From assembly GCA_039196715.1 (NCBI GenBank), contig JBCCUP010000006.1, positions 1 through 64,000 on the forward strand: 64,000 nucleotides of DNA. Direction: 5' to 3'. Below the pieces are notes generated by a model. That model ran no database searches, was not told the DNA's origin, and was given only the letters and a program-made list of their open reading frames with translations. Of the stretch, positions 1 to 64,000 are shown piece after piece (positions within the stretch are counted from its first letter, which is position 1; each line of letters starts with the position of its first letter). Both the position numbers and the translations under genes were made by a program. This stretch comes from Pseudomonadota bacterium (GTDB taxonomy: Bacteria; Pseudomonadota; Gammaproteobacteria; CALCKW01).

Positions 1-4
1 CGAA

Positions 5-388
5 ATGGCAATGTCAAACGAAGATCTGCTCAAAGAACTGAGCGCAAAGCCCATCATGGAAGTTGTCGAGCTCGTAAAGATGCTCGAGGAAGAGTGGGGC
101 GTTTCTGCTGCGGCACCCGTTGCAGTAGCCGCTGCTGGCGCTGCCGGCGGTGAGGCTGCGGACGCTGCCGAAGAGAAAGACGAGTTCGACGTCGTACTTA
201 AGAGCTTTGGCGGCAACAAAGTTGCTGTCATTAAAGCTGTGCGCGGCATCACCGGTCTCGGTCTTAAGGAAGCCAAGGATGCCGTCGAGGGTGCGCCGTC
301 GACGATCAAGGAAGCCGCATCCAAGGACGAGGCAGAAGAGTTCAAGAAGCAGCTCGAAGAAGCTGGCGCCGAAGTCGAGCTCAAGTAG
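5..388 (+). CDS. rplL: 50S ribosomal protein L7/L12
   Basis: Ribosomal stalk protein that recruits translation GTPases such as EF-G and EF-Tu. The 127 residues show the three expected parts. An N-terminal dimerisation domain (about 1-33) contains [18 protein letters not shown]. An Ala/Gly-rich hinge (about 34-55) follows. The C-terminal factor-binding domain (about 58-127) has [20 protein letters not shown] and ends in [11 protein letters not shown] second in-frame ATG lies two codons downstream, so the start could be 5 or 11. It is the last gene of the rplJL pair, whose rplJ lies outside the window, and precedes rpoB across 180 bases with attenuator-like hairpins. Identification is certain. 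Confidence 0.98.
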
Positions 389-422
389 TCGACTCGCGTG
401 CTGCCAGCTCGCAGTGTTAAAG

Positions 423-455
423 AGCAGGCCGGGAGGGCGAGCTTCCCGGTCTGCT
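423..455 (+). terminator. rplL-rpoB attenuator hairpin
   Basis: The arms at 423-434 and 444-455 pair over 12 bp with one G-U pair and a 9-base loop, followed by a short T-rich stretch (TTCTT). It sits 35 bases after the rplL stop. In Escherichia coli this gap holds a partial terminator that lowers rpoBC transcription relative to the ribosomal proteins. The position and shape fit the same role, though the T-run is weak, so read-through is expected. Confidence 0.6.
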
Positions 456-468
456 TTCTTGCGTTCTG

Positions 469-487
469 TTGCCGGGAGAACCGGCAA
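469..487 (+). promoter_or_regulatory. second hairpin in the rplL-rpoB spacer
   Basis: Perfect 7-bp stem (TTGCCGG / CCGGCAA) with a GAGAA loop, between the attenuator and rpoB. There is no T-run, so it is not a terminator. In E. coli this spacer also carries an RNase III processing site. A processing or mRNA-stability role is possible but is inference. Confidence 0.4.
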
Positions 488-568
488 GCAAGGCTCGCAC
501 ATGGATCCGCGGTAACCGGCGCCCAGGCGCTGCCAACCGGCTACCGCAACTAACGAGGGTTATCTCGA

Positions 569-4656
<4,088 letters not shown>

Positions 4657-4657
<1 letters not shown>

Positions 4658-7600
4658 TGAAAGATCTTCTGAAGCTATTCAAATACCAGAACACCGTAGA
4701 CGACTTCGACGCGATCCGGATCGGGCTTGCGTCGCCGGACATGATCCGGTCGTGGTCGTTCGGTGAGGTGAAGAAGCCGGAGACGATCAACTACCGGACG
4801 TTCAAGCCAGAACGCGACGGGTTGTTCTGCGCCAAAATCTTCGGTCCGATCAAGGACTATGAGTGCCTGTGCGGCAAGTACAAGCGTCTGAAGCATCGCG
4901 GCGTCGTTTGCGAGAAGTGCGGTGTCGAAGTCACGCAGACGAAGGTCCGCCGCGAGCGCATGGCGCACATCGAACTGGCCAGCCCGGTTGCGCACATCTG
5001 GTTCCTGAAGTCGCTGCCCAGCCGAATTGGTCTGATGCTCGACATGACCCTGCGCGAGATCGAGCGCGTGCTCTACTTCGAGGCTTTCGTGGTCGTCGAT
5101 CCGGGTATGACGCCGCTGGAGCGGGGCCAGCTGCTGACCGATGAGATGTACCTCGAAGCCATCGAGCAGTATGGCGACGAGTTCGATGCCCGCATGGGCG
5201 CCGAGGCCGTGCGCGAGATGCTGATGACGATCGATCTGCAGCGCGAAGTGCTGCAGGTACGTGAAGACATCGGCGCCACGCGCTCCGAGACCAAGATCAA
5301 ACGCCTGTCCAAGCGACTCAAGCTGCTCGAGTCGTTCATCGAGTCGGGCAACAAGCCCGAGTGGATGGTGCTGACCGTGCTGCCGGTTCTGCCGCCGGAC
5401 CTGCGTCCGCTGGTGCCGCTCGACGGTGGCCGCTTCGCTACCTCGGATCTGAACGATCTGTATCGTCGCGTGATCAACCGTAACAACCGTCTGCGTCGGC
5501 TGCTGGAGCTGAACGCGCCGGACATCATTGTGCGGAACGAAAAGCGCATGCTGCAGGAGTCAGTCGACGCGCTACTCGATAACGGTCGTCGCGGCCGCGC
5601 GATCACGGGCACGAACAAGCGTCCGCTGAAGTCGCTCGCCGACATGATCAAGGGCAAGCAGGGCCGCTTTCGTCAGAACCTGCTTGGCAAGCGCGTCGAT
5701 TACTCGGGCCGCTCGGTCATCGTGGTCGGCCCGACCCTGCGCCTGCACCAGTGTGGCCTGCCGAAGAAAATGGCGCTCGAGCTCTTCAAGCCGTTCATTT
5801 TCTCGAAGCTGCAGATGCGCGGTCTCGCCGCCACCATCAAGGCCTCGAAGAAACTGGTTGAGCGCGAGGGGCCGGAGGTCTGGGACATCCTCGAAGAGGT
5901 GATCCGTGAACACCCGGTCATGCTCAACCGCGCGCCGACCCTGCACCGCCTCGGCATCCAGGCGTTCGAGCCGGTGCTGATCGAGGGCAAGGCGATCCAG
6001 CTGCACCCGCTCGTCTGCGCGGCGTTCAACGCCGACTTCGACGGTGACCAGATGGCGGTTCACGTACCGTTGTCGATCGAGGCGCAGCTCGAAGCCCGCG
6101 CGCTGATGATGGCGACCAACAACGTGCTTTCTCCGGCCAACGGCGAGCCGATCATCGTGCCGTCGCAGGACATCGTCCTCGGCCTCTACAACATGACGCG
6201 CGAAAAGATCGGCGCGAAAGGCGAGGGCAGCCGCTTCGCGGACGTGTCCGAATGCCGCCGCGCCTACGAGAGCAAGCACGTCGGGCTGGGTGCGAAAGTC
6301 ACCGTGCGGGTACGCGACAGCGAGCTCGACGAGGAAACGGGCGAGTTCACCTCCAGCATCCGCCGGGTCGAAACCACGGTGGGCCGTGCAATGCTGTCGG
6401 AGCTCCTGCCCGAGCGCATGCCGTTCAGCCTGGTGGACTGTGACCTCACGAAGAAGAACATCTCGCGTCTCGTGAACACCTGCTACCGCAACTGTGGCCT
6501 CAAGGACACCGTGGTCTTCGCGGACCAGCTCATGTACCTCGGCTTCCGTCAGGCGACGCAGGCCGGCATGTCGATCGGCATCGAAGACATGGTCATCCCC
6601 GAAGCCAAGAAGCCGATCATCGATTCGGCCGAAGACGAGGTGAAGGAGATCGAGTCTCAGTACGCGCAAGGACTGGTCACGGCCGGTGAGCGGTACAACA
6701 AGGTCATCGACATCTGGTCGGCGGCGAACGAAAAGGTCGCCCAGTCCATGATGGCCGAGCTCGGCTCCGAGACGGTGCAGGACAAAGACGGCAACGACGC
6801 CGAACAAGCGTCCTTCAACGCGATCTTCATGATGGCCGACTCGGGCGCCCGAGGCAGTGCTGCCCAGATCCGCCAGCTGGCGGGGATGCGCGGTCTGATG
6901 GCCAAGCCGGACGGCTCGATCATCGAGACACCGATCACGGCCAACTTCCGCGAGGGCCTGAACGTCCTGCAGTACTTCGTCTCGACCCACGGTGCCCGCA
7001 AGGGCCTGGCGGACACGGCGCTGAAAACCGCCAACTCCGGGTACCTCACGCGTCGCCTGGTCGACGTCGCACAGGACGTCGTAGTCAACGAAGTCGATTG
7101 CGGCACCAAGGACGGCCTGGTCATGCGCCCGATCATCGAAGGCGGTGACGTTGTCGAGCCACTGCGTGAGCGGGTGCTCGGACGGGTCACTGCGCTCGAC
7201 ATCATCGACACGAGCACGGACGAGGTCCTGCTCGAAGCCGGCACGTTGCTGGACGAGAAACTCGTCGACCTGCTCGAGGAGTCGGGCGTCGACGAGGTGA
7301 CCGTGCGCTCGCCGATCACCTGCAAGACCCGCTACGGCGTGTGCGCCATGTGTTACGGGCGTGACCTGGCGCGGGGCGACCAGATCAACGCGGGCGAGGC
7401 GATCGGGGTCATCGCGGCCCAGTCCATCGGTGAGCCCGGCACCCAGCTGACCATGCGCACCTTCCACATCGGGGGGGCCGCGAGCCGGTCGGCGGCGGCC
7501 AGCTCGATCGACGTCAAGTCGGCGGGTACGGCGCGCCTGTCCAACATCAAGCTGATCACCAACAAGCACGACCAGGAAGTGGCGGTGTCACGCTCCGGCG

Positions 7601-8922
7601 AACTCAGTGTCCTCGACGACAGCGGGCGTGTGCGCGAGCGCTACCGTGTGCCCTACGGTGCGGTGCTGGCGGCGAAGGACGGCGAAGCCGTCACGGCCGG
7701 CCAGGCTGTTGCCAACTGGGACCCGCACACCCACCCGATCATCACCGAGGTGGCGGGCCGCGTGCGTTTCATCGATTTCGTCGACGGTGTGACCATCGAC
7801 CGCGAAACCGACGAGTACACCGGTGTCAGCTCGATCGTCATCCGCGACCCGAAGCAACGCAGCAGTGCGGGCAAGGACCTGCGCCCGATGGTGCGCCTGG
7901 TCGACGAGAACGGCGAAGACCTCAACTACAGCGGCACCGACCTGCCGGCGCACTATTACCTGCCAGCCGGCGCTTTGATTCAGCTCGAGGACGGAGCCGA
8001 GGTCGCCATCGGTGACGTCGTCGCCCGTCTGCCGCAGGAGTCCTCGAAGACCCGTGACATCACCGGCGGTCTGCCGCGGGTGGCGGATCTCTTCGAGGCA
8101 CGTCGCCCGAAGGAGCCGGCGATCCTCGCCGAAGTGACCGGCACGGTGTCGTTCGGCAAGGAGACCAAGGGCAAGCAGCGCCTCGTGATCACCATGGAAG
8201 ACGGTGAACGCTACGAGGAACTGATTCCCAAATGGCGTCAGGTCAACGTGTTCGAGGGTGAGCACGTCGAGAAGGGCGAAGTTGTGGTCGACGGTGAGCA
8301 CAACCCGCACGATATCCTGCGCCTGCTCGGTGTCAGCGAATTGGCTGCCTACCTCGTCAAGGAAATCCAGGACGTCTACCGCCTGCAGGGTGTGGGCATC
8401 AACGACAAGCACATCGAGGTGATCATTCGCCAGATGCTGCGCAAGGTCGAAGTCACGGATTCGGGCGATTCCACCCTGCTGCCCGGTGAGCAGGTCGACA
8501 TTTCGCGTGTGCGCGATCTGAACGACCAGCTCGAGACGGACGGCAAGCTGCCGGTGCGCTACGAGCGCAACCTGCTCGGTATCACCAAGGCGTCACTCGT
8601 GACCGATTCCTTCATCTCGGCAGCCTCGTTCCAGGAGACGACCCGGGTGTTGACCGACGCGTCGGTGCGTGGCCTGCGTGACAACCTGCGCGGGTTGAAG
8701 GAGAACGTGATCGTCGGACGGCTGATCCCGGCCGGCACCGGTCAGGCGTACCAGCGCATGCGCAAGAACGCGCCGGCGCGGGACGTTGACGTCGACCTGT
8801 CCGAGCTGCAGTCGATGTTCGAGGAAGTGGACAACCAGGCGGCCGCCGAGGCGCCCGTCGACGTTGTCACGGCAGCGGAGTCGTCTGCGGACGGCTCGTC
8901 ATTGCCGGCCAACGAGTCGTGA
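4657..8922 (+). CDS. rpoC: DNA-directed RNA polymerase subunit beta'
   Basis: Beta-prime subunit holding the catalytic magnesium. It has 1421 residues. Visible landmarks: the N-terminal zinc site ([20 protein letters not shown], about residues 70-90); the invariant active-site loop NADFDGDQ at residues 458-465 with three catalytic aspartates; the second zinc-binding cluster [15 protein letters not shown] (after a Cys about 75 residues earlier); and the trigger-loop region [19 protein letters not shown]. The C-terminal tail is acidic and Ala/Ser-rich. The start codon overlaps the rpoB stop by one base. No T-tailed terminator is seen before the next operon, although an inverted repeat lies directly downstream. 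Confidence 0.99.
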
Positions 8923-8933
8923 TCGACGGGTTT

Positions 8934-8963
8934 TGGCGCATTCAGTTGACACTGATTGCGCCA
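8934..8963 (+). repeat. inverted repeat centred on a -35 box
   Basis: Two 13-base arms (8934-8946 and 8951-8963) match as an inverted repeat with one mismatch and a 4-base centre. The -35 hexamer TTGACA (8946-8951) lies exactly across the centre. The left arm begins 12 bases after the rpoC stop. It could be an operator for the rpsL promoter, or an RNA hairpin at the rpoC 3' end, although no T-run follows. Confidence 0.5.
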
Positions 8964-8975
8964 GAACCCTAAAAT
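8946..8975 (+). promoter_or_regulatory. sigma70-like promoter for the str operon
   Basis: The consensus -35 TTGACA (8946-8951) and -10 TAAAAT (8970-8975) are separated by 18 bases in the rpoC-rpsL gap. It would start transcription near 8982, about 100 bases before rpsL. Confidence 0.7.
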
Positions 8976-8989
8976 TGCGGGTTTTCGCG

Positions 8990-9014
8990 GGCCGTGTTAA
9001 CACGGCCTGCTTTT
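8990..9014 (+). terminator. leader hairpin with short T-run before rpsL
   Basis: An 18-base perfect palindrome (8990-9007, GGCCGTGTTAACACGGCC) is followed by TGCTTTT. It would form within the first 25-30 nucleotides of the transcript from the promoter at 8946-8975. It looks like a leaky terminator or attenuator; all str-operon transcripts must cross it. Confidence 0.45.
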
Positions 9015-9033
9015 GATTTGCCCGGAGACAAGT

Positions 9034-9060
9034 GCCGTGACGCCACGCGGCGTCCCCGGC
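9034..9060 (+). promoter_or_regulatory. second leader hairpin before rpsL
   Basis: A stem GACGCC / GGCGTC around the loop ACGC (9039-9054) is extended by outer GCCG / CGGC arms (9034-9037, 9057-9060). It lies just upstream of the rpsL ribosome-binding region and could influence translation or act as an antiterminating alternative to the first hairpin. No direct evidence for either role. Confidence 0.35.
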
Positions 9061-9081
9061 TGGAATACCAACGGATAGCAT

Positions 9082-9456
9082 ATGGCCACAATCAATCAGC
9101 TCGTGCGCAAGCCGCGCAAGAGCAAGGTCGAGAAGAGCAACGTACCGGCGCTGGAGGCTTGCCCCCAGAAGCGGGGCGTCTGCACTCGCGTCTACACCAC
9201 CACGCCGAAGAAGCCCAACTCGGCGATGCGGAAGGTCGCGCGCGTGCGGCTGACCAACGGCTTCGAGGTGACCTCCTACATCGGTGGTGAGGGCCACAAC
9301 CTCCAGGAGCACTCGGTCGTGCTGATCCGTGGCGGCCGTGTCAAGGACTTGCCGGGAGTGCGATACCACACCGTGCGCGGCGCGCTCGATACCCAGGGCG
9401 TGGATTCCCGCAAGCAAGGCCGTTCCAAGTACGGCACCAAGCGACCCAAGTCCTGA
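9082..9456 (+). CDS. rpsL: 30S ribosomal protein S12
   Basis: S12 of the decoding centre, 124 residues. The loop [17 protein letters not shown] contains Lys43, and [13 protein letters not shown] contains the second streptomycin-relevant lysine, so the allele looks streptomycin-sensitive (inference from known resistance positions). First gene of the str operon, preceded by its own promoter and leader structures and followed 10 bases later by rpsG. Confidence 0.98.
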
Positions 9457-9466
9457 GGTATCTGCC

Positions 9467-9937
9467 ATGTCACGCAGAAGAGAAAGTCAGCAGCGCGCCA
9501 TCCTGCCGGACCCGAAGTTCGGTGATCTGAAAGTGGCGAAATTCGTGAACATGATCATGAAGAGCGGCAAGAAGTCGGTCGCCGAGGGCATCCTCTACGG
9601 CGCACTCGACATCCTCGCCGAGAAAGGCAAGGGCGACCCGGTCGAGCTGATGGGCGCTGCGCTGGATAACGTCAGCCCGGCGGTCGAGGTGAAGTCTCGC
9701 CGTGTCGGCGGTGCGACCTACCAGGTGCCCGTCGAAGTGCGTCCCGTGCGCCGTAACACTCTGGCCATGCGCTGGATCATCGACGCGGCGCGCAAGCGCG
9801 GCGAGAAGTCCATGACCCAGAAGCTGGCAGGCGAGCTGTTCGATGCCACCGAGAACCGCGGCGCTGCGGCGAAAAAGCGTGAAGACACGCACCGCATGGC
9901 CGAGGCCAACAAGGCGTTTGCCCACTACCGCTGGTAG
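9467..9937 (+). CDS. rpsG: 30S ribosomal protein S7
   Basis: Primary 16S rRNA-binding protein that nucleates the head of the small subunit. With the ATG at 9467 the protein is 156 residues, starting [20 protein letters not shown], which is the family length. An in-frame extension upstream to 9329 overlaps rpsL and is not credible. The core [20 protein letters not shown] and the C-terminal FAHYRW are diagnostic. In E. coli S7 represses this operon by binding the rpsL-rpsG junction; here the junction is only 10 bases long. Confidence 0.98.
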
Positions 9938-9964
9938 CGTTGGCGCGCAGTCTGGAATCTTGTC

Positions 9965-12052
9965 TTGTCCCGCAGCACACCCATTGAGCGCTACCGAAAC
10001 ATCGGCATCATGGCGCACATCGACGCGGGCAAGACCACGACGACCGAGCGGATTCTGTTCTACACGGGCGTCAACCACAAGATCGGTGAAGTCCACGATG
10101 GCGCTGCCACGATGGACTGGATGGAGCAGGAGCAGGAACGCGGGATCACGATAACGTCCGCGGCAACCACCTGCTTCTGGACCGGGTCGGCGCAGCAGTT
10201 CGACCAGCACCGCATCAACATCATCGACACGCCAGGGCACGTCGACTTCACCATCGAAGTCGAGCGCTCGTTGCGCGTGCTCGACGGCGCGGTCTTTGTG
10301 CTCTCGTCGGTCGACGGCGTGCAGCCGCAGTCCGAGACCGTCTGGCGGCAGGCCAACAAGTACGGCGTGCCGCGCATGGCCTTCGTCAACAAGATGGACC
10401 GCGTCGGCGCGAACTACGAGTACGTGGTCGACAGCCTGACGCAGCGCCTCGGTGCCAACCCGGTGCCGGTGCAGTGGCCGATCGGTGAAGAGGACGATTT
10501 CGTCGGTGTGGTCGACCTGATCACGATGACGGCCTACACCTGGTCCGACGAGGACATGGGCGCGCAGTTCGCCACCGGCCCTGTGCCGGATCACCTCAGC
10601 GACGTCTGCGGACTCTGGCGCGAGCGCATGGTCGAAGCCGCCGCCGACGGCAGCGAGGCGCTGACCGAGAAATACCTCGAGGACGGCGACCTCGGTGCCG
10701 AGGACATCATCGAGGGCTTGCGCCTTCGCACCCTGAACCTCGACATCGTGCCGGTCACCTGCGGCACCGCGTTCAAGAACAAGGGCGTTCAGACGCTGCT
10801 CGACCGGGTCATCGACCTGATGCCGTCGCCGCTCGACGTGCCTCCGATCCGCGGTCTGGTCGACGACACCGAAGACGAGCGTCCCGCGGACGACGATGCG
10901 CCCTTTGCCGCGCTGGCCTTCAAGATCGCAACCGACCCGTTCGTCGGTTCGCTGACCTTCATGCGGGTCTATTCGGGCGTGCTGAAGTCCGGCGATGCCG
11001 TTTTCAATTCGGTCAAGGGCAAGCGCGAGCGCATCGGTCGGCTGTTGCAGATGCACGCGAGTTCGCGTGAAGAAATCAAGGAAGTGCGGGCGGGGGACAT
11101 CGCCGCGGCGGTCGGGTTGAAAGACGTGACCACCGGCGAAACGCTCTGCGCGATGGACAAGAAGATCGTGCTCGAGCGCATGGAGTTTCCCGAGCCGGTG
11201 ATCTCCGTCGCCGTTGAGCCGAAGTCGCAGGCCGACCAGGACAAGATGGCGGTCGCGCTCGGGCGTCTGGCGCAGGAAGACCCGTCGTTTCGGGTGCACA
11301 CGGACGAGGAATCGGGGCAGACGATCATCTCCGGGATGGGCGAATTGCACCTGGAAATCCTGGTCGACCGCATGAAGCGCGAGTTCAACGTCGATGCGTC
11401 CGTGGGCAAACCGCAGGTGGCCTACCGCGAGACGATCGGTCAGCAGACCGAAGTCGAAGGCAAGTTCGTGCGGCAGACCGGCGGGCGCGGGCAGTTCGGC
11501 CACGTGTGGTTACGTCTCGAACCGCAAGCGGCAGGCGAGGGCTACGCCTTCGAGAACGCGATTACCGGCGGTGTCGTGCCCAAGGAGTACATCCCCGCCG
11601 TCGACCGCGGGGTACAGGAGCAGATGCAAAGCGGCGTGTTGCTGGGCTTCCCGGTGGTCGACGTCAAGGTCACCTTGTTCGACGGGTCCTACCACGACGT
11701 CGATTCGAGCGAGATGGCATTCAAGATTGCCGGGTCGATGGGGTTTCGCGACGGCGTCGAGCAGGCGTCGCCGAAGCTGCTCGAGCCGGTCATGGCAGTC
11801 GAAGTCGAGACGCCCGAAGCGTACATGGGCGACGTTATCGGCGACCTGAACCGTCGGCGCGGGCTGGTGTCCGGCATGACCGACTCACCGTCGGGCAGCA
11901 AGCAGGTGGCCGCCGAAGTGCCGCTGGCGGAGATGTTCGGGTACGCGACCGACCTGCGCTCGGCGACGCAGGGGCGGGCTTCGTACAGCATGGAATTCGC
12001 GCGTTACGCCGAGGCGCCCAAGAACGTGGTGGACGCGTTGTCGCACCGATGA
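9965..12052 (+). CDS. fusA: elongation factor G
   Basis: Translocation GTPase, 695 residues. The start codon is TTG at 9965, preceded by GGAA. No ATG is available before the P-loop, and the N-terminus [20 protein letters not shown] matches the family start. G1 is [13 protein letters not shown], switch I includes [11 protein letters not shown]3 is [10 protein letters not shown]4 is NKMDR. Domain II, the III/V folds and the domain IV motif HVWLRLEPQ follow. The C-terminus is ordinary. The TTG start 27 bases after rpsG may lower its translation relative to its neighbours. Confidence 0.97.
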
Positions 12053-12129
12053 ACAACCGCGCACCCGGGCGGCACACCGACCCGGCGGCGCACCGCAGGA
12101 TCTGACCGTTTTTTTGAGAGGACATCACA

Positions 12130-13320
<1,191 letters not shown>

Positions 13321-13326
13321 AACACT

Positions 13327-13647
13327 ATGTCTGCAATGCAAAACCAGGTTATCCGCATCCGGCTCAAGGGTTTCGACCACAAGCTGATCGACAAGTCGAC
13401 GCGTGAAATCGTCGAGACGGCCAAGCGCACCGGCGCCCGCATTCTCGGCCCGATTCCGCTGCCGACCAAGAAGGAGCGGTACACCGTTCTGACGTCCCCG
13501 CACGTCAACAAGGACGCACGTGACCAGTACGAGATCCGCACGCACAAGCGCCTGATGGACATCGTCGACCCGACCGACAAAACCGTTGATGCACTGATGA
13601 AGCTCGACCTCGCCGCGGGCGTGGACGTGCAGATCAAGCTCACCTAG
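13327..13647 (+). CDS. rpsJ: 30S ribosomal protein S10 (NusE)
   Basis: Small-subunit head protein that doubles as the NusE transcription antitermination factor. It has 106 residues, three or so longer at the N-terminus (MSAMQNQ before [14 protein letters not shown]) than E. coli S10. [20 protein letters not shown] and [14 protein letters not shown] are conserved. It lies 6 bases behind tuf and is separated from rplC by 202 bases containing a promoter and a hairpin. It therefore appears to be transcribed with the str operon rather than heading the S10 operon from its own promoter. Confidence 0.97.
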
Positions 13648-13713
13648 GCGGCGGGGTAGCGGCCGGTTGCGGGAAGTCTTTAGGGCTTTTCGCCGGCAAT
13701 TGCGGTCCAGCAG

Positions 13714-13743
13714 TTGTCACCGGCTGAAATCGACTGCTATACT
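13714..13743 (+). promoter_or_regulatory. sigma70-like promoter between rpsJ and rplC
   Basis: A -35 TTGTCA (13714-13719) and a -10 TATACT (13738-13743) are separated by 18 bases. The expected start is near 13750, which places a strong terminator-like hairpin at the very 5' end of the transcript. Confidence 0.65.
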
Positions 13744-13755
13744 GCGCAGCTCAGT

Positions 13756-13793
13756 TGGCCCGGTTGAGTTACTCAGCCGGGCCAGCTTTTTTT
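13756..13793 (+). terminator. strong hairpin with T7 tail upstream of rplC
   Basis: The 14-base arms 13756-13769 and 13771-13784 pair throughout with a single G-U, followed by GC and seven T residues (13787-13793). Formally it is a textbook intrinsic terminator. Because it lies downstream of the promoter at 13714-13743 and upstream of the whole S10-spc block, it must act as an attenuator or be read through. The E. coli S10 operon has an L4-controlled attenuator, but before rpsJ, not after it. Confidence 0.75.
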
Positions 13794-13849
13794 ACCTGCT
13801 TCAGTCATCGCCGGTCAATCGCAATCGGTGAGGTGAATAGAGGAAAATC

Positions 13850-14500
13850 ATGTCTATTGGACTTGTCGGTCGAAAGGCCGGGATGACGCGTGTCTTTACC
13901 GAAGACGGCGTGTCTGAGCCCGTGACAGTCATCGAAGTCGACCCGAACCGCGTCACGCTGGTTCGCACGGAAGAGGTCGATGGCTACTCCGCCTACCAGG
14001 TCACCGTCGGGGAGCGCAAAGCGTCTCGATTGACCAAGCCCGAGGCGGGTCATTTCGCCAAGGTCGGTACCGGAGCCGGTCGCGGCTTGTGGGAGTTCCG
14101 CGCGAGTGCCGAGGCGCTCGAGCAGGCCGGCATCGCCGCCGGCGGGGAGCTCACCGTGAGCTTGTTCGAGGACGGTCAGACGGTTGACGTCGCTGGCACC
14201 TCAAAGGGCAAGGGCTTCCAGGGTGGCGTCAAGCGCCACAACTTCAGCATGCAGGACGCGACGCACGGCAACTCGCTGTCACACCGCGCGCCCGGCTCAA
14301 TCGGTCAGAACCAAACGCCCGGACGCGTGTTCAAGGGCAAGAAAATGGCCGGTCACATGGGTGACGAGCGCGTCACCGTTCAAAACCTCCGGATTGTGCG
14401 TGTCGACGCAGAGCGCAACCTGCTGCTCGTGCGCGGTGCAGTCCCTGGCGGCAAGCGTGGTGACGTCTTCGTCACGCCGGCCGTCAAAGCCAAAGCGTAG
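13850..14500 (+). CDS. rplC: 50S ribosomal protein L3
   Basis: Early 23S rRNA-binding protein with a loop reaching the peptidyl transferase centre. 216 residues starting [20 protein letters not shown]. The signature [20 protein letters not shown], with the Gln that is methylated by PrmB in E. coli, lies near residue 150, and [10 protein letters not shown] follows. First gene after the promoter/attenuator region, preceded by AGAGGAAA as ribosome site. Confidence 0.98.
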
Positions 14501-14512
14501 TTGGGGGTCGAC

Positions 14513-15118
14513 GTGGAGCTTAAATTCTTTGACGGTGACGGGTCTGTGGAAGCAGCCGACGCCGTGTTCGCGCGCGATTTCAACGAGTCGTTGGTGCACC
14601 AGGCTGTCGTCGCCTACCAGGCGGGCGGTCGTGCGGGCACCAAGGCGCAGAAAACGCGGTCCGATGTCAGCGGTGGCGGTGCCAAGCCCTGGCGGCAGAA
14701 GGGCACTGGCCGTGCACGCGCCGGCACAAGCCGTTCGCCGATCTGGCGCAGCGGTGGTGTGACCTTCGCTGCGCGCCCGCGCAGCTTCGAACAGAAGCTC
14801 AACAAGAAGATGTACCGCGGTGCAATGCGGGCCATTCTGTCCGAACTGGTGCGCCAGGAGCGGTTGATTGTGGTCGAGTCCTTCGGTCTCGATGCACCGA
14901 AGACCAAAATGCTCAACGAGAAGCTCAAGGGCATGTCGGTCAGCGACTGCCTGATCGTGCTCGAAGGCTACGACGAGAAGGTCGACCTCGCGTCGCGCAA
15001 CCTGCCGTACGTGCAGGCGACCGACGTCTTCCACATCGACCCGGTCAGCCTGGTCGGGCACGAGAAGGTGATCGTGACCTCTGCCGCGGTCAAGCAGCTC
15101 GAGGAGCGCTTCTCATGA
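14513..15118 (+). CDS. rplD: 50S ribosomal protein L4
   Basis: 23S rRNA-binding protein and, in E. coli, the repressor of the S10 operon. I place the start at GTG 14513, giving 201 residues ([16 protein letters not shown]), the family length, with GGGGG five bases upstream. A TTG at 14501 would add four residues and overlap the ribosome site. Conserved [20 protein letters not shown] and FAARPR form the extended loop. It overlaps rplW by 4 bases. Confidence 0.96.
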
Positions 15119-15417
15119 ATGCCGAGCGTCTTTACCAGGTGTTGCTGGGACCGCATGTGTCTGAGAAGGCCACTGTGGATGCCGAGCTCAATGCACGTCA
15201 CACCTTCAGGGTGGCAACCGATGCCAACAAGCTCGAGGTCAAGCGGGCCGTCGAGCAGTTGTTCAGTGTCAAGGTCAGCTCTGTCCAGATCCAGGCTGTC
15301 AAGGGCAAGGTCAAGCGCCACGGGCAACGGCTCGGCAAGCGCAGTGACTGGAAAAAGGCCGTTGTCAGGCTGGCGGACGGCCATGACATCGACATGACCG
15401 CATTCGAGGGCAGCTAA
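15115..15417 (+). CDS. rplW: 50S ribosomal protein L23
   Basis: Protein at the polypeptide exit tunnel and docking site for trigger factor and SRP. 100 residues, [20 protein letters not shown], with [20 protein letters not shown] conserved. The ATG overlaps the rplD stop (ATGA). rplB begins 2 bases after its stop. Confidence 0.97.
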
Positions 15418-15419
15418 CC

Positions 15420-16247
15420 GTGGCAATCGTCAAAGCTAAACCGACTTCCGCTGGACGCCGTGGTGTGGTCCAGATCGTCGACCGGTCCCTGCACAAGGGC
15501 CGGCCGCACGAAGCGTTGGTCGAGAAGAAGACCAAGTCCGGTGGGCGCAACAACGCCGGCCGGATCACCACCCGCCACATTGGCGGTGGGCACAAGCAGC
15601 GGTACCGGATCATCGACTTCAAGCGCAACAAGGACGGCATTGACGGCCGTGTCGAGCGCGTTGAGTACGACCCGAACCGCAGCGCGCACATCGCTCTGGT
15701 GCTCTACGCCGACGGCGAGCGCCGGTACATCATCGCGCCCAACGGCGTGAAGGCCGGTGCGCCGATCCGGTCGGGGCGCGATGCGCCGATCAAGCCCGGC
15801 AGCGCCTTGCCGCTCTCGAACATCCCGGTGGGTACCGTGGTCCACTGCGTCGAACTTCGCCCCGGCAAGGGCGCGCAGATGGCCCGCAGCGCCGGAGCCT
15901 CGGTGCAGATCGTCGCGCGCGAGGGTGCACACGTCACGCTGCGGCTGCGCTCGGGCGAGATGCGCAAGGTGCCGTCCGAGTGCCGTGCCACCGTCGGGGT
16001 TGTCAGCAACGGCGAACACTCGCTGCGCAAGCTCGGCAAGGCCGGCGCCAAGCGCTGGCGCGGCGTTCGCCCGACCGTACGCGGTGTGGTCATGAACCCG
16101 GTTGATCACCCGCACGGTGGTGGTGAGGGTCGAACGTCGGGCGGCCGTCACCCGGTCACGCCCTGGGGTGTGCCGACCAAAGGCTACAAAACCCGTCACA
16201 ACAAACGCACCGACCACTTGATTGTGCGTCGCCGCAACAAGAAGTAG
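15420..16247 (+). CDS. rplB: 50S ribosomal protein L2
   Basis: Large-subunit protein required for subunit joining and near the peptidyl transferase centre. 275 residues from GTG 15420 ([20 protein letters not shown]). The SH3-type RNA-binding core and the C-terminal signature [20 protein letters not shown], containing the functionally important His, are intact. GTG is the only start that fits the family N-terminus. Confidence 0.98.
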
Positions 16248-16258
16248 GACGAGCACCC

Positions 16259-16531
16259 ATGCCACGTTCACTCAAGAAAGGCCCTTTCGTCGACCACCAC
16301 CTCCAAGCCAAGGTGGACGCCGCGCGCGAGGCCAACAGTCGCAAGCCCATCAAGACCTGGTCGCGCCGTTCGATGATCGTGCCTGACATGGTCGGGTTGA
16401 CCATCGCCGTGCACAACGGGCGCCAGCACGTGCCGGTGTTGATCAACGAGAACATGGTCGGGCAGAAGCTCGGCGAATTTGCGCTGACGCGGACCTTCAA
16501 GGGCCACGTCGCGGACAAGAAGTCGAGGTAG
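16259..16531 (+). CDS. rpsS: 30S ribosomal protein S19
   Basis: Small-subunit head protein that forms a dimer with S13 at the A-site finger contact. 90 residues beginning [15 protein letters not shown], with [20 protein letters not shown] and the C-terminal [19 protein letters not shown] typical of the family. Sits 11 bases after rplB and 5 before rplV. Confidence 0.97.
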
Positions 16532-16536
16532 GGACG

Positions 16537-16869
16537 ATGCAAGCGACCGCCAGACAACACCATGTCCGCATTTCGGCTCAGAAGGCGCGCCTGGTGGCGG
16601 ATCAGATCCGCGGCCTGCACGTTGCCAAGGCGCTCCAGTTGCTGCAGTTCAGCAACAAGAAAGCCGCTGTGACGCTGAAGAAGATGTTGGAGTCCGCGAT
16701 CTCCAACGCGGAACACAACGAGGGTGCCGACGTCGACGAATTGCACGTGTCACGCGTGATGATCGACGAGGGCCCGACCATGAAACGAATTCGCCCGCGG
16801 GCCAAGGGTCGGGCTAACCGCATCCTGAAACGGACCAGCCACATCACCATCGAAGTGGCCGAGGGCTGA
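16537..16869 (+). CDS. rplV: 50S ribosomal protein L22
   Basis: Lines the nascent peptide tunnel; changes in its beta-hairpin cause macrolide resistance. 110 residues. The hairpin region [20 protein letters not shown] is complete with no deletion, and [15 protein letters not shown] closes the protein. N-terminus [20 protein letters not shown] is canonical. Confidence 0.97.
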
Positions 16870-16876
16870 GAGAGCT

Positions 16877-17566
16877 ATGGGACAGAAAGTACATCCGGTA
16901 GGTATCCGCCTCGGCATTTCGGCGGACTGGAATTCAACCTGGTACGCCGACAAGCGTGACTACGCGAACTACCTGAACAACGACCTCGCCGTGCGCGAGT
17001 TCCTGCTCAAGAAGCTCGCCCACGCGTCCGTGAGCCGCATTCAGATCAACCGTCCGGCGCGCTCCGCGCAGATCGTGATCCACACGGCGCGCCCCGGCAT
17101 CGTCATCGGCCGCCAGGGTGCGGACATCGAGAAGCTGCGGCAGGAAGTGGCGCCGCTGTTGGGTCTGAACGTCAACAACGTGAAGGTCAACATCGCCGAG
17201 ATTCGCAAGCCCGAGCTCGACGCGAAGCTGGTCGCAGAGGGCGTCGCACAACAGCTCGAGCGCCGCGTGATGTTCCGCCGCGCGATGAAGCGCGTGATCG
17301 GCAACACCATGCGACTCGGCGCCCAGGGCGTGAAGGTCGCGGTGTCCGGACGCCTGAACGGCGCGGAGATCGCGCGTCGCGAGTGGTACCACGACGGGCG
17401 TGTGCCGCTGCACACCCTGCGTGCAGACATCGATTACGGCACCGCAGAAGCGAAAACCACCTACGGCATCATCGGTGTCAAGGTGTGGATCTGCAAGGGC
17501 GAGGTCTTCGATCTCGAACAGAAGCGTGCGGCCGTGGCGGCGGAAACGTCGGCGGGCCGCAAGTAA
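16877..17566 (+). CDS. rpsC: 30S ribosomal protein S3
   Basis: Forms part of the mRNA entry channel with S4 and S5. 229 residues. It has an N-terminal domain [20 protein letters not shown], a KH domain with [15 protein letters not shown] (the GxxG loop GRQG near residue 80), and the C-terminal fold containing [20 protein letters not shown]. Ends in a short Ala-rich tail. Confidence 0.98.
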
Positions 17567-17578
17567 GGCGTACACATC

Positions 17579-17992
17579 ATGCTGCAACCAAAACGCACAA
17601 AATTCCGCAAGATGTTCAAGGGCCGCAACCGCGGTCTCGCACAAGCGGGCAACAAGGTCAGCTTCGGCGAGTTCGGCTTGAAATCGGCAGACCGCGGCCG
17701 CATCACTGCGCGCCAGATCGAGGCGGCGCGTCGCGCGATGACCCGTCACATCAAACGGGGTGGCAAGATCTGGATCCGTGTCTTTCCCGACACGCCAATC
17801 TCCAAGAAGCCGATCGAAGTCCGCATGGGCAAGGGCAAGGGCAACGTCGAGTACTGGGTCGCGAAAGTGCAACCCGGGACCATGTTGTACGAGATGGAAG
17901 GCGTGGCCGAAGACGTCGCACGCGAAGCCTTTCGCCTGGCGTCGGCCAAGCTGCCTGTCAAGACCACCTTTGTTGCCCGGACGGTGATGTGA
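17579..17992 (+). CDS. rplP: 50S ribosomal protein L16
   Basis: Late-assembly protein contacting A-site tRNA. 137 residues starting [19 protein letters not shown]. The conserved [20 protein letters not shown] includes the Arg/Lys-rich loop near the peptidyl transferase centre. Its TGA stop shares one base with the rpmC ATG. Confidence 0.97.
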
Positions 17993-18192
17993 TGAACGCC
18001 ACTGAACTTCGCGAAAAATCCGTCGACGAGCTCGAGGCCGAGCTGGTCGAGCTGCGCAAGGAGCAGTTCAACCTGCGCATGCAGCGCGGCAGCGGCCAGA
18101 CAGTCCGCCCGCACATCTGGCAGCAGGCGCGTCGCAACATTGCTCGGGTCAAGACCGTGATCCGGGAAAAACAACAAGGTGAGCAGGCATGA
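17992..18192 (+). CDS. rpmC: 50S ribosomal protein L29
   Basis: Small helical protein at the tunnel exit next to L23. 66 residues ([20 protein letters not shown]...), starting at ATG 17992 inside a longer open frame. The start is set by the TGATG overlap with rplP and by the family length. The motif [13 protein letters not shown] and [11 protein letters not shown] are typical. It overlaps rpsQ by 4 bases. Confidence 0.96.
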
Positions 18193-18458
18193 GTGCCGAA
18201 AACACGTCACTGCGTCGCACGGCCATCGGCATCGTGGTCAGCGACAAAATGGACAAGTCGATCACCGTGATGGTCGAGCGCAAGGTCAAGCACCCGTTGT
18301 ACGGGAAGTTCGTCCGCCGCTCGAACAAGCTGCATTGCCACGACGAGGACAACACCTGCCGCGTCGGCGACACCGTGCAGGTTGAAGAGTGTCGCCCCTT
18401 GTCCAAGACCAAAACCTGGAAGCTTCTGCGCGTTGTAGAAGCCTCCACCGAACGCTGA
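18189..18458 (+). CDS. rpsQ: 30S ribosomal protein S17
   Basis: Primary 16S rRNA-binding OB-fold protein. 89 residues with [20 protein letters not shown] and [20 protein letters not shown] conserved. Start ATG lies in the ATGA overlap with rpmC. In E. coli the spc operon promoter lies after this gene; here only 10 bases separate it from rplN, so no separate promoter is possible in the gap. Confidence 0.97.
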
Positions 18459-18468
18459 GGACGTCGCC

Positions 18469-18837
18469 GTGATTCAAATGCAGTCAGTGCTCTCCGCAGC
18501 GGACAACAGCGGTGCCCGTCGCGTCCAGTGCATCAAGGTGCTCGGCGGGTCGCACCGCCGCTACGCCGGCATCGGGGACATCATCAAGGTCAGCGTCAAG
18601 GACGCGATCCCGCGGGGCAAGGTCAAGAAGGGTGAGGTGTACAACGCGCTGGTGGTGCGCACGCGCCACGGTGTGCGTCGGCCTGACGGCTCGCTGATCC
18701 GCTTCGACGGCAACGCCGCCGTGATTTTGAACAACAAGCTCGAGCCGATCGGCACCCGTATCTTCGGGCCGGTCACGCGCGAGCTTCGCAGCGAGAAGTT
18801 CATGAAGATCATCTCGCTCGCCCCAGAAGTGCTCTGA
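18469..18837 (+). CDS. rplN: 50S ribosomal protein L14
   Basis: 23S rRNA-binding protein at the subunit interface. 122 residues from GTG 18469 ([20 protein letters not shown]). [20 protein letters not shown] and the C-terminal [20 protein letters not shown] are near-invariant. The GTG start gives the family N-terminus; the ATG three codons later would truncate it. Ribosome site is GAGGA. Confidence 0.97.
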
Positions 18838-18847
18838 GGAACACAAG

Positions 18848-19165
18848 ATGAACAAGGTTCGCTCCGGCGATGAAGTCATTGTGACGACCGGCCGTGACAA
18901 GGGCCGACGCGGCACGGTCAGAACCGTGCGTGCGGACGGCCGTTTGATCGTCGACGGCGTCAACATGGTCAAGAAGCACACCAAGCCCAACCCGATGGCG
19001 GGTGTGCCTGGCGGCATAGTCGAGCAAGAGGCCCCGATTCAGGCGTCCAACGTGAAGGTGTGGAACAGCGAAGCCGGCAAGGGCGATCGCGTTGGCATCA
19101 AGACGCTCGATGACGGCAAGAAAGTACGCGTGTTCAAGTCGAACGGCGCGCAGATCGATTCCTGA
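18848..19165 (+). CDS. rplX: 50S ribosomal protein L24
   Basis: One of the two assembly initiator proteins of the large subunit. 105 residues with an N-terminal KOW motif ([20 protein letters not shown]), [12 protein letters not shown], and a C-terminal region ending [12 protein letters not shown]. 10 bases each side to rplN and rplE. Confidence 0.97.
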
Positions 19166-19175
19166 GACACTGACA

Positions 19176-19715
19176 ATGGCACGTCTACAGCAAGTTTACA
19201 AAGAGACCATTGCGCCATCGCTGATGTCGGAGTTTGCGTACAAGAGCAGCATGCAGATTCCGCGGATCGAGAAGATCAGCATCAACATGGGGCTCGGCCA
19301 GGCGGTGGCAGACCGCAAGATCTGCGACTCGGCGCTGTCCGACCTCGCTCAGATCACCGGTCAGCGCGGCGTGATCACCTACGCCCGCAAATCCATCGCC
19401 GGCTTCAAGATCCGCGACGGCATGGCGATCGGCGTCAAGGTCACGCTGCGCCGCGAGCGCATGTACGAATTCCTGGATCGCCTGGTCAACGTGGCGATAC
19501 CGCGGATCCGTGACTTCCGGGGGCTGAACGCGAAATCCTTTGACGGCCGTGGCAACTACTCCATGGGTGTGAAAGAGCAGATCATCTTCCCCGAGATCGA
19601 CTACGACAAGATCGACGCCATTCGTGGCATGGACATCACGATCACCACCTCCGCCCAGAACGACGACGAAGCGCGCAGCTTGTTGCGCGGCTTCAACTTC
19701 CCGTTCCGGCAGTAA
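19176..19715 (+). CDS. rplE: 50S ribosomal protein L5
   Basis: 5S rRNA-binding protein in the central protuberance. With ATG 19176 it has 179 residues, the E. coli length ([20 protein letters not shown]). The open frame extends upstream into rplX, which is spurious. [18 protein letters not shown]-type core [17 protein letters not shown] and [10 protein letters not shown] are conserved. Confidence 0.97.
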
Positions 19716-19725
19716 GAGTACAGTT

Positions 19726-20031
19726 ATGGCTAAGAAATCCATGGTTGCCCGCGAAGCCAAGCGCACCAAGCTGGTTGCGAAGTACGCGGCAAAGCGCGCC
19801 GAGTTCAAGGCGGTCCTGCTCGACCCGGAGGCCGGTTACGAGGAAAAGATGGCGGCTTCAAAGGGCCTCCAGATGTTGCCTCGGGACAGTTCCAGCACAC
19901 GCGGCCACAACCGCTGTGGTGTGACCGGTCGCCCGCACGGCTACTACCGCAAGTTCGGCCTCAGCCGAAACAAGCTCCGTGAATCGGCTATGCGAGGCGA
20001 CGTGCCTGGCCTAGTGAAAGCAAGCTGGTAA
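19726..20031 (+). CDS. rpsN: 30S ribosomal protein S14 (zinc-free form)
   Basis: Head protein needed for S3 and S10 binding. 101 residues from ATG 19726; the open frame upstream overlaps rplE and is not used. This is the long zinc-free version: only one cysteine remains ([20 protein letters not shown]) and the CxxC pairs are absent. rpmJ in this window, by contrast, keeps its zinc ligands. Confidence 0.97.
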
Positions 20032-20048
20032 CAAGGGGGATATCGATA

Positions 20049-20444
20049 ATGAGTATGTCTGATCCCATAGCGGACATGTTGACCCGCATTCGCAACGCGC
20101 AAACCTCCGGGAAAGCGAAGGTCGCGATGCCGTCATCCAAGCAAAAAGTCGCTGTGGCAAACGTCCTGAAAGACGAAGGCTACATCGGCGAGTTTGCCGT
20201 CAGTGAGGCTGGTGCCAAACGCGAGCTCGAGATCGAGCTGCGGTACTTCGAGGGCAAGCCGGTCATCGAGATGATCAAGCGCGTGTCTCGCCCGGGCTTG
20301 CGCATCTACAAGAACAAGAACGAGATCCCGACGGTGCTCGGCGGTCTTGGCGTGGCCATTGTCTCGACCTCCCGCGGCGTGATGAGCGACAAGAAAGCTC
20401 GTCAGGCCGGTGAGGGCGGCGAGATCCTGTGCTACGTGGCATAA
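20049..20444 (+). CDS. rpsH: 30S ribosomal protein S8
   Basis: Primary 16S rRNA-binding protein; in E. coli it represses the spc operon by binding the rplE message. 131 residues ([20 protein letters not shown]). [17 protein letters not shown] and the C-terminal [16 protein letters not shown] are diagnostic. Preceded by an AAGGGGG ribosome site. Confidence 0.97.
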
Positions 20445-20457
20445 GGGGCGGTTACCA

Positions 20458-20991
20458 ATGTCAAGAGTTGCAAAAGCACCCGTCAGTCTGCCCAAGGGCG
20501 TGACCGTGTCTGTCTCCGGACAGGAAGTCAGCGCGAAGGGCCCCAAGGGCAACGAATCACTCGTGCTGCACGAGGCGGTGACAGTCGATCAGGACGACGC
20601 GGCGCTGCAGGTGCGACCGGTCAAAGAAGACCGGGAAGGCTACAAGATGGCCGGTACCATGCGCGCGCTGCTGAACAACCTGGTGGTCGGCGTCAGCGAC
20701 GGCTTCGAGAAGAAACTGACTTTGATCGGCGTCGGTTACCGGGCGCAGGCACAGGGCCAAAAGTTGAATCTGACCCTCGGTTTTTCGCACCCGGTCGTCT
20801 ACGACGTGCCGCAGGGTGTGACGGTCGAGAGCCCGTCGCAAACCGAGCTCGTCGTCAAGGGCAGCAACAAGCAGGCGGTGGGTCAGGTGGCCGCGGAGAT
20901 CCGCGCCTTCCGTCCCCCCGAGCCCTACAAGGGCAAGGGCGTTCGCTACGCGGACGAGCGCGTCATCATGAAAGAAGCCAAGAAGAAATAA
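20458..20991 (+). CDS. rplF: 50S ribosomal protein L6
   Basis: Large-subunit protein near the factor-binding site. Start ATG 20458 gives 177 residues ([20 protein letters not shown]); an upstream in-frame extension overlaps rpsH. Two tandem L6 folds are visible, the second with [20 protein letters not shown] and the signature [15 protein letters not shown]. Confidence 0.97.
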
Positions 20992-20994
20992 GTC

Positions 20995-21357
20995 ATGGCA
21001 GCACCCAGCAAAAAAAGCCAACGCCTGCGTCGCGCCGCCAAGAGCCGCGCACGCGTTCGTGACAGCGGACGGGCGCGCCTGTGTGTGCACCGCACGCCGC
21101 GCCACATCTATGCTCAAATCATCAGTGCCGACGGCGCGACCGTGCTCGCGACGAGCTCGACGCTCGAGAAGGACATGCGTTCATCGCTGGACTACACCGG
21201 CAACGTGGACGCCGCTGCGGCGGTCGGCAAGGCCATCGCCGAGCGGGCGTCGAACGCGGGCGTCAGTGACGTCGCGTTCGACCGGTCCGGCTTTCGTTAC
21301 CACGGCCGCGTGAAGGCACTCGCTGACGCCGCCCGTGAAAACGGCCTCAATTTCTAA
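20995..21357 (+). CDS. rplR: 50S ribosomal protein L18
   Basis: 5S rRNA-binding protein. 120 residues: a basic N-terminal arm ([20 protein letters not shown]), [17 protein letters not shown], and [20 protein letters not shown] at the C-terminus. Only 3 bases separate it from rplF. Confidence 0.97.
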
Positions 21358-21369
21358 TCGGATTCCGAC

Positions 21370-21882
21370 ATGGCTCAGCAGCACGACAACAACAACAACA
21401 CCGACGGCATGATCGAGAAGCTCGTCGAGGTGAACCGCGTTGCCAAGACGATCAAGGGCGGCCGCCAATTCAGCTTCACCGCACTGACCGTGGTCGGTGA
21501 CGGCGAAGGGCGGGTCGGCGTTGGTTACGGCAAGGCGCGCGAAGTCCCGTTGGCGATCCAGAAAGCCATGGAGCGCGCGCGCAAGAACATGGCGGACGTG
21601 CACCTGAAGGACGGCACGTTGCAGTACCCGGTCATGGTACGGCACGGCGCCGCCCGGGTGTACATGCAGCCCGCCTCTGAAGGTACCGGCATCATTGCCG
21701 GCGGTGCGATGCGTGCGGTGTTCGAAGCGGCCGGCGTACGCAATGTGTTGGCCAAGATCGTCGGCACAAACAACCCGATCAACGTCGTTCAGGCCACGGT
21801 GCGGGGGTTGTGTGACATGCACTCGCCTGAGCGCGTGGCTGCAAAACGCCGCAAAACCGTCGAAGAGGTCCTGGGCGCATGA
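21370..21882 (+). CDS. rpsE: 30S ribosomal protein S5
   Basis: Accuracy protein of the small subunit. 170 residues. The N-terminus carries an unusual His/Asn-rich stretch ([11 protein letters not shown]) before the double-stranded-RNA-binding fold [20 protein letters not shown]. The spectinomycin loop region and [20 protein letters not shown] are intact, and [11 protein letters not shown] is conserved. Overlaps rpmD by 4 bases. Confidence 0.97.
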
Positions 21883-22067
21883 GTGCCAAAACCCTCAAGG
21901 TCACCCTGGTCAAGAGCCTCAACGGGCGACTGAAAAACCACCAGCAAAGCGTGCGCGGACTCGGCATTCGCCGCATCCACCAGACCGTGGAAGTGGCGGA
22001 CACGCCGGAAAACCGCGGCATGATCAACACAGCCTATTACCTGTTACGGGTCGAGGAGAGTGCGTGA
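21879..22067 (+). CDS. rpmD: 50S ribosomal protein L30
   Basis: Small large-subunit protein, 62 residues: [33 protein letters not shown], then [13 protein letters not shown]. Start ATG lies in the ATGA overlap with rpsE; its TGA stop shares one base with the rplO ATG. Confidence 0.96.
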
Positions 22068-22507
22068 TGCGCTTGAATGAATTGAGTCCAGCAGCCGGCT
22101 CCAAGCGTGCTGCACGCCGCGTTGGACGCGGCATTGGTTCGGGCTCGGGCAAGACCTGTGGCCGCGGTCACAAGGGTCAGCACTCCCGTTCCGGCGGCTA
22201 CCACAAGGTCGGTTTCGAAGGCGGCCAGATGCCGCTGCAGCGCCGTCTGCCGAAATACGGTTTCACCTCACGTCGTTCGCGCTTTGTGGCCGAGGTTCGC
22301 ACGAGCGAACTGGCCCGCGTGGACGGCGGTCAGGTGACGCTCCAGTCGTTGCTCGCGGCCGGCGTGGTGCCGGATCAGACGCGGTTTGCCAAGATCATGC
22401 TCTCCGGCGACGCCCCGCAGGGCCTGACGGTCAGCGGCGACGGTGTTGGCGTCAGTGCGGGCGCGCGCAGCGCGATCGAATCGGCTGGCGGTAAAGTCGA
22501 GGTCTGA
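22067..22507 (+). CDS. rplO: 50S ribosomal protein L15
   Basis: Late-assembly protein, 146 residues from ATG 22067 ([20 protein letters not shown]). The Gly/Arg-rich N-terminus with [20 protein letters not shown] is characteristic. The start is inside a much longer open frame that overlaps rpsE and rpmD, which is rejected. secY follows after 5 bases. Confidence 0.96.
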
Positions 22508-22512
22508 CGGAC

Positions 22513-23868
22513 GTGGCAAAGCAACGCACAGCTGGCGGAAGCGCGCTGGAGGGCCTCGGCAAATCGGCCGAGCTGCGCTCGCGCATCTTGTTTGTGCTGT
22601 TCGCCATGGTCATCTTCCGCCTCGGGTCGCACATCACCATCCCGGGTGTCGACCCCCAGGTGATGGCGGACATCTTCGAGCAGCAGCGCGGCGGCATCCT
22701 GGACATGGTGAACATGTTCGGTGGCGGTGCCTTGAGCCGGATGTCGCTCTTCGCGCTGGGTGTGATGCCGTACATCTCGGCGTCGATCATCATCCAGCTC
22801 ATGAGCCACGTGATGCCGTCGCTCGAGCAGCTTCGCAAGGAAGGCGAGTCCGGCCGTCGCAAGCTCACAACCTACACCCGCTGGTTCACACTGGTGCTGG
22901 CGACCGTGCAGGCGGTCGGTGTGTGCGTGGCGTTGCAGGGTCAATCTGCCGGTCCCGCGCCGCTCGTGTACGTGCAGGGGCCGGGGTTCGTGGTCACTGC
23001 TGCGATCACGCTGGTCACGGGCACCATGTTCCTGATGTGGCTCGGCGAGCAGATCACCGAGCGTGGCATCGGAAACGGCATCTCGATCCTGATCTTCGCC
23101 GGCATCGTCGCGGGCTTGCCCGCGGCGATCGGGGGCACCCTCGAGCTGGCGCGCACCGGTGAGCTCGCGTCGATCACCGTGATCCTGCTGTTCCTCATGG
23201 CCATCGCCGTGACGGCCTTCGTGATTTTTGTCGAGCGCGGGCAGCGCCGGATCACGGTCAACTACGCCAAGCGTCAGCAGGGCCGCAAGATGATCGCAGG
23301 CCAGACCAGCCACCTGCCGCTGAAGCTGAACATGGCCGGCGTGATCCCGCCGATCTTTGCCTCGAGCATCATCCTGTTCCCGGCGACGCTCGGCCAGATG
23401 GTGGGCAACTCGGGTGGAGGCGTGTCCTGGGTCCAGTCGCTGGTGGCGACGCTCCAGCCTGGGCAACCGCTGTACATCCTGTTCTACGCCGCAGCAATCA
23501 TGTTTTTCTGCTTCTTCTACACCGCGTTGATCTTCAACGCGCGTGAAACGGCAGACAACCTGAAGAAGTCGGGCGCGTTCGTGCCGGGTATTCGTCCGGG
23601 CGAACAGACCGCCAAGTTCATCGACGGTGTCATGACGCGGCTGACCCTGGTCGGCGCGCTGTACATCACCCTGGTGTGCCTGCTGCCGGAGTTCCTGATC
23701 CTGTGGTGGAACGTGCCGTTTTATTTTGGTGGCACCTCACTGCTGATCATCGTGGTGGTGGTGATGGACTTTGTCGCGCAGACGCAGTCGCACCTCCTTA
23801 GCCACCAGTACGAAGGCCTGATGAAAAAGGCCAACTTGAAAGGGTATGGCTCGCGCGGCTTGCGCTGA
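22513..23868 (+). CDS. secY: protein translocase subunit SecY
   Basis: Central channel of the Sec translocon in the inner membrane. 451 residues from GTG 22513 with ten predicted membrane segments. Conserved stretches include [20 protein letters not shown] (plug / TM2), [28 protein letters not shown] in the C4 loop, and the C5 loop [20 protein letters not shown]. The C-terminal [17 protein letters not shown] is typical. Encoded in the spc block as in most bacteria. Confidence 0.98.
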
Positions 23869-23892
23869 CCCGTACCAACCTGGAGTTTTTGC

Positions 23893-24009
23893 ATGAAAGT
23901 TCGAGCATCGGTCAAGCCGATCTGCCGCAACTGCAAGGTGATTCGTCGCCACGGTGTGGTGCGCGTGATCTGCAACACAGACTCGCGTCACAAGCAGCGT
24001 CAGGGCTGA
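23893..24009 (+). CDS. rpmJ: 50S ribosomal protein L36 (zinc-binding form)
   Basis: 38-residue zinc-ribbon protein, [20 protein letters not shown] at the start and ending [11 protein letters not shown]. The zinc ligands are Cys11, Cys14, Cys27 and His33, so this is the zinc-containing paralogue. It lies 24 bases after secY, as in E. coli. It ends the spc part of the cluster; the next 110 bases hold the promoter for rpsM. Confidence 0.96.
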
Positions 24010-24059
24010 AGACACTGTTCGTGTTGGGGCAGTCTGGACAGCGTCTGGCACCCAACTGA

Positions 24060-24088
24060 TTGATTAACCGGTGAATCGCCTTTACAAT
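24060..24088 (+). promoter_or_regulatory. sigma70-like promoter for the alpha operon
   Basis: TTGATT (24060-24065) and TACAAT (24083-24088) are separated by 17 bases. Transcription would start near 24095, only about 25 bases before the rpsM ATG. That leaves no room for an S4-binding leader pseudoknot like the one in E. coli. Confidence 0.6.
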
Positions 24089-24119
24089 GGGCGGTTTACG
24101 TGAATTCCGGAGTTCGGAG

Positions 24120-24476
24120 ATGGCCCGCATAGCTGGCATCAACATTCCAGACCACAAGCACTCGTGGATCGCACTCACCTCGATCTACGGCATTGGCCGC
24201 ACGCGTGCCTACAAGATTTGCGACGAGGCGGGCATCGAGCCTGCCCGCAAGATCCGCGACCTGACCGAAGACGAGGTCGAGAAGCTGCGCAACGAGGTCG
24301 CGAAATTCACCGTTGAGGGCGATCTGCGCCGCGACGTGTCCATGAACATCAAGCGCCTCATGGACCTCGGCTGCAACCGGGGCATCCGGCACCGCCGCGG
24401 CTTGCCGTTGCGCGGCCAGCGGACCAAGACCAACGCCCGCACCCGCAAGGGTCCGCGTCGGCCGATCAAGCGTTAA
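24120..24476 (+). CDS. rpsM: 30S ribosomal protein S13
   Basis: Head protein forming inter-subunit bridges. ATG 24120 gives 118 residues ([20 protein letters not shown]), the E. coli length; the frame upstream is spurious. It has the helix-two-turn-helix region [17 protein letters not shown] and the basic tail [20 protein letters not shown]. First gene after the rpmJ-rpsM promoter; the ribosome site is CGGAG. Confidence 0.97.
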
Positions 24477-24491
24477 GGAAACTGAGCTCAG

Positions 24492-24875
24492 ATGGCAACT
24501 CAGAGTGCAAAGAAGAAAGTCCGCAAGTCGGTGTCAGACGGCATCGCGCATGTGCATGCGTCTTTCAACAACACGATCATCATGATCACTGACCGCCAGG
24601 GCAACGCCTTGTCGTGGGCCACGTCGGGCGGCTCGGGCTTTCGTGGCTCCCGCAAGAGCACGCCGTTTGCCGCGCAGGTGGCAGCCGAGCGCGCCGGCGA
24701 GAAGGCCAAGGAATACGGCGTCAAGAACCTCGATGTCCGTGTGAACGGGCCCGGTCCGGGCCGTGACTCGGCCGTGCGCTCGTTGAACAACTGCGGTTTC
24801 AAAATTCAAAACATCGTCGACGTGACGCCCATTCCGCACAACGGATGCCGGCCGCCCAAGCGTCGTCGCGTCTAG
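24492..24875 (+). CDS. rpsK: 30S ribosomal protein S11
   Basis: Platform protein next to the Shine-Dalgarno helix. 127 residues. It has a basic N-terminus, [40 protein letters not shown], and the C-terminal [18 protein letters not shown], in which the Asn-Gly pair (isoaspartate site in E. coli) is kept. Confidence 0.97.
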
Positions 24876-24893
24876 TTTTTCTGGAGAATCTCT

Positions 24894-25514
24894 GTGGCTC
24901 GATACACCGGACCCAAGTGCAAACTCAGCCGCCGGGAAGGGACTGACCTCTTCCTGAAGTCTGGCCTGCGTGCGCTCGATTCCAAATGCAAGGCCGAAAC
25001 GCCGCCCGGAATGCACGGTGCGAAGCGTGGCCGGGCGACCGACTACGCGCTGCAGTTGCGCGAGAAGCAGAAACTGCGTCGCATGTACGGCGTGCTGGAG
25101 CGCCAGTTCCGCAACTACTACAAGACGGCAGCGCGCCGCAAAGGCTCAACCGGTGAAAACCTGTTGCAGCTGCTCGAGTGCCGTCTGGACAATGTGGTCT
25201 ACCGCATGGGCTATGCCTCGACCCGTGCCGAAGCGCGCCAGTTGGTGGCACACAAGGGCATCGTGGTCGACGGCACTGTCGTGAACATCCCGTCTTTCCA
25301 GGTTGCACCGATGCAGGCTGTGAGCGTGCGCGAGCGCGCCAAGAAGCAGACCCGTATCGCGGATGCCCTGAAGATTGCTGAACAGCGCGGTGTGCCCTCG
25401 TGGGTCGACGTTGACAGCAACAAGATGGACGGTGTTTTCAAGGCCGTACCTGAGCGCGCTGATCTGCCCGCCGAGATCAACGAATCGCTTGTGGTCGAGC
25501 TGTACTCGAAATAG
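24894..25514 (+). CDS. rpsD: 30S ribosomal protein S4
   Basis: Primary assembly and fidelity protein of the 16S 5' domain. 206 residues from GTG 24894 ([20 protein letters not shown]). An S4 RNA-binding domain follows [20 protein letters not shown], with [20 protein letters not shown]. Located in the alpha operon order rpsM-rpsK-rpsD-rpoA-rplQ. Confidence 0.97.
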
Positions 25515-25526
25515 GGGCTGCGACAT

Positions 25527-26531
25527 ATGGCTGCGTTTTACAAAGAATTCCTCAAACCCCGCATTGTCAACGTCAACCAGGTGTCCAGCCGTCAGGCGAA
25601 GGTCACGCTGGAACCGTTGGAACGTGGCTTTGGCCACACCCTCGGCAACGCGTTGCGCCGCATCCTGCTGTCCTCCATGCAGGGCGCCGCGATCACGGAA
25701 GTCGAGATCGACGGTGTGCTGCACGAGTACACGACGATGGAAGGGGTTCAGGAGGACGTCCTCGACATCCTGCTCAACCTCAAAGGCGTCGGCATCAAGA
25801 TGCACCAGCGCGACGAAGTCGTGCTGCAGTTGCGCAAGAAAGGACCGGGCTTGGTCACAGCCGCGGACATCTCGCTCGACCATGACGTCGAGATCGTCAA
25901 CCCGACCCACGAGATCTGCAACCTCACCAAGGCCGGCGAGATCAACATGACCCTCAAGGTCCGCAAGGGTCGTGGCTACGAGCCCGCCACGCAGCGTGGC
26001 CTGGAAGAGGGTGAGTCCCGTCCGGTGGGTGCGCTCCAGATCGACGCGACCTTCAGCCCGGTCTACCGGGTGGCGTACAGCGTCGAGAGTGCGCGTGTTG
26101 AACAACGCACGGACCTCGACAAGCTGGTCATCGACATCGAGACCAACGGCACGCTGGACGCGGAGGAAGCCATACGCCGAGCGGCGGCCATCCTCCAGGA
26201 CCAACTGTCGGTGTTTGTCGAGCTCAGCGGCGACGAGCACGTGGAAGAAGAAGCGCCGGCAAGCGACCTCGATCCCGTGCTGTTGCGACCGGTCGACGAC
26301 CTCGAGCTCACGGTGCGGTCGGCCAACTGTCTCAAGGCCGAGAACATCTACTACATCGGTGACCTCATTCAGCGCACCGAGGTGGAGCTGCTGAAAACGC
26401 CCAACCTGGGCAAGAAGTCGCTCACGGAAATCAAGGATGTGCTGGCCCAGCAGGGCCTGTCACTCGGCATGCGCCTGGACAACTGGCCGCCGCCCGAGCT
26501 GCTCAAGCAGCGTGAAGCAGGCGTCCGCTAG
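25527..26531 (+). CDS. rpoA: DNA-directed RNA polymerase subunit alpha
   Basis: 334 residues. The N-terminal dimerisation/assembly domain has [20 protein letters not shown] (about residues 27-46). The C-terminal DNA- and activator-binding domain (about 245-325) has [20 protein letters not shown], including the arginine that contacts UP elements, and [20 protein letters not shown]. An acidic linker joins them. Intact housekeeping gene in the expected position. Confidence 0.98.
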
Positions 26532-26560
26532 AACAGCGCGATCACGAACGGTACACAACG

Positions 26561-26926
26561 ATGCGTCATCAAAAATCCGGCCGCAAATTCAACCGGAACA
26601 GCAGCCACCGTAAAGCCATGTTCCGCAACATGGCGGCGTCGCTCATCGAGCACGAGCACATCCGCACGACTTTGCCCAAGGCGAAGGAACTTCGCGGTGT
26701 GATCGAGCCCCTGATCACCATGGCCAAGAACGACAGTGTGCACACCCGCCGCTTGGCGTTTTCGCGCCTGCGTGACAAGGCCGCCGTGGGCAAGTTGTTC
26801 ACTGAGCTCGGTCCGCGTTCGAAGGACCGCCCGGGCGGCTATACGCGCATCCTGAAGTGCGGCTACCGTGCTGGCGACAAGGCGCCGATGGCCATCATCG
26901 AGCTGGTGGACGAAGCGGGCAGCTGA
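26561..26926 (+). CDS. rplQ: 50S ribosomal protein L17
   Basis: 121 residues starting [20 protein letters not shown], with [20 protein letters not shown] and the C-terminal [20 protein letters not shown]. Last gene of the ribosomal superoperon, followed by a strong terminator and then convergent uvrA. Confidence 0.97.
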
Positions 26927-26946
26927 GCCTAACCTGTTTCGCACGA

Positions 26947-26975
26947 AAAGCCGCCTCATCCAGGCGGCTTTTTTT
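26947..26975. terminator. bidirectional terminator between rplQ and uvrA
   Basis: A 10-bp stem (AAAGCCGCCT, loop CATCC, AGGCGGCTTT) is followed by T residues to 26975. On the minus strand the hairpin is followed by a run of T as well, so it can end both the ribosomal operon and the convergent uvrA transcript. Confidence 0.85.
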
Positions 26976-27015
26976 GTGGCCGGGTACAGGGAATTCGGGG
27001 GTTGACGGGGCGGTG

Positions 27016-29859
<2,844 letters not shown>

Positions 29860-29944
29860 GTGTTGCCTCGACAGCGCGGGTGGGTTGGAGGGAGAGCGGG
29901 TGGTAATATACCCGGTTTACCCAATACGCCCACACTCAACCCCC

Positions 29945-31162
29945 ATGGCCGAAGGCACCGCATTCACGCGCGACGAACGCCGAGCCGCTTCAGGCCTGGC
30001 TGCGGTGTTTGCGTGCCGCATGCTGGGGTTGTTCATGGTGCTGCCGGTGCTGAGTGTCTACGCCGACGACCTGGCCGGTGCGACACCGCTGCTGATCGGA
30101 CTCGCGATCGGCATCTACGGCCTGATGCAAGGCGCGTTGCAGATCCCCTTCGGCATGGTGTCCGACCGCGTGGGGCGCAAGCCCGTGATCACCGCGGGTT
30201 TGCTGATCTTCGTGCTCGGGAGCGTCGTTGCAGCCAACTCGGATCATGTGCTCACGCTCATTCTCGGCCGAGCGCTGCAGGGCGCCGGGGCCGTGGCTGC
30301 CGCCGTGATGGCACTGGCGGCAGACCTCAGCCGTGAACGGCAACGCACCATCATGATGGCGATCCTCGGTGGCACCATCGGCCTCGCGTTCATGCTGTCG
30401 TTGGTACTCGGGCCGGCATTGGCGGCGGTGGGCGGTCTTGGGGCGGTTTTCTGGGCGGCAACCGCGCTTGGACTGGCTGCGATCGCCGTGCTTCACACCT
30501 GGGTGCCCACACCCCCCGGTGTGCCTGCGACGGGTCGCCCTGCAGCACAGCCCGCGGCCGGCCTGTCCCGGGTGATCGCGCACCCGGAACTGTGGCGGCT
30601 CGACGCCGGTGTGTTCGTGTTGCATGCGATGATGACAGCGCTGTTCGTCGCCGCGCCCCTGGCGCTGCGCGACGCGGGCATCGGCGGCGGCGACCAATGG
30701 CAGGTGTACGTGCCGGCCGTGCTCGGGTCGCTGCTGGTGCTGCTGCCGCTGGTGTACCTGGCCGAGCGGCGCGCCCGATTGCGCGCGGTGTTTCTGCTGA
30801 GCATCACCTTGCTGGCGATCACGCCCTTTGGCGTCACGCTGGCAGACGCAACCTGGCATTTCGGTGTGCTGCTCGCGGTATTCTTCGGCGCGTTCAGCGC
30901 GCTCGAAGCCGTGATGCCATCGCGGGTGAGCAAGATCGTCACGCCGGACCTCAAGGGCACTGCCCTCGGGGTCTACGCGAGCTGCCAGTTCTTCGGCGCG
31001 TTTGCGGGCGGCGTGTTGGGCGGGCTGCTGTTTGGCGCCGGCGGCGCCGTGTGGTTGTTTTCAGGCAGTGCCGCGTTGGCGCTGCTCTGGCTGGGCATTG
31101 CCTCCGGCATGTCCGGCAGCGCGAAGCCGCGCGCGGACGTCGCGGCGGCACAAGGCAATTGA
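29945..31162 (+). CDS. MFS transporter (YajR-like, without C-terminal domain)
   Basis: Inner-membrane secondary transporter of the major facilitator superfamily. Start at ATG 29945 gives 405 residues ([20 protein letters not shown]); the open frame extends upstream only as antisense to uvrA. About twelve hydrophobic segments are present. The loop 2-3 MFS motif is [16 protein letters not shown] (about residues 70-85). Sequence style recalls E. coli YajR, but the protein ends right after the last membrane segment, so the cytoplasmic YAM domain is absent. The uvrA - MFS - ssb order matches Pseudomonas-type genomes. Substrate unknown. Confidence 0.85.
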
Positions 31163-31207
31163 CCGAATACCGGGCGCCGCGTGCGCCCTTGCAATGGGAG
31201 ACTACAA

Positions 31208-31675
<468 letters not shown>

Positions 31676-31763
31676 TGTGATCGACGTTGCAGCCTTTCAG
31701 GTGACTTTCGTCTAGATTTAAGTCTGTGCCTGTCTCATTCGGAAAGAATTGAAACACTAAACC

Positions 31764-32933
31764 ATGCGTGACAACTTTATATTTACATCGGAATCGGTGT
31801 CAGAAGGGCACCCCGACAAGCTGTGCGACCAGGTATCGGACGCCATCCTCGATGCCATTCTGAGTGAGGACAGGCACGCTCGGGTCGCGTGCGAAACCCT
31901 GGCCAAGACCGGCATGATCGCGGTGGCGGGGGAGATCACCACCACCGCCTGGGTCGACATCGAGGCGATCGTGCGCGAGGTGGTCTGTGACATCGGTTAC
32001 GACCACTCCGAGGTCGGTTTTGACGGCAACACCTGCGCGGTGCTCAATGCCATCGGCAAACAGTCACCCGACATTGCCCAGGGCGTCGATCGCGAGCGTG
32101 ATGAGGAGCAGGGCGCGGGCGACCAGGGCCTGATGTTCGGCTACGCCTGCGACGAAACCGATGTGCTCATGCCCGCGCCTATCACCTACGCCCACCGCCT
32201 GGTGCAGCGTCAGGCCGAGGTGCGCAAGAACGGGCAGCTCACCTGGCTGCGCCCGGACGCCAAGAGCCAGGTGACCCTGCGCTACGAAAACGGTGAACCC
32301 GCGGGCATCGACGCGGTCGTGCTCTCGACGCAACACGCGCCTGACGTGAGCCTCAAGGACCTTCAGGAAGCGGTCATGGAGCACGTGTTGAAGCCCGTGC
32401 TCCCGGCGCAGTGGCTGGCCGCGTGTCCGCACGAGAACATCCACATCAACCCCACCGGCAATTTCGTGATCGGCGGGCCGGTTGGCGACTGCGGCCTGAC
32501 CGGACGCAAGATCATCGTCGACACCTACGGCGGCATGGCACGCCATGGCGGCGGGGCCTTCTCGGGCAAGGACCCCTCCAAGGTCGATCGCTCGGCCGCC
32601 TACGCCGGGCGCTACGTGGCCAAGAACGTGGTCGCCGCCGGGCTTGCCCGGCAGTGTGAAATCCAGGTGTCCTACGCAATTGGCGTGGCGCGCCCGACGT
32701 CCATCACCGTGAACTCGTTCGGCACCGGCGCGGTCTCGGACGAGCGCATCGAAGCCCTCGTCGCCGAACACTTCGACCTTCGGCCCTACGGCATTCTCAA
32801 GATGCTCGAGCTCGAACGGCCGATCTACCGCCAGACGGCGGCCTACGGGCACTTCGGCCGCAACGACCCGGATTTCAGCTGGGAGCGCACCGACCGCGCC
32901 GCCGCCCTCAAAGATGCCGCTGGCATCGCCTGA
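31764..32933 (+). CDS. metK: S-adenosylmethionine synthetase
   Basis: Makes SAM from methionine and ATP. 389 residues. It has the N-terminal [20 protein letters not shown] (ATP/Met site), [14 protein letters not shown] (about residues 115-128), KTQVT-type strand [13 protein letters not shown], and [20 protein letters not shown] followed by [19 protein letters not shown]. It is 20 bases upstream of ahcY, forming a SAM make-and-recycle pair. No SAM riboswitch is evident in the 88-base gap after ssb. Confidence 0.97.
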
Positions 32934-32953
32934 CCCTCACCGGACACAACCCC

Positions 32954-34369
<1,416 letters not shown>

Positions 34370-34387
34370 GCCGGTTTCGGCACGCGG

Positions 34388-35335
34388 ATGAACAGTGGCG
34401 GTGCGCTGCGATTCGCTCTGATCGTACCGACCCTCAACGCCGGGGAGGCCTGGCCGGCGTGGCTGTCCGCGGTCGCGCAGCAGAGCCGCGCGCCCGACAC
34501 CGTGCTGGTGGTCGATTCCTCGTCCACCGACGATACCGCTGTGCTCGCGTCGCAGGCGGGCTTCGACGTGGCCGTGATCGACCGGGCGGGTTTTGACCAC
34601 GGTGGCACTCGGCAGCGGGCCTTTGATCGGGTGCGCGACGCCGTCGATGTCGCGGCGTTCCTGACCCAGGATGCCGAATTGGCTGACAGCACGGCGTTGG
34701 CCGCCCTGATGGCGGCGTTTGACGACCCAGGTGTGGGTTGCGCCTACGGGCGGCAGCTCGCTCGGCCGTCGCACACCGCCATCGCCCGCCACCATCGCAC
34801 CTACAATTACCCGGACGAGCCCGCGCGCGTTGACGCCAGCGACCTGGAGCGCCAGGGATTGCGAGCAGCGTTCTGCTCGAATTCCTTTGCCGCCTACCGG
34901 AGCACGGCACTCTCGGCAGCGGGCGGCTTTCCGGAGTCGGTGGTTTTTGGTGAAGACATGCTCGCGGCGCTGCGCATCCTGCGGGCGGGCTACGCCAAGT
35001 GCTACGTGCCCGCCGCGTGTGTGTGGCATGCCCATGACTACACTCCACTGCAGGAGTACAAACGCTATTTCGACATGGGAGTGATGCACGCCGCTGAGAC
35101 GGAGCTGCACAGCCTGCGCGGCGGCGCCGGGGCCAGCGGTCGTGCGTTCGTGCGGTCGGAAATCCGGGCGGTGGCCGGCAGCAACCCGCTGACCGCCTTC
35201 GCATTGGTATGTCGAAACGGCCTGCGGTATCTCGGCTACCGGATCGGTCTCCGGGCGCAACGCCTGCCCGCGTTCGTGAAGCGCGCCATGACGATGAACA
35301 AAGCCTATTTCACAACCGGAGCGGAACGAAGGTGA
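34388..35335 (+). CDS. family 2 glycosyltransferase (probable rhamnosyltransferase)
   Basis: GT-A-fold sugar transferase acting at the cytoplasmic face of the membrane. 315 residues. FALIVPTLNAGEAWPAWLSA opens the fold, DSSSTDDTAVLA marks the nucleotide-sugar loop, QDAELAD is the metal-binding DxD-like position, and FGEDMLAALRILRAGYAKCY is the catalytic-side motif of the family. Position before the dTDP-rhamnose genes suggests rhamnose as donor, but this is inference. It begins 18 bases after ahcY, and 88 bases separate it from rfbB. Confidence 0.8.
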   Translation: MNSGGALRFALIVPTLNAGEAWPAWLSAVAQQSRAPDTVLVVDSSSTDDTAVLASQAGFDVAVIDRAGFDHGGTRQRAFDRVRDAVDVAAFLTQDAELADSTALAALMAAFDDPGVGCAYGRQLARPSHTAIARHHRTYNYPDEPARVDASDLERQGLRAAFCSNSFAAYRSTALSAAGGFPESVVFGEDMLAALRILRAGYAKCYVPAACVWHAHDYTPLQEYKRYFDMGVMHAAETELHSLRGGAGASGRAFVRSEIRAVAGSNPLTAFALVCRNGLRYLGYRIGLRAQRLPAFVKRAMTMNKAYFTTGAERR

Positions 35336-35423
35336 ACGCGGACCGTTCAATGTGGAGCACCCGACCTGCGACGCGGCCGAGCGCCTCGGTTGATGGCATC
35401 CGGACGCGTCGGGAGCGGCAGGC

Positions 35424-36467
35424 ATGAAGGTGTTGGTGACGGGTGGGTGTGGGTTCATCGGCTCTGCCGTGGTTCGCCTGCTGACAACCGACGCGGGCTA
35501 CGCAGTCTGCAACCTCGACAAGCTGACCTACTCCGGTGACCCGAGTACCGTCGAAACCGTGGTGTCCAACCCCCGCTACCGATTCGTGCAGGGCGACATC
35601 GGTGATGCAGCGTCGCTGGCTGCGCTGTTGGCGCAGTTCCAGCCGGACGCCGTGATGCACGTGGCGGCCGAGACCCACGTCGACCGGTCGATCACCGGGC
35701 CGCGCGTGTTCATCGAGACCAACGTGGTCGGTACCTACACGCTGTTGGAGCAGTGCCACCGGTATTGGCAGTCGTTGAGCGGGGCGCAGCGGGCGCAGTT
35801 CCGTTTCGTTCACGTCTCCACCGACGAGGTGTTCGGTGCGCTGGGCGAGAGCGGCGAGTTCAGCGAGCACAGCCGGTACCAGCCGAATTCACCCTACTCG
35901 GCCAGCAAGGCGGCGTCGGATCACCTGGTGCGCGCCTGGCACAGCACCTACGGTTTTCCGGCGCTGGTCACGAACTGCTCCAACAACTACGGCCCCTACC
36001 AGTACCCCGAAAAGCTGATCCCGTTGATGGTGCAGAACGCGCTGTCGGGTCAGCCTTTGCCGGTGTATGGTTCGGGCTTGCAAATACGCGACTGGCTTCA
36101 CGTCGAGGACCATGCTGCTGCGCTCCACGCTGTCCTCTGCCGCGGTCGTGTGGGGGAGTCCTACAACATCGGCGGCAGCGCCGAGCGACGCAACATCGAT
36201 GTCGTGCAGGCGGTCTGCGCTGCGCTGGATGCCAAGGCCCCACGTCCTTCAGGGTCCTACGAGGCGCTGATCACCCACGTGACAGACCGGCTCGGACACG
36301 ACTTTCGCTATGCTGTCTGCACCGACAAGATTGCCGTTGAATTGGGGTGGACCCCCTCGAGAAGCTTCGAATCCGGGTTGAGTGACACCATCGACTGGTA
36401 CCTCGGCAATCAGCGCTGGCTCGAGCACATCGCTGGCAAGCGCGAGCAGGGGGCCGGAACCGGATGA
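35424..36467 (+). CDS. rfbB: dTDP-glucose 4,6-dehydratase
   Basis: Second step of dTDP-L-rhamnose synthesis, converting dTDP-glucose to dTDP-4-keto-6-deoxyglucose with bound NAD. 347 residues. Rossmann motif GGCGFIGS at about residues 7-14. Catalytic [13 protein letters not shown] supplies the Thr-Asp-Glu triad, and [15 protein letters not shown] is the YxxxK pair. [16 protein letters not shown] is family-specific. First of four rhamnose genes in the order B-A-D-C; overlaps rfbA by 4 bases. Confidence 0.96.
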
Positions 36468-37342
36468 AAGGCATCGTCCTCGCCGGTGGCTCCGGTACGC
36501 GCTTGTACCCGATCACGCAAGGCGTATCGAAACAGCTGTTGCCGATCTACGACAAGCCGATGATCTACCACCCGTTGTCCGTGCTGATGCTCGCCGGCAT
36601 CCGGGACATCCTGATCATCTCGACACCCGCTGACCTGCCGAACTACGAAAAACTGCTCGGCAATGGCGCACAGTTCGGCGTGTCGCTCGCCTACGCCGAG
36701 CAGCCGAGCCCCGATGGCCTGGCACAAGCCTTCCTGATCGGCCGGGATTTCATTGGTGCAGACAGTGTCTGCCTGGTGCTCGGTGACAACATCTTCTACG
36801 GCGACGGTTTCTCGGAGAAACTCACGGCGGCCTCGTCGTCGACGCACGGGGCCACGGTGTTCGCGTGCTGGGTGAGGGACCCGAACCGTTTCGGCGTCGT
36901 CGACGTGGATCCCGGGGGTCGTGTCTGCTCGATCGAAGAGAAACCGGCGATGCCCAAGTCGAACTACGCGGTCACAGGGTTGTATTTCTACGACAACCGT
37001 GTGATCGAGATCGCGGAGTCGCTCGAGCCGTCCGAGCGCGGCGAGTTGGAAATCACCGCGGTCAACAACGCCTACCTGGCGTCGGGCGACCTGCAGGTCG
37101 TGCGACTCGGGCGGGGTTTCACCTGGCTCGATGCCGGCACCCACGACAGCCTGCTCGAAGCGAGTCAGTTCGTGCAGACGATCGAACACCGGCAGGGGCT
37201 CAAGGTCGCGTGTCTGGAAGAGATCGCCTTTACCCAGGGCTGGATTGACGCCAAGGAACTCGCGGTGCGTGCCGACAGCATGGGCAGCACGGGCTACGCA
37301 CACTACCTGCAACGTCTGGCCGACGGAACCGAAGCCCGATGA
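36464..37342 (+). CDS. rfbA: glucose-1-phosphate thymidylyltransferase
   Basis: First step of dTDP-L-rhamnose synthesis: dTTP plus glucose-1-phosphate gives dTDP-glucose. 292 residues. [20 protein letters not shown] is the nucleotide-binding signature, followed by [29 protein letters not shown] holds the metal Asp and [20 protein letters not shown] the product-side site. ATGA overlaps at both ends with rfbB and rfbD. Confidence 0.97.
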
Positions 37343-38241
37343 GGGTGCTGATCACCGGCGGCGACGGCCAACTCGGGCACAGCCTGCGGCGTGAGACCGC
37401 AGACCTGTCGTGGTCGGTGACGGTCTGCAACCGAACTGAACTCGACATCACCGATGCCGCACGCGTCGACGCCGCCGTGGCCGAGCTGCAACCGCAGCTC
37501 GTCATCAACGCGGCGGCCTACACGGCGGTCGACCGGGCCGAATCCGAGCGTGAGGCCGCGTTTGCGGTGAACGCCCACGGTGCCGGACACCTGGCGCAGG
37601 CGGCAGCAGCCGTCGGGGCAGCGTGTTTCCACGTGTCGACCGACTACGTGTTCTCGGGCGAGAGCGACACGGCCTACCGCGAGACCGATGCACCCGCGCC
37701 ATGCGGGGTCTACGGCGAAAGCAAACTCGCGGGGGAAGTGGCGGTGGCTGAAGCCAACCCGCACCACCTGATCCTGCGCACCGCCTGGGTGTTCAGCGAG
37801 CAGGGTGCCAATTTCGTCAAGGCCATGCTGCGGCTGGGGCAGGCCCGGGACGAGCTTGGCGTGGTCGACGATCAGGTCGGTGGGCCGACCTACGCCGGCG
37901 ACATCGCACGCACACTGATCACGCTGGCGCACCGTGTCCACGCTGACGACGCCAAAGACACCTTGGCCGCGTTCCCTTGGGGCACCTACCACTATTGCGG
38001 ACTGCCCTACGTGAGCTGGCACGGCTTCGCCACCGCCATTTTCGAGCGCGTGGCTGCCCGCGGCCTGTTTGACGTCCCGACGGTTCGGTCGATCACGACA
38101 GCCGAGTACCCGACCGCCGCGCGCAGGCCGGCAAATTCCCGCCTGGACACACACGAACTGACGCAGGCCTTCGGGATCCAGCCCGGCGACTGGGCCGCTG
38201 CGCTGGACCCGATCGACCGCTTTCTGGTGGCCCGGTCATGA
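37339..38241 (+). CDS. rfbD: dTDP-4-dehydrorhamnose reductase
   Basis: Last step of dTDP-L-rhamnose synthesis, an NAD(P)H-dependent reductase of the extended SDR family. 300 residues. [12 protein letters not shown] (N-terminal Rossmann motif), [27 protein letters not shown] and YGESKLAGE (catalytic YxxxK) are all visible. [14 protein letters not shown] is also typical. Overlaps rfbA and rfbC by 4 bases each. Confidence 0.96.
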
Positions 38242-38783
38242 ACGTGGTCGACACCGCGATCGACGCCGTCAAGATCCTCGAACCCCGGGTGTTCGAAGAC
38301 GAGCGGGGCTGTTTCTTCGAGAGTTTCAATCTGCGGCGGTTTCGCGAGTGCGTCGACCCGTCGGTCGAGTTCGTCCAGGACAACCATTCCGTCTCCAACC
38401 GCGGCGTGCTTCGCGGCTTGCACTTTCAGGCATCGCACCCGCAGGGCAAGCTCGTGCGCGTGGTGGCCGGTGCGGTGTTCGACGTCGCGGTCGACATCCG
38501 CCGCGACTCGCCGCACTTCGGCCAGTGGGTCGGCGAGACCCTGTCCGCCGAGAACCGACGGCAACTCTGGGTGCCCGGCGGCTTCGCCCACGGGTTCCTC
38601 ACCCTCAGCGACACCGCGCATTTTCTGTACAAAACAACCGAATACTACTACCCGGATGACGAACGGTGCATCGTATGGGACGATACTGACATTGCCATTG
38701 AGTGGCCCATGGACGCTGATCCAGTGCTATCTGACAAGGATCGCCAGGCTCCCACACTCGCCCAGCAGTTCGATACACCATGA
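38238..38783 (+). CDS. rfbC: dTDP-4-dehydrorhamnose 3,5-epimerase
   Basis: Third step of dTDP-L-rhamnose synthesis; a cupin-fold epimerase. 181 residues. RGLHFQASHPQGKLVRVVAG contains the catalytic His, DVAVDIRRDSPHFGQW follows, and WVPGGFAHGFLTLSD is the C-terminal cupin motif. ATGA overlaps join it to rfbD before and the ABC permease after, so sugar synthesis and export are translationally linked. Confidence 0.96.
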   Translation: MNVVDTAIDAVKILEPRVFEDERGCFFESFNLRRFRECVDPSVEFVQDNHSVSNRGVLRGLHFQASHPQGKLVRVVAGAVFDVAVDIRRDSPHFGQWVGETLSAENRRQLWVPGGFAHGFLTLSDTAHFLYKTTEYYYPDDERCIVWDDTDIAIEWPMDADPVLSDKDRQAPTLAQQFDTP

Positions 38784-39634
38784 GCGCGCCCGTTAGAACC
38801 GTGCGAGCTGGCGCCCAGTATCCAGCATCGGTCACGTCGTTGTACGCCAGTGGCGTGCAACACAGACAACTTGTTTGGGATTTGAGCAAACGTGCTGTGT
38901 CGGCGCGGTACCGTGGGTCCCTGTTGGGTATCGCCTGGTCGCTGATCACACCGATATTGATGCTTGCCGTGTACACCTTTGTGTTTTCCGTGGTGTTTCA
39001 GGCGCGTTGGGGCAGTATCGGTGAGGCAGAAAACCGATTTGATTTTGCCATGCTACTGTTTGCAGGCTTGGTCACGCACGCGTTTCTCGCCGAGGTCCTC
39101 AACCGCTCTACACGCCTGATCAGCGGCAATGCCAACTACGTTAAGAAAGTGGTGTTTCCACTCGAAATATTGCCGGTTGTCGAAGCCATTTCCGCGCTCT
39201 TTCAGCTGTGTCTCGGTGTCACTGTGCTGCTGGTGCTTCACGCGATCGTGTACCAGACAGCCTACCCAACCGTACTGTTCATGCCGGTCGTGCTGTTGCC
39301 CTTTTGTGTGCTCGCGGTGGGTTTGGCGTGGTTGTTCGCATCCGTGACAGTGTTCGTGCGAGACCTAGAGCAAGTCATGCCGCTACTCACCATGGTGCTT
39401 TTGTTCCTCGCTCCCATTTTCTATCCCATCACAGCAGTGCCGGAGGGGTTTCGGGGCTGGATTATGCTCAACCCGCTGACTTTCGTTGTTGATCAGGTGC
39501 GCCGCGTCACACTTCTCGGCTTGCCACCGGATTGGAGCGGCCTGGCAGTGTACTCGGTTATCGCCGTGCTGATTGCATGGCTTGGTTATCGGGTGTTCCA
39601 GTCTCTGCGGCGGGGCTTTGCAGATGTTGTCTGA
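38780..39634 (+). CDS. wzm: polysaccharide ABC transporter permease
   Basis: Membrane half of an ABC-2-type exporter moving a lipid-linked polysaccharide across the inner membrane. 284 residues with about six hydrophobic segments. RDLSKRAVSARYRGS-type N-terminal amphipathic region (here LVWDLSKRAVSARYRGSLLG) and the segment VFVRDLEQVMPLLTMVLLFL are family-typical. The ATG overlaps the rfbC stop by 4 bases, and wzt overlaps its end by 11. Base composition is visibly less GC-rich than the housekeeping genes. Confidence 0.92.
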   Translation: MSAPVRTVRAGAQYPASVTSLYASGVQHRQLVWDLSKRAVSARYRGSLLGIAWSLITPILMLAVYTFVFSVVFQARWGSIGEAENRFDFAMLLFAGLVTHAFLAEVLNRSTRLISGNANYVKKVVFPLEILPVVEAISALFQLCLGVTVLLVLHAIVYQTAYPTVLFMPVVLLPFCVLAVGLAWLFASVTVFVRDLEQVMPLLTMVLLFLAPIFYPITAVPEGFRGWIMLNPLTFVVDQVRRVTLLGLPPDWSGLAVYSVIAVLIAWLGYRVFQSLRRGFADVV

Positions 39635-40985
39635 CAACCTCGCCATTCGGGTCTCTAACGTCGAAAAGCACTACCGAGTCTATGCATCAGTGAGCGATCG
39701 GGTGAAGCAACGGATCGCGCCCGGACTGCGTGCGCGACTTGGCGCTCACACTGGAGACTACTTCGCCGAATTCAGTGCGCTCAAAAGGGTGTCTTTTGAG
39801 GTTGGGCGAGGCGAAACGGTGGGCATCATCGGCCGAAACGGTTCTGGCAAGTCAACGCTGCTGCAGATTATCTGTGGCACACTCGAGCCGAGTGCGGGCG
39901 AAGTGCTGACTCGAGGCCGCATTGCTGCGCTGCTCGAGCTCGGTTCCGGATTCAACCCCGATTTCAGTGGTGTCGAGAATGTCTTTCTGAATGCCTCCAT
40001 ACTCGGCATCCCGCGCTCAGAGATCGAGAATAAGTTCGACGACATCGCCAGTTTTGCAAACATCGGTGATTTCCTGTACCAGCCCGTCAAGAATTACTCG
40101 AGCGGTATGGTTGTCAGGCTTGCGTTTGCGGTGCAATCCCAGGTCGACCCGGATATTCTCGTTGTAGACGAAGCCCTGGCTGTAGGTGATGCGAAGTTTC
40201 AAGCCAAGTGCTACGACCGATTACGCCAGCTTCAGGAGGGTGGGGCAAGCGTGTTGTTGGTGACACACTCCCACGAGCAAATCCTCACACACTGTGCGTC
40301 GGCGCTGCTGCTCGAGAAAGGTGTGAAGATCGCACACGGCGACCCGAAAACAGTGGTAAATCGCTACTTGGATCGCATGTTTGGTAGTCCACAGAGCTCG
40401 CCCGATCGAAAGCCCGACAGGGCGTCAGCGAGGACTGTCGATATCAACGTGGCGTCCCCTGCAAAGCTGAACCTCGATGAGGACAGCTTTGCAACACGGC
40501 CGAATTACAACGTTGAGGAGTATCGCTGGGGCGACAAACGCGCGCTGATACAGGACTACCATATTGCCTCGCTCGGCCAATCCAACCCGGCAACAGTGCA
40601 ACAAGGCGCAGAGATCGTTCTGGACGTGGCTGTTCAGTTCTGTTCGCGCATCCTCGACCCCATATTTGGTATCACGGTAAGGAACACCGAGGGCGTGTTC
40701 GTTTACGGCACCAATTCACAAGCCCTCGCTGAGACCAGTCTGACTGGCGTCTACGACACCGGCCAGGGCGTGTTCGTGCGGTTGAGCTTCCAATGCGTGC
40801 TAGCACCGGGCGATTACTTCCTATCGCTCGGCGTCGCATCCACGGTTGGCAGCGAGATTGTGCCGCATGATCGGCGGTACAATTCGATCCATGTCCATGT
40901 GGTCGGTGACACGGCGTACTCGGGCCTGGTCAACTTGCAATTGCACATGCAGTCGTCGGAAGCGCGTTGTGAAGTCACATCTTGA
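39624..40985 (+). CDS. wzt: polysaccharide ABC transporter ATPase with C-terminal binding domain
   Basis: ATPase subunit of the Wzm/Wzt exporter. I choose ATG 39624 (MLSDNLAIRVSNVEKHYRVY), giving 453 residues; an upstream in-frame ATG lies inside wzm. Walker A GRNGSGKST at 70-78, signature NYSSGM at 157-162, Walker B ILVVDE at 178-183. The ATPase ends near 250; a linker follows. Residues about 300-445 form a beta-rich extension like the Wzt-C carbohydrate-binding domain, which in E. coli O8/O9a recognises the methylated chain end before export. The next gene encodes a methyltransferase fusion, which fits this. Confidence 0.93.
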   Translation: MLSDNLAIRVSNVEKHYRVYASVSDRVKQRIAPGLRARLGAHTGDYFAEFSALKRVSFEVGRGETVGIIGRNGSGKSTLLQIICGTLEPSAGEVLTRGRIAALLELGSGFNPDFSGVENVFLNASILGIPRSEIENKFDDIASFANIGDFLYQPVKNYSSGMVVRLAFAVQSQVDPDILVVDEALAVGDAKFQAKCYDRLRQLQEGGASVLLVTHSHEQILTHCASALLLEKGVKIAHGDPKTVVNRYLDRMFGSPQSSPDRKPDRASARTVDINVASPAKLNLDEDSFATRPNYNVEEYRWGDKRALIQDYHIASLGQSNPATVQQGAEIVLDVAVQFCSRILDPIFGITVRNTEGVFVYGTNSQALAETSLTGVYDTGQGVFVRLSFQCVLAPGDYFLSLGVASTVGSEIVPHDRRYNSIHVHVVGDTAYSGLVNLQLHMQSSEARCEVTS

Positions 40986-43900
40986 GGACAAGGGCTACGG
41001 TCTCGACCCGGACACCGGAATTTGGAGACGACCGGGATACCAAGGCATTCCCTACAACGATGGCGACGCGGTAGAAAGTGCGATTGAGCGTATTCTGGCC
41101 GATGCTGAAAACGTGTCCTTGGGTTCAGTCGAGTTGCGTAGGCAGTGTGTTGATTGGCCCACGCTCTACCACTTCAGTGGCACACGTGCGAACGTGGTGC
41201 GGCCGCTCGAGTCTCTGTTCAAGGGTGATGTACTCGAAGTGGGTTCTGGCTGTGGTGCCATCACGCGCTACCTCGGTGAAACGGGTGCACGGGTCACCGC
41301 ACTCGAGGGCAGTCTCCGACGGGCACGCATCACGCGCCTGCGCACGCGCGATCTGGCCAATGTCACTGTCATCGCCGAGAACATCAAACAGTTCGAGACG
41401 ACTGCGCGATTCGATGTCGTCACGCTGATCGGAGTGCTCGAGTATGCGAATCTGTTTTTTGGCAGCGCGACCGGCTGCCATGAACTGCTTGAACGATTGT
41501 CTTCCCTGTTGAAACCTGGCGGATGTCTGGTCGTTGCAATTGAGAACCAGCTCGGATTGAAGTACTTTTCCGGTGGTCACGAGGACCACCTCGCAGAAGC
41601 GATGGTCGGCCTTGAGGACCGGTATGAGCCGGAGGGGGTTCGTACCTTCGGCAGGCGCGCGTTGGCCGAACTGCTCGCCGACGCGGGATTGGTTAGCGTG
41701 GAATTTCTCTACCCCTTTCCCGACTACAAGTTGTCCCAGGCGGTGATTACCGAAGCCGGTTTCTCTGATCCGGTTTTCGACCCACTGCCGTTGATCTGCG
41801 GCGCGCGAGACACGCACACGCGACGAGATGTACCCGCAGCGTTCTTCACCAACCTTGTTTGGCCGCAGATCTTGCAGAACGGTCTCGGCGGCGTCATGTC
41901 CAATTCTTTCGTGGCAGTTGCGTCACGTGGTGACGTTGAGGCCGTCGAGCCTGGGCTTCTCGCCGTTCACTACAGTACCTCCAGACAACCTTCGCTCTGC
42001 AAACGGGCCGACTTTCGACGCACGCGCGATGGTGTCCAGGTCGAATCTCACCGGCTCAATGGCAATCAGGCTGCGCAGACGCTGTCACTAGAGGAAGGTC
42101 ACGTGAGCCACCAGCTCACGCCATGCGAGCGTTACCATGCAGGCACCCTGTTGTCCGATCAGATCCACCATTGCGTAAGCCGTGCTGGGTGGCGACTCGA
42201 TGAATTGGCAGCCGTTTTTTCGGCCTACCTCGGCCATGTCGATGAGGTCATGGCGGCGCGTAGAGTTGCGTGCTCGTCTGAGAATGTGCCCGGCGAACTT
42301 ATGGATCTGGTACCGCAGAATCTGATTGTCGATGCGACCGGTCACGCCCAGCCGTTTGATTTGGAGTGGGTGTGTGACGCCCCCCTGCCACGCGCATACC
42401 TTTTTTTCAGAGCCGTTTTTGTGAGCTTGTGCGCGCTGGTTCACACTGCACCGGCCGCAGCAGGCGAACCGCAAAGTTGGCGTAGCATCACGCTCGAGTT
42501 AGCACGCCGATGCGGAATCGAGCTTAACGAGCGCACGTATCTTGTGTACCTCGAGCGCGAATTCGCCTTTCAGCGAGCGGTATCCGGCCTGGCGCCAGGG
42601 TCACTGCTGGACGCGTTCGACCGCGTGATGCCTGTTAAACACCGTGCAGACCAGGTTCTCCGTGGGTTGCCTGAAGGCCTTGATCTCGCTGCGGAGCGAA
42701 CCGCTCAAAGGGCGCGTATCGATGCATTAGAATCGGCCTTGAGAACGCTCGAGTCGAGTGCCTCGTGGCGGCTGACGGCGCCGCTCAGACGGCTGGCGCG
42801 GCATGCAAGGCACGTGCAGCACCGGTTTTTTCAATTGGCTCGGACGGGGCTGAGGCGGGCCCATGAGTCCCTCTGGATACCGGCGGTTTTGGACAGTTAC
42901 ATCGCGCAAGCCCGGCAGCGCAGACAGTTCAAGTGGGTACCACAGACTGCGGATGAGGCGACGCTCGATGGTGTGTTACAGATACCCGCCGACGTACCGA
43001 TTGCAGCTGAGCGTGATCGAACGGATGTGTTCCTCTGGGCCGAGGCAGACTGGCCAGTCAGCAGCTGTCGCACGCGACAGCTCGCGCTGGGCATGGCGGC
43101 ACGGGGTCACCGCGTTTTTCACGTGTCCGCCGTGGTTCGTGCTGCAAACAGACCTGGGTTCGATGCAAGTCGGGTCGAGGGCACGAACCGACTTTACACA
43201 CTGACTGTTCGCTTGCCTTCGTCCGCCGACGTCAAACAGGGTGGCTTGCCAAGCCCGACGTTGACGCAACTCATGGCGACCACGCGGAAAGTCTGCGACT
43301 GGGCGCAATCGGAACGCAGGTTGTCCCTGGTGACCCACGCGGGATGGGGGCAGGTTGCAGTCTGTTGGCCGGATGGGGTCACCGTCTACGACCGGGTGAT
43401 GCGTTTGCACACGGCGTCAGCCTCTTCGCAACTCGGTGCTCTTGACCGTGAGTTGATGTGTCTGGCTGACCTGACGGTGTCGTCCACGGAGCTTATGGCG
43501 CAGGATGCCGAGACGTGCGCACGCGCGTCTCTGCTGTTAAGGGATGCGGCAGACGATCAGCTCCTCGGCGTCAACCCGATTGATGTGGTCACACATTCCA
43601 CAGCGCGAAAGGCGATCGGCTGCGTCGGCCCTGTCGATGACGCGTTCGATATCGAGTTGATCGATCGCATTGCGCACCGGTTTCCAGAGTGTGATGTCTA
43701 CGTTTTCGACGAGGGCTGCGGCGACTGCTCGGACGCCTTTCTCGCCAATCCGAATGTGGTGTACCAGAGTGGCATCTCGGCCAGTGAAACGGCGAACCAA
43801 CTGCAATGTGTGGACGTGTGCATCGCGCCAATGCGCGTCACGCGGAACGCATTGACCGTGAGTCCCACCCAGCTGCTTACGTACTTGTGCCTGGGAAAAC

Positions 43901-44178
43901 CGGTGGTCGCAACAGATTTACCCGAGATGCAGTTTTATGCTGACGTCATTGACATTGCGGCTGACCACGCGGCATTCCTTCAGGCCTTGGCGTCGTGTTT
44001 GTCACATCCTGAGGACGATGGGGCGCGCGCGCGGCGGGTCGCGTTTGGCCGTGAACAACGTTGGAGCGACCGTGTCTCACTGCTGATGTCTCGGGTCGAA
44101 GTACTGCAACGTCCGCTAGTGGTTGCCAAGGCGTCTCGGTCCGAGACAGCGTTAACGCAACCGCCGGTTTGCAGCTGA
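40969..44178 (+). CDS. methyltransferase / kinase-like / coiled-coil / glycosyltransferase fusion
   Basis: 1069 residues from GTG 40969, preceded by GGAAG at 40958-40962. The frame is open further upstream but only inside wzt. Domain order: class I SAM methyltransferase (about 50-250), motif I VLEVGSGCG at 88-96. A middle region (about 330-560) resembles WbdD-type kinase domains, with DLVPQN at 446-451 and DLEW at 464-467 at the catalytic-loop and DFG-like positions, but no clear N-lobe lysine. A coiled coil (about 573-597) ends in SASWRLTAPLRR. A GT-B glycosyltransferase domain (about 680-1050) carries PTQLLTYLCLGKPVVATDLP at 966-985. Overlap with wzt is 17 bases. Likely chain terminator of the exported polysaccharide; kinase activity is doubtful. 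Confidence 0.75.
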   Translation: MKSHLEDKGYGLDPDTGIWRRPGYQGIPYNDGDAVESAIERILADAENVSLGSVELRRQCVDWPTLYHFSGTRANVVRPLESLFKGDVLEVGSGCGAITRYLGETGARVTALEGSLRRARITRLRTRDLANVTVIAENIKQFETTARFDVVTLIGVLEYANLFFGSATGCHELLERLSSLLKPGGCLVVAIENQLGLKYFSGGHEDHLAEAMVGLEDRYEPEGVRTFGRRALAELLADAGLVSVEFLYPFPDYKLSQAVITEAGFSDPVFDPLPLICGARDTHTRRDVPAAFFTNLVWPQILQNGLGGVMSNSFVAVASRGDVEAVEPGLLAVHYSTSRQPSLCKRADFRRTRDGVQVESHRLNGNQAAQTLSLEEGHVSHQLTPCERYHAGTLLSDQIHHCVSRAGWRLDELAAVFSAYLGHVDEVMAARRVACSSENVPGELMDLVPQNLIVDATGHAQPFDLEWVCDAPLPRAYLFFRAVFVSLCALVHTAPAAAGEPQSWRSITLELARRCGIELNERTYLVYLEREFAFQRAVSGLAPGSLLDAFDRVMPVKHRADQVLRGLPEGLDLAAERTAQRARIDALESALRTLESSASWRLTAPLRRLARHARHVQHRFFQLARTGLRRAHESLWIPAVLDSYIAQARQRRQFKWVPQTADEATLDGVLQIPADVPIAAERDRTDVFLWAEADWPVSSCRTRQLALGMAARGHRVFHVSAVVRAANRPGFDASRVEGTNRLYTLTVRLPSSADVKQGGLPSPTLTQLMATTRKVCDWAQSERRLSLVTHAGWGQVAVCWPDGVTVYDRVMRLHTASASSQLGALDRELMCLADLTVSSTELMAQDAETCARASLLLRDAADDQLLGVNPIDVVTHSTARKAIGCVGPVDDAFDIELIDRIAHRFPECDVYVFDEGCGDCSDAFLANPNVVYQSGISASETANQLQCVDVCIAPMRVTRNALTVSPTQLLTYLCLGKPVVATDLPEMQFYADVIDIAADHAAFLQALASCLSHPEDDGARARRVAFGREQRWSDRVSLLMSRVEVLQRPLVVAKASRSETALTQPPVCS

Positions 44179-44219
44179 GCGCGCAGATTCCCCGGCACGA
44201 CTCGTTAAACGTTGCACTC

Positions 44220-44253
44220 AGCGTGAACCGCCCGATCGGGTACGCTCTTTTTT
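44220..44253 (+). terminator. probable intrinsic terminator after the rfb-wzm-wzt-fusion operon
   Basis: Arms AGCGT (44220-44224) and ACGCT (44242-44246) pair, extended by ACC / GGT across a 2-base bulge, with a 9-base GC-rich loop. The stem is followed by C and six T residues (44248-44253). The stem is modest, so efficiency is uncertain. Confidence 0.5.
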
Positions 44254-44349
44254 CGACTGTCGGTGGTGCGGGCCCGGTTGCGCCAAAATCCCGGCGCTTT
44301 GATGTGATGGTGACAGCCGAGGTGGCTTGGCATTCAGCGTGTGCAGGCG

Positions 44350-44377
44350 TTGTTAGGCAGCTATGATGTTGTACGAT
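44350..44377 (+). promoter_or_regulatory. candidate promoter for the tandem GT2 gene
   Basis: TTGTTA (44350-44355) and TACGAT (44372-44377) are separated by 16 bases, downstream of the probable terminator and about 155 bases before the next start codon. Confidence 0.35.
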
Positions 44378-44532
44378 AGGGCAGTCGGACCAGGTGCGGC
44401 GCTGGCATCAACCCCCGATGGAGCCTGGCCTTGCCGGTTTCACGCCGGGGATTCTGCGTCGTGCCTTTGTCCGTGCCAGCACAGCGTGGCACCGGACCCC
44501 GTGACGACGTCGCTGTCCCCAGCGCCACGTGA

Positions 44533-46425
44533 ATGAGCCAGGCGAATCCGCAAGTGACTCACAGCTCTATGCCAATGCAAGCGCCTTGCGATATCGATCT
44601 TCCATCGCCTGGAATCGATGTCTGCATCGTGACGTACCACCCCGATCTGGACAAGCTCAACGCCTCGTTGGCTTGTTTGTGTAAGCAGGGCATTCCGCGC
44701 GAGCAGCTCAGACTATACCTGTACGACAACTCGTGCGATAACAGCGTCTTCGCCGCTATCCGTGTGCTGTCTGCCAAGTTCGAATCCCGCTTCGAGTGTG
44801 TCAGCTGTGAACAGAGCAGTGAGAATGCGGGTTTTGGCATTGGCAACAACACTGCAGTGTCCTTTGGCAACGCCGAGTATGTGCTCGTACTGAACCAGGA
44901 CATCCGCCTCGAACCCGGCGCATTGGCAGAGGTCATCCAGTTTGCACGAGCCGACGCCGACGGTGGGTTGTGGGAGCTGCGCCAGATCCCGTACGAGCAC
45001 CCGAAAAATTACAACCCCGTGTCACTCGAGACGTCTTGGTCAAGTGGGGCTGTGTTTGTGATTCGACGCGACACGTTTGAGTCGATTGGCGGATTCGATC
45101 CGGACATTTTTATGTACGGTGAGGATGTCGACCTGTCTTGGCGTGTCCGCGCCAGTGGACGGCGGCTGAGATACCTGCCCTGGGCGGCGGGGCGTCACGA
45201 TACCTATGACTATGCAGGGCAGGTCAAGCCGCTTCAAGCGCTCGAAGGCACGTACTCCAACCTCTACCTGCGCGCCAAGTTCGGCACGCTGCGCGCTGTG
45301 GGTGCCGGACTGTTGCAGCTGGCTGCGGAGGTGTGCGCACCGCAGGACTTCCCGGGCCGTCGACGCGGCTTGCTCCGTATTGGTCGCCGGTTCCTCGCCC
45401 GCCTGTCGCGCATCCGCCGCGAGTACGCGTCGTTGCGTCGGCGAAGCGCTGGTATCGCGGAGTTTCAGCTCTGGGACTATGCAGTGCACCGCGACGGGGC
45501 GTTTGAAGTGTACCGTGAACGGGCTCAGTGGCAGCGGCTTCCGCTCGTGTCCATATTAATCCGCACCTGCAATCGGCCTCAATTGCTGCGTGAGGCGTTG
45601 CTCACCGCGACCCGCCAGACCTACCCCAACGTCGAAGTCGTGGTCGTCGAAGACGGTCAGGACGGTTCGCGCGCGCTGATTGACACGGAATTCGGTGAAC
45701 AGAATGTGCGTTACATTTGCCTCGGTACACCACAGGGTCGATCCGTTGCCGGCAACCGTGCGCTCGAGGCCAGTCGAGGAGAGTGGTGTTGTTTTCTCGA
45801 CGACGATGACGGGCTCTACCTCGATCATGTCGAGTCGCTGCTTCAGGTCGCACTCGATCAGAACGTGGATGCAGCCTACGGCTGGGCGTGGGAGGTGCCA
45901 ACGCATTTCCACTCGCTCGACCCGCTTCGGTACGACGAGCTCCCCGCGTCGACTGTGCACAAATCGCACTTCGACTACCGTCGCCTTCTGAACAGCAACT
46001 TTCTGCCAATTCAAAGCGTGCTGTTCAAGCGTGCTCTGTTCGAGCGGAAGGGTGGGTTTGCCGAGGACATGGATCAGCTCGAAGACTGGAACCTCTGGGT
46101 GCGGTATGCCACCGGTGCTAGCTTCCTGCATGTGGATAAAACCACCAGTCGGTACCGCGTGCCCGCCGACCAACGTGAATGCGATGTGCGTCAAGGACGC
46201 CTGGATGACGCCTACGAGGACGCCAGAGCCAGGCATGCACACCTGTTCGACGCCGGTTCTGCCTTGACACTGGAAGGCGCAGCTCCGGTGACCGGTGCAA
46301 GCTGCTGGCGCGTGCGCGGCAGGGCGCTGTCCGTTGCTCGGCGTGCAGCGCACGCGGTGCCCGGTGGTCGGCACGCGCTGTGGGCATACCGAGTGCTTCG
46401 ACGTCGGCTGCAGCGGGCGCACTGA
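44533..46425 (+). CDS. tandem family 2 glycosyltransferase (two GT-A domains)
   Basis: 630 residues with two complete-looking GT2 domains. Domain 1 (about 28-265) is WbbL/rhamnosyltransferase-like: VCIVTYHPDLDKLNASLACL, ENAGFGIGNN, VLNQDIRLEPGALAEV and FMYGEDVDLSWRVRASGRRL. Domain 2 (about 335-560) has VSILIRTCNRPQLLREALLT, VVEDGQDGSRALID, and CFLDDDDGLYLDHVESL with a run of metal-binding aspartates, then EDMDQLEDWNLWVRYATG. A basic region joins the domains and a basic Arg-rich tail ends the protein. Two domains suggest a bifunctional elongating enzyme; donor sugars unknown. Confidence 0.82.
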   Translation: MSQANPQVTHSSMPMQAPCDIDLPSPGIDVCIVTYHPDLDKLNASLACLCKQGIPREQLRLYLYDNSCDNSVFAAIRVLSAKFESRFECVSCEQSSENAGFGIGNNTAVSFGNAEYVLVLNQDIRLEPGALAEVIQFARADADGGLWELRQIPYEHPKNYNPVSLETSWSSGAVFVIRRDTFESIGGFDPDIFMYGEDVDLSWRVRASGRRLRYLPWAAGRHDTYDYAGQVKPLQALEGTYSNLYLRAKFGTLRAVGAGLLQLAAEVCAPQDFPGRRRGLLRIGRRFLARLSRIRREYASLRRRSAGIAEFQLWDYAVHRDGAFEVYRERAQWQRLPLVSILIRTCNRPQLLREALLTATRQTYPNVEVVVVEDGQDGSRALIDTEFGEQNVRYICLGTPQGRSVAGNRALEASRGEWCCFLDDDDGLYLDHVESLLQVALDQNVDAAYGWAWEVPTHFHSLDPLRYDELPASTVHKSHFDYRRLLNSNFLPIQSVLFKRALFERKGGFAEDMDQLEDWNLWVRYATGASFLHVDKTTSRYRVPADQRECDVRQGRLDDAYEDARARHAHLFDAGSALTLEGAAPVTGASCWRVRGRALSVARRAAHAVPGGRHALWAYRVLRRRLQRAH

Positions 46426-46549
46426 TCGCAGCGGATCCGCCGGGCAGGCTCCGAGCTAAGCCGTCGTCTGGAAGGGCTATGTGAGTCCCCTAAATGAATC
46501 AATTCGGTGTTGGTCCGGGCTGTGTAAGGAGTCAGAATTGCTAGACTAA

Positions 46550-47953
46550 GTGGCATCCGCCGCGCTCCTACTCAGCCACGTGTTACCCGGATACGTTCAA
46601 TCTCATTCCACCCGCTTTGTCGCGATGACGTGGCTTGCCGATATTGCTGTGCCCGCGATCGGCTTCTACATTGCGCATGCTGTCTACCTGGGCGATCGCC
46701 CGGTAGACTCCTATTACTACGCCGCCTTGATGGCTGCGGTGCTAATGTCAGCCCTGTATTTTCCGCTGGTGTCCCTGTATCGCCCGAGGCGCGGTGAATG
46801 GGTGCTGTCCGAGCTGCGCAACCTCGGTTTTGCCGTGGTCGCGCTGTTCGGTTCGCTGATGGTGCTGGCGGTCATGAGTGGCGCGACCGACCTCTTTTCG
46901 CGCGTCTGGTTCGGGTTGTGGTTTCTGCTGACGCTCACCGGTCTGATGTGCTCGCGCGTGCTCATCCGCAGCGCACTGAGTTGGCTACGCAGCTCGGGAT
47001 TCAATCGGCGACACGTCTTGCTGATCGGCACACCCGCACTCTGCCGGCGTGCCGAGCGGGCGATTCGGGCCGCGCCCTGGGCCGGTTTTCACATCAGCCG
47101 GGTGTTCACCGGACAGTCCGGCGACAACGCGGTGCTGGCCCGCTGGGACGACATTGCGCAGTACCTGCAGGCCAACCACGTCGATCAGGTGTGGCTGACC
47201 CTGCCCTTGCGCGACGCCGAAACCACGTCGGCGCTGTCGAACAAGCTCAGCCGCTTTGTTGTCGGCGTGCGCTATGCCCCCGACCAGGCCGGCGCGGACA
47301 TGATGCGGGGCTCGCTGACCACCGTGGCCGGCCTGCCGATGCTGAACCTCGCCATGGCGCCGATCGACGGCGGCAAGATGATGCTCAAGGAGATCGGTGA
47401 CCGTGTACTCGCGGCGCTGTTTCTGGCGATCGCGGCGGTGCCGATGCTGTGCATCGCGCTCTGCATCAGGCTGACATCGAAAGGCCCGGTCTTGTATCAA
47501 CAGGAGCGTGTGGGGTGGGGCGGAAAGCCCCTGCAGATGTACAAGTTTCGCACGATGCCGGTAAACGCCGAGCAGGTGTCAGGGCCCGTGTGGAACAAGC
47601 CGGAAGACCGGCGGGCAACACCCTTCGGCGCCTTCCTGCGCAAAACCAGCCTGGACGAGTTGCCGCAGTTGTTCAACGTCATCAAAGGCGAGATGTCGCT
47701 CGTGGGGCCCCGCCCGGAGCGGCCGGTATTCGTCGAGAAGTTCAAGCACGAGGTGCCGGGCTACATGCAGAAGCACCGAGTCAAGGCGGGCATCACCGGC
47801 TGGGCGCAGATCAACGGCTGGCGCGGGGACACGGACCTGACCAAGCGGATCGAACACGACCTGTATTACATCCGCAACTGGTCGCTGTTGTTCGATCTCA
47901 AGATTCTCTGTCTCACGCTGATACGCGGCTTCGTCAACAAGAACGCCTACTGA
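46550..47953 (+). CDS. undecaprenyl-phosphate sugar phosphotransferase (WcaJ/WbaP type)
   Basis: Starts polysaccharide chains by moving a sugar-1-phosphate onto undecaprenyl phosphate. 467 residues from GTG 46550, directly after an in-frame stop; AAGGAG lies 18 bases upstream, rather far, and ATG 46625 is an alternative start. Four N-terminal membrane segments (to about 145) precede a cytoplasmic Rossmann-like domain (about 150-270). A re-entrant hydrophobic helix and the catalytic domain follow, with QERVGWGGKPLQMYKFRTM, LRKTSLDELPQLFNVIKGEM and SLVGPRPERPVFVEKF. The C-terminus GWAQINGWRGDTDLTKRIEH is WcaJ-like. Confidence 0.88.
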   Translation: MASAALLLSHVLPGYVQSHSTRFVAMTWLADIAVPAIGFYIAHAVYLGDRPVDSYYYAALMAAVLMSALYFPLVSLYRPRRGEWVLSELRNLGFAVVALFGSLMVLAVMSGATDLFSRVWFGLWFLLTLTGLMCSRVLIRSALSWLRSSGFNRRHVLLIGTPALCRRAERAIRAAPWAGFHISRVFTGQSGDNAVLARWDDIAQYLQANHVDQVWLTLPLRDAETTSALSNKLSRFVVGVRYAPDQAGADMMRGSLTTVAGLPMLNLAMAPIDGGKMMLKEIGDRVLAALFLAIAAVPMLCIALCIRLTSKGPVLYQQERVGWGGKPLQMYKFRTMPVNAEQVSGPVWNKPEDRRATPFGAFLRKTSLDELPQLFNVIKGEMSLVGPRPERPVFVEKFKHEVPGYMQKHRVKAGITGWAQINGWRGDTDLTKRIEHDLYYIRNWSLLFDLKILCLTLIRGFVNKNAY

Positions 47954-48017
47954 GCACGGCCGGCTGCGCTGCCAGGCGCCCGGTGCCACTGGCCTATACT
48001 CCCCGAACGCGCACCGA

Positions 48018-49400
48018 ATGACCGAACCGGCTCGGGTTCGGCGTCGCTGCGATGTGCTCAACCCCGCCACCGGAAGCCCCGTGCCACGCTCCCAGCCTGC
48101 CCTTGACGGTGCCCGCGCTACCTGGCTTAACGGCGTGCTGCTGTTCGGCCTGTTCTTCTTTGCCTTCACCTACCGCAGCAGCGGCGGGGTGTACTGGCTC
48201 GGCGTGCTGCTGCTCGCGTTCTGGTGGCTTCGCGTGCGCCCGAGCGCTCCGCCACTGCCACGGTGGCTGATCCGGTCCGCATTGGCGTACCTCGCGGTGT
48301 GGTGCGGCCACGCTGTTTGGGTGGTGTGGCGCGGGGAATACCCGCTCGTCGACACCCTGGTGGCCTACCGACACTACGCCGAGCTGACCCTGTTCATTCC
48401 GCTCTCGGTCGCCCTCTGGCACGCTGGCCGGCACCTGATCTGGCTCCTGTGGGTGCCGGTCATCGCCGTCGTTGTGCGCATGCTTCACCGAACCGACTAC
48501 GGAGACCTCGCAGGCACCTTCCTGAACACCGAGCACTTCGGCTTCGGCACCCACCATGTGACCTTCGGCATGCACGCGACGCTCGCCCTGATTTGCGGCG
48601 TCGCGCTGCTCGGCCTGACGCAGCGTCGAATCGGGTCGACGGGCCGGCGGCGGGTGTTCTGGTTCGCGGCGTGCGTGGCGCTCGCCTTGCTGTTGCAGGG
48701 GCTCGTGACATCCGGGTCGCGCGGGGCGTGGATCTGCACCGCGGTCGGCTTGGTGTCCCTGCTGTGGTGGAGCCGCCGTCACCTGATCGAGCACACCACG
48801 CCACGGCTGCGCCGCAGCGCGGCGTTGGCCGGGGCGCTCGTCGTGGCGGTGGTCGTGCTCGGTTCGTATGACAAGATTCAGCACCGCGTCTCCGTGACCT
48901 CCGACGTCGGCATTCGGTGGTTCTCGCTCGAGCAGATGGACCGCTCGGTGGACATCTTTCCGGACCGGCGGATTTTCCTGGCGGCCTACGGCATCGAACG
49001 CTGGCTGGAACGGCCACTGATGGGCCACGGCCCCGCCGCTGTGCCGGTGTTTCTGCAACAGGACCCGGATTTCCACATCCACCCGCACCTGCACAACACC
49101 TACGTCCAGGTGCTGGTCGAGGGCGGGGTGGTTGGCGGCGCGGCCGTTGCTCTGCTGTTGGTTGCGCTGATCCGGGGCGTGTTGGTGCACAGTCCGAGAC
49201 AGAGCCTCGACGCCCGGCAGTTGCGCTGGCTGCTCGGTGCGGTGATGCTGAGCTGGGCGCTCTGGAATCTGCCGAACTTTCACCTGCACAACTCCGATTG
49301 GCGGTTCACCTGGAACTGGTTTGCCGCCATCGCCGCCCTCCTGATGCGTCTGCAGACGGCGGGCGTGACCGTCCTGGAACAGCGACGTCCGATGGCGTGA
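48018..49400 (+). CDS. O-antigen ligase / polymerase family membrane protein
   Basis: 460 residues with about eleven hydrophobic segments and a large periplasmic loop (about 290-350). The Wzy_C-type motif TSGSRGAWICTAVGLVSLLW (about residues 231-250) and GHGPAAVPVF followed by HPHLHNTYVQVLVEGGVVGG in the loop, with its conserved His, are the family marks. With an ABC exporter in the cluster, a WaaL-like ligase joining polymer to lipid A-core is the likelier role; a Wzy polymerase cannot be excluded. It lies 64 bases after the WcaJ-type gene and is the last cluster gene before miaB. Confidence 0.78.
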   Translation: MTEPARVRRRCDVLNPATGSPVPRSQPALDGARATWLNGVLLFGLFFFAFTYRSSGGVYWLGVLLLAFWWLRVRPSAPPLPRWLIRSALAYLAVWCGHAVWVVWRGEYPLVDTLVAYRHYAELTLFIPLSVALWHAGRHLIWLLWVPVIAVVVRMLHRTDYGDLAGTFLNTEHFGFGTHHVTFGMHATLALICGVALLGLTQRRIGSTGRRRVFWFAACVALALLLQGLVTSGSRGAWICTAVGLVSLLWWSRRHLIEHTTPRLRRSAALAGALVVAVVVLGSYDKIQHRVSVTSDVGIRWFSLEQMDRSVDIFPDRRIFLAAYGIERWLERPLMGHGPAAVPVFLQQDPDFHIHPHLHNTYVQVLVEGGVVGGAAVALLLVALIRGVLVHSPRQSLDARQLRWLLGAVMLSWALWNLPNFHLHNSDWRFTWNWFAAIAALLMRLQTAGVTVLEQRRPMA

Positions 49401-49475
49401 AAAACTGTCAGCCGTGACACGCGGATCCGGGCCAAAGCCGGTAAACTGTGGGGCTGAAACACCCATGCCAACGCC

Positions 49476-50826
49476 ATGACAAAGCTGTTTATCAAGACGC
49501 ACGGCTGTCAGATGAACGAGTACGACTCCGCCAAGATGCTGGACGTGCTGCGTGAGTCGGACGCGGTCGAGCTGACCAATTCGCCTGAAGAGGCCGATAT
49601 CCTGCTGCTCAACACCTGCTCGATCCGAGAGAAAGCGCAGGAGAAGGTGTTTTCCGAACTCGGTCGGTGGAAGCCGCTGAAAGCGCGCAAACCGGGTGTG
49701 ATCATTGGCGTGGGTGGGTGCGTGGCGAGTCAGGAAGGCGACTACATCGCCGAGCGCGCGCCGCAGGTGGACATGGTGTTCGGGCCCCAGACACTCCACC
49801 GGCTCCCCGAACTCGTGGCCGAGGCGCGCGCCAGCCAGGCGCCCGTGGTCGACATCAGCTTCCCGGAGATCGAGAAATTCGATTGCCTGCCGGAGCCGCG
49901 CGCCGACGGGCCGAGCGCTTTTGTCTCGATCATGGAGGGGTGTTCGAAATACTGCAGCTTTTGCGTGGTGCCCTACACCCGGGGCGAAGAGATCAGTCGG
50001 CCGCTCGACGATGTGATTGCCGAGGTCGTCTCCCTGGCCAGGCAGGGCGTGCGCGAGGTCAACCTGCTGGGTCAGAACGTCAACGCCTACCGGGGTGACA
50101 CCCTCGACGGCGACCTGGCCGATCTCGCGGCGCTGATTCGGCGTGTCGCCGCCATTCCGGGTATCGATCGTATCCGCTTCACCACCTCGCACCCACGCGA
50201 GTTCAGCGACAACCTGATCGCCGCCTTCGCCGATGTGCCCGAGCTGGTGAGCTTCGTTCACTTGCCGGTGCAGAGCGGATCTGATCGGGTTCTGGCAGCG
50301 ATGAATCGCGGCCACACGCGACTGGAGTACAAGAGCCGGATTCGACGGCTGAAGGCCGCGCGCCCCGGCATCTGTCTCTCCTCCGATTTCATCGTCGGTT
50401 TCCCCGGTGAGACCGACGCCGACTTCGAGGACACACTGAAGTTGATCGAGGAGGTCGGTTTCGACCAGTCCTTCAGTTTCATCTACAGCGCGCGCCCGGG
50501 CACTCCCGCCGCGCAACTCGACGACCCGACACCGGCCGATGCGAAGAAAGCCCGGCTGCAGCGCTTGCAAAGCCAGGTCAACAGCCAGGCCGCAGCGATC
50601 AGCGACGCGATGGTCGGCACGGTGCAGCGCGTCTTGGTCGACCGGCCGGCGCGTCGCGGACAGGCCGAAGTGGCCGGCCGGACCGAAAACAACCGCGTGG
50701 TCAACTTCCCGGGCCACACGCGCCTGATCGGCAGCTTCGTCGACGTGCGCATCACCGAGGCCCGACCGAACTCGCTGCGTGGCGAGTTCATCGGTTTGAA
50801 CGACCCCTACCGACAGGAACACCACC

Positions 50827-50840
<14 letters not shown>
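49476..50840 (+). CDS. miaB: tRNA-2-methylthio-N6-dimethylallyladenosine synthase
   Basis: Radical-SAM enzyme adding a methylthio group to A37 of tRNAs reading UNN codons. 454 residues. The N-terminal UPF0004 domain carries the cysteines of the auxiliary cluster ([32 protein letters not shown]). The radical-SAM CxxxCxxC motif is [17 protein letters not shown], followed by [12 protein letters not shown], and the C-terminal TRAM domain begins near residue 380. It heads the miaB-ybeZ-ybeY-corC-lnt block and overlaps ybeZ by 14 bases. Confidence 0.97.
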
Positions 50841-51830
<990 letters not shown>

Positions 51831-51834
<4 letters not shown>

Positions 51835-52373
51835 ACCCCGAGCGCGCCGATGTGCACGAGACCTGGACGGGCCGCATCTGCGTGCAGGTGGGGGGCACGA
51901 CCGCGCTCGATGATGTGCCGGGCGGCGTGGAACTGGCCGTCGAGGCCGCTGAACTCGCGTTGCCGCCGACCGGGCCAGGCTGCACCGTCCGGCTCGTCGA
52001 CGAGGCCGAGAGCCGGCGCCTGAACCACCAGCACAGGGGGCGCGACGCGGCCACCAACGTGCTGTCGTTTCCGAACGCGCTGCCGGCCGAGTGGCTCGCC
52101 GTGCTGCCCGAGGACCAGGCGCCGCGCACCCTCGGCGACATTGCGGTCTGCCTGCCCGTGACCCGAGCCGAGGCGGCCACCCAGGGCAAGCGGCTTCGGG
52201 ACCATTTCGTGCACTTGATTGTGCACGGTGTCTTGCATCTTCGGGGATTCGATCATATAACCGACCCCGAAGCCGAGGAGATGGAGCGACTCGAGTGTGA
52301 GCTGCTCGCCTCCCGTGGCATCGGCAACCCATACGACGACACACGAGGTCACCCAACCGACAGCCATGGCTGA
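51831..52373 (+). CDS. ybeY: endoribonuclease YbeY
   Basis: Metal-dependent RNase involved in 16S rRNA 3' maturation and ribosome quality control. 180 residues from GTG 51831 in the overlap with ybeZ. The zinc motif H-x3-H-x5-H is HGVLHLRGFDH near the C-terminus, preceded by LRDHFVHLIV. ATNVLSFPNALPAEW is the other conserved stretch. Its end overlaps the corC start by 8 bases. Confidence 0.96.
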
Positions 52374-53205
52374 CGACAACCCCGACAGTAGTCAGCGCTC
52401 CTTCGTGGGGCGCATAGCACAAGCACTCGGTGGTGAGCCCCGAGACCGCAAAGAGCTCACCGAAATCCTGACCGATGCACACGAAAGGGCGCTACTCGAC
52501 GGCGATTCGTTGTCGATGATCAATGGCGTGTTCGAAGTCGCCGACATGCAGGTGCGGGATGTGATGATTCCTCGGGGCCAGATGGTCTGCGTGGAATCCG
52601 ACTCGCCGTTCTCCGAAATCCTCGAAACCGTCATCGAATCGGGCCACTCGCGCTTTCCGGTGGTGGGCGAGAGCCGGGACGAGATGTGCGGCGTGCTGCT
52701 CGCCAAGGACATCCTGAAAGTCGTCGCGGCGGGCACCGATTTCGTCATGCAGGACCACCTTCGCAAGGCGGTTCTGACCCCCGAGAGCAAACGACTGAAC
52801 GTGCTGCTCCGGGATTTCCGCAACAACCGCAACCACATGGCGATCGTGATCGACGAGTACGGTGGCGTCGCCGGGCTGGTCACCATCGAGGACGTCCTTG
52901 AGCAGATTGTCGGCGACATCGACGACGAGCACGACACCGAGGAGGACGCGAACATCCGCGAGCAGGGCGAACAGCACTATGCGGTGCAGGCACTGACGCC
53001 GATCGAGGACGTCAACGACCTGCTCGGCCTGGCGTTTTCCGACGAGGAGTTCGACACCATCGGCGGCCTGGTGACACACGCCTTTGGCCGCGTGCCCGAA
53101 GCCGGCGAGTCCGTGGCGCTCCAGGGCTGGGAGTTCGCGGTGGTCGCCGCCGACAAGCGCCGCATCGAGTCGCTCTCCGTGATGCCGGCCGCCCAGCCGG
53201 GCTGA
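52366..53205 (+). CDS. corC: magnesium/cobalt efflux protein CorC (CBS-domain protein)
   Basis: 279 residues from ATG 52366 (MADDNPDSSQRSFVGRIAQA). The upstream in-frame GTG/TTG region lies inside ybeY. Two CBS domains (about 70-190) with VRDVMIPRGQMVCVESDSPF and MAIVIDEYGGVAGLVTIEDV are followed by the CorC_HlyC domain (about 205-275) containing FDTIGGLVTHAFGRVPEAGE. There are no membrane segments, so it is a cytosolic or peripheral protein. The block position next to lnt matches E. coli ybeX. Implicated in Mg/Co resistance and, more recently, ribosome homeostasis; its precise role is debated. Confidence 0.93.
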   Translation: MADDNPDSSQRSFVGRIAQALGGEPRDRKELTEILTDAHERALLDGDSLSMINGVFEVADMQVRDVMIPRGQMVCVESDSPFSEILETVIESGHSRFPVVGESRDEMCGVLLAKDILKVVAAGTDFVMQDHLRKAVLTPESKRLNVLLRDFRNNRNHMAIVIDEYGGVAGLVTIEDVLEQIVGDIDDEHDTEEDANIREQGEQHYAVQALTPIEDVNDLLGLAFSDEEFDTIGGLVTHAFGRVPEAGESVALQGWEFAVVAADKRRIESLSVMPAAQPG

Positions 53206-53266
53206 ACCGTTCTGCACTCGGTCGCCGCGGTGGCCGCCGGGCGGCCCTGCTGCGTCGCACGCCGAG

Positions 53267-54796
53267 ATGATCACGCTTCCCGCCCCCCACTCCCGCTGGC
53301 GCGATGGGCTCGCCGTTTTCGCCGGCGCGCTCTACCCCTTGGGCTTTGCACCGATCGGCTTTCGGCCCGCCGTGGTCGTGGCCCTGGTGCTGTTCTGGTG
53401 GTCGCTCGACGGCCTCGCACCGCGGCGCGCCGCTGCGCGCGGCTACCTTTTCGGACTCGGCCTGTTCGGTGTCGGAGTGGCCTGGGTGTACGAGAGTCTG
53501 CGCTACTTCGGCGAGGCGATCGCCGCGGTGGCGCTGCTCGGCACGGCGGCGTTCATCGCCGTTGCCGCGCTCTACACGGCGCTGTTCGCCTGGCTCTGGG
53601 CGCGCGGCTTTGGCGGGCCGTTGCCGTTTGCCTCGCGTTGTCTCGCGCTGCCGTCCCTGTGGGTGCTGGTCGAGTGGTTCCGCGGTTGGTTTCTTGGCGG
53701 CTTCCCCTGGCTCGTCAGCGGCTATGCCACGCTTGACACCCCGCTCGACGCCTCTGCGGCAGTCGTCGGTGTCTACGGTGCGGGGTGGCTGTTGCTGCTG
53801 TTGCCCGCGTGGCTCGCTTGCCTGTGCAGCCGGCCGGCGGTGGGCCGGGCGTCAGCGGCGGCGCTGGTTGTGGCACTCGTGTTCACGGGTGGCGCGGCAC
53901 AGCTCCGCCTGCTCGAGTTCACCTCGCCGGTCGGGGAGCCGCTCCGGGTGCGCATGGTGCAGGGCAACATCGAACAGGGCATCAAATTCGACCCCGACAA
54001 CCTCGTGCCCTCGCTGGCGCGCTACGTCAGCCTGTCGAAGCAGGGCGGGGCCGACTACGATGTGCTGGTCTGGCCCGAGACCGCGGTGCCGGCGTTCTTC
54101 GACCAGGTCGGGCCGGTGATCGGCGGGTTTCGCGACGACCTGGTGGCGCAGGGACGGCACTGGTTGATTGGCGGCTTTTCCTTCGACTGGGACACGCGGC
54201 GCGTGTTCAATGCTGTTCGGCTGATCACCGACCCGGCCTTGCCGGAGTACCGCAAGCACCACCTCGTGCCGTTTGGGGAATACCTGCCATTCCGCGGGTT
54301 GCTCGACGCCCTCTCGGCGATCATCGCGGTGCCGATGTCGGATATTTCAGCCGGTCCAACACAACCCGAACCGCTGCATCTCGGGCCCGTCCGCGTGGCG
54401 GTGTCGATCTGCTACGAAGACGCGTTCGGGGAGGAGCTGATTCGCCAGCTGCCGGTGGCCAATCTGCTGGTCAACGTGAGCAACGACGCGTGGTTCGGCG
54501 ACAGCTGGGCGCCCGCGCAACACCACGAGATCGCCCGCATGCGCACCATCGAAACCGGCCGTCCCCAGCTGCGCGCCACCAACACCGGCATCACATCCCT
54601 GGTGGATCACCGCGGCCGGGTGCGCGAGAGCGGGCCGTCCTTCGTCGAGGCGGTGGTCGACGTCGACGTGCAGCCACGCGAGGGCACGACACCCTACGTC
54701 AACGGGGGCAATGTCCCGGTGGTGCTGGTGCTGGTACTCGGCGTCGGTGTGCCGGGGGTGTTGGCCTGGCGTCGGCGCTTGGCCTATACTGTCTGA
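53267..54796 (+). CDS. lnt: apolipoprotein N-acyltransferase
   Basis: Adds the third acyl chain to lipoproteins at the periplasmic face of the inner membrane. 509 residues: about six membrane segments (10-215), then a nitrilase-fold domain (about 225-485) and a final membrane segment. Catalytic triad in context: Glu of VWPETAVPAFF, Lys of EYRKHHLVPFGEYLP, Cys of VSICYEDAFGEEL. A promoter for gcvT lies in its last codons. Confidence 0.96.
   Translation: MITLPAPHSRWRDGLAVFAGALYPLGFAPIGFRPAVVVALVLFWWSLDGLAPRRAAARGYLFGLGLFGVGVAWVYESLRYFGEAIAAVALLGTAAFIAVAALYTALFAWLWARGFGGPLPFASRCLALPSLWVLVEWFRGWFLGGFPWLVSGYATLDTPLDASAAVVGVYGAGWLLLLLPAWLACLCSRPAVGRASAAALVVALVFTGGAAQLRLLEFTSPVGEPLRVRMVQGNIEQGIKFDPDNLVPSLARYVSLSKQGGADYDVLVWPETAVPAFFDQVGPVIGGFRDDLVAQGRHWLIGGFSFDWDTRRVFNAVRLITDPALPEYRKHHLVPFGEYLPFRGLLDALSAIIAVPMSDISAGPTQPEPLHLGPVRVAVSICYEDAFGEELIRQLPVANLLVNVSNDAWFGDSWAPAQHHEIARMRTIETGRPQLRATNTGITSLVDHRGRVRESGPSFVEAVVDVDVQPREGTTPYVNGGNVPVVLVLVLGVGVPGVLAWRRRLAYTV
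54761..54790 (+). promoter_or_regulatory. promoter within the 3' end of lnt, driving gcvTHP
   Basis: TTGGCC (54761-54766) and TATACT (54785-54790) are separated by 18 bases, ending 6 bases before the lnt stop codon. The transcript would start near 54797, immediately ahead of the glycine riboswitch. Confidence 0.55.
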
Positions 54797-54807
54797 CGAC
54801 GTTACGT

Positions 54808-54980
54808 TCTGCAGGGAGAGTGCTCGCACTGCGAGCCGCCGAAGGCGCAACCCGCCCGGAAACGCTCAGGTACCCGGACCTGCAGAAACAGTCGACTCTG
54901 GAGAGTGGCGCGAGACGCGCCCGCCAACGGGGTAAGGCCGCGTCAGCGGCTCAATCTCTCAGGTAACCGGACAGAGGGGC
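54808..54980 (+). ncRNA. tandem glycine riboswitch
   Basis: Two adjacent copies of the glycine aptamer pattern. The first (about 54810-54893) starts GCAGGGAGAGTG, has GCCGAAGG and closes with AACGCTCAGGTACCCGGAC and CTGC. The second (about 54895-54978) starts CTCTGGAGAGTGG, has CCAACGGGGTAAGG and closes with ATCTCTCAGGTAACCGGAC and AGAGG. It is directly upstream of gcvT, the usual target. No T-run terminator is seen before the ATG at 55031, so control at translation is more likely than at termination (inference). Confidence 0.93.
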
Positions 54981-55030
54981 GATGCGACGCGCACAGGCGT
55001 GTCGGTCATCTGACCCGAACGGAAAACCTG

Positions 55031-56140
55031 ATGCCCCAACACACCCCGCTGCACCAACAACACCTCGATGCCGGTGGCAAGGTCGTGGACTTTGCAGGCT
55101 GGGCACTGCCGATCAATTACGGCTCGCAAGTCGATGAGCACCACGCGGTGCGCCGTCACGCCGGTATGTTCGATGTCTCGCACATGGCGCACACGTCGGT
55201 CGAGGGTGCGGGTGCGACCGCGTTCCTGCGCCGTTTGCTCGGCAACGACGTGGCGAAACTCGACACCGATGGACGCGCGCTCTACAGCTGCATGCTCAAC
55301 CCGGACGGCGGTGTGATCGACGACCTGATTGCCTACCGCTTCGGCGACAACCGCTACCGCGTCATCAGCAACGCGGCCACACGCGAGTCGGACGCTGCCT
55401 GGATGGCCCAGGTGGCGGCGGACTTCGAGGTCGCGCTCACCTCTGACGATGCGCTCGCCATGGTGGCCGTGCAGGGGCCCGAGGCGATTGACAAGGCAGT
55501 CGCTGCGCTGGCGTCGGACGTCGGACGGCAGGCCGCAGCGCTCGACCGGTTTCAGGCGATCGAGCACGGCGACGTGTTTGTCGGGCGCACCGGCTACACC
55601 GGTGAAGACGGTTTCGAGGTGGCTGTGCCGGCTGCCGACGCCGATGCTCTGTGGCAGGCGTTGTTGGCGCAGGGAGTCAGCCCTGCGGGTCTCGGCGCGC
55701 GCGACACGCTGCGGCTCGAGGCGGGCATGGCTCTCTACGGCAACGATCTCGACGACGGCGTCACGCCGCTCGAATCGCGCCTCGGTTGGACGGTTGACTG
55801 GTCGGATCCGGATCGGGATTTTATCGGTCGTGCACCCCTCGAACGCCAGCGCGCGGACGGCGTCACCCGGCAGTTGGTCGGGCTGGTGCTGGACGGCCGT
55901 GGGGTGCTGCGCGGCCACCAGGACGTCTACGACGGCGATCGCCATATTGGTCAGATTACCAGCGGGGGATTCTCGCCCACGACCGCGCGTTCGGTCGCGC
56001 TCGCCCGTGTCGAGCATCCCTGCAGAGAGACCTTGAACGTTGACATTCGGGGGCGTCACGTCCCGGTCACGGTTGTGCCGTTTCCCTTTGTGAGGAACGG
56101 CCAATCCACACTGCCAAGCAACGAGGAGAGGGGAACATGA
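55031..56140 (+). CDS. gcvT: glycine cleavage system T protein (aminomethyltransferase)
   Basis: Transfers the methylene group from aminomethylated H protein to tetrahydrofolate and releases ammonia. ATG 55031 gives 369 residues ([20 protein letters not shown]); the upstream open frame is the riboswitch. [38 protein letters not shown] and [20 protein letters not shown] are family landmarks. First gene of gcvTHP under the glycine riboswitch; overlaps gcvH by 4 bases. Confidence 0.96.
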
Positions 56141-56514
56141 ACTTGCCATCGGATCTGAAATACGCCGAGAGCCACGAGTGGTGCAAACTCGAAGAGGGGC
56201 GTGCAACGTGTGGTATCAGCGACTACGCACAAGACCAGCTCGGTGATGTGGTGTTCGTCGAGGTGCCGGAGGTCGGGCGTGTGGTCGAGGCCGGCGAAGC
56301 GATCGCCGTGGTCGAGTCGGTGAAATCCGCGTCCGACATCTACGCACCGGTCGGTGGCACCGTGATCGAGGTCAACGGCGAACTGGCCGACAGCCCGGAA
56401 CTGGTCAACGACGCGCCCTACGAGAACGGTTGGTTGTTCGTGATCGAGCCGAGCGACGCGTCTCAGGCGGACGCGTTGCTTGACGCCGACGGCTATCAGG
56501 CGAGCATCGGCTGA
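56137..56514 (+). CDS. gcvH: glycine cleavage system H protein
   Basis: Lipoyl carrier shuttling the aminomethyl group between P, T and L proteins. 125 residues. The lipoylation lysine is Lys63 in [17 protein letters not shown], and [20 protein letters not shown] opens the protein. ATGA overlap with gcvT; TGATG one-base overlap with gcvP. Confidence 0.97.
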
Positions 56515-59351
56515 TGAGCGAGTCTGTTTCCCCCTTTCTCAAGCGTCACATCGGGCCAAGCGACGCTGATCAGCGTCGGATGCTGGCGAAACTCGACGTG
56601 TTGAGCCTGGACGCCCTGATCGAGCAGATCGTGCCGGCGTCGATCCGTCGGCAGGACACCATGCAGTTGCCGCCACCACTCGACGAACCTGCTGCGCTTG
56701 CAGAGCTCGCCGATAAAGCCTGCGGCAACACGGTTGCTCGCAGCCTGATCGGGCAGGGGTATTTTGGCACGCACACGCCGCCTGTGATCGCGCGGAACGT
56801 GTTCGAGAACCCGGGCTGGTACACCGCCTACACGCCGTATCAGCCCGAGATATCGCAAGGCCGGCTCGAGGTGCTGTTCTACTTTCAGACGCTGGTCACC
56901 GAGCTCACCGGGCTGGCCGTCGCCGGCGCGTCCTTGCTCGACGAGGCGACCGCGGCGGCTGAAGCGATGGCGCTTGCCCACCGCCAGGTGCGCGGGCGCG
57001 ACCGGTTTCTGGTCTCGCGCCACTGCCACCCGCAAACCCTCGACGTGGTGCGTACCCGTGCGACACCGCTGGGTATCGAGGTTGTCGAATTCGACGACGA
57101 CGACGGTGTGGACGCCAGCGACGCCTTCGCCGTGCTGTTGCAGTACCCACGCACCACCGGCGGCGTCTGTGACTGCAGCGCGCTGGCGAAGGCCGCGCAC
57201 GACGCCGGCGCTCTGGTGATCGCCGCGACCGACCTGCTGGCGCTCACACTGCTGACCCCGCCCGGGCAGTGGGGTGCCGACATCGCAGTCGGCAGCGCAC
57301 AGCGCTTTGGCGTGCCACTGGGCTTTGGCGGACCGCATGCGGGGTTTCTCGCCGCGACCGACAAACTCAAACGCAACCTGCCGGGGCGTCTGGTAGGGCA
57401 ATCCATCGACGCGGCCGGGCGGGCTGCCTACCGCCTGGCTCTGCAGACGCGCGAGCAGCACATTCGACGTGAAAAAGCGACCTCGAACATCTGCACTGCG
57501 CAGGCGCTGCTTGCGATCATGGCGACGTTGTACGCCTGCTACCACGGCTTTGGCGGCCTGCGTGAGATTGCCACTGACGTTGCCGGAAAAACCGCAAGCC
57601 TGGTCAATGCGTTGCGGGCGCTCGGTTTCGCGGTCGACGAGGCTGACCGATTCGACACCGTGACGATTGCGGCTGACGATGCCGAGGCGCTGCTGACGGC
57701 CGCCGAAGACGCCGGGTTCAACCTGCGTCCGCTCGACAGCGGGGTTGGCATTGCGCTCGATGAAACCGTGACCCGGGACGAGCTCGACGCCTTGCTTGCC
57801 GCGCTGGCGGCAGCCCGTGGCGTTGCGCCGGTTTCCTGTGCGGTGGCCGCACCACAAATTGCAACTGCGCTCCTTCGCAGTGACCGGCCACTCACGCAGG
57901 CCGTGTTCAACCGGTATCAGAGCGAAACCGAGATGATGCGTTACCTGCGGCTGTTGGCCGACCGCGACATCGCGCTCGACCGTGCGATGATTCCGCTGGG
58001 CTCGTGCACCATGAAGTTGAACGCGGCGAGCGAGATGATGCCGGTCAGCTGGCCGGCGTTTGCGGGGGTGCACCCCTTTGCGCCAACCTCGCAGACGGCC
58101 GGCTACGCCAGCCTGATCGACGACCTCGAAGCCTGGCTGTGTGCCTGCACTGGCTACGATGCGATGTCGCTGCAGCCCAATGCTGGCAGTCAGGGTGAGT
58201 ACGCCGGTCTGTTGGCCATTCAGCGTTACCACGCCTCGCGCGGTGACCACCACCGTGACGTCTGCCTGATTCCGCAGTCCGCGCACGGCACCAACCCGGC
58301 GAGTGCCCAGATGTGCGGCATGCGCGTGGTGGTGGTGGCTTGCGACGACCGCGGCGACGTCGACGTCTCGGACCTTCAAGACAAGATCGACGCGCACCGT
58401 GAGCAGCTCGCGGCCATCATGATCACCTACCCGTCCACCCATGGCGTGTTCGAGCAAGCCGTGCGCGACATCTGCGACCGCGTTCACGCGGCGGGTGGCC
58501 AGGTGTACATCGACGGCGCGAACCTGAACGCGCAGGTGGGATTGGCGGCACCGGGTGAGTACGGCGGAGACGTGTCGCACCTCAACCTGCACAAGACTTT
58601 CTGCATTCCGCACGGTGGCGGTGGGCCGGGTGTCGGGCCAATCGGTGTGAAGGCACACCTGGCGCCCTTCCTGCCGGGGCACCGTGCCTGGGGTGACCAA
58701 ACCGGTGTCGTCGCGGCGGCCCCCTACGGCTCGGCGAGCATCCTCCCGATCGTCTGGATGTACCTGCGCATGATGGGCAGCGAGGGCTTGCGTCAGGCGA
58801 GCGCAGTGGCGCTGCTGAGCGCGAATTACATTGCGCGGCGCATTGGTCACGTTTTCCCGGTGCTCTACAGTGATGACAACGGCCGCGTGGCGCACGAGTG
58901 CATCATCGACCTGCGGCCGGTCAAGGACGAGCTTGGCGTGACGGTCGATGACGTGGCGAAGCGCCTGATCGACTTCGGTTTTCACGCGCCGACCATGTCC
59001 TTCCCAGTGGCGGGCACGCTGATGATCGAGCCGACAGAGAGCGAGTCGTTGGCTGAGGTTGACCGCTTCTGCGATGCGATGCTGGCCATCGGAGAGGAGA
59101 TCGACGCGATCCGCAACGGTGCCTACGCGGCCGAAGACAGCCCGCTGCGGCACGCACCACACACGGCGAGTGACCTGCTCGCGGACGACTGGACTCGCCC
59201 CTACAGCCGTCAGCAGGGCGCGTTTCCAGCTGGGGTACAGCAGGCCCAGGCCAAGTATTGGCCGCCGGTGTCGCGGATTGACAACGTCTACGGCGACCGC
59301 AACCTCGTGTGCGCGTGCCCTCCGCTGGAGGACTACGCCGAGTCCGCCTGA
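56514..59351 (+). CDS. gcvP: glycine dehydrogenase (decarboxylating), P protein
   Basis: PLP enzyme that decarboxylates glycine and loads the H protein lipoyl arm. 945 residues as a single chain (both halves fused), as in E. coli. The N-half contains [20 protein letters not shown] and [14 protein letters not shown]. The C-half has the PLP lysine in [20 protein letters not shown], with [16 protein letters not shown] and [11 protein letters not shown]. No lpd (L protein) gene lies alongside. Confidence 0.97.
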
Positions 59352-59377
59352 TGCCGCTTGCTGCTTGCGGCGGAATT

Positions 59378-59423
59378 CCCGTCACCGTCACAATGCGCGG
59401 CATCGCAGCATGACGGTGACGGG
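59378..59423 (+). promoter_or_regulatory. 13-bp perfect inverted repeat abutting a start codon
   Basis: Arms 59378-59390 (CCCGTCACCGTCA) and 59411-59423 (TGACGGTGACGGG) are perfect complements with a 20-base spacer that has an inner TGCG / CGCA stem. The right arm ends one base before the ATG at 59424 and covers the whole ribosome-binding region. A six-codon frame (ATG 59410 to TGA 59427) encodes five residues in the right arm and overlaps the main ATG. It could be a protein operator or a translation-blocking RNA hairpin. Confidence 0.6.
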
Positions 59424-60959
59424 ATGAATCAGCGTGAAGCAAGCCGCATTCGGAAAGCGGGCGCGGCCAGCGTGGGCGGGCTGTTCCGCTCGCGTGCGGA
59501 AGCCAACCCGGCGCACCCCGCCATTGTCGAGGCCGGGCGACGTGTCAGTTACCGGGAGTGTGAGCAGCGCAGTAACGCCATGGCGGCCATGCTGCGCGCG
59601 CGCGGTTTCGTGCGTGGTGACAGGGTTGCGCTTCTGGCACGAAATTGCCTCGAATACGTCGAGCTTGAACTCGCTGCGGCCAAGTGCGGCGCGATCACCG
59701 CGGCCCTGAACTGGCGTCTCGGCACACGCGAGCTCGCGCACTGCATCACCCTGGTCAGCCCGAGGCTGTTGATCCTGCAAGCCGAGTTCGATGATGCAAT
59801 CGCCGCCATTGACGGACTCGATGTGCCGTGCTTGCGTATCGGAGCCGAGCTCGATGCGGCGTTCGCCGCACACCTCGGCGAACCCGTGGACATCGAGGCG
59901 GGTGGCGAAGACGGTCTGATCATCCTCTACACCAGCGGCACCACCGGCTTGCCGAAGGGGGCATTGGTGTCTCACCGTGCCATGGTCGCGAGGGCACAAT
60001 GCTACCGCTCGGAGATGGACGTACCGATCGGGGACAATTTTGTCGCCTGGGCGCCGATGTACCACATGGCCTCGACCGACCATATGCTCGCCACCCTGAT
60101 GTCGGGGGGCACGGTCTACCCGGTCGACGGCTACGACGCCGATCGGCTGATCGACCTGCTCGAAGCCGTGCCGATGCGCTACCTGATCGTGATGCCCGGT
60201 ATGGTCGGTGACTTCGCCTCGCGCTTGCGTGCCCGCGAGGCCAAGGTGGTCGGGGTGGGCATTTGTGGTGCCATGGCCGACCTCGTGCCGGCCGATGACA
60301 TTGCAGCGATCACGGCGGCGCTCGACGCGCCGTACCTCAACACTTTCGGTGCGACCGAAACCGGCTTCCCGCCTGCCACCGGCGCGCTGTTGGACATTGG
60401 CGTCCCGCCCAGCAACCTCGCCAAACGGCAAAGTGCGTTCTGTGAGATCAAGTTGGTCGATCCCGAGGGCTTGACGGTGCCGATTGGCGAACCCGGCGAA
60501 GTTGCCGTGCGTGGTCCCACGGTGTTCAGCGGCTACTGGGAGAACGAGGAGACCAACCTCCACGACTTTCGCGACGGCTGGTTTCACATGGGTGATGTGC
60601 TCAGGCGCAACCCCGATGGCACGCTCGACTATGTCGATCGGGTGAAGTACCTGATCAAGTCCGGTGGCGAAAACATCTACCCGGCGGAAGTCGAGGGGGT
60701 GTTGAAGCTCCACCCTGCGGTGGTGGAGGCCGTGGTGGTCAGGCAGCCGGATCCCACGTGGGGTGAGGTGCCGGTGGCCTTCATCGTCACCGACGGCAGC
60801 GCGGTCGCCGTCGGCGAACTCGAGGCCTGTTGCCTCGAGGGGTTGGCGCGCTACAAGCACCCGCGGGACTACCGCATTGTCGCCCATGCAGACATACCCC
60901 GGTCGACCACCGGCAAGATCCAGCGTCACCACCTGGAAACGCGGTTGCGCGACGGCTAG
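59424..60959 (+). CDS. acyl-CoA synthetase / AMP-dependent ligase family protein
   Basis: Adenylate-forming enzyme activating a carboxylic acid to an acyl-AMP and then probably a CoA thioester. ATG 59424 gives 511 residues (MNQREASRIRKAGAASVGGL). The P-loop-like A3 motif LYTSGTTGLPKGALVSHRA, the A5-like motif NTFGATETGF, the A7/A8 region FHMGDVLRRNPDGTLDYVDR with VKYLIKSGGENIYPAEVEGV, and the catalytic Lys in RSTTGKIQRHHLE are intact. Acid substrate is unknown; long- or medium-chain and aryl acids are all possible. It is 72 bases after gcvP but separated by the inverted repeat. Confidence 0.87.
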   Translation: MNQREASRIRKAGAASVGGLFRSRAEANPAHPAIVEAGRRVSYRECEQRSNAMAAMLRARGFVRGDRVALLARNCLEYVELELAAAKCGAITAALNWRLGTRELAHCITLVSPRLLILQAEFDDAIAAIDGLDVPCLRIGAELDAAFAAHLGEPVDIEAGGEDGLIILYTSGTTGLPKGALVSHRAMVARAQCYRSEMDVPIGDNFVAWAPMYHMASTDHMLATLMSGGTVYPVDGYDADRLIDLLEAVPMRYLIVMPGMVGDFASRLRAREAKVVGVGICGAMADLVPADDIAAITAALDAPYLNTFGATETGFPPATGALLDIGVPPSNLAKRQSAFCEIKLVDPEGLTVPIGEPGEVAVRGPTVFSGYWENEETNLHDFRDGWFHMGDVLRRNPDGTLDYVDRVKYLIKSGGENIYPAEVEGVLKLHPAVVEAVVVRQPDPTWGEVPVAFIVTDGSAVAVGELEACCLEGLARYKHPRDYRIVAHADIPRSTTGKIQRHHLETRLRDG

Positions 60960-61244
60960 GCCGCGGGGTCGGCGTGGCGTGGCCCGGTATCCCGTGCCAG
61001 CGCCCGTCGAGGAGTCACCTGTGCGACGCCGACTGCGGCGAGTGGTTTTCCCCCGGGGACGGCGTTGAGGACAGTGCCAACGCCAGTTGATCCCCGAGAC
61101 TGCCCATCAGTGCCGTGTTGCTGCGGTTGAGTTGCCTCGGGCTCTGTCTCATCACACCTGAATTATGTCGTTTCGCTGCCGCTAAGGGTTCAGTTGTCAC
61201 CCCGACGCGGCAGGATGTTACGAGCTGTCAGCAGCACGAGCCGT

Positions 61245-64000
61245 ATGAAACGCTTTTACAGGTCTCCTTCGGTGCGCACCAGTTTCGGACTGGTGATGCT
61301 CACCGTCTCGGTTTTGCTGGTCGCCGACCTTCTCGGTCTGGTGCCCAGCACACGGGACACTGCCCTGACCGCGCGCAACCTGATCGCGGAGTCGCTGGCT
61401 GTCCAGGTGTCAGCCGCGTTGCACCACGACGCACACACGCTGGTCGAGCCGACCTTGCTCGCCGCGGTGGAGCGCAACGAGCTCGTGCGCTCGGCCGGAC
61501 TGCGGGACAGCACCGGCACCGCGCTCATGGCCTTCGGCGACCACGCGCAACACTGGACCCTCGAGCCCGGCGAAGCATCGGTGCCAACGCAGGTGCGCGT
61601 GCCGATATACACCGGAGGCGAACGCTGGGGCGACGTGGAATTGCGCTTCGTCGACCTGTCCGACGGGGCCGGAGCGGTCCCGTGGCGGCAGTCCTTGCCA
61701 GCGACGCTGGTGTTCGTCGCGCTGTCGGGTTTCCTTGCCTATTTTCTGTACCTGCGCCGCATCCTGCGCGAACTCGACCCGGACGCGATCATCCCGTCGC
61801 GCGTCGGCAGGGCACTCAATACCCTCTCCGAGGGGCTCGTGATTGTCGACGAGGACGACCACATTCTGTTTGCCAATGCGGCCTTCGCGAAGAGGACTGG
61901 CTGGCCGGTCGCGGAACTGATGGGGCGTCGTAGCGGAGACTTGCACTGGGTTGACAGCGACGGCGAGCCGGTCGAACTGCCGTGGCTGGCGTCCGTACAA
62001 CACGGAATAACAGTACAGGGCGCGCCGTTGGCGTTGCGCACGGCGGCGGGTGAGGCTTTTCATTTCGTGGTCAATGCCACGCCGATCGGTGCGGACGGTG
62101 AGGACGTGCGTGGCGCCCTCGTGACCTTCGATGACATCACCGAAGTCGAGGTCAAGAACGAGGCGTTGCAGAAGACGCTCGACAAACTCGAGCACAGCCA
62201 GCGCGAGATCACCCGACAAAACCGGGCCTTGCACGTGCTGGCAACCCGCGATTCGTTGACCGGAGCGCTCAACCGCCGTGCGTTGTTCGACGGGTTCGGT
62301 GCGTTGATCGACGAGGCCCGGAGTGCAGGGCATCCGCTCAGCTGCATCATGGTCGACATCGACCACTTCAAATCGGTCAATGACCGCTTCGGTCACGCCG
62401 CCGGCGACCAGGTGATCAAGATGCTCGCGCGCATTCTCACGCGGCATTCCCGGCCGAACGACCTGGTGGGTCGCCTGGGTGGGGAAGAGTTCTGTGTCGT
62501 GTTGCCCGGCGTCAACGCCGACGGGTGCCTCGAAGTTGCCGACCGGATGCGCCAGGCCGTGGAGCGTGGCGACGGTGCGCGTTTTACCGACGACGCGTTA
62601 CAGGTCACGTCGAGTTTCGGTGTCGCGACTTTGGAGGGTACCACCCAGTCGCCGCAGGAGTTGGTCGAGCGAGCAGACCTGGCCTTGTACGAGGCCAAGA
62701 ACACCGGACGCAACCGCGTGGTTGCCTGGTCGACGGCCCTTGCCTCGGTCACGGCCACCGGCATCGATGACACGGGCGCTGAGGCTGCGGATTCGGCCGC
62801 CGTGCCGGTGGTCGTGCTCGAAGAGCCCGACGCAGACCTCGACGCGGTCGACTTGAGCGGCCTTGCAGGGCTCGAGCTCGGGCTGCCTGGCGCATCGCCC
62901 GAGCTCGACATCGAACTCCGGTACATCGCCGAGTCGGCCAACCGTGCGTTGCCCGGACGCGTGCTGCTGTTCGACCGCATCGAACAGTCGATCAAGCGAT
63001 CGCGACGGCAAGGCACCGAATTCGCGGTCGTCGTGCTGACCCTGGAAAAACTGCTGCGCGTGGCCAACACCATGGGTAATGCGGTGGCTGAAAAACTCAC
63101 GAAACTGGCGGTCTCGCGCATCCAGAACCAACTGCGCGACACCGACACCGTCACGCTTGCGGAGAACGAAGAGCTGATGTTCAGCATTTCGCGCCTGGAA
63201 GGCGGCGAAGTGGTGATTCTGTTGACGGATCTTGGCAACACCGAGATCGTACAGACGTTGCTGCAACGCATCCTTCGGGTGTTCGACGCGGCGCTGATAG
63301 TCGAGGGCGACAGCTACCATCTCGATGTGCGCGCCGGCGTCAGTGTGTTCCCGGGTGACGGCGCTGCGCCTGAGGCGCTGTTGAAAGCAGCGAGCAGTGC
63401 GGTCCAGGACATCATCGACACAGACACGCGCCGTGACTTTCGCTTCTACGATGCCTCGATCAACGATCGCATGGTCGCGAGTCTGCGCCTCGAGTCGGAC
63501 TTGCATGATGCGCTCGACAGCCATTCGCTGACGGTTCAGTACCAACCAAAGGTCGATCTGCGCACTGGCTGCATGCAGGGCGTCGAGGCGCTCGCGCGCT
63601 GGCACCACCCGGACTTCGGCTTCGTGCCGCCACACCAGTTCATCGAGCTCGCCGAACGAAACGGGCTGATGGGTGTGCTCAGCCAGCAGCTGTTCGCTGT
63701 GGTGTGCCGCCAGCTTGCTACCTGGCGGGAGACCGGTCTGGCGTGCCCGCGCGTCGCGGTGAATTTTTCACCTGTGGAGTTTCGCAACCCCGACCTGGCC
63801 AGCGACGTGGCGGCCGAGCTGTCTCGGCACGGGGTGCCAGCCAGTGCGCTGGAAGTGGAGATCACTGAGGCCGTTCTCTTGCAGGACACGCAGGTCACCG
63901 CCTGCACCCTGCGGCAGTTTAGCGAGATGGGCTGCAGCGTGGCGCTCGACGATTTCGGCACCGGCTACTCGTCGCTCAGCTACCTCAAGCACTTTCCGCT
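61245..64000 (+). CDS. membrane PAS-GGDEF-GGDEF-EAL c-di-GMP protein (cut by window end)
   Basis: Open for 918 codons from ATG 61245 to the window edge. Membrane segment at about 11-30, periplasmic sensor domain to 150, second membrane segment 151-171, PAS-like domain 190-300. First cyclase domain has GGEEF at 412-416 with the inhibitory RxxD site at 403-406, so it looks active and product-regulated. A second, degenerate cyclase domain has GGEVV at 653-657. The EAL domain starts near 755: EAL at 781-783, FVPPHQFIELAERNGL, VNFSPVEFRNPDL and DDFGTGYSSLSYLK from 902, all consistent with active phosphodiesterase. The end of the EAL domain is missing. Signal sensed is unknown. Confidence 0.88.
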   Translation, partial: MKRFYRSPSVRTSFGLVMLTVSVLLVADLLGLVPSTRDTALTARNLIAESLAVQVSAALHHDAHTLVEPTLLAAVERNELVRSAGLRDSTGTALMAFGDHAQHWTLEPGEASVPTQVRVPIYTGGERWGDVELRFVDLSDGAGAVPWRQSLPATLVFVALSGFLAYFLYLRRILRELDPDAIIPSRVGRALNTLSEGLVIVDEDDHILFANAAFAKRTGWPVAELMGRRSGDLHWVDSDGEPVELPWLASVQHGITVQGAPLALRTAAGEAFHFVVNATPIGADGEDVRGALVTFDDITEVEVKNEALQKTLDKLEHSQREITRQNRALHVLATRDSLTGALNRRALFDGFGALIDEARSAGHPLSCIMVDIDHFKSVNDRFGHAAGDQVIKMLARILTRHSRPNDLVGRLGGEEFCVVLPGVNADGCLEVADRMRQAVERGDGARFTDDALQVTSSFGVATLEGTTQSPQELVERADLALYEAKNTGRNRVVAWSTALASVTATGIDDTGAEAADSAAVPVVVLEEPDADLDAVDLSGLAGLELGLPGASPELDIELRYIAESANRALPGRVLLFDRIEQSIKRSRRQGTEFAVVVLTLEKLLRVANTMGNAVAEKLTKLAVSRIQNQLRDTDTVTLAENEELMFSISRLEGGEVVILLTDLGNTEIVQTLLQRILRVFDAALIVEGDSYHLDVRAGVSVFPGDGAAPEALLKAASSAVQDIIDTDTRRDFRFYDASINDRMVASLRLESDLHDALDSHSLTVQYQPKVDLRTGCMQGVEALARWHHPDFGFVPPHQFIELAERNGLMGVLSQQLFAVVCRQLATWRETGLACPRVAVNFSPVEFRNPDLASDVAAELSRHGVPASALEVEITEAVLLQDTQVTACTLRQFSEMGCSVALDDFGTGYSSLSYLKHFP

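Follow-up and report, generated by a model that had tools for sequence, protein, structure and literature searches.

Control of the S10 operon by ribosomal protein L4 is known. In a recent review, the regulatory site of uL4 is described as not widely conserved, absent from Pseudomonas and of late gammaproteobacterial origin (PMC10931766). A second relevant system is GraL, the leader of greA in E. coli. GraL is reported to give RNAs of 37–59 nt, and about one third of the transcripts read through while about two thirds end in the leader (PMC6829880).

Locus and probable control region

The window analysed here is a stretch of 64,000 nt from a 4.95-Mb draft genome, gammaproteobacterial to judge by its relatives. 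Its genes run in the order rpsL, a fusA-sized and a tuf-sized open reading frame, rpsJ and rplC. Since tuf ends only 6 nt ahead of rpsJ, no room is left for a leader before rpsJ. The gap between rpsJ and rplC is 202 nt long. Its sequence suggests that it is the S10-spc control region, with the L4 switch at another place than in E. coli, and that many bacteria are alike in this respect. The original prediction had expected a site different from the E. coli S10 leader, and the element indeed stands before rplC rather than rpsJ. The following features are needed below.

8946–9010, + strand: counterpart before rpsL, promoter TTGACA-18-TAAAAT, hairpin GCGGGCCGTG-TTAA-CACGGCCTGC and T-rich tail (scan, pair search)
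13327–13647, + strand: rpsJ (S10)
13714–13743, + strand: sigma-70 promoter TTGTCA-18-TATACT (sequence scan)
13749–13750, + strand: predicted transcription start, 6–7 nt past the -10, placed by position alone
13753–13793, + strand: terminator-like hairpin with a tail of seven T, putative attenuator (scan, folding, congener G003)
13803–13837, + strand: hairpin homologous to the attenuator (HE) loop of the E. coli S10 leader, putative L4 operator (R1 model, covariation)
13839–13844, + strand: Shine-Dalgarno AGAGGA of rplC, 7 nt past the operator-type hairpin (from sequence)
13850–14500, + strand: rplC (L3), first gene 3' of the element

Promoter and start hairpin

The predicted promoter is borne out by the sequence. 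It consists of the -35 TTGTCA (13714–13719), a spacer of 18 nt and the -10 TATACT (13738–13743). The -10 is of the extended type (TGcTATACT, TG at 13735–13736) and is followed by a G+C-rich GCGC discriminator. This -10 region is also present in two congeners (L002 and L003). The pattern TATAMTGCGCN{0,12}GGSCC has a single other match genome-wide, a tRNA-Lys promoter; therefore, the rplC promoter resembles stable-RNA promoters. The tRNA-Lys gene, whose identity was assigned by eye (L114; C60:24389–24412 of the same genome, minus strand), has a promoter start near-identical to that of rplC, TATACTGCGCAGCTtAGTTGG.

A perfect hairpin begins within 10 nt of the -10. Its arms at 13753–13768 and 13772–13787 enclose the loop TTA, and a T run covers 13787–13793. 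Both the stem and the tail of seven T had been foreseen, the stem with 14 bp; the scan gives 16 pairs. The start was likewise expected just before the stem, at a distance of about six bases. The stem does adjoin the predicted start, with a gap of 3–4 nt (about 4 nt from 13749 to 13753). The folding energy of the hairpin is –28.6 kcal/mol, and that of the 48-nt RNA from the start is –29.2 kcal/mol (z –7.3). Thus, a sigma-70 promoter and an intrinsic-terminator-like hairpin lie within about 60 nt of the predicted start, which is the arrangement of the GraL type. The claim that every S10-spc transcript must cross the element is right for those begun at this promoter or arriving from tuf-rpsJ, and further promoters may exist downstream.

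Chance tests were carried out with a pair defined as a promoter matching at least 9 of 12 positions and then a T-tailed stem within 25 nt. The plus strand of the window holds two such pairs, the present one and that before rpsL, and the minus strand holds none. No pair was found in 40 shuffled one-strand windows, and 400 kb sampled from this genome, with 31 promoter-like and 87 terminator-like sites, had none either. The promoter-hairpin pair is therefore confirmed as real and non-random.

An alternative structure of the antiterminator type (riboswitch, T-box) is absent upstream of the terminator, where the transcript leaves no room for one. In the Rfam scan, no family reached threshold for the element. 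A candidate identity, Atu_C7, was rejected, as the match was weak (19.2 bits, threshold 45). The E. coli S10 leader region itself has no Rfam match, so Rfam is unable to test membership. Elsewhere in the window, Rfam placed the ribosome binding site of the alpha operon (S4 leader) at 24068–24152 (39.5 bits, threshold 38) and a glycine riboswitch at 54803–54891 (65 bits).

Operator-type hairpin before rplC

A second hairpin, overlooked in the original prediction, adjoins the Shine-Dalgarno of rplC. Its stem (13808–13815 with 13824–13831) has 8 pairs and its loop is CAATCGCA / CAAUCGCA. The upper hairpin of HE type with the loop UCAAUCGYAAU was found in the window, and the hairpin scores 42.1 bits with the R1 model. 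In an alignment of 10 rows, 7 of the 8 pairs are altered on both sides. With 31 distinct rows fitted to the model, 96% of the cells are paired, and 48 cells differ on both sides, compared with 11.1 in shuffled alignments and no more than 18 in slid controls. On its own the hairpin is of modest stability (z –1.5), which speaks against the two-module reading proposed below. A U tract after it is absent; GGTGAATAGAGGAAAATCATG follows 13831.

The class search over 369 genomes gave 58 model matches at E ≤ 0.05, a level at which about 18 chance matches are expected. Thirty-three stand before rplC under 18 family labels, with the model start 41–80 nt before the gene; the best 16 of the 58 are all there. 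Six of these 33 were in the training set and 27 were outside it. The 25 matches elsewhere were set aside, several having one common coding-like sequence, TTTGAAATCAATCGTAATTTTCGTAATGAA, as judged by eye. The phylum search at E ≤ 0.003 gave 34 match rows, of which 20 were classified, namely the window and 19 loci. Eight loci lie before rpsJ (all of family label f183), eight before rplC (f107, f189, f195 and f201) and three elsewhere. In E. coli and its relatives, the counterpart hairpin stands before rpsJ. The operator hairpin is by no means universal: only three of the 80 named loci are clear model matches (L055, L097 and L105).

From the homology and covariation, this lineage probably has an L4 operator between rpsJ and rplC. 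The expectation of L4-type control was thus right as to the type of element, which is a separate hairpin and not the sensor that had been proposed. Since the operator-type hairpin has no U tract and lies 7 nt from the Shine-Dalgarno, translational repression is suggested, and repression of rplC by L4 at this level is the likelier mode.

Copy of 23S rRNA at the same position

A different element occupies this position in 28 distinct rpsJ-rplC gaps (L094, L099, L104, L039 and 24 other loci). It is a copy of 23S rRNA nt ~287–345 (domain I) and ends 11–22 nt before rplC. Among the named loci, its hosts are mainly Pseudomonas, Marinobacter, Oceanospirillum and relatives. None of the 28 gaps has an HE-type hairpin alongside, and Rfam gave no match in the four of these gaps scanned (L033, L048, L094 and L109). 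We take nt 295–343 of 23S rRNA to be the site of L4 (and L24). Two unrelated sites of L4 type at one position support both as operators.

Conservation of the promoter-hairpin unit

The promoter with its start hairpin recurs in the rpsJ-rplC gaps of many gammaproteobacterial families; in families f107 and f189 the unit was seen by eye. Distinct operator-type gaps of at least 90 nt were sampled, and a stem was sought 3–20 nt past the -10. The -10 is followed by a stem in 14 of 25 operator-type gaps (0.2 expected from shuffles); among 30 gaps of other kinds, 5 show this (0.1 expected). The 11 operator-type gaps that do not have the pair count against the two-module reading. Of 28 operator-type gaps, 14 have a terminator-like hairpin upstream of the operator, where 1.6 are expected; 2 of the 45 other gaps have such a hairpin (1.1 expected). 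Two of those 14 stems (L140 and L142) look like other hairpins, which also weakens this reading.

The position of the stem bears on one alternative, that the hairpin is a plain operon boundary. It would then end the str-tuf-rpsJ transcripts, the S10 promoter would lie upstream of it by happenstance, and the promoter's own transcripts would read through by chance or because the polymerase is young. By its energy, the hairpin with seven T is a very strong terminator, and it lies 105 nt past the rpsJ stop, as a boundary would. However, the spacing from the -10 to the stem is nearly constant across many families (3–13 nt in 19 rows), and the unit also precedes rpsL; neither would be required of a boundary terminator. 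Therefore, a plain boundary is unlikely.

The 3' tails were counted in 16 of the 19 rows; L149 is incomplete, and L157 and L168 are near-copies of L156 and L167. On average 3.9 of 8 positions are T, against 2.07 (sd 0.34) in random 8-mers of the same gaps, and none of 10,000 random draws was as high. Five or more T are present in 5 of the 16 tails; the remaining 11 have four or fewer, a point against the two-module reading. In the closest congener (G003, locus L002), the stem and the seven T are kept with compensatory changes. In another genome of the genus (G002, L003), the promoter is kept, and the stem search found neither a T tract nor a clean stem, which is again unfavourable to that reading. 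Conservation in relatives had been put forward as a check of the element. The promoter-hairpin recurs across families as expected, while the strong U tract is patchy. Because U-rich tails are common among relatives yet frequently weak, partial attenuation or pausing appears likelier than full termination.

In L002, a boxA-like TGATCTTTAACG, identified by eye against the boxA consensus, lies upstream of the promoter. Antitermination by boxA was dropped as a candidate, for this sequence is absent from the window.

rpsL was located in 22 genomes, and 14 of them have the unit before it (0.17 expected), or 13 of 21 besides the window; 12 of the 14 tails have five or more T. The rpsL operon has no L4. 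The presence of the unit there is thus evidence against the hairpin holding a sensor specific for L4, and the controller of a start hairpin common to both operons is likely general. The tails also bear on the idea that the terminal stem-loop is a 5'-end shield, which would guard the mRNA from RppH and RNase E with no role in termination. A stem so close to the predicted 5' end would suit such a shield, as would several relatives in which the hairpin is retained although its U tail is weak (among them L144 and L158). On the other hand, the tails are T-rich well above background, and those before rpsL still more so. A mere shield is thus rather unlikely.

Proposed mechanism

We propose that the S10-spc control region is composed of two modules, a promoter-proximal attenuator and a separate L4 operator. 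A probability of about 0.58 is given to this reading. In the first module, a strong sigma-70 promoter of stable-RNA type would start an RNA that opens with the hairpin and U tract. A fraction of the polymerases would halt near 13793 and release an RNA of about 45 nt. The fraction that reads through would be set by the polymerase and its bound factors (of the type of NusA, Gre or ppGpp/DksA) and not by an RNA switch. In the second module, L4 bound to the hairpin at 13803–13837 would mask the adjacent Shine-Dalgarno and repress rplC, and this repression would pass by coupling to the genes behind.

The original prediction was attenuation controlled by L4, in which the first 45 nucleotides would be the sensor and L4 would act on termination at 13793. 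The unit of promoter, hairpin and seven T does exist, and in E. coli the S10 operon is attenuated under the control of L4 (PMC10931766). However, those 45 nucleotides are the terminator hairpin plus the few nucleotides ahead of its stem, and no antiterminator or aptamer fits in them. The start hairpin is also unlike the E. coli attenuator loop, whose counterpart lies downstream. With the polymerase at 13793, that counterpart is not yet transcribed, so L4 bound there is unable to drive termination at 13793; this route was rejected. The unit before rpsL speaks against the sensor as well. Such a sensor is therefore quite improbable.

The two-module reading may be part of a wider picture, which we put forward tentatively, at somewhat less than even odds. 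L4 self-regulation of the S10 operon would be old in gammaproteobacteria, with the operator, either the HE hairpin or the copy of the L4 site of 23S rRNA, before the lead gene of the operon (rpsJ in enterics, rplC elsewhere). The str and S10 operons would share a promoter-proximal attenuator, with read-through set by a common polymerase factor. If so, both operons would be tied to one growth signal. The promoter-proximal hairpin, present in both r-protein operons, points to an attenuation step that they share. The data also suggest that the uL4 site has been looked for before the wrong gene, as an E. coli-like operator stands before rplC in many families and a 23S copy in Pseudomonas and relatives. 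In the literature searched, including the available part of PMC7247131, no description was found of a leader between rpsJ and rplC, an L4 site there, a separation of operator and terminator, a 23S copy in Pseudomonas or a common attenuation step for rplC, although an earlier description is possible.

Comparison with known systems

The E. coli S10 leader, with the L4-controlled hairpin E and hairpin D, belongs to the same operon. Its loop and upper stem are identical to those of the window (AUCAAUCGUAAU), and its promoter TATAATGCGC is similar. However, it sits before rpsJ, whereas the window element sits before rplC. The lower stem of the E. coli hairpin is not clear in the window operator, which also has no U tract, unlike the E. 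coli attenuator; the terminator-like hairpin stands apart from it, where the RNA begins. In E. coli, hairpin D, which L4 control requires, lies upstream of hairpin E. In the window a different hairpin, the promoter-proximal one, lies upstream, with no sequence likeness by eye. The unclear lower stem and the want of a clear counterpart of hairpin D count against the two-module reading.

The rpsL-leaders of Naville and Gautheret (2010) likewise place a terminator before a gammaproteobacterial r-protein operon. They stand before rpsL (and before fusA in streptococci), and the main text does not mention rplC or rpsJ (PMC2965389). The rimP-leader, described in the same paper, is also a terminator with a conserved stem and no visible antiterminator, for which NusA was proposed as a partner. 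It carries a GGGc...gCCC motif before rimP-nusA, whereas the window has stems of GGCCC type in another operon (PMC2965389).

GraL combines a sigma-70 promoter with an intrinsic terminator in the first 60 nt, as the window does. In GraL, 18 nt precede the terminator and the regulated gene is greA (PMC6829880), whereas in the window about 4 nt precede the stem and r-protein genes follow. By analogy, GraL would be the closest studied case for the start hairpin.
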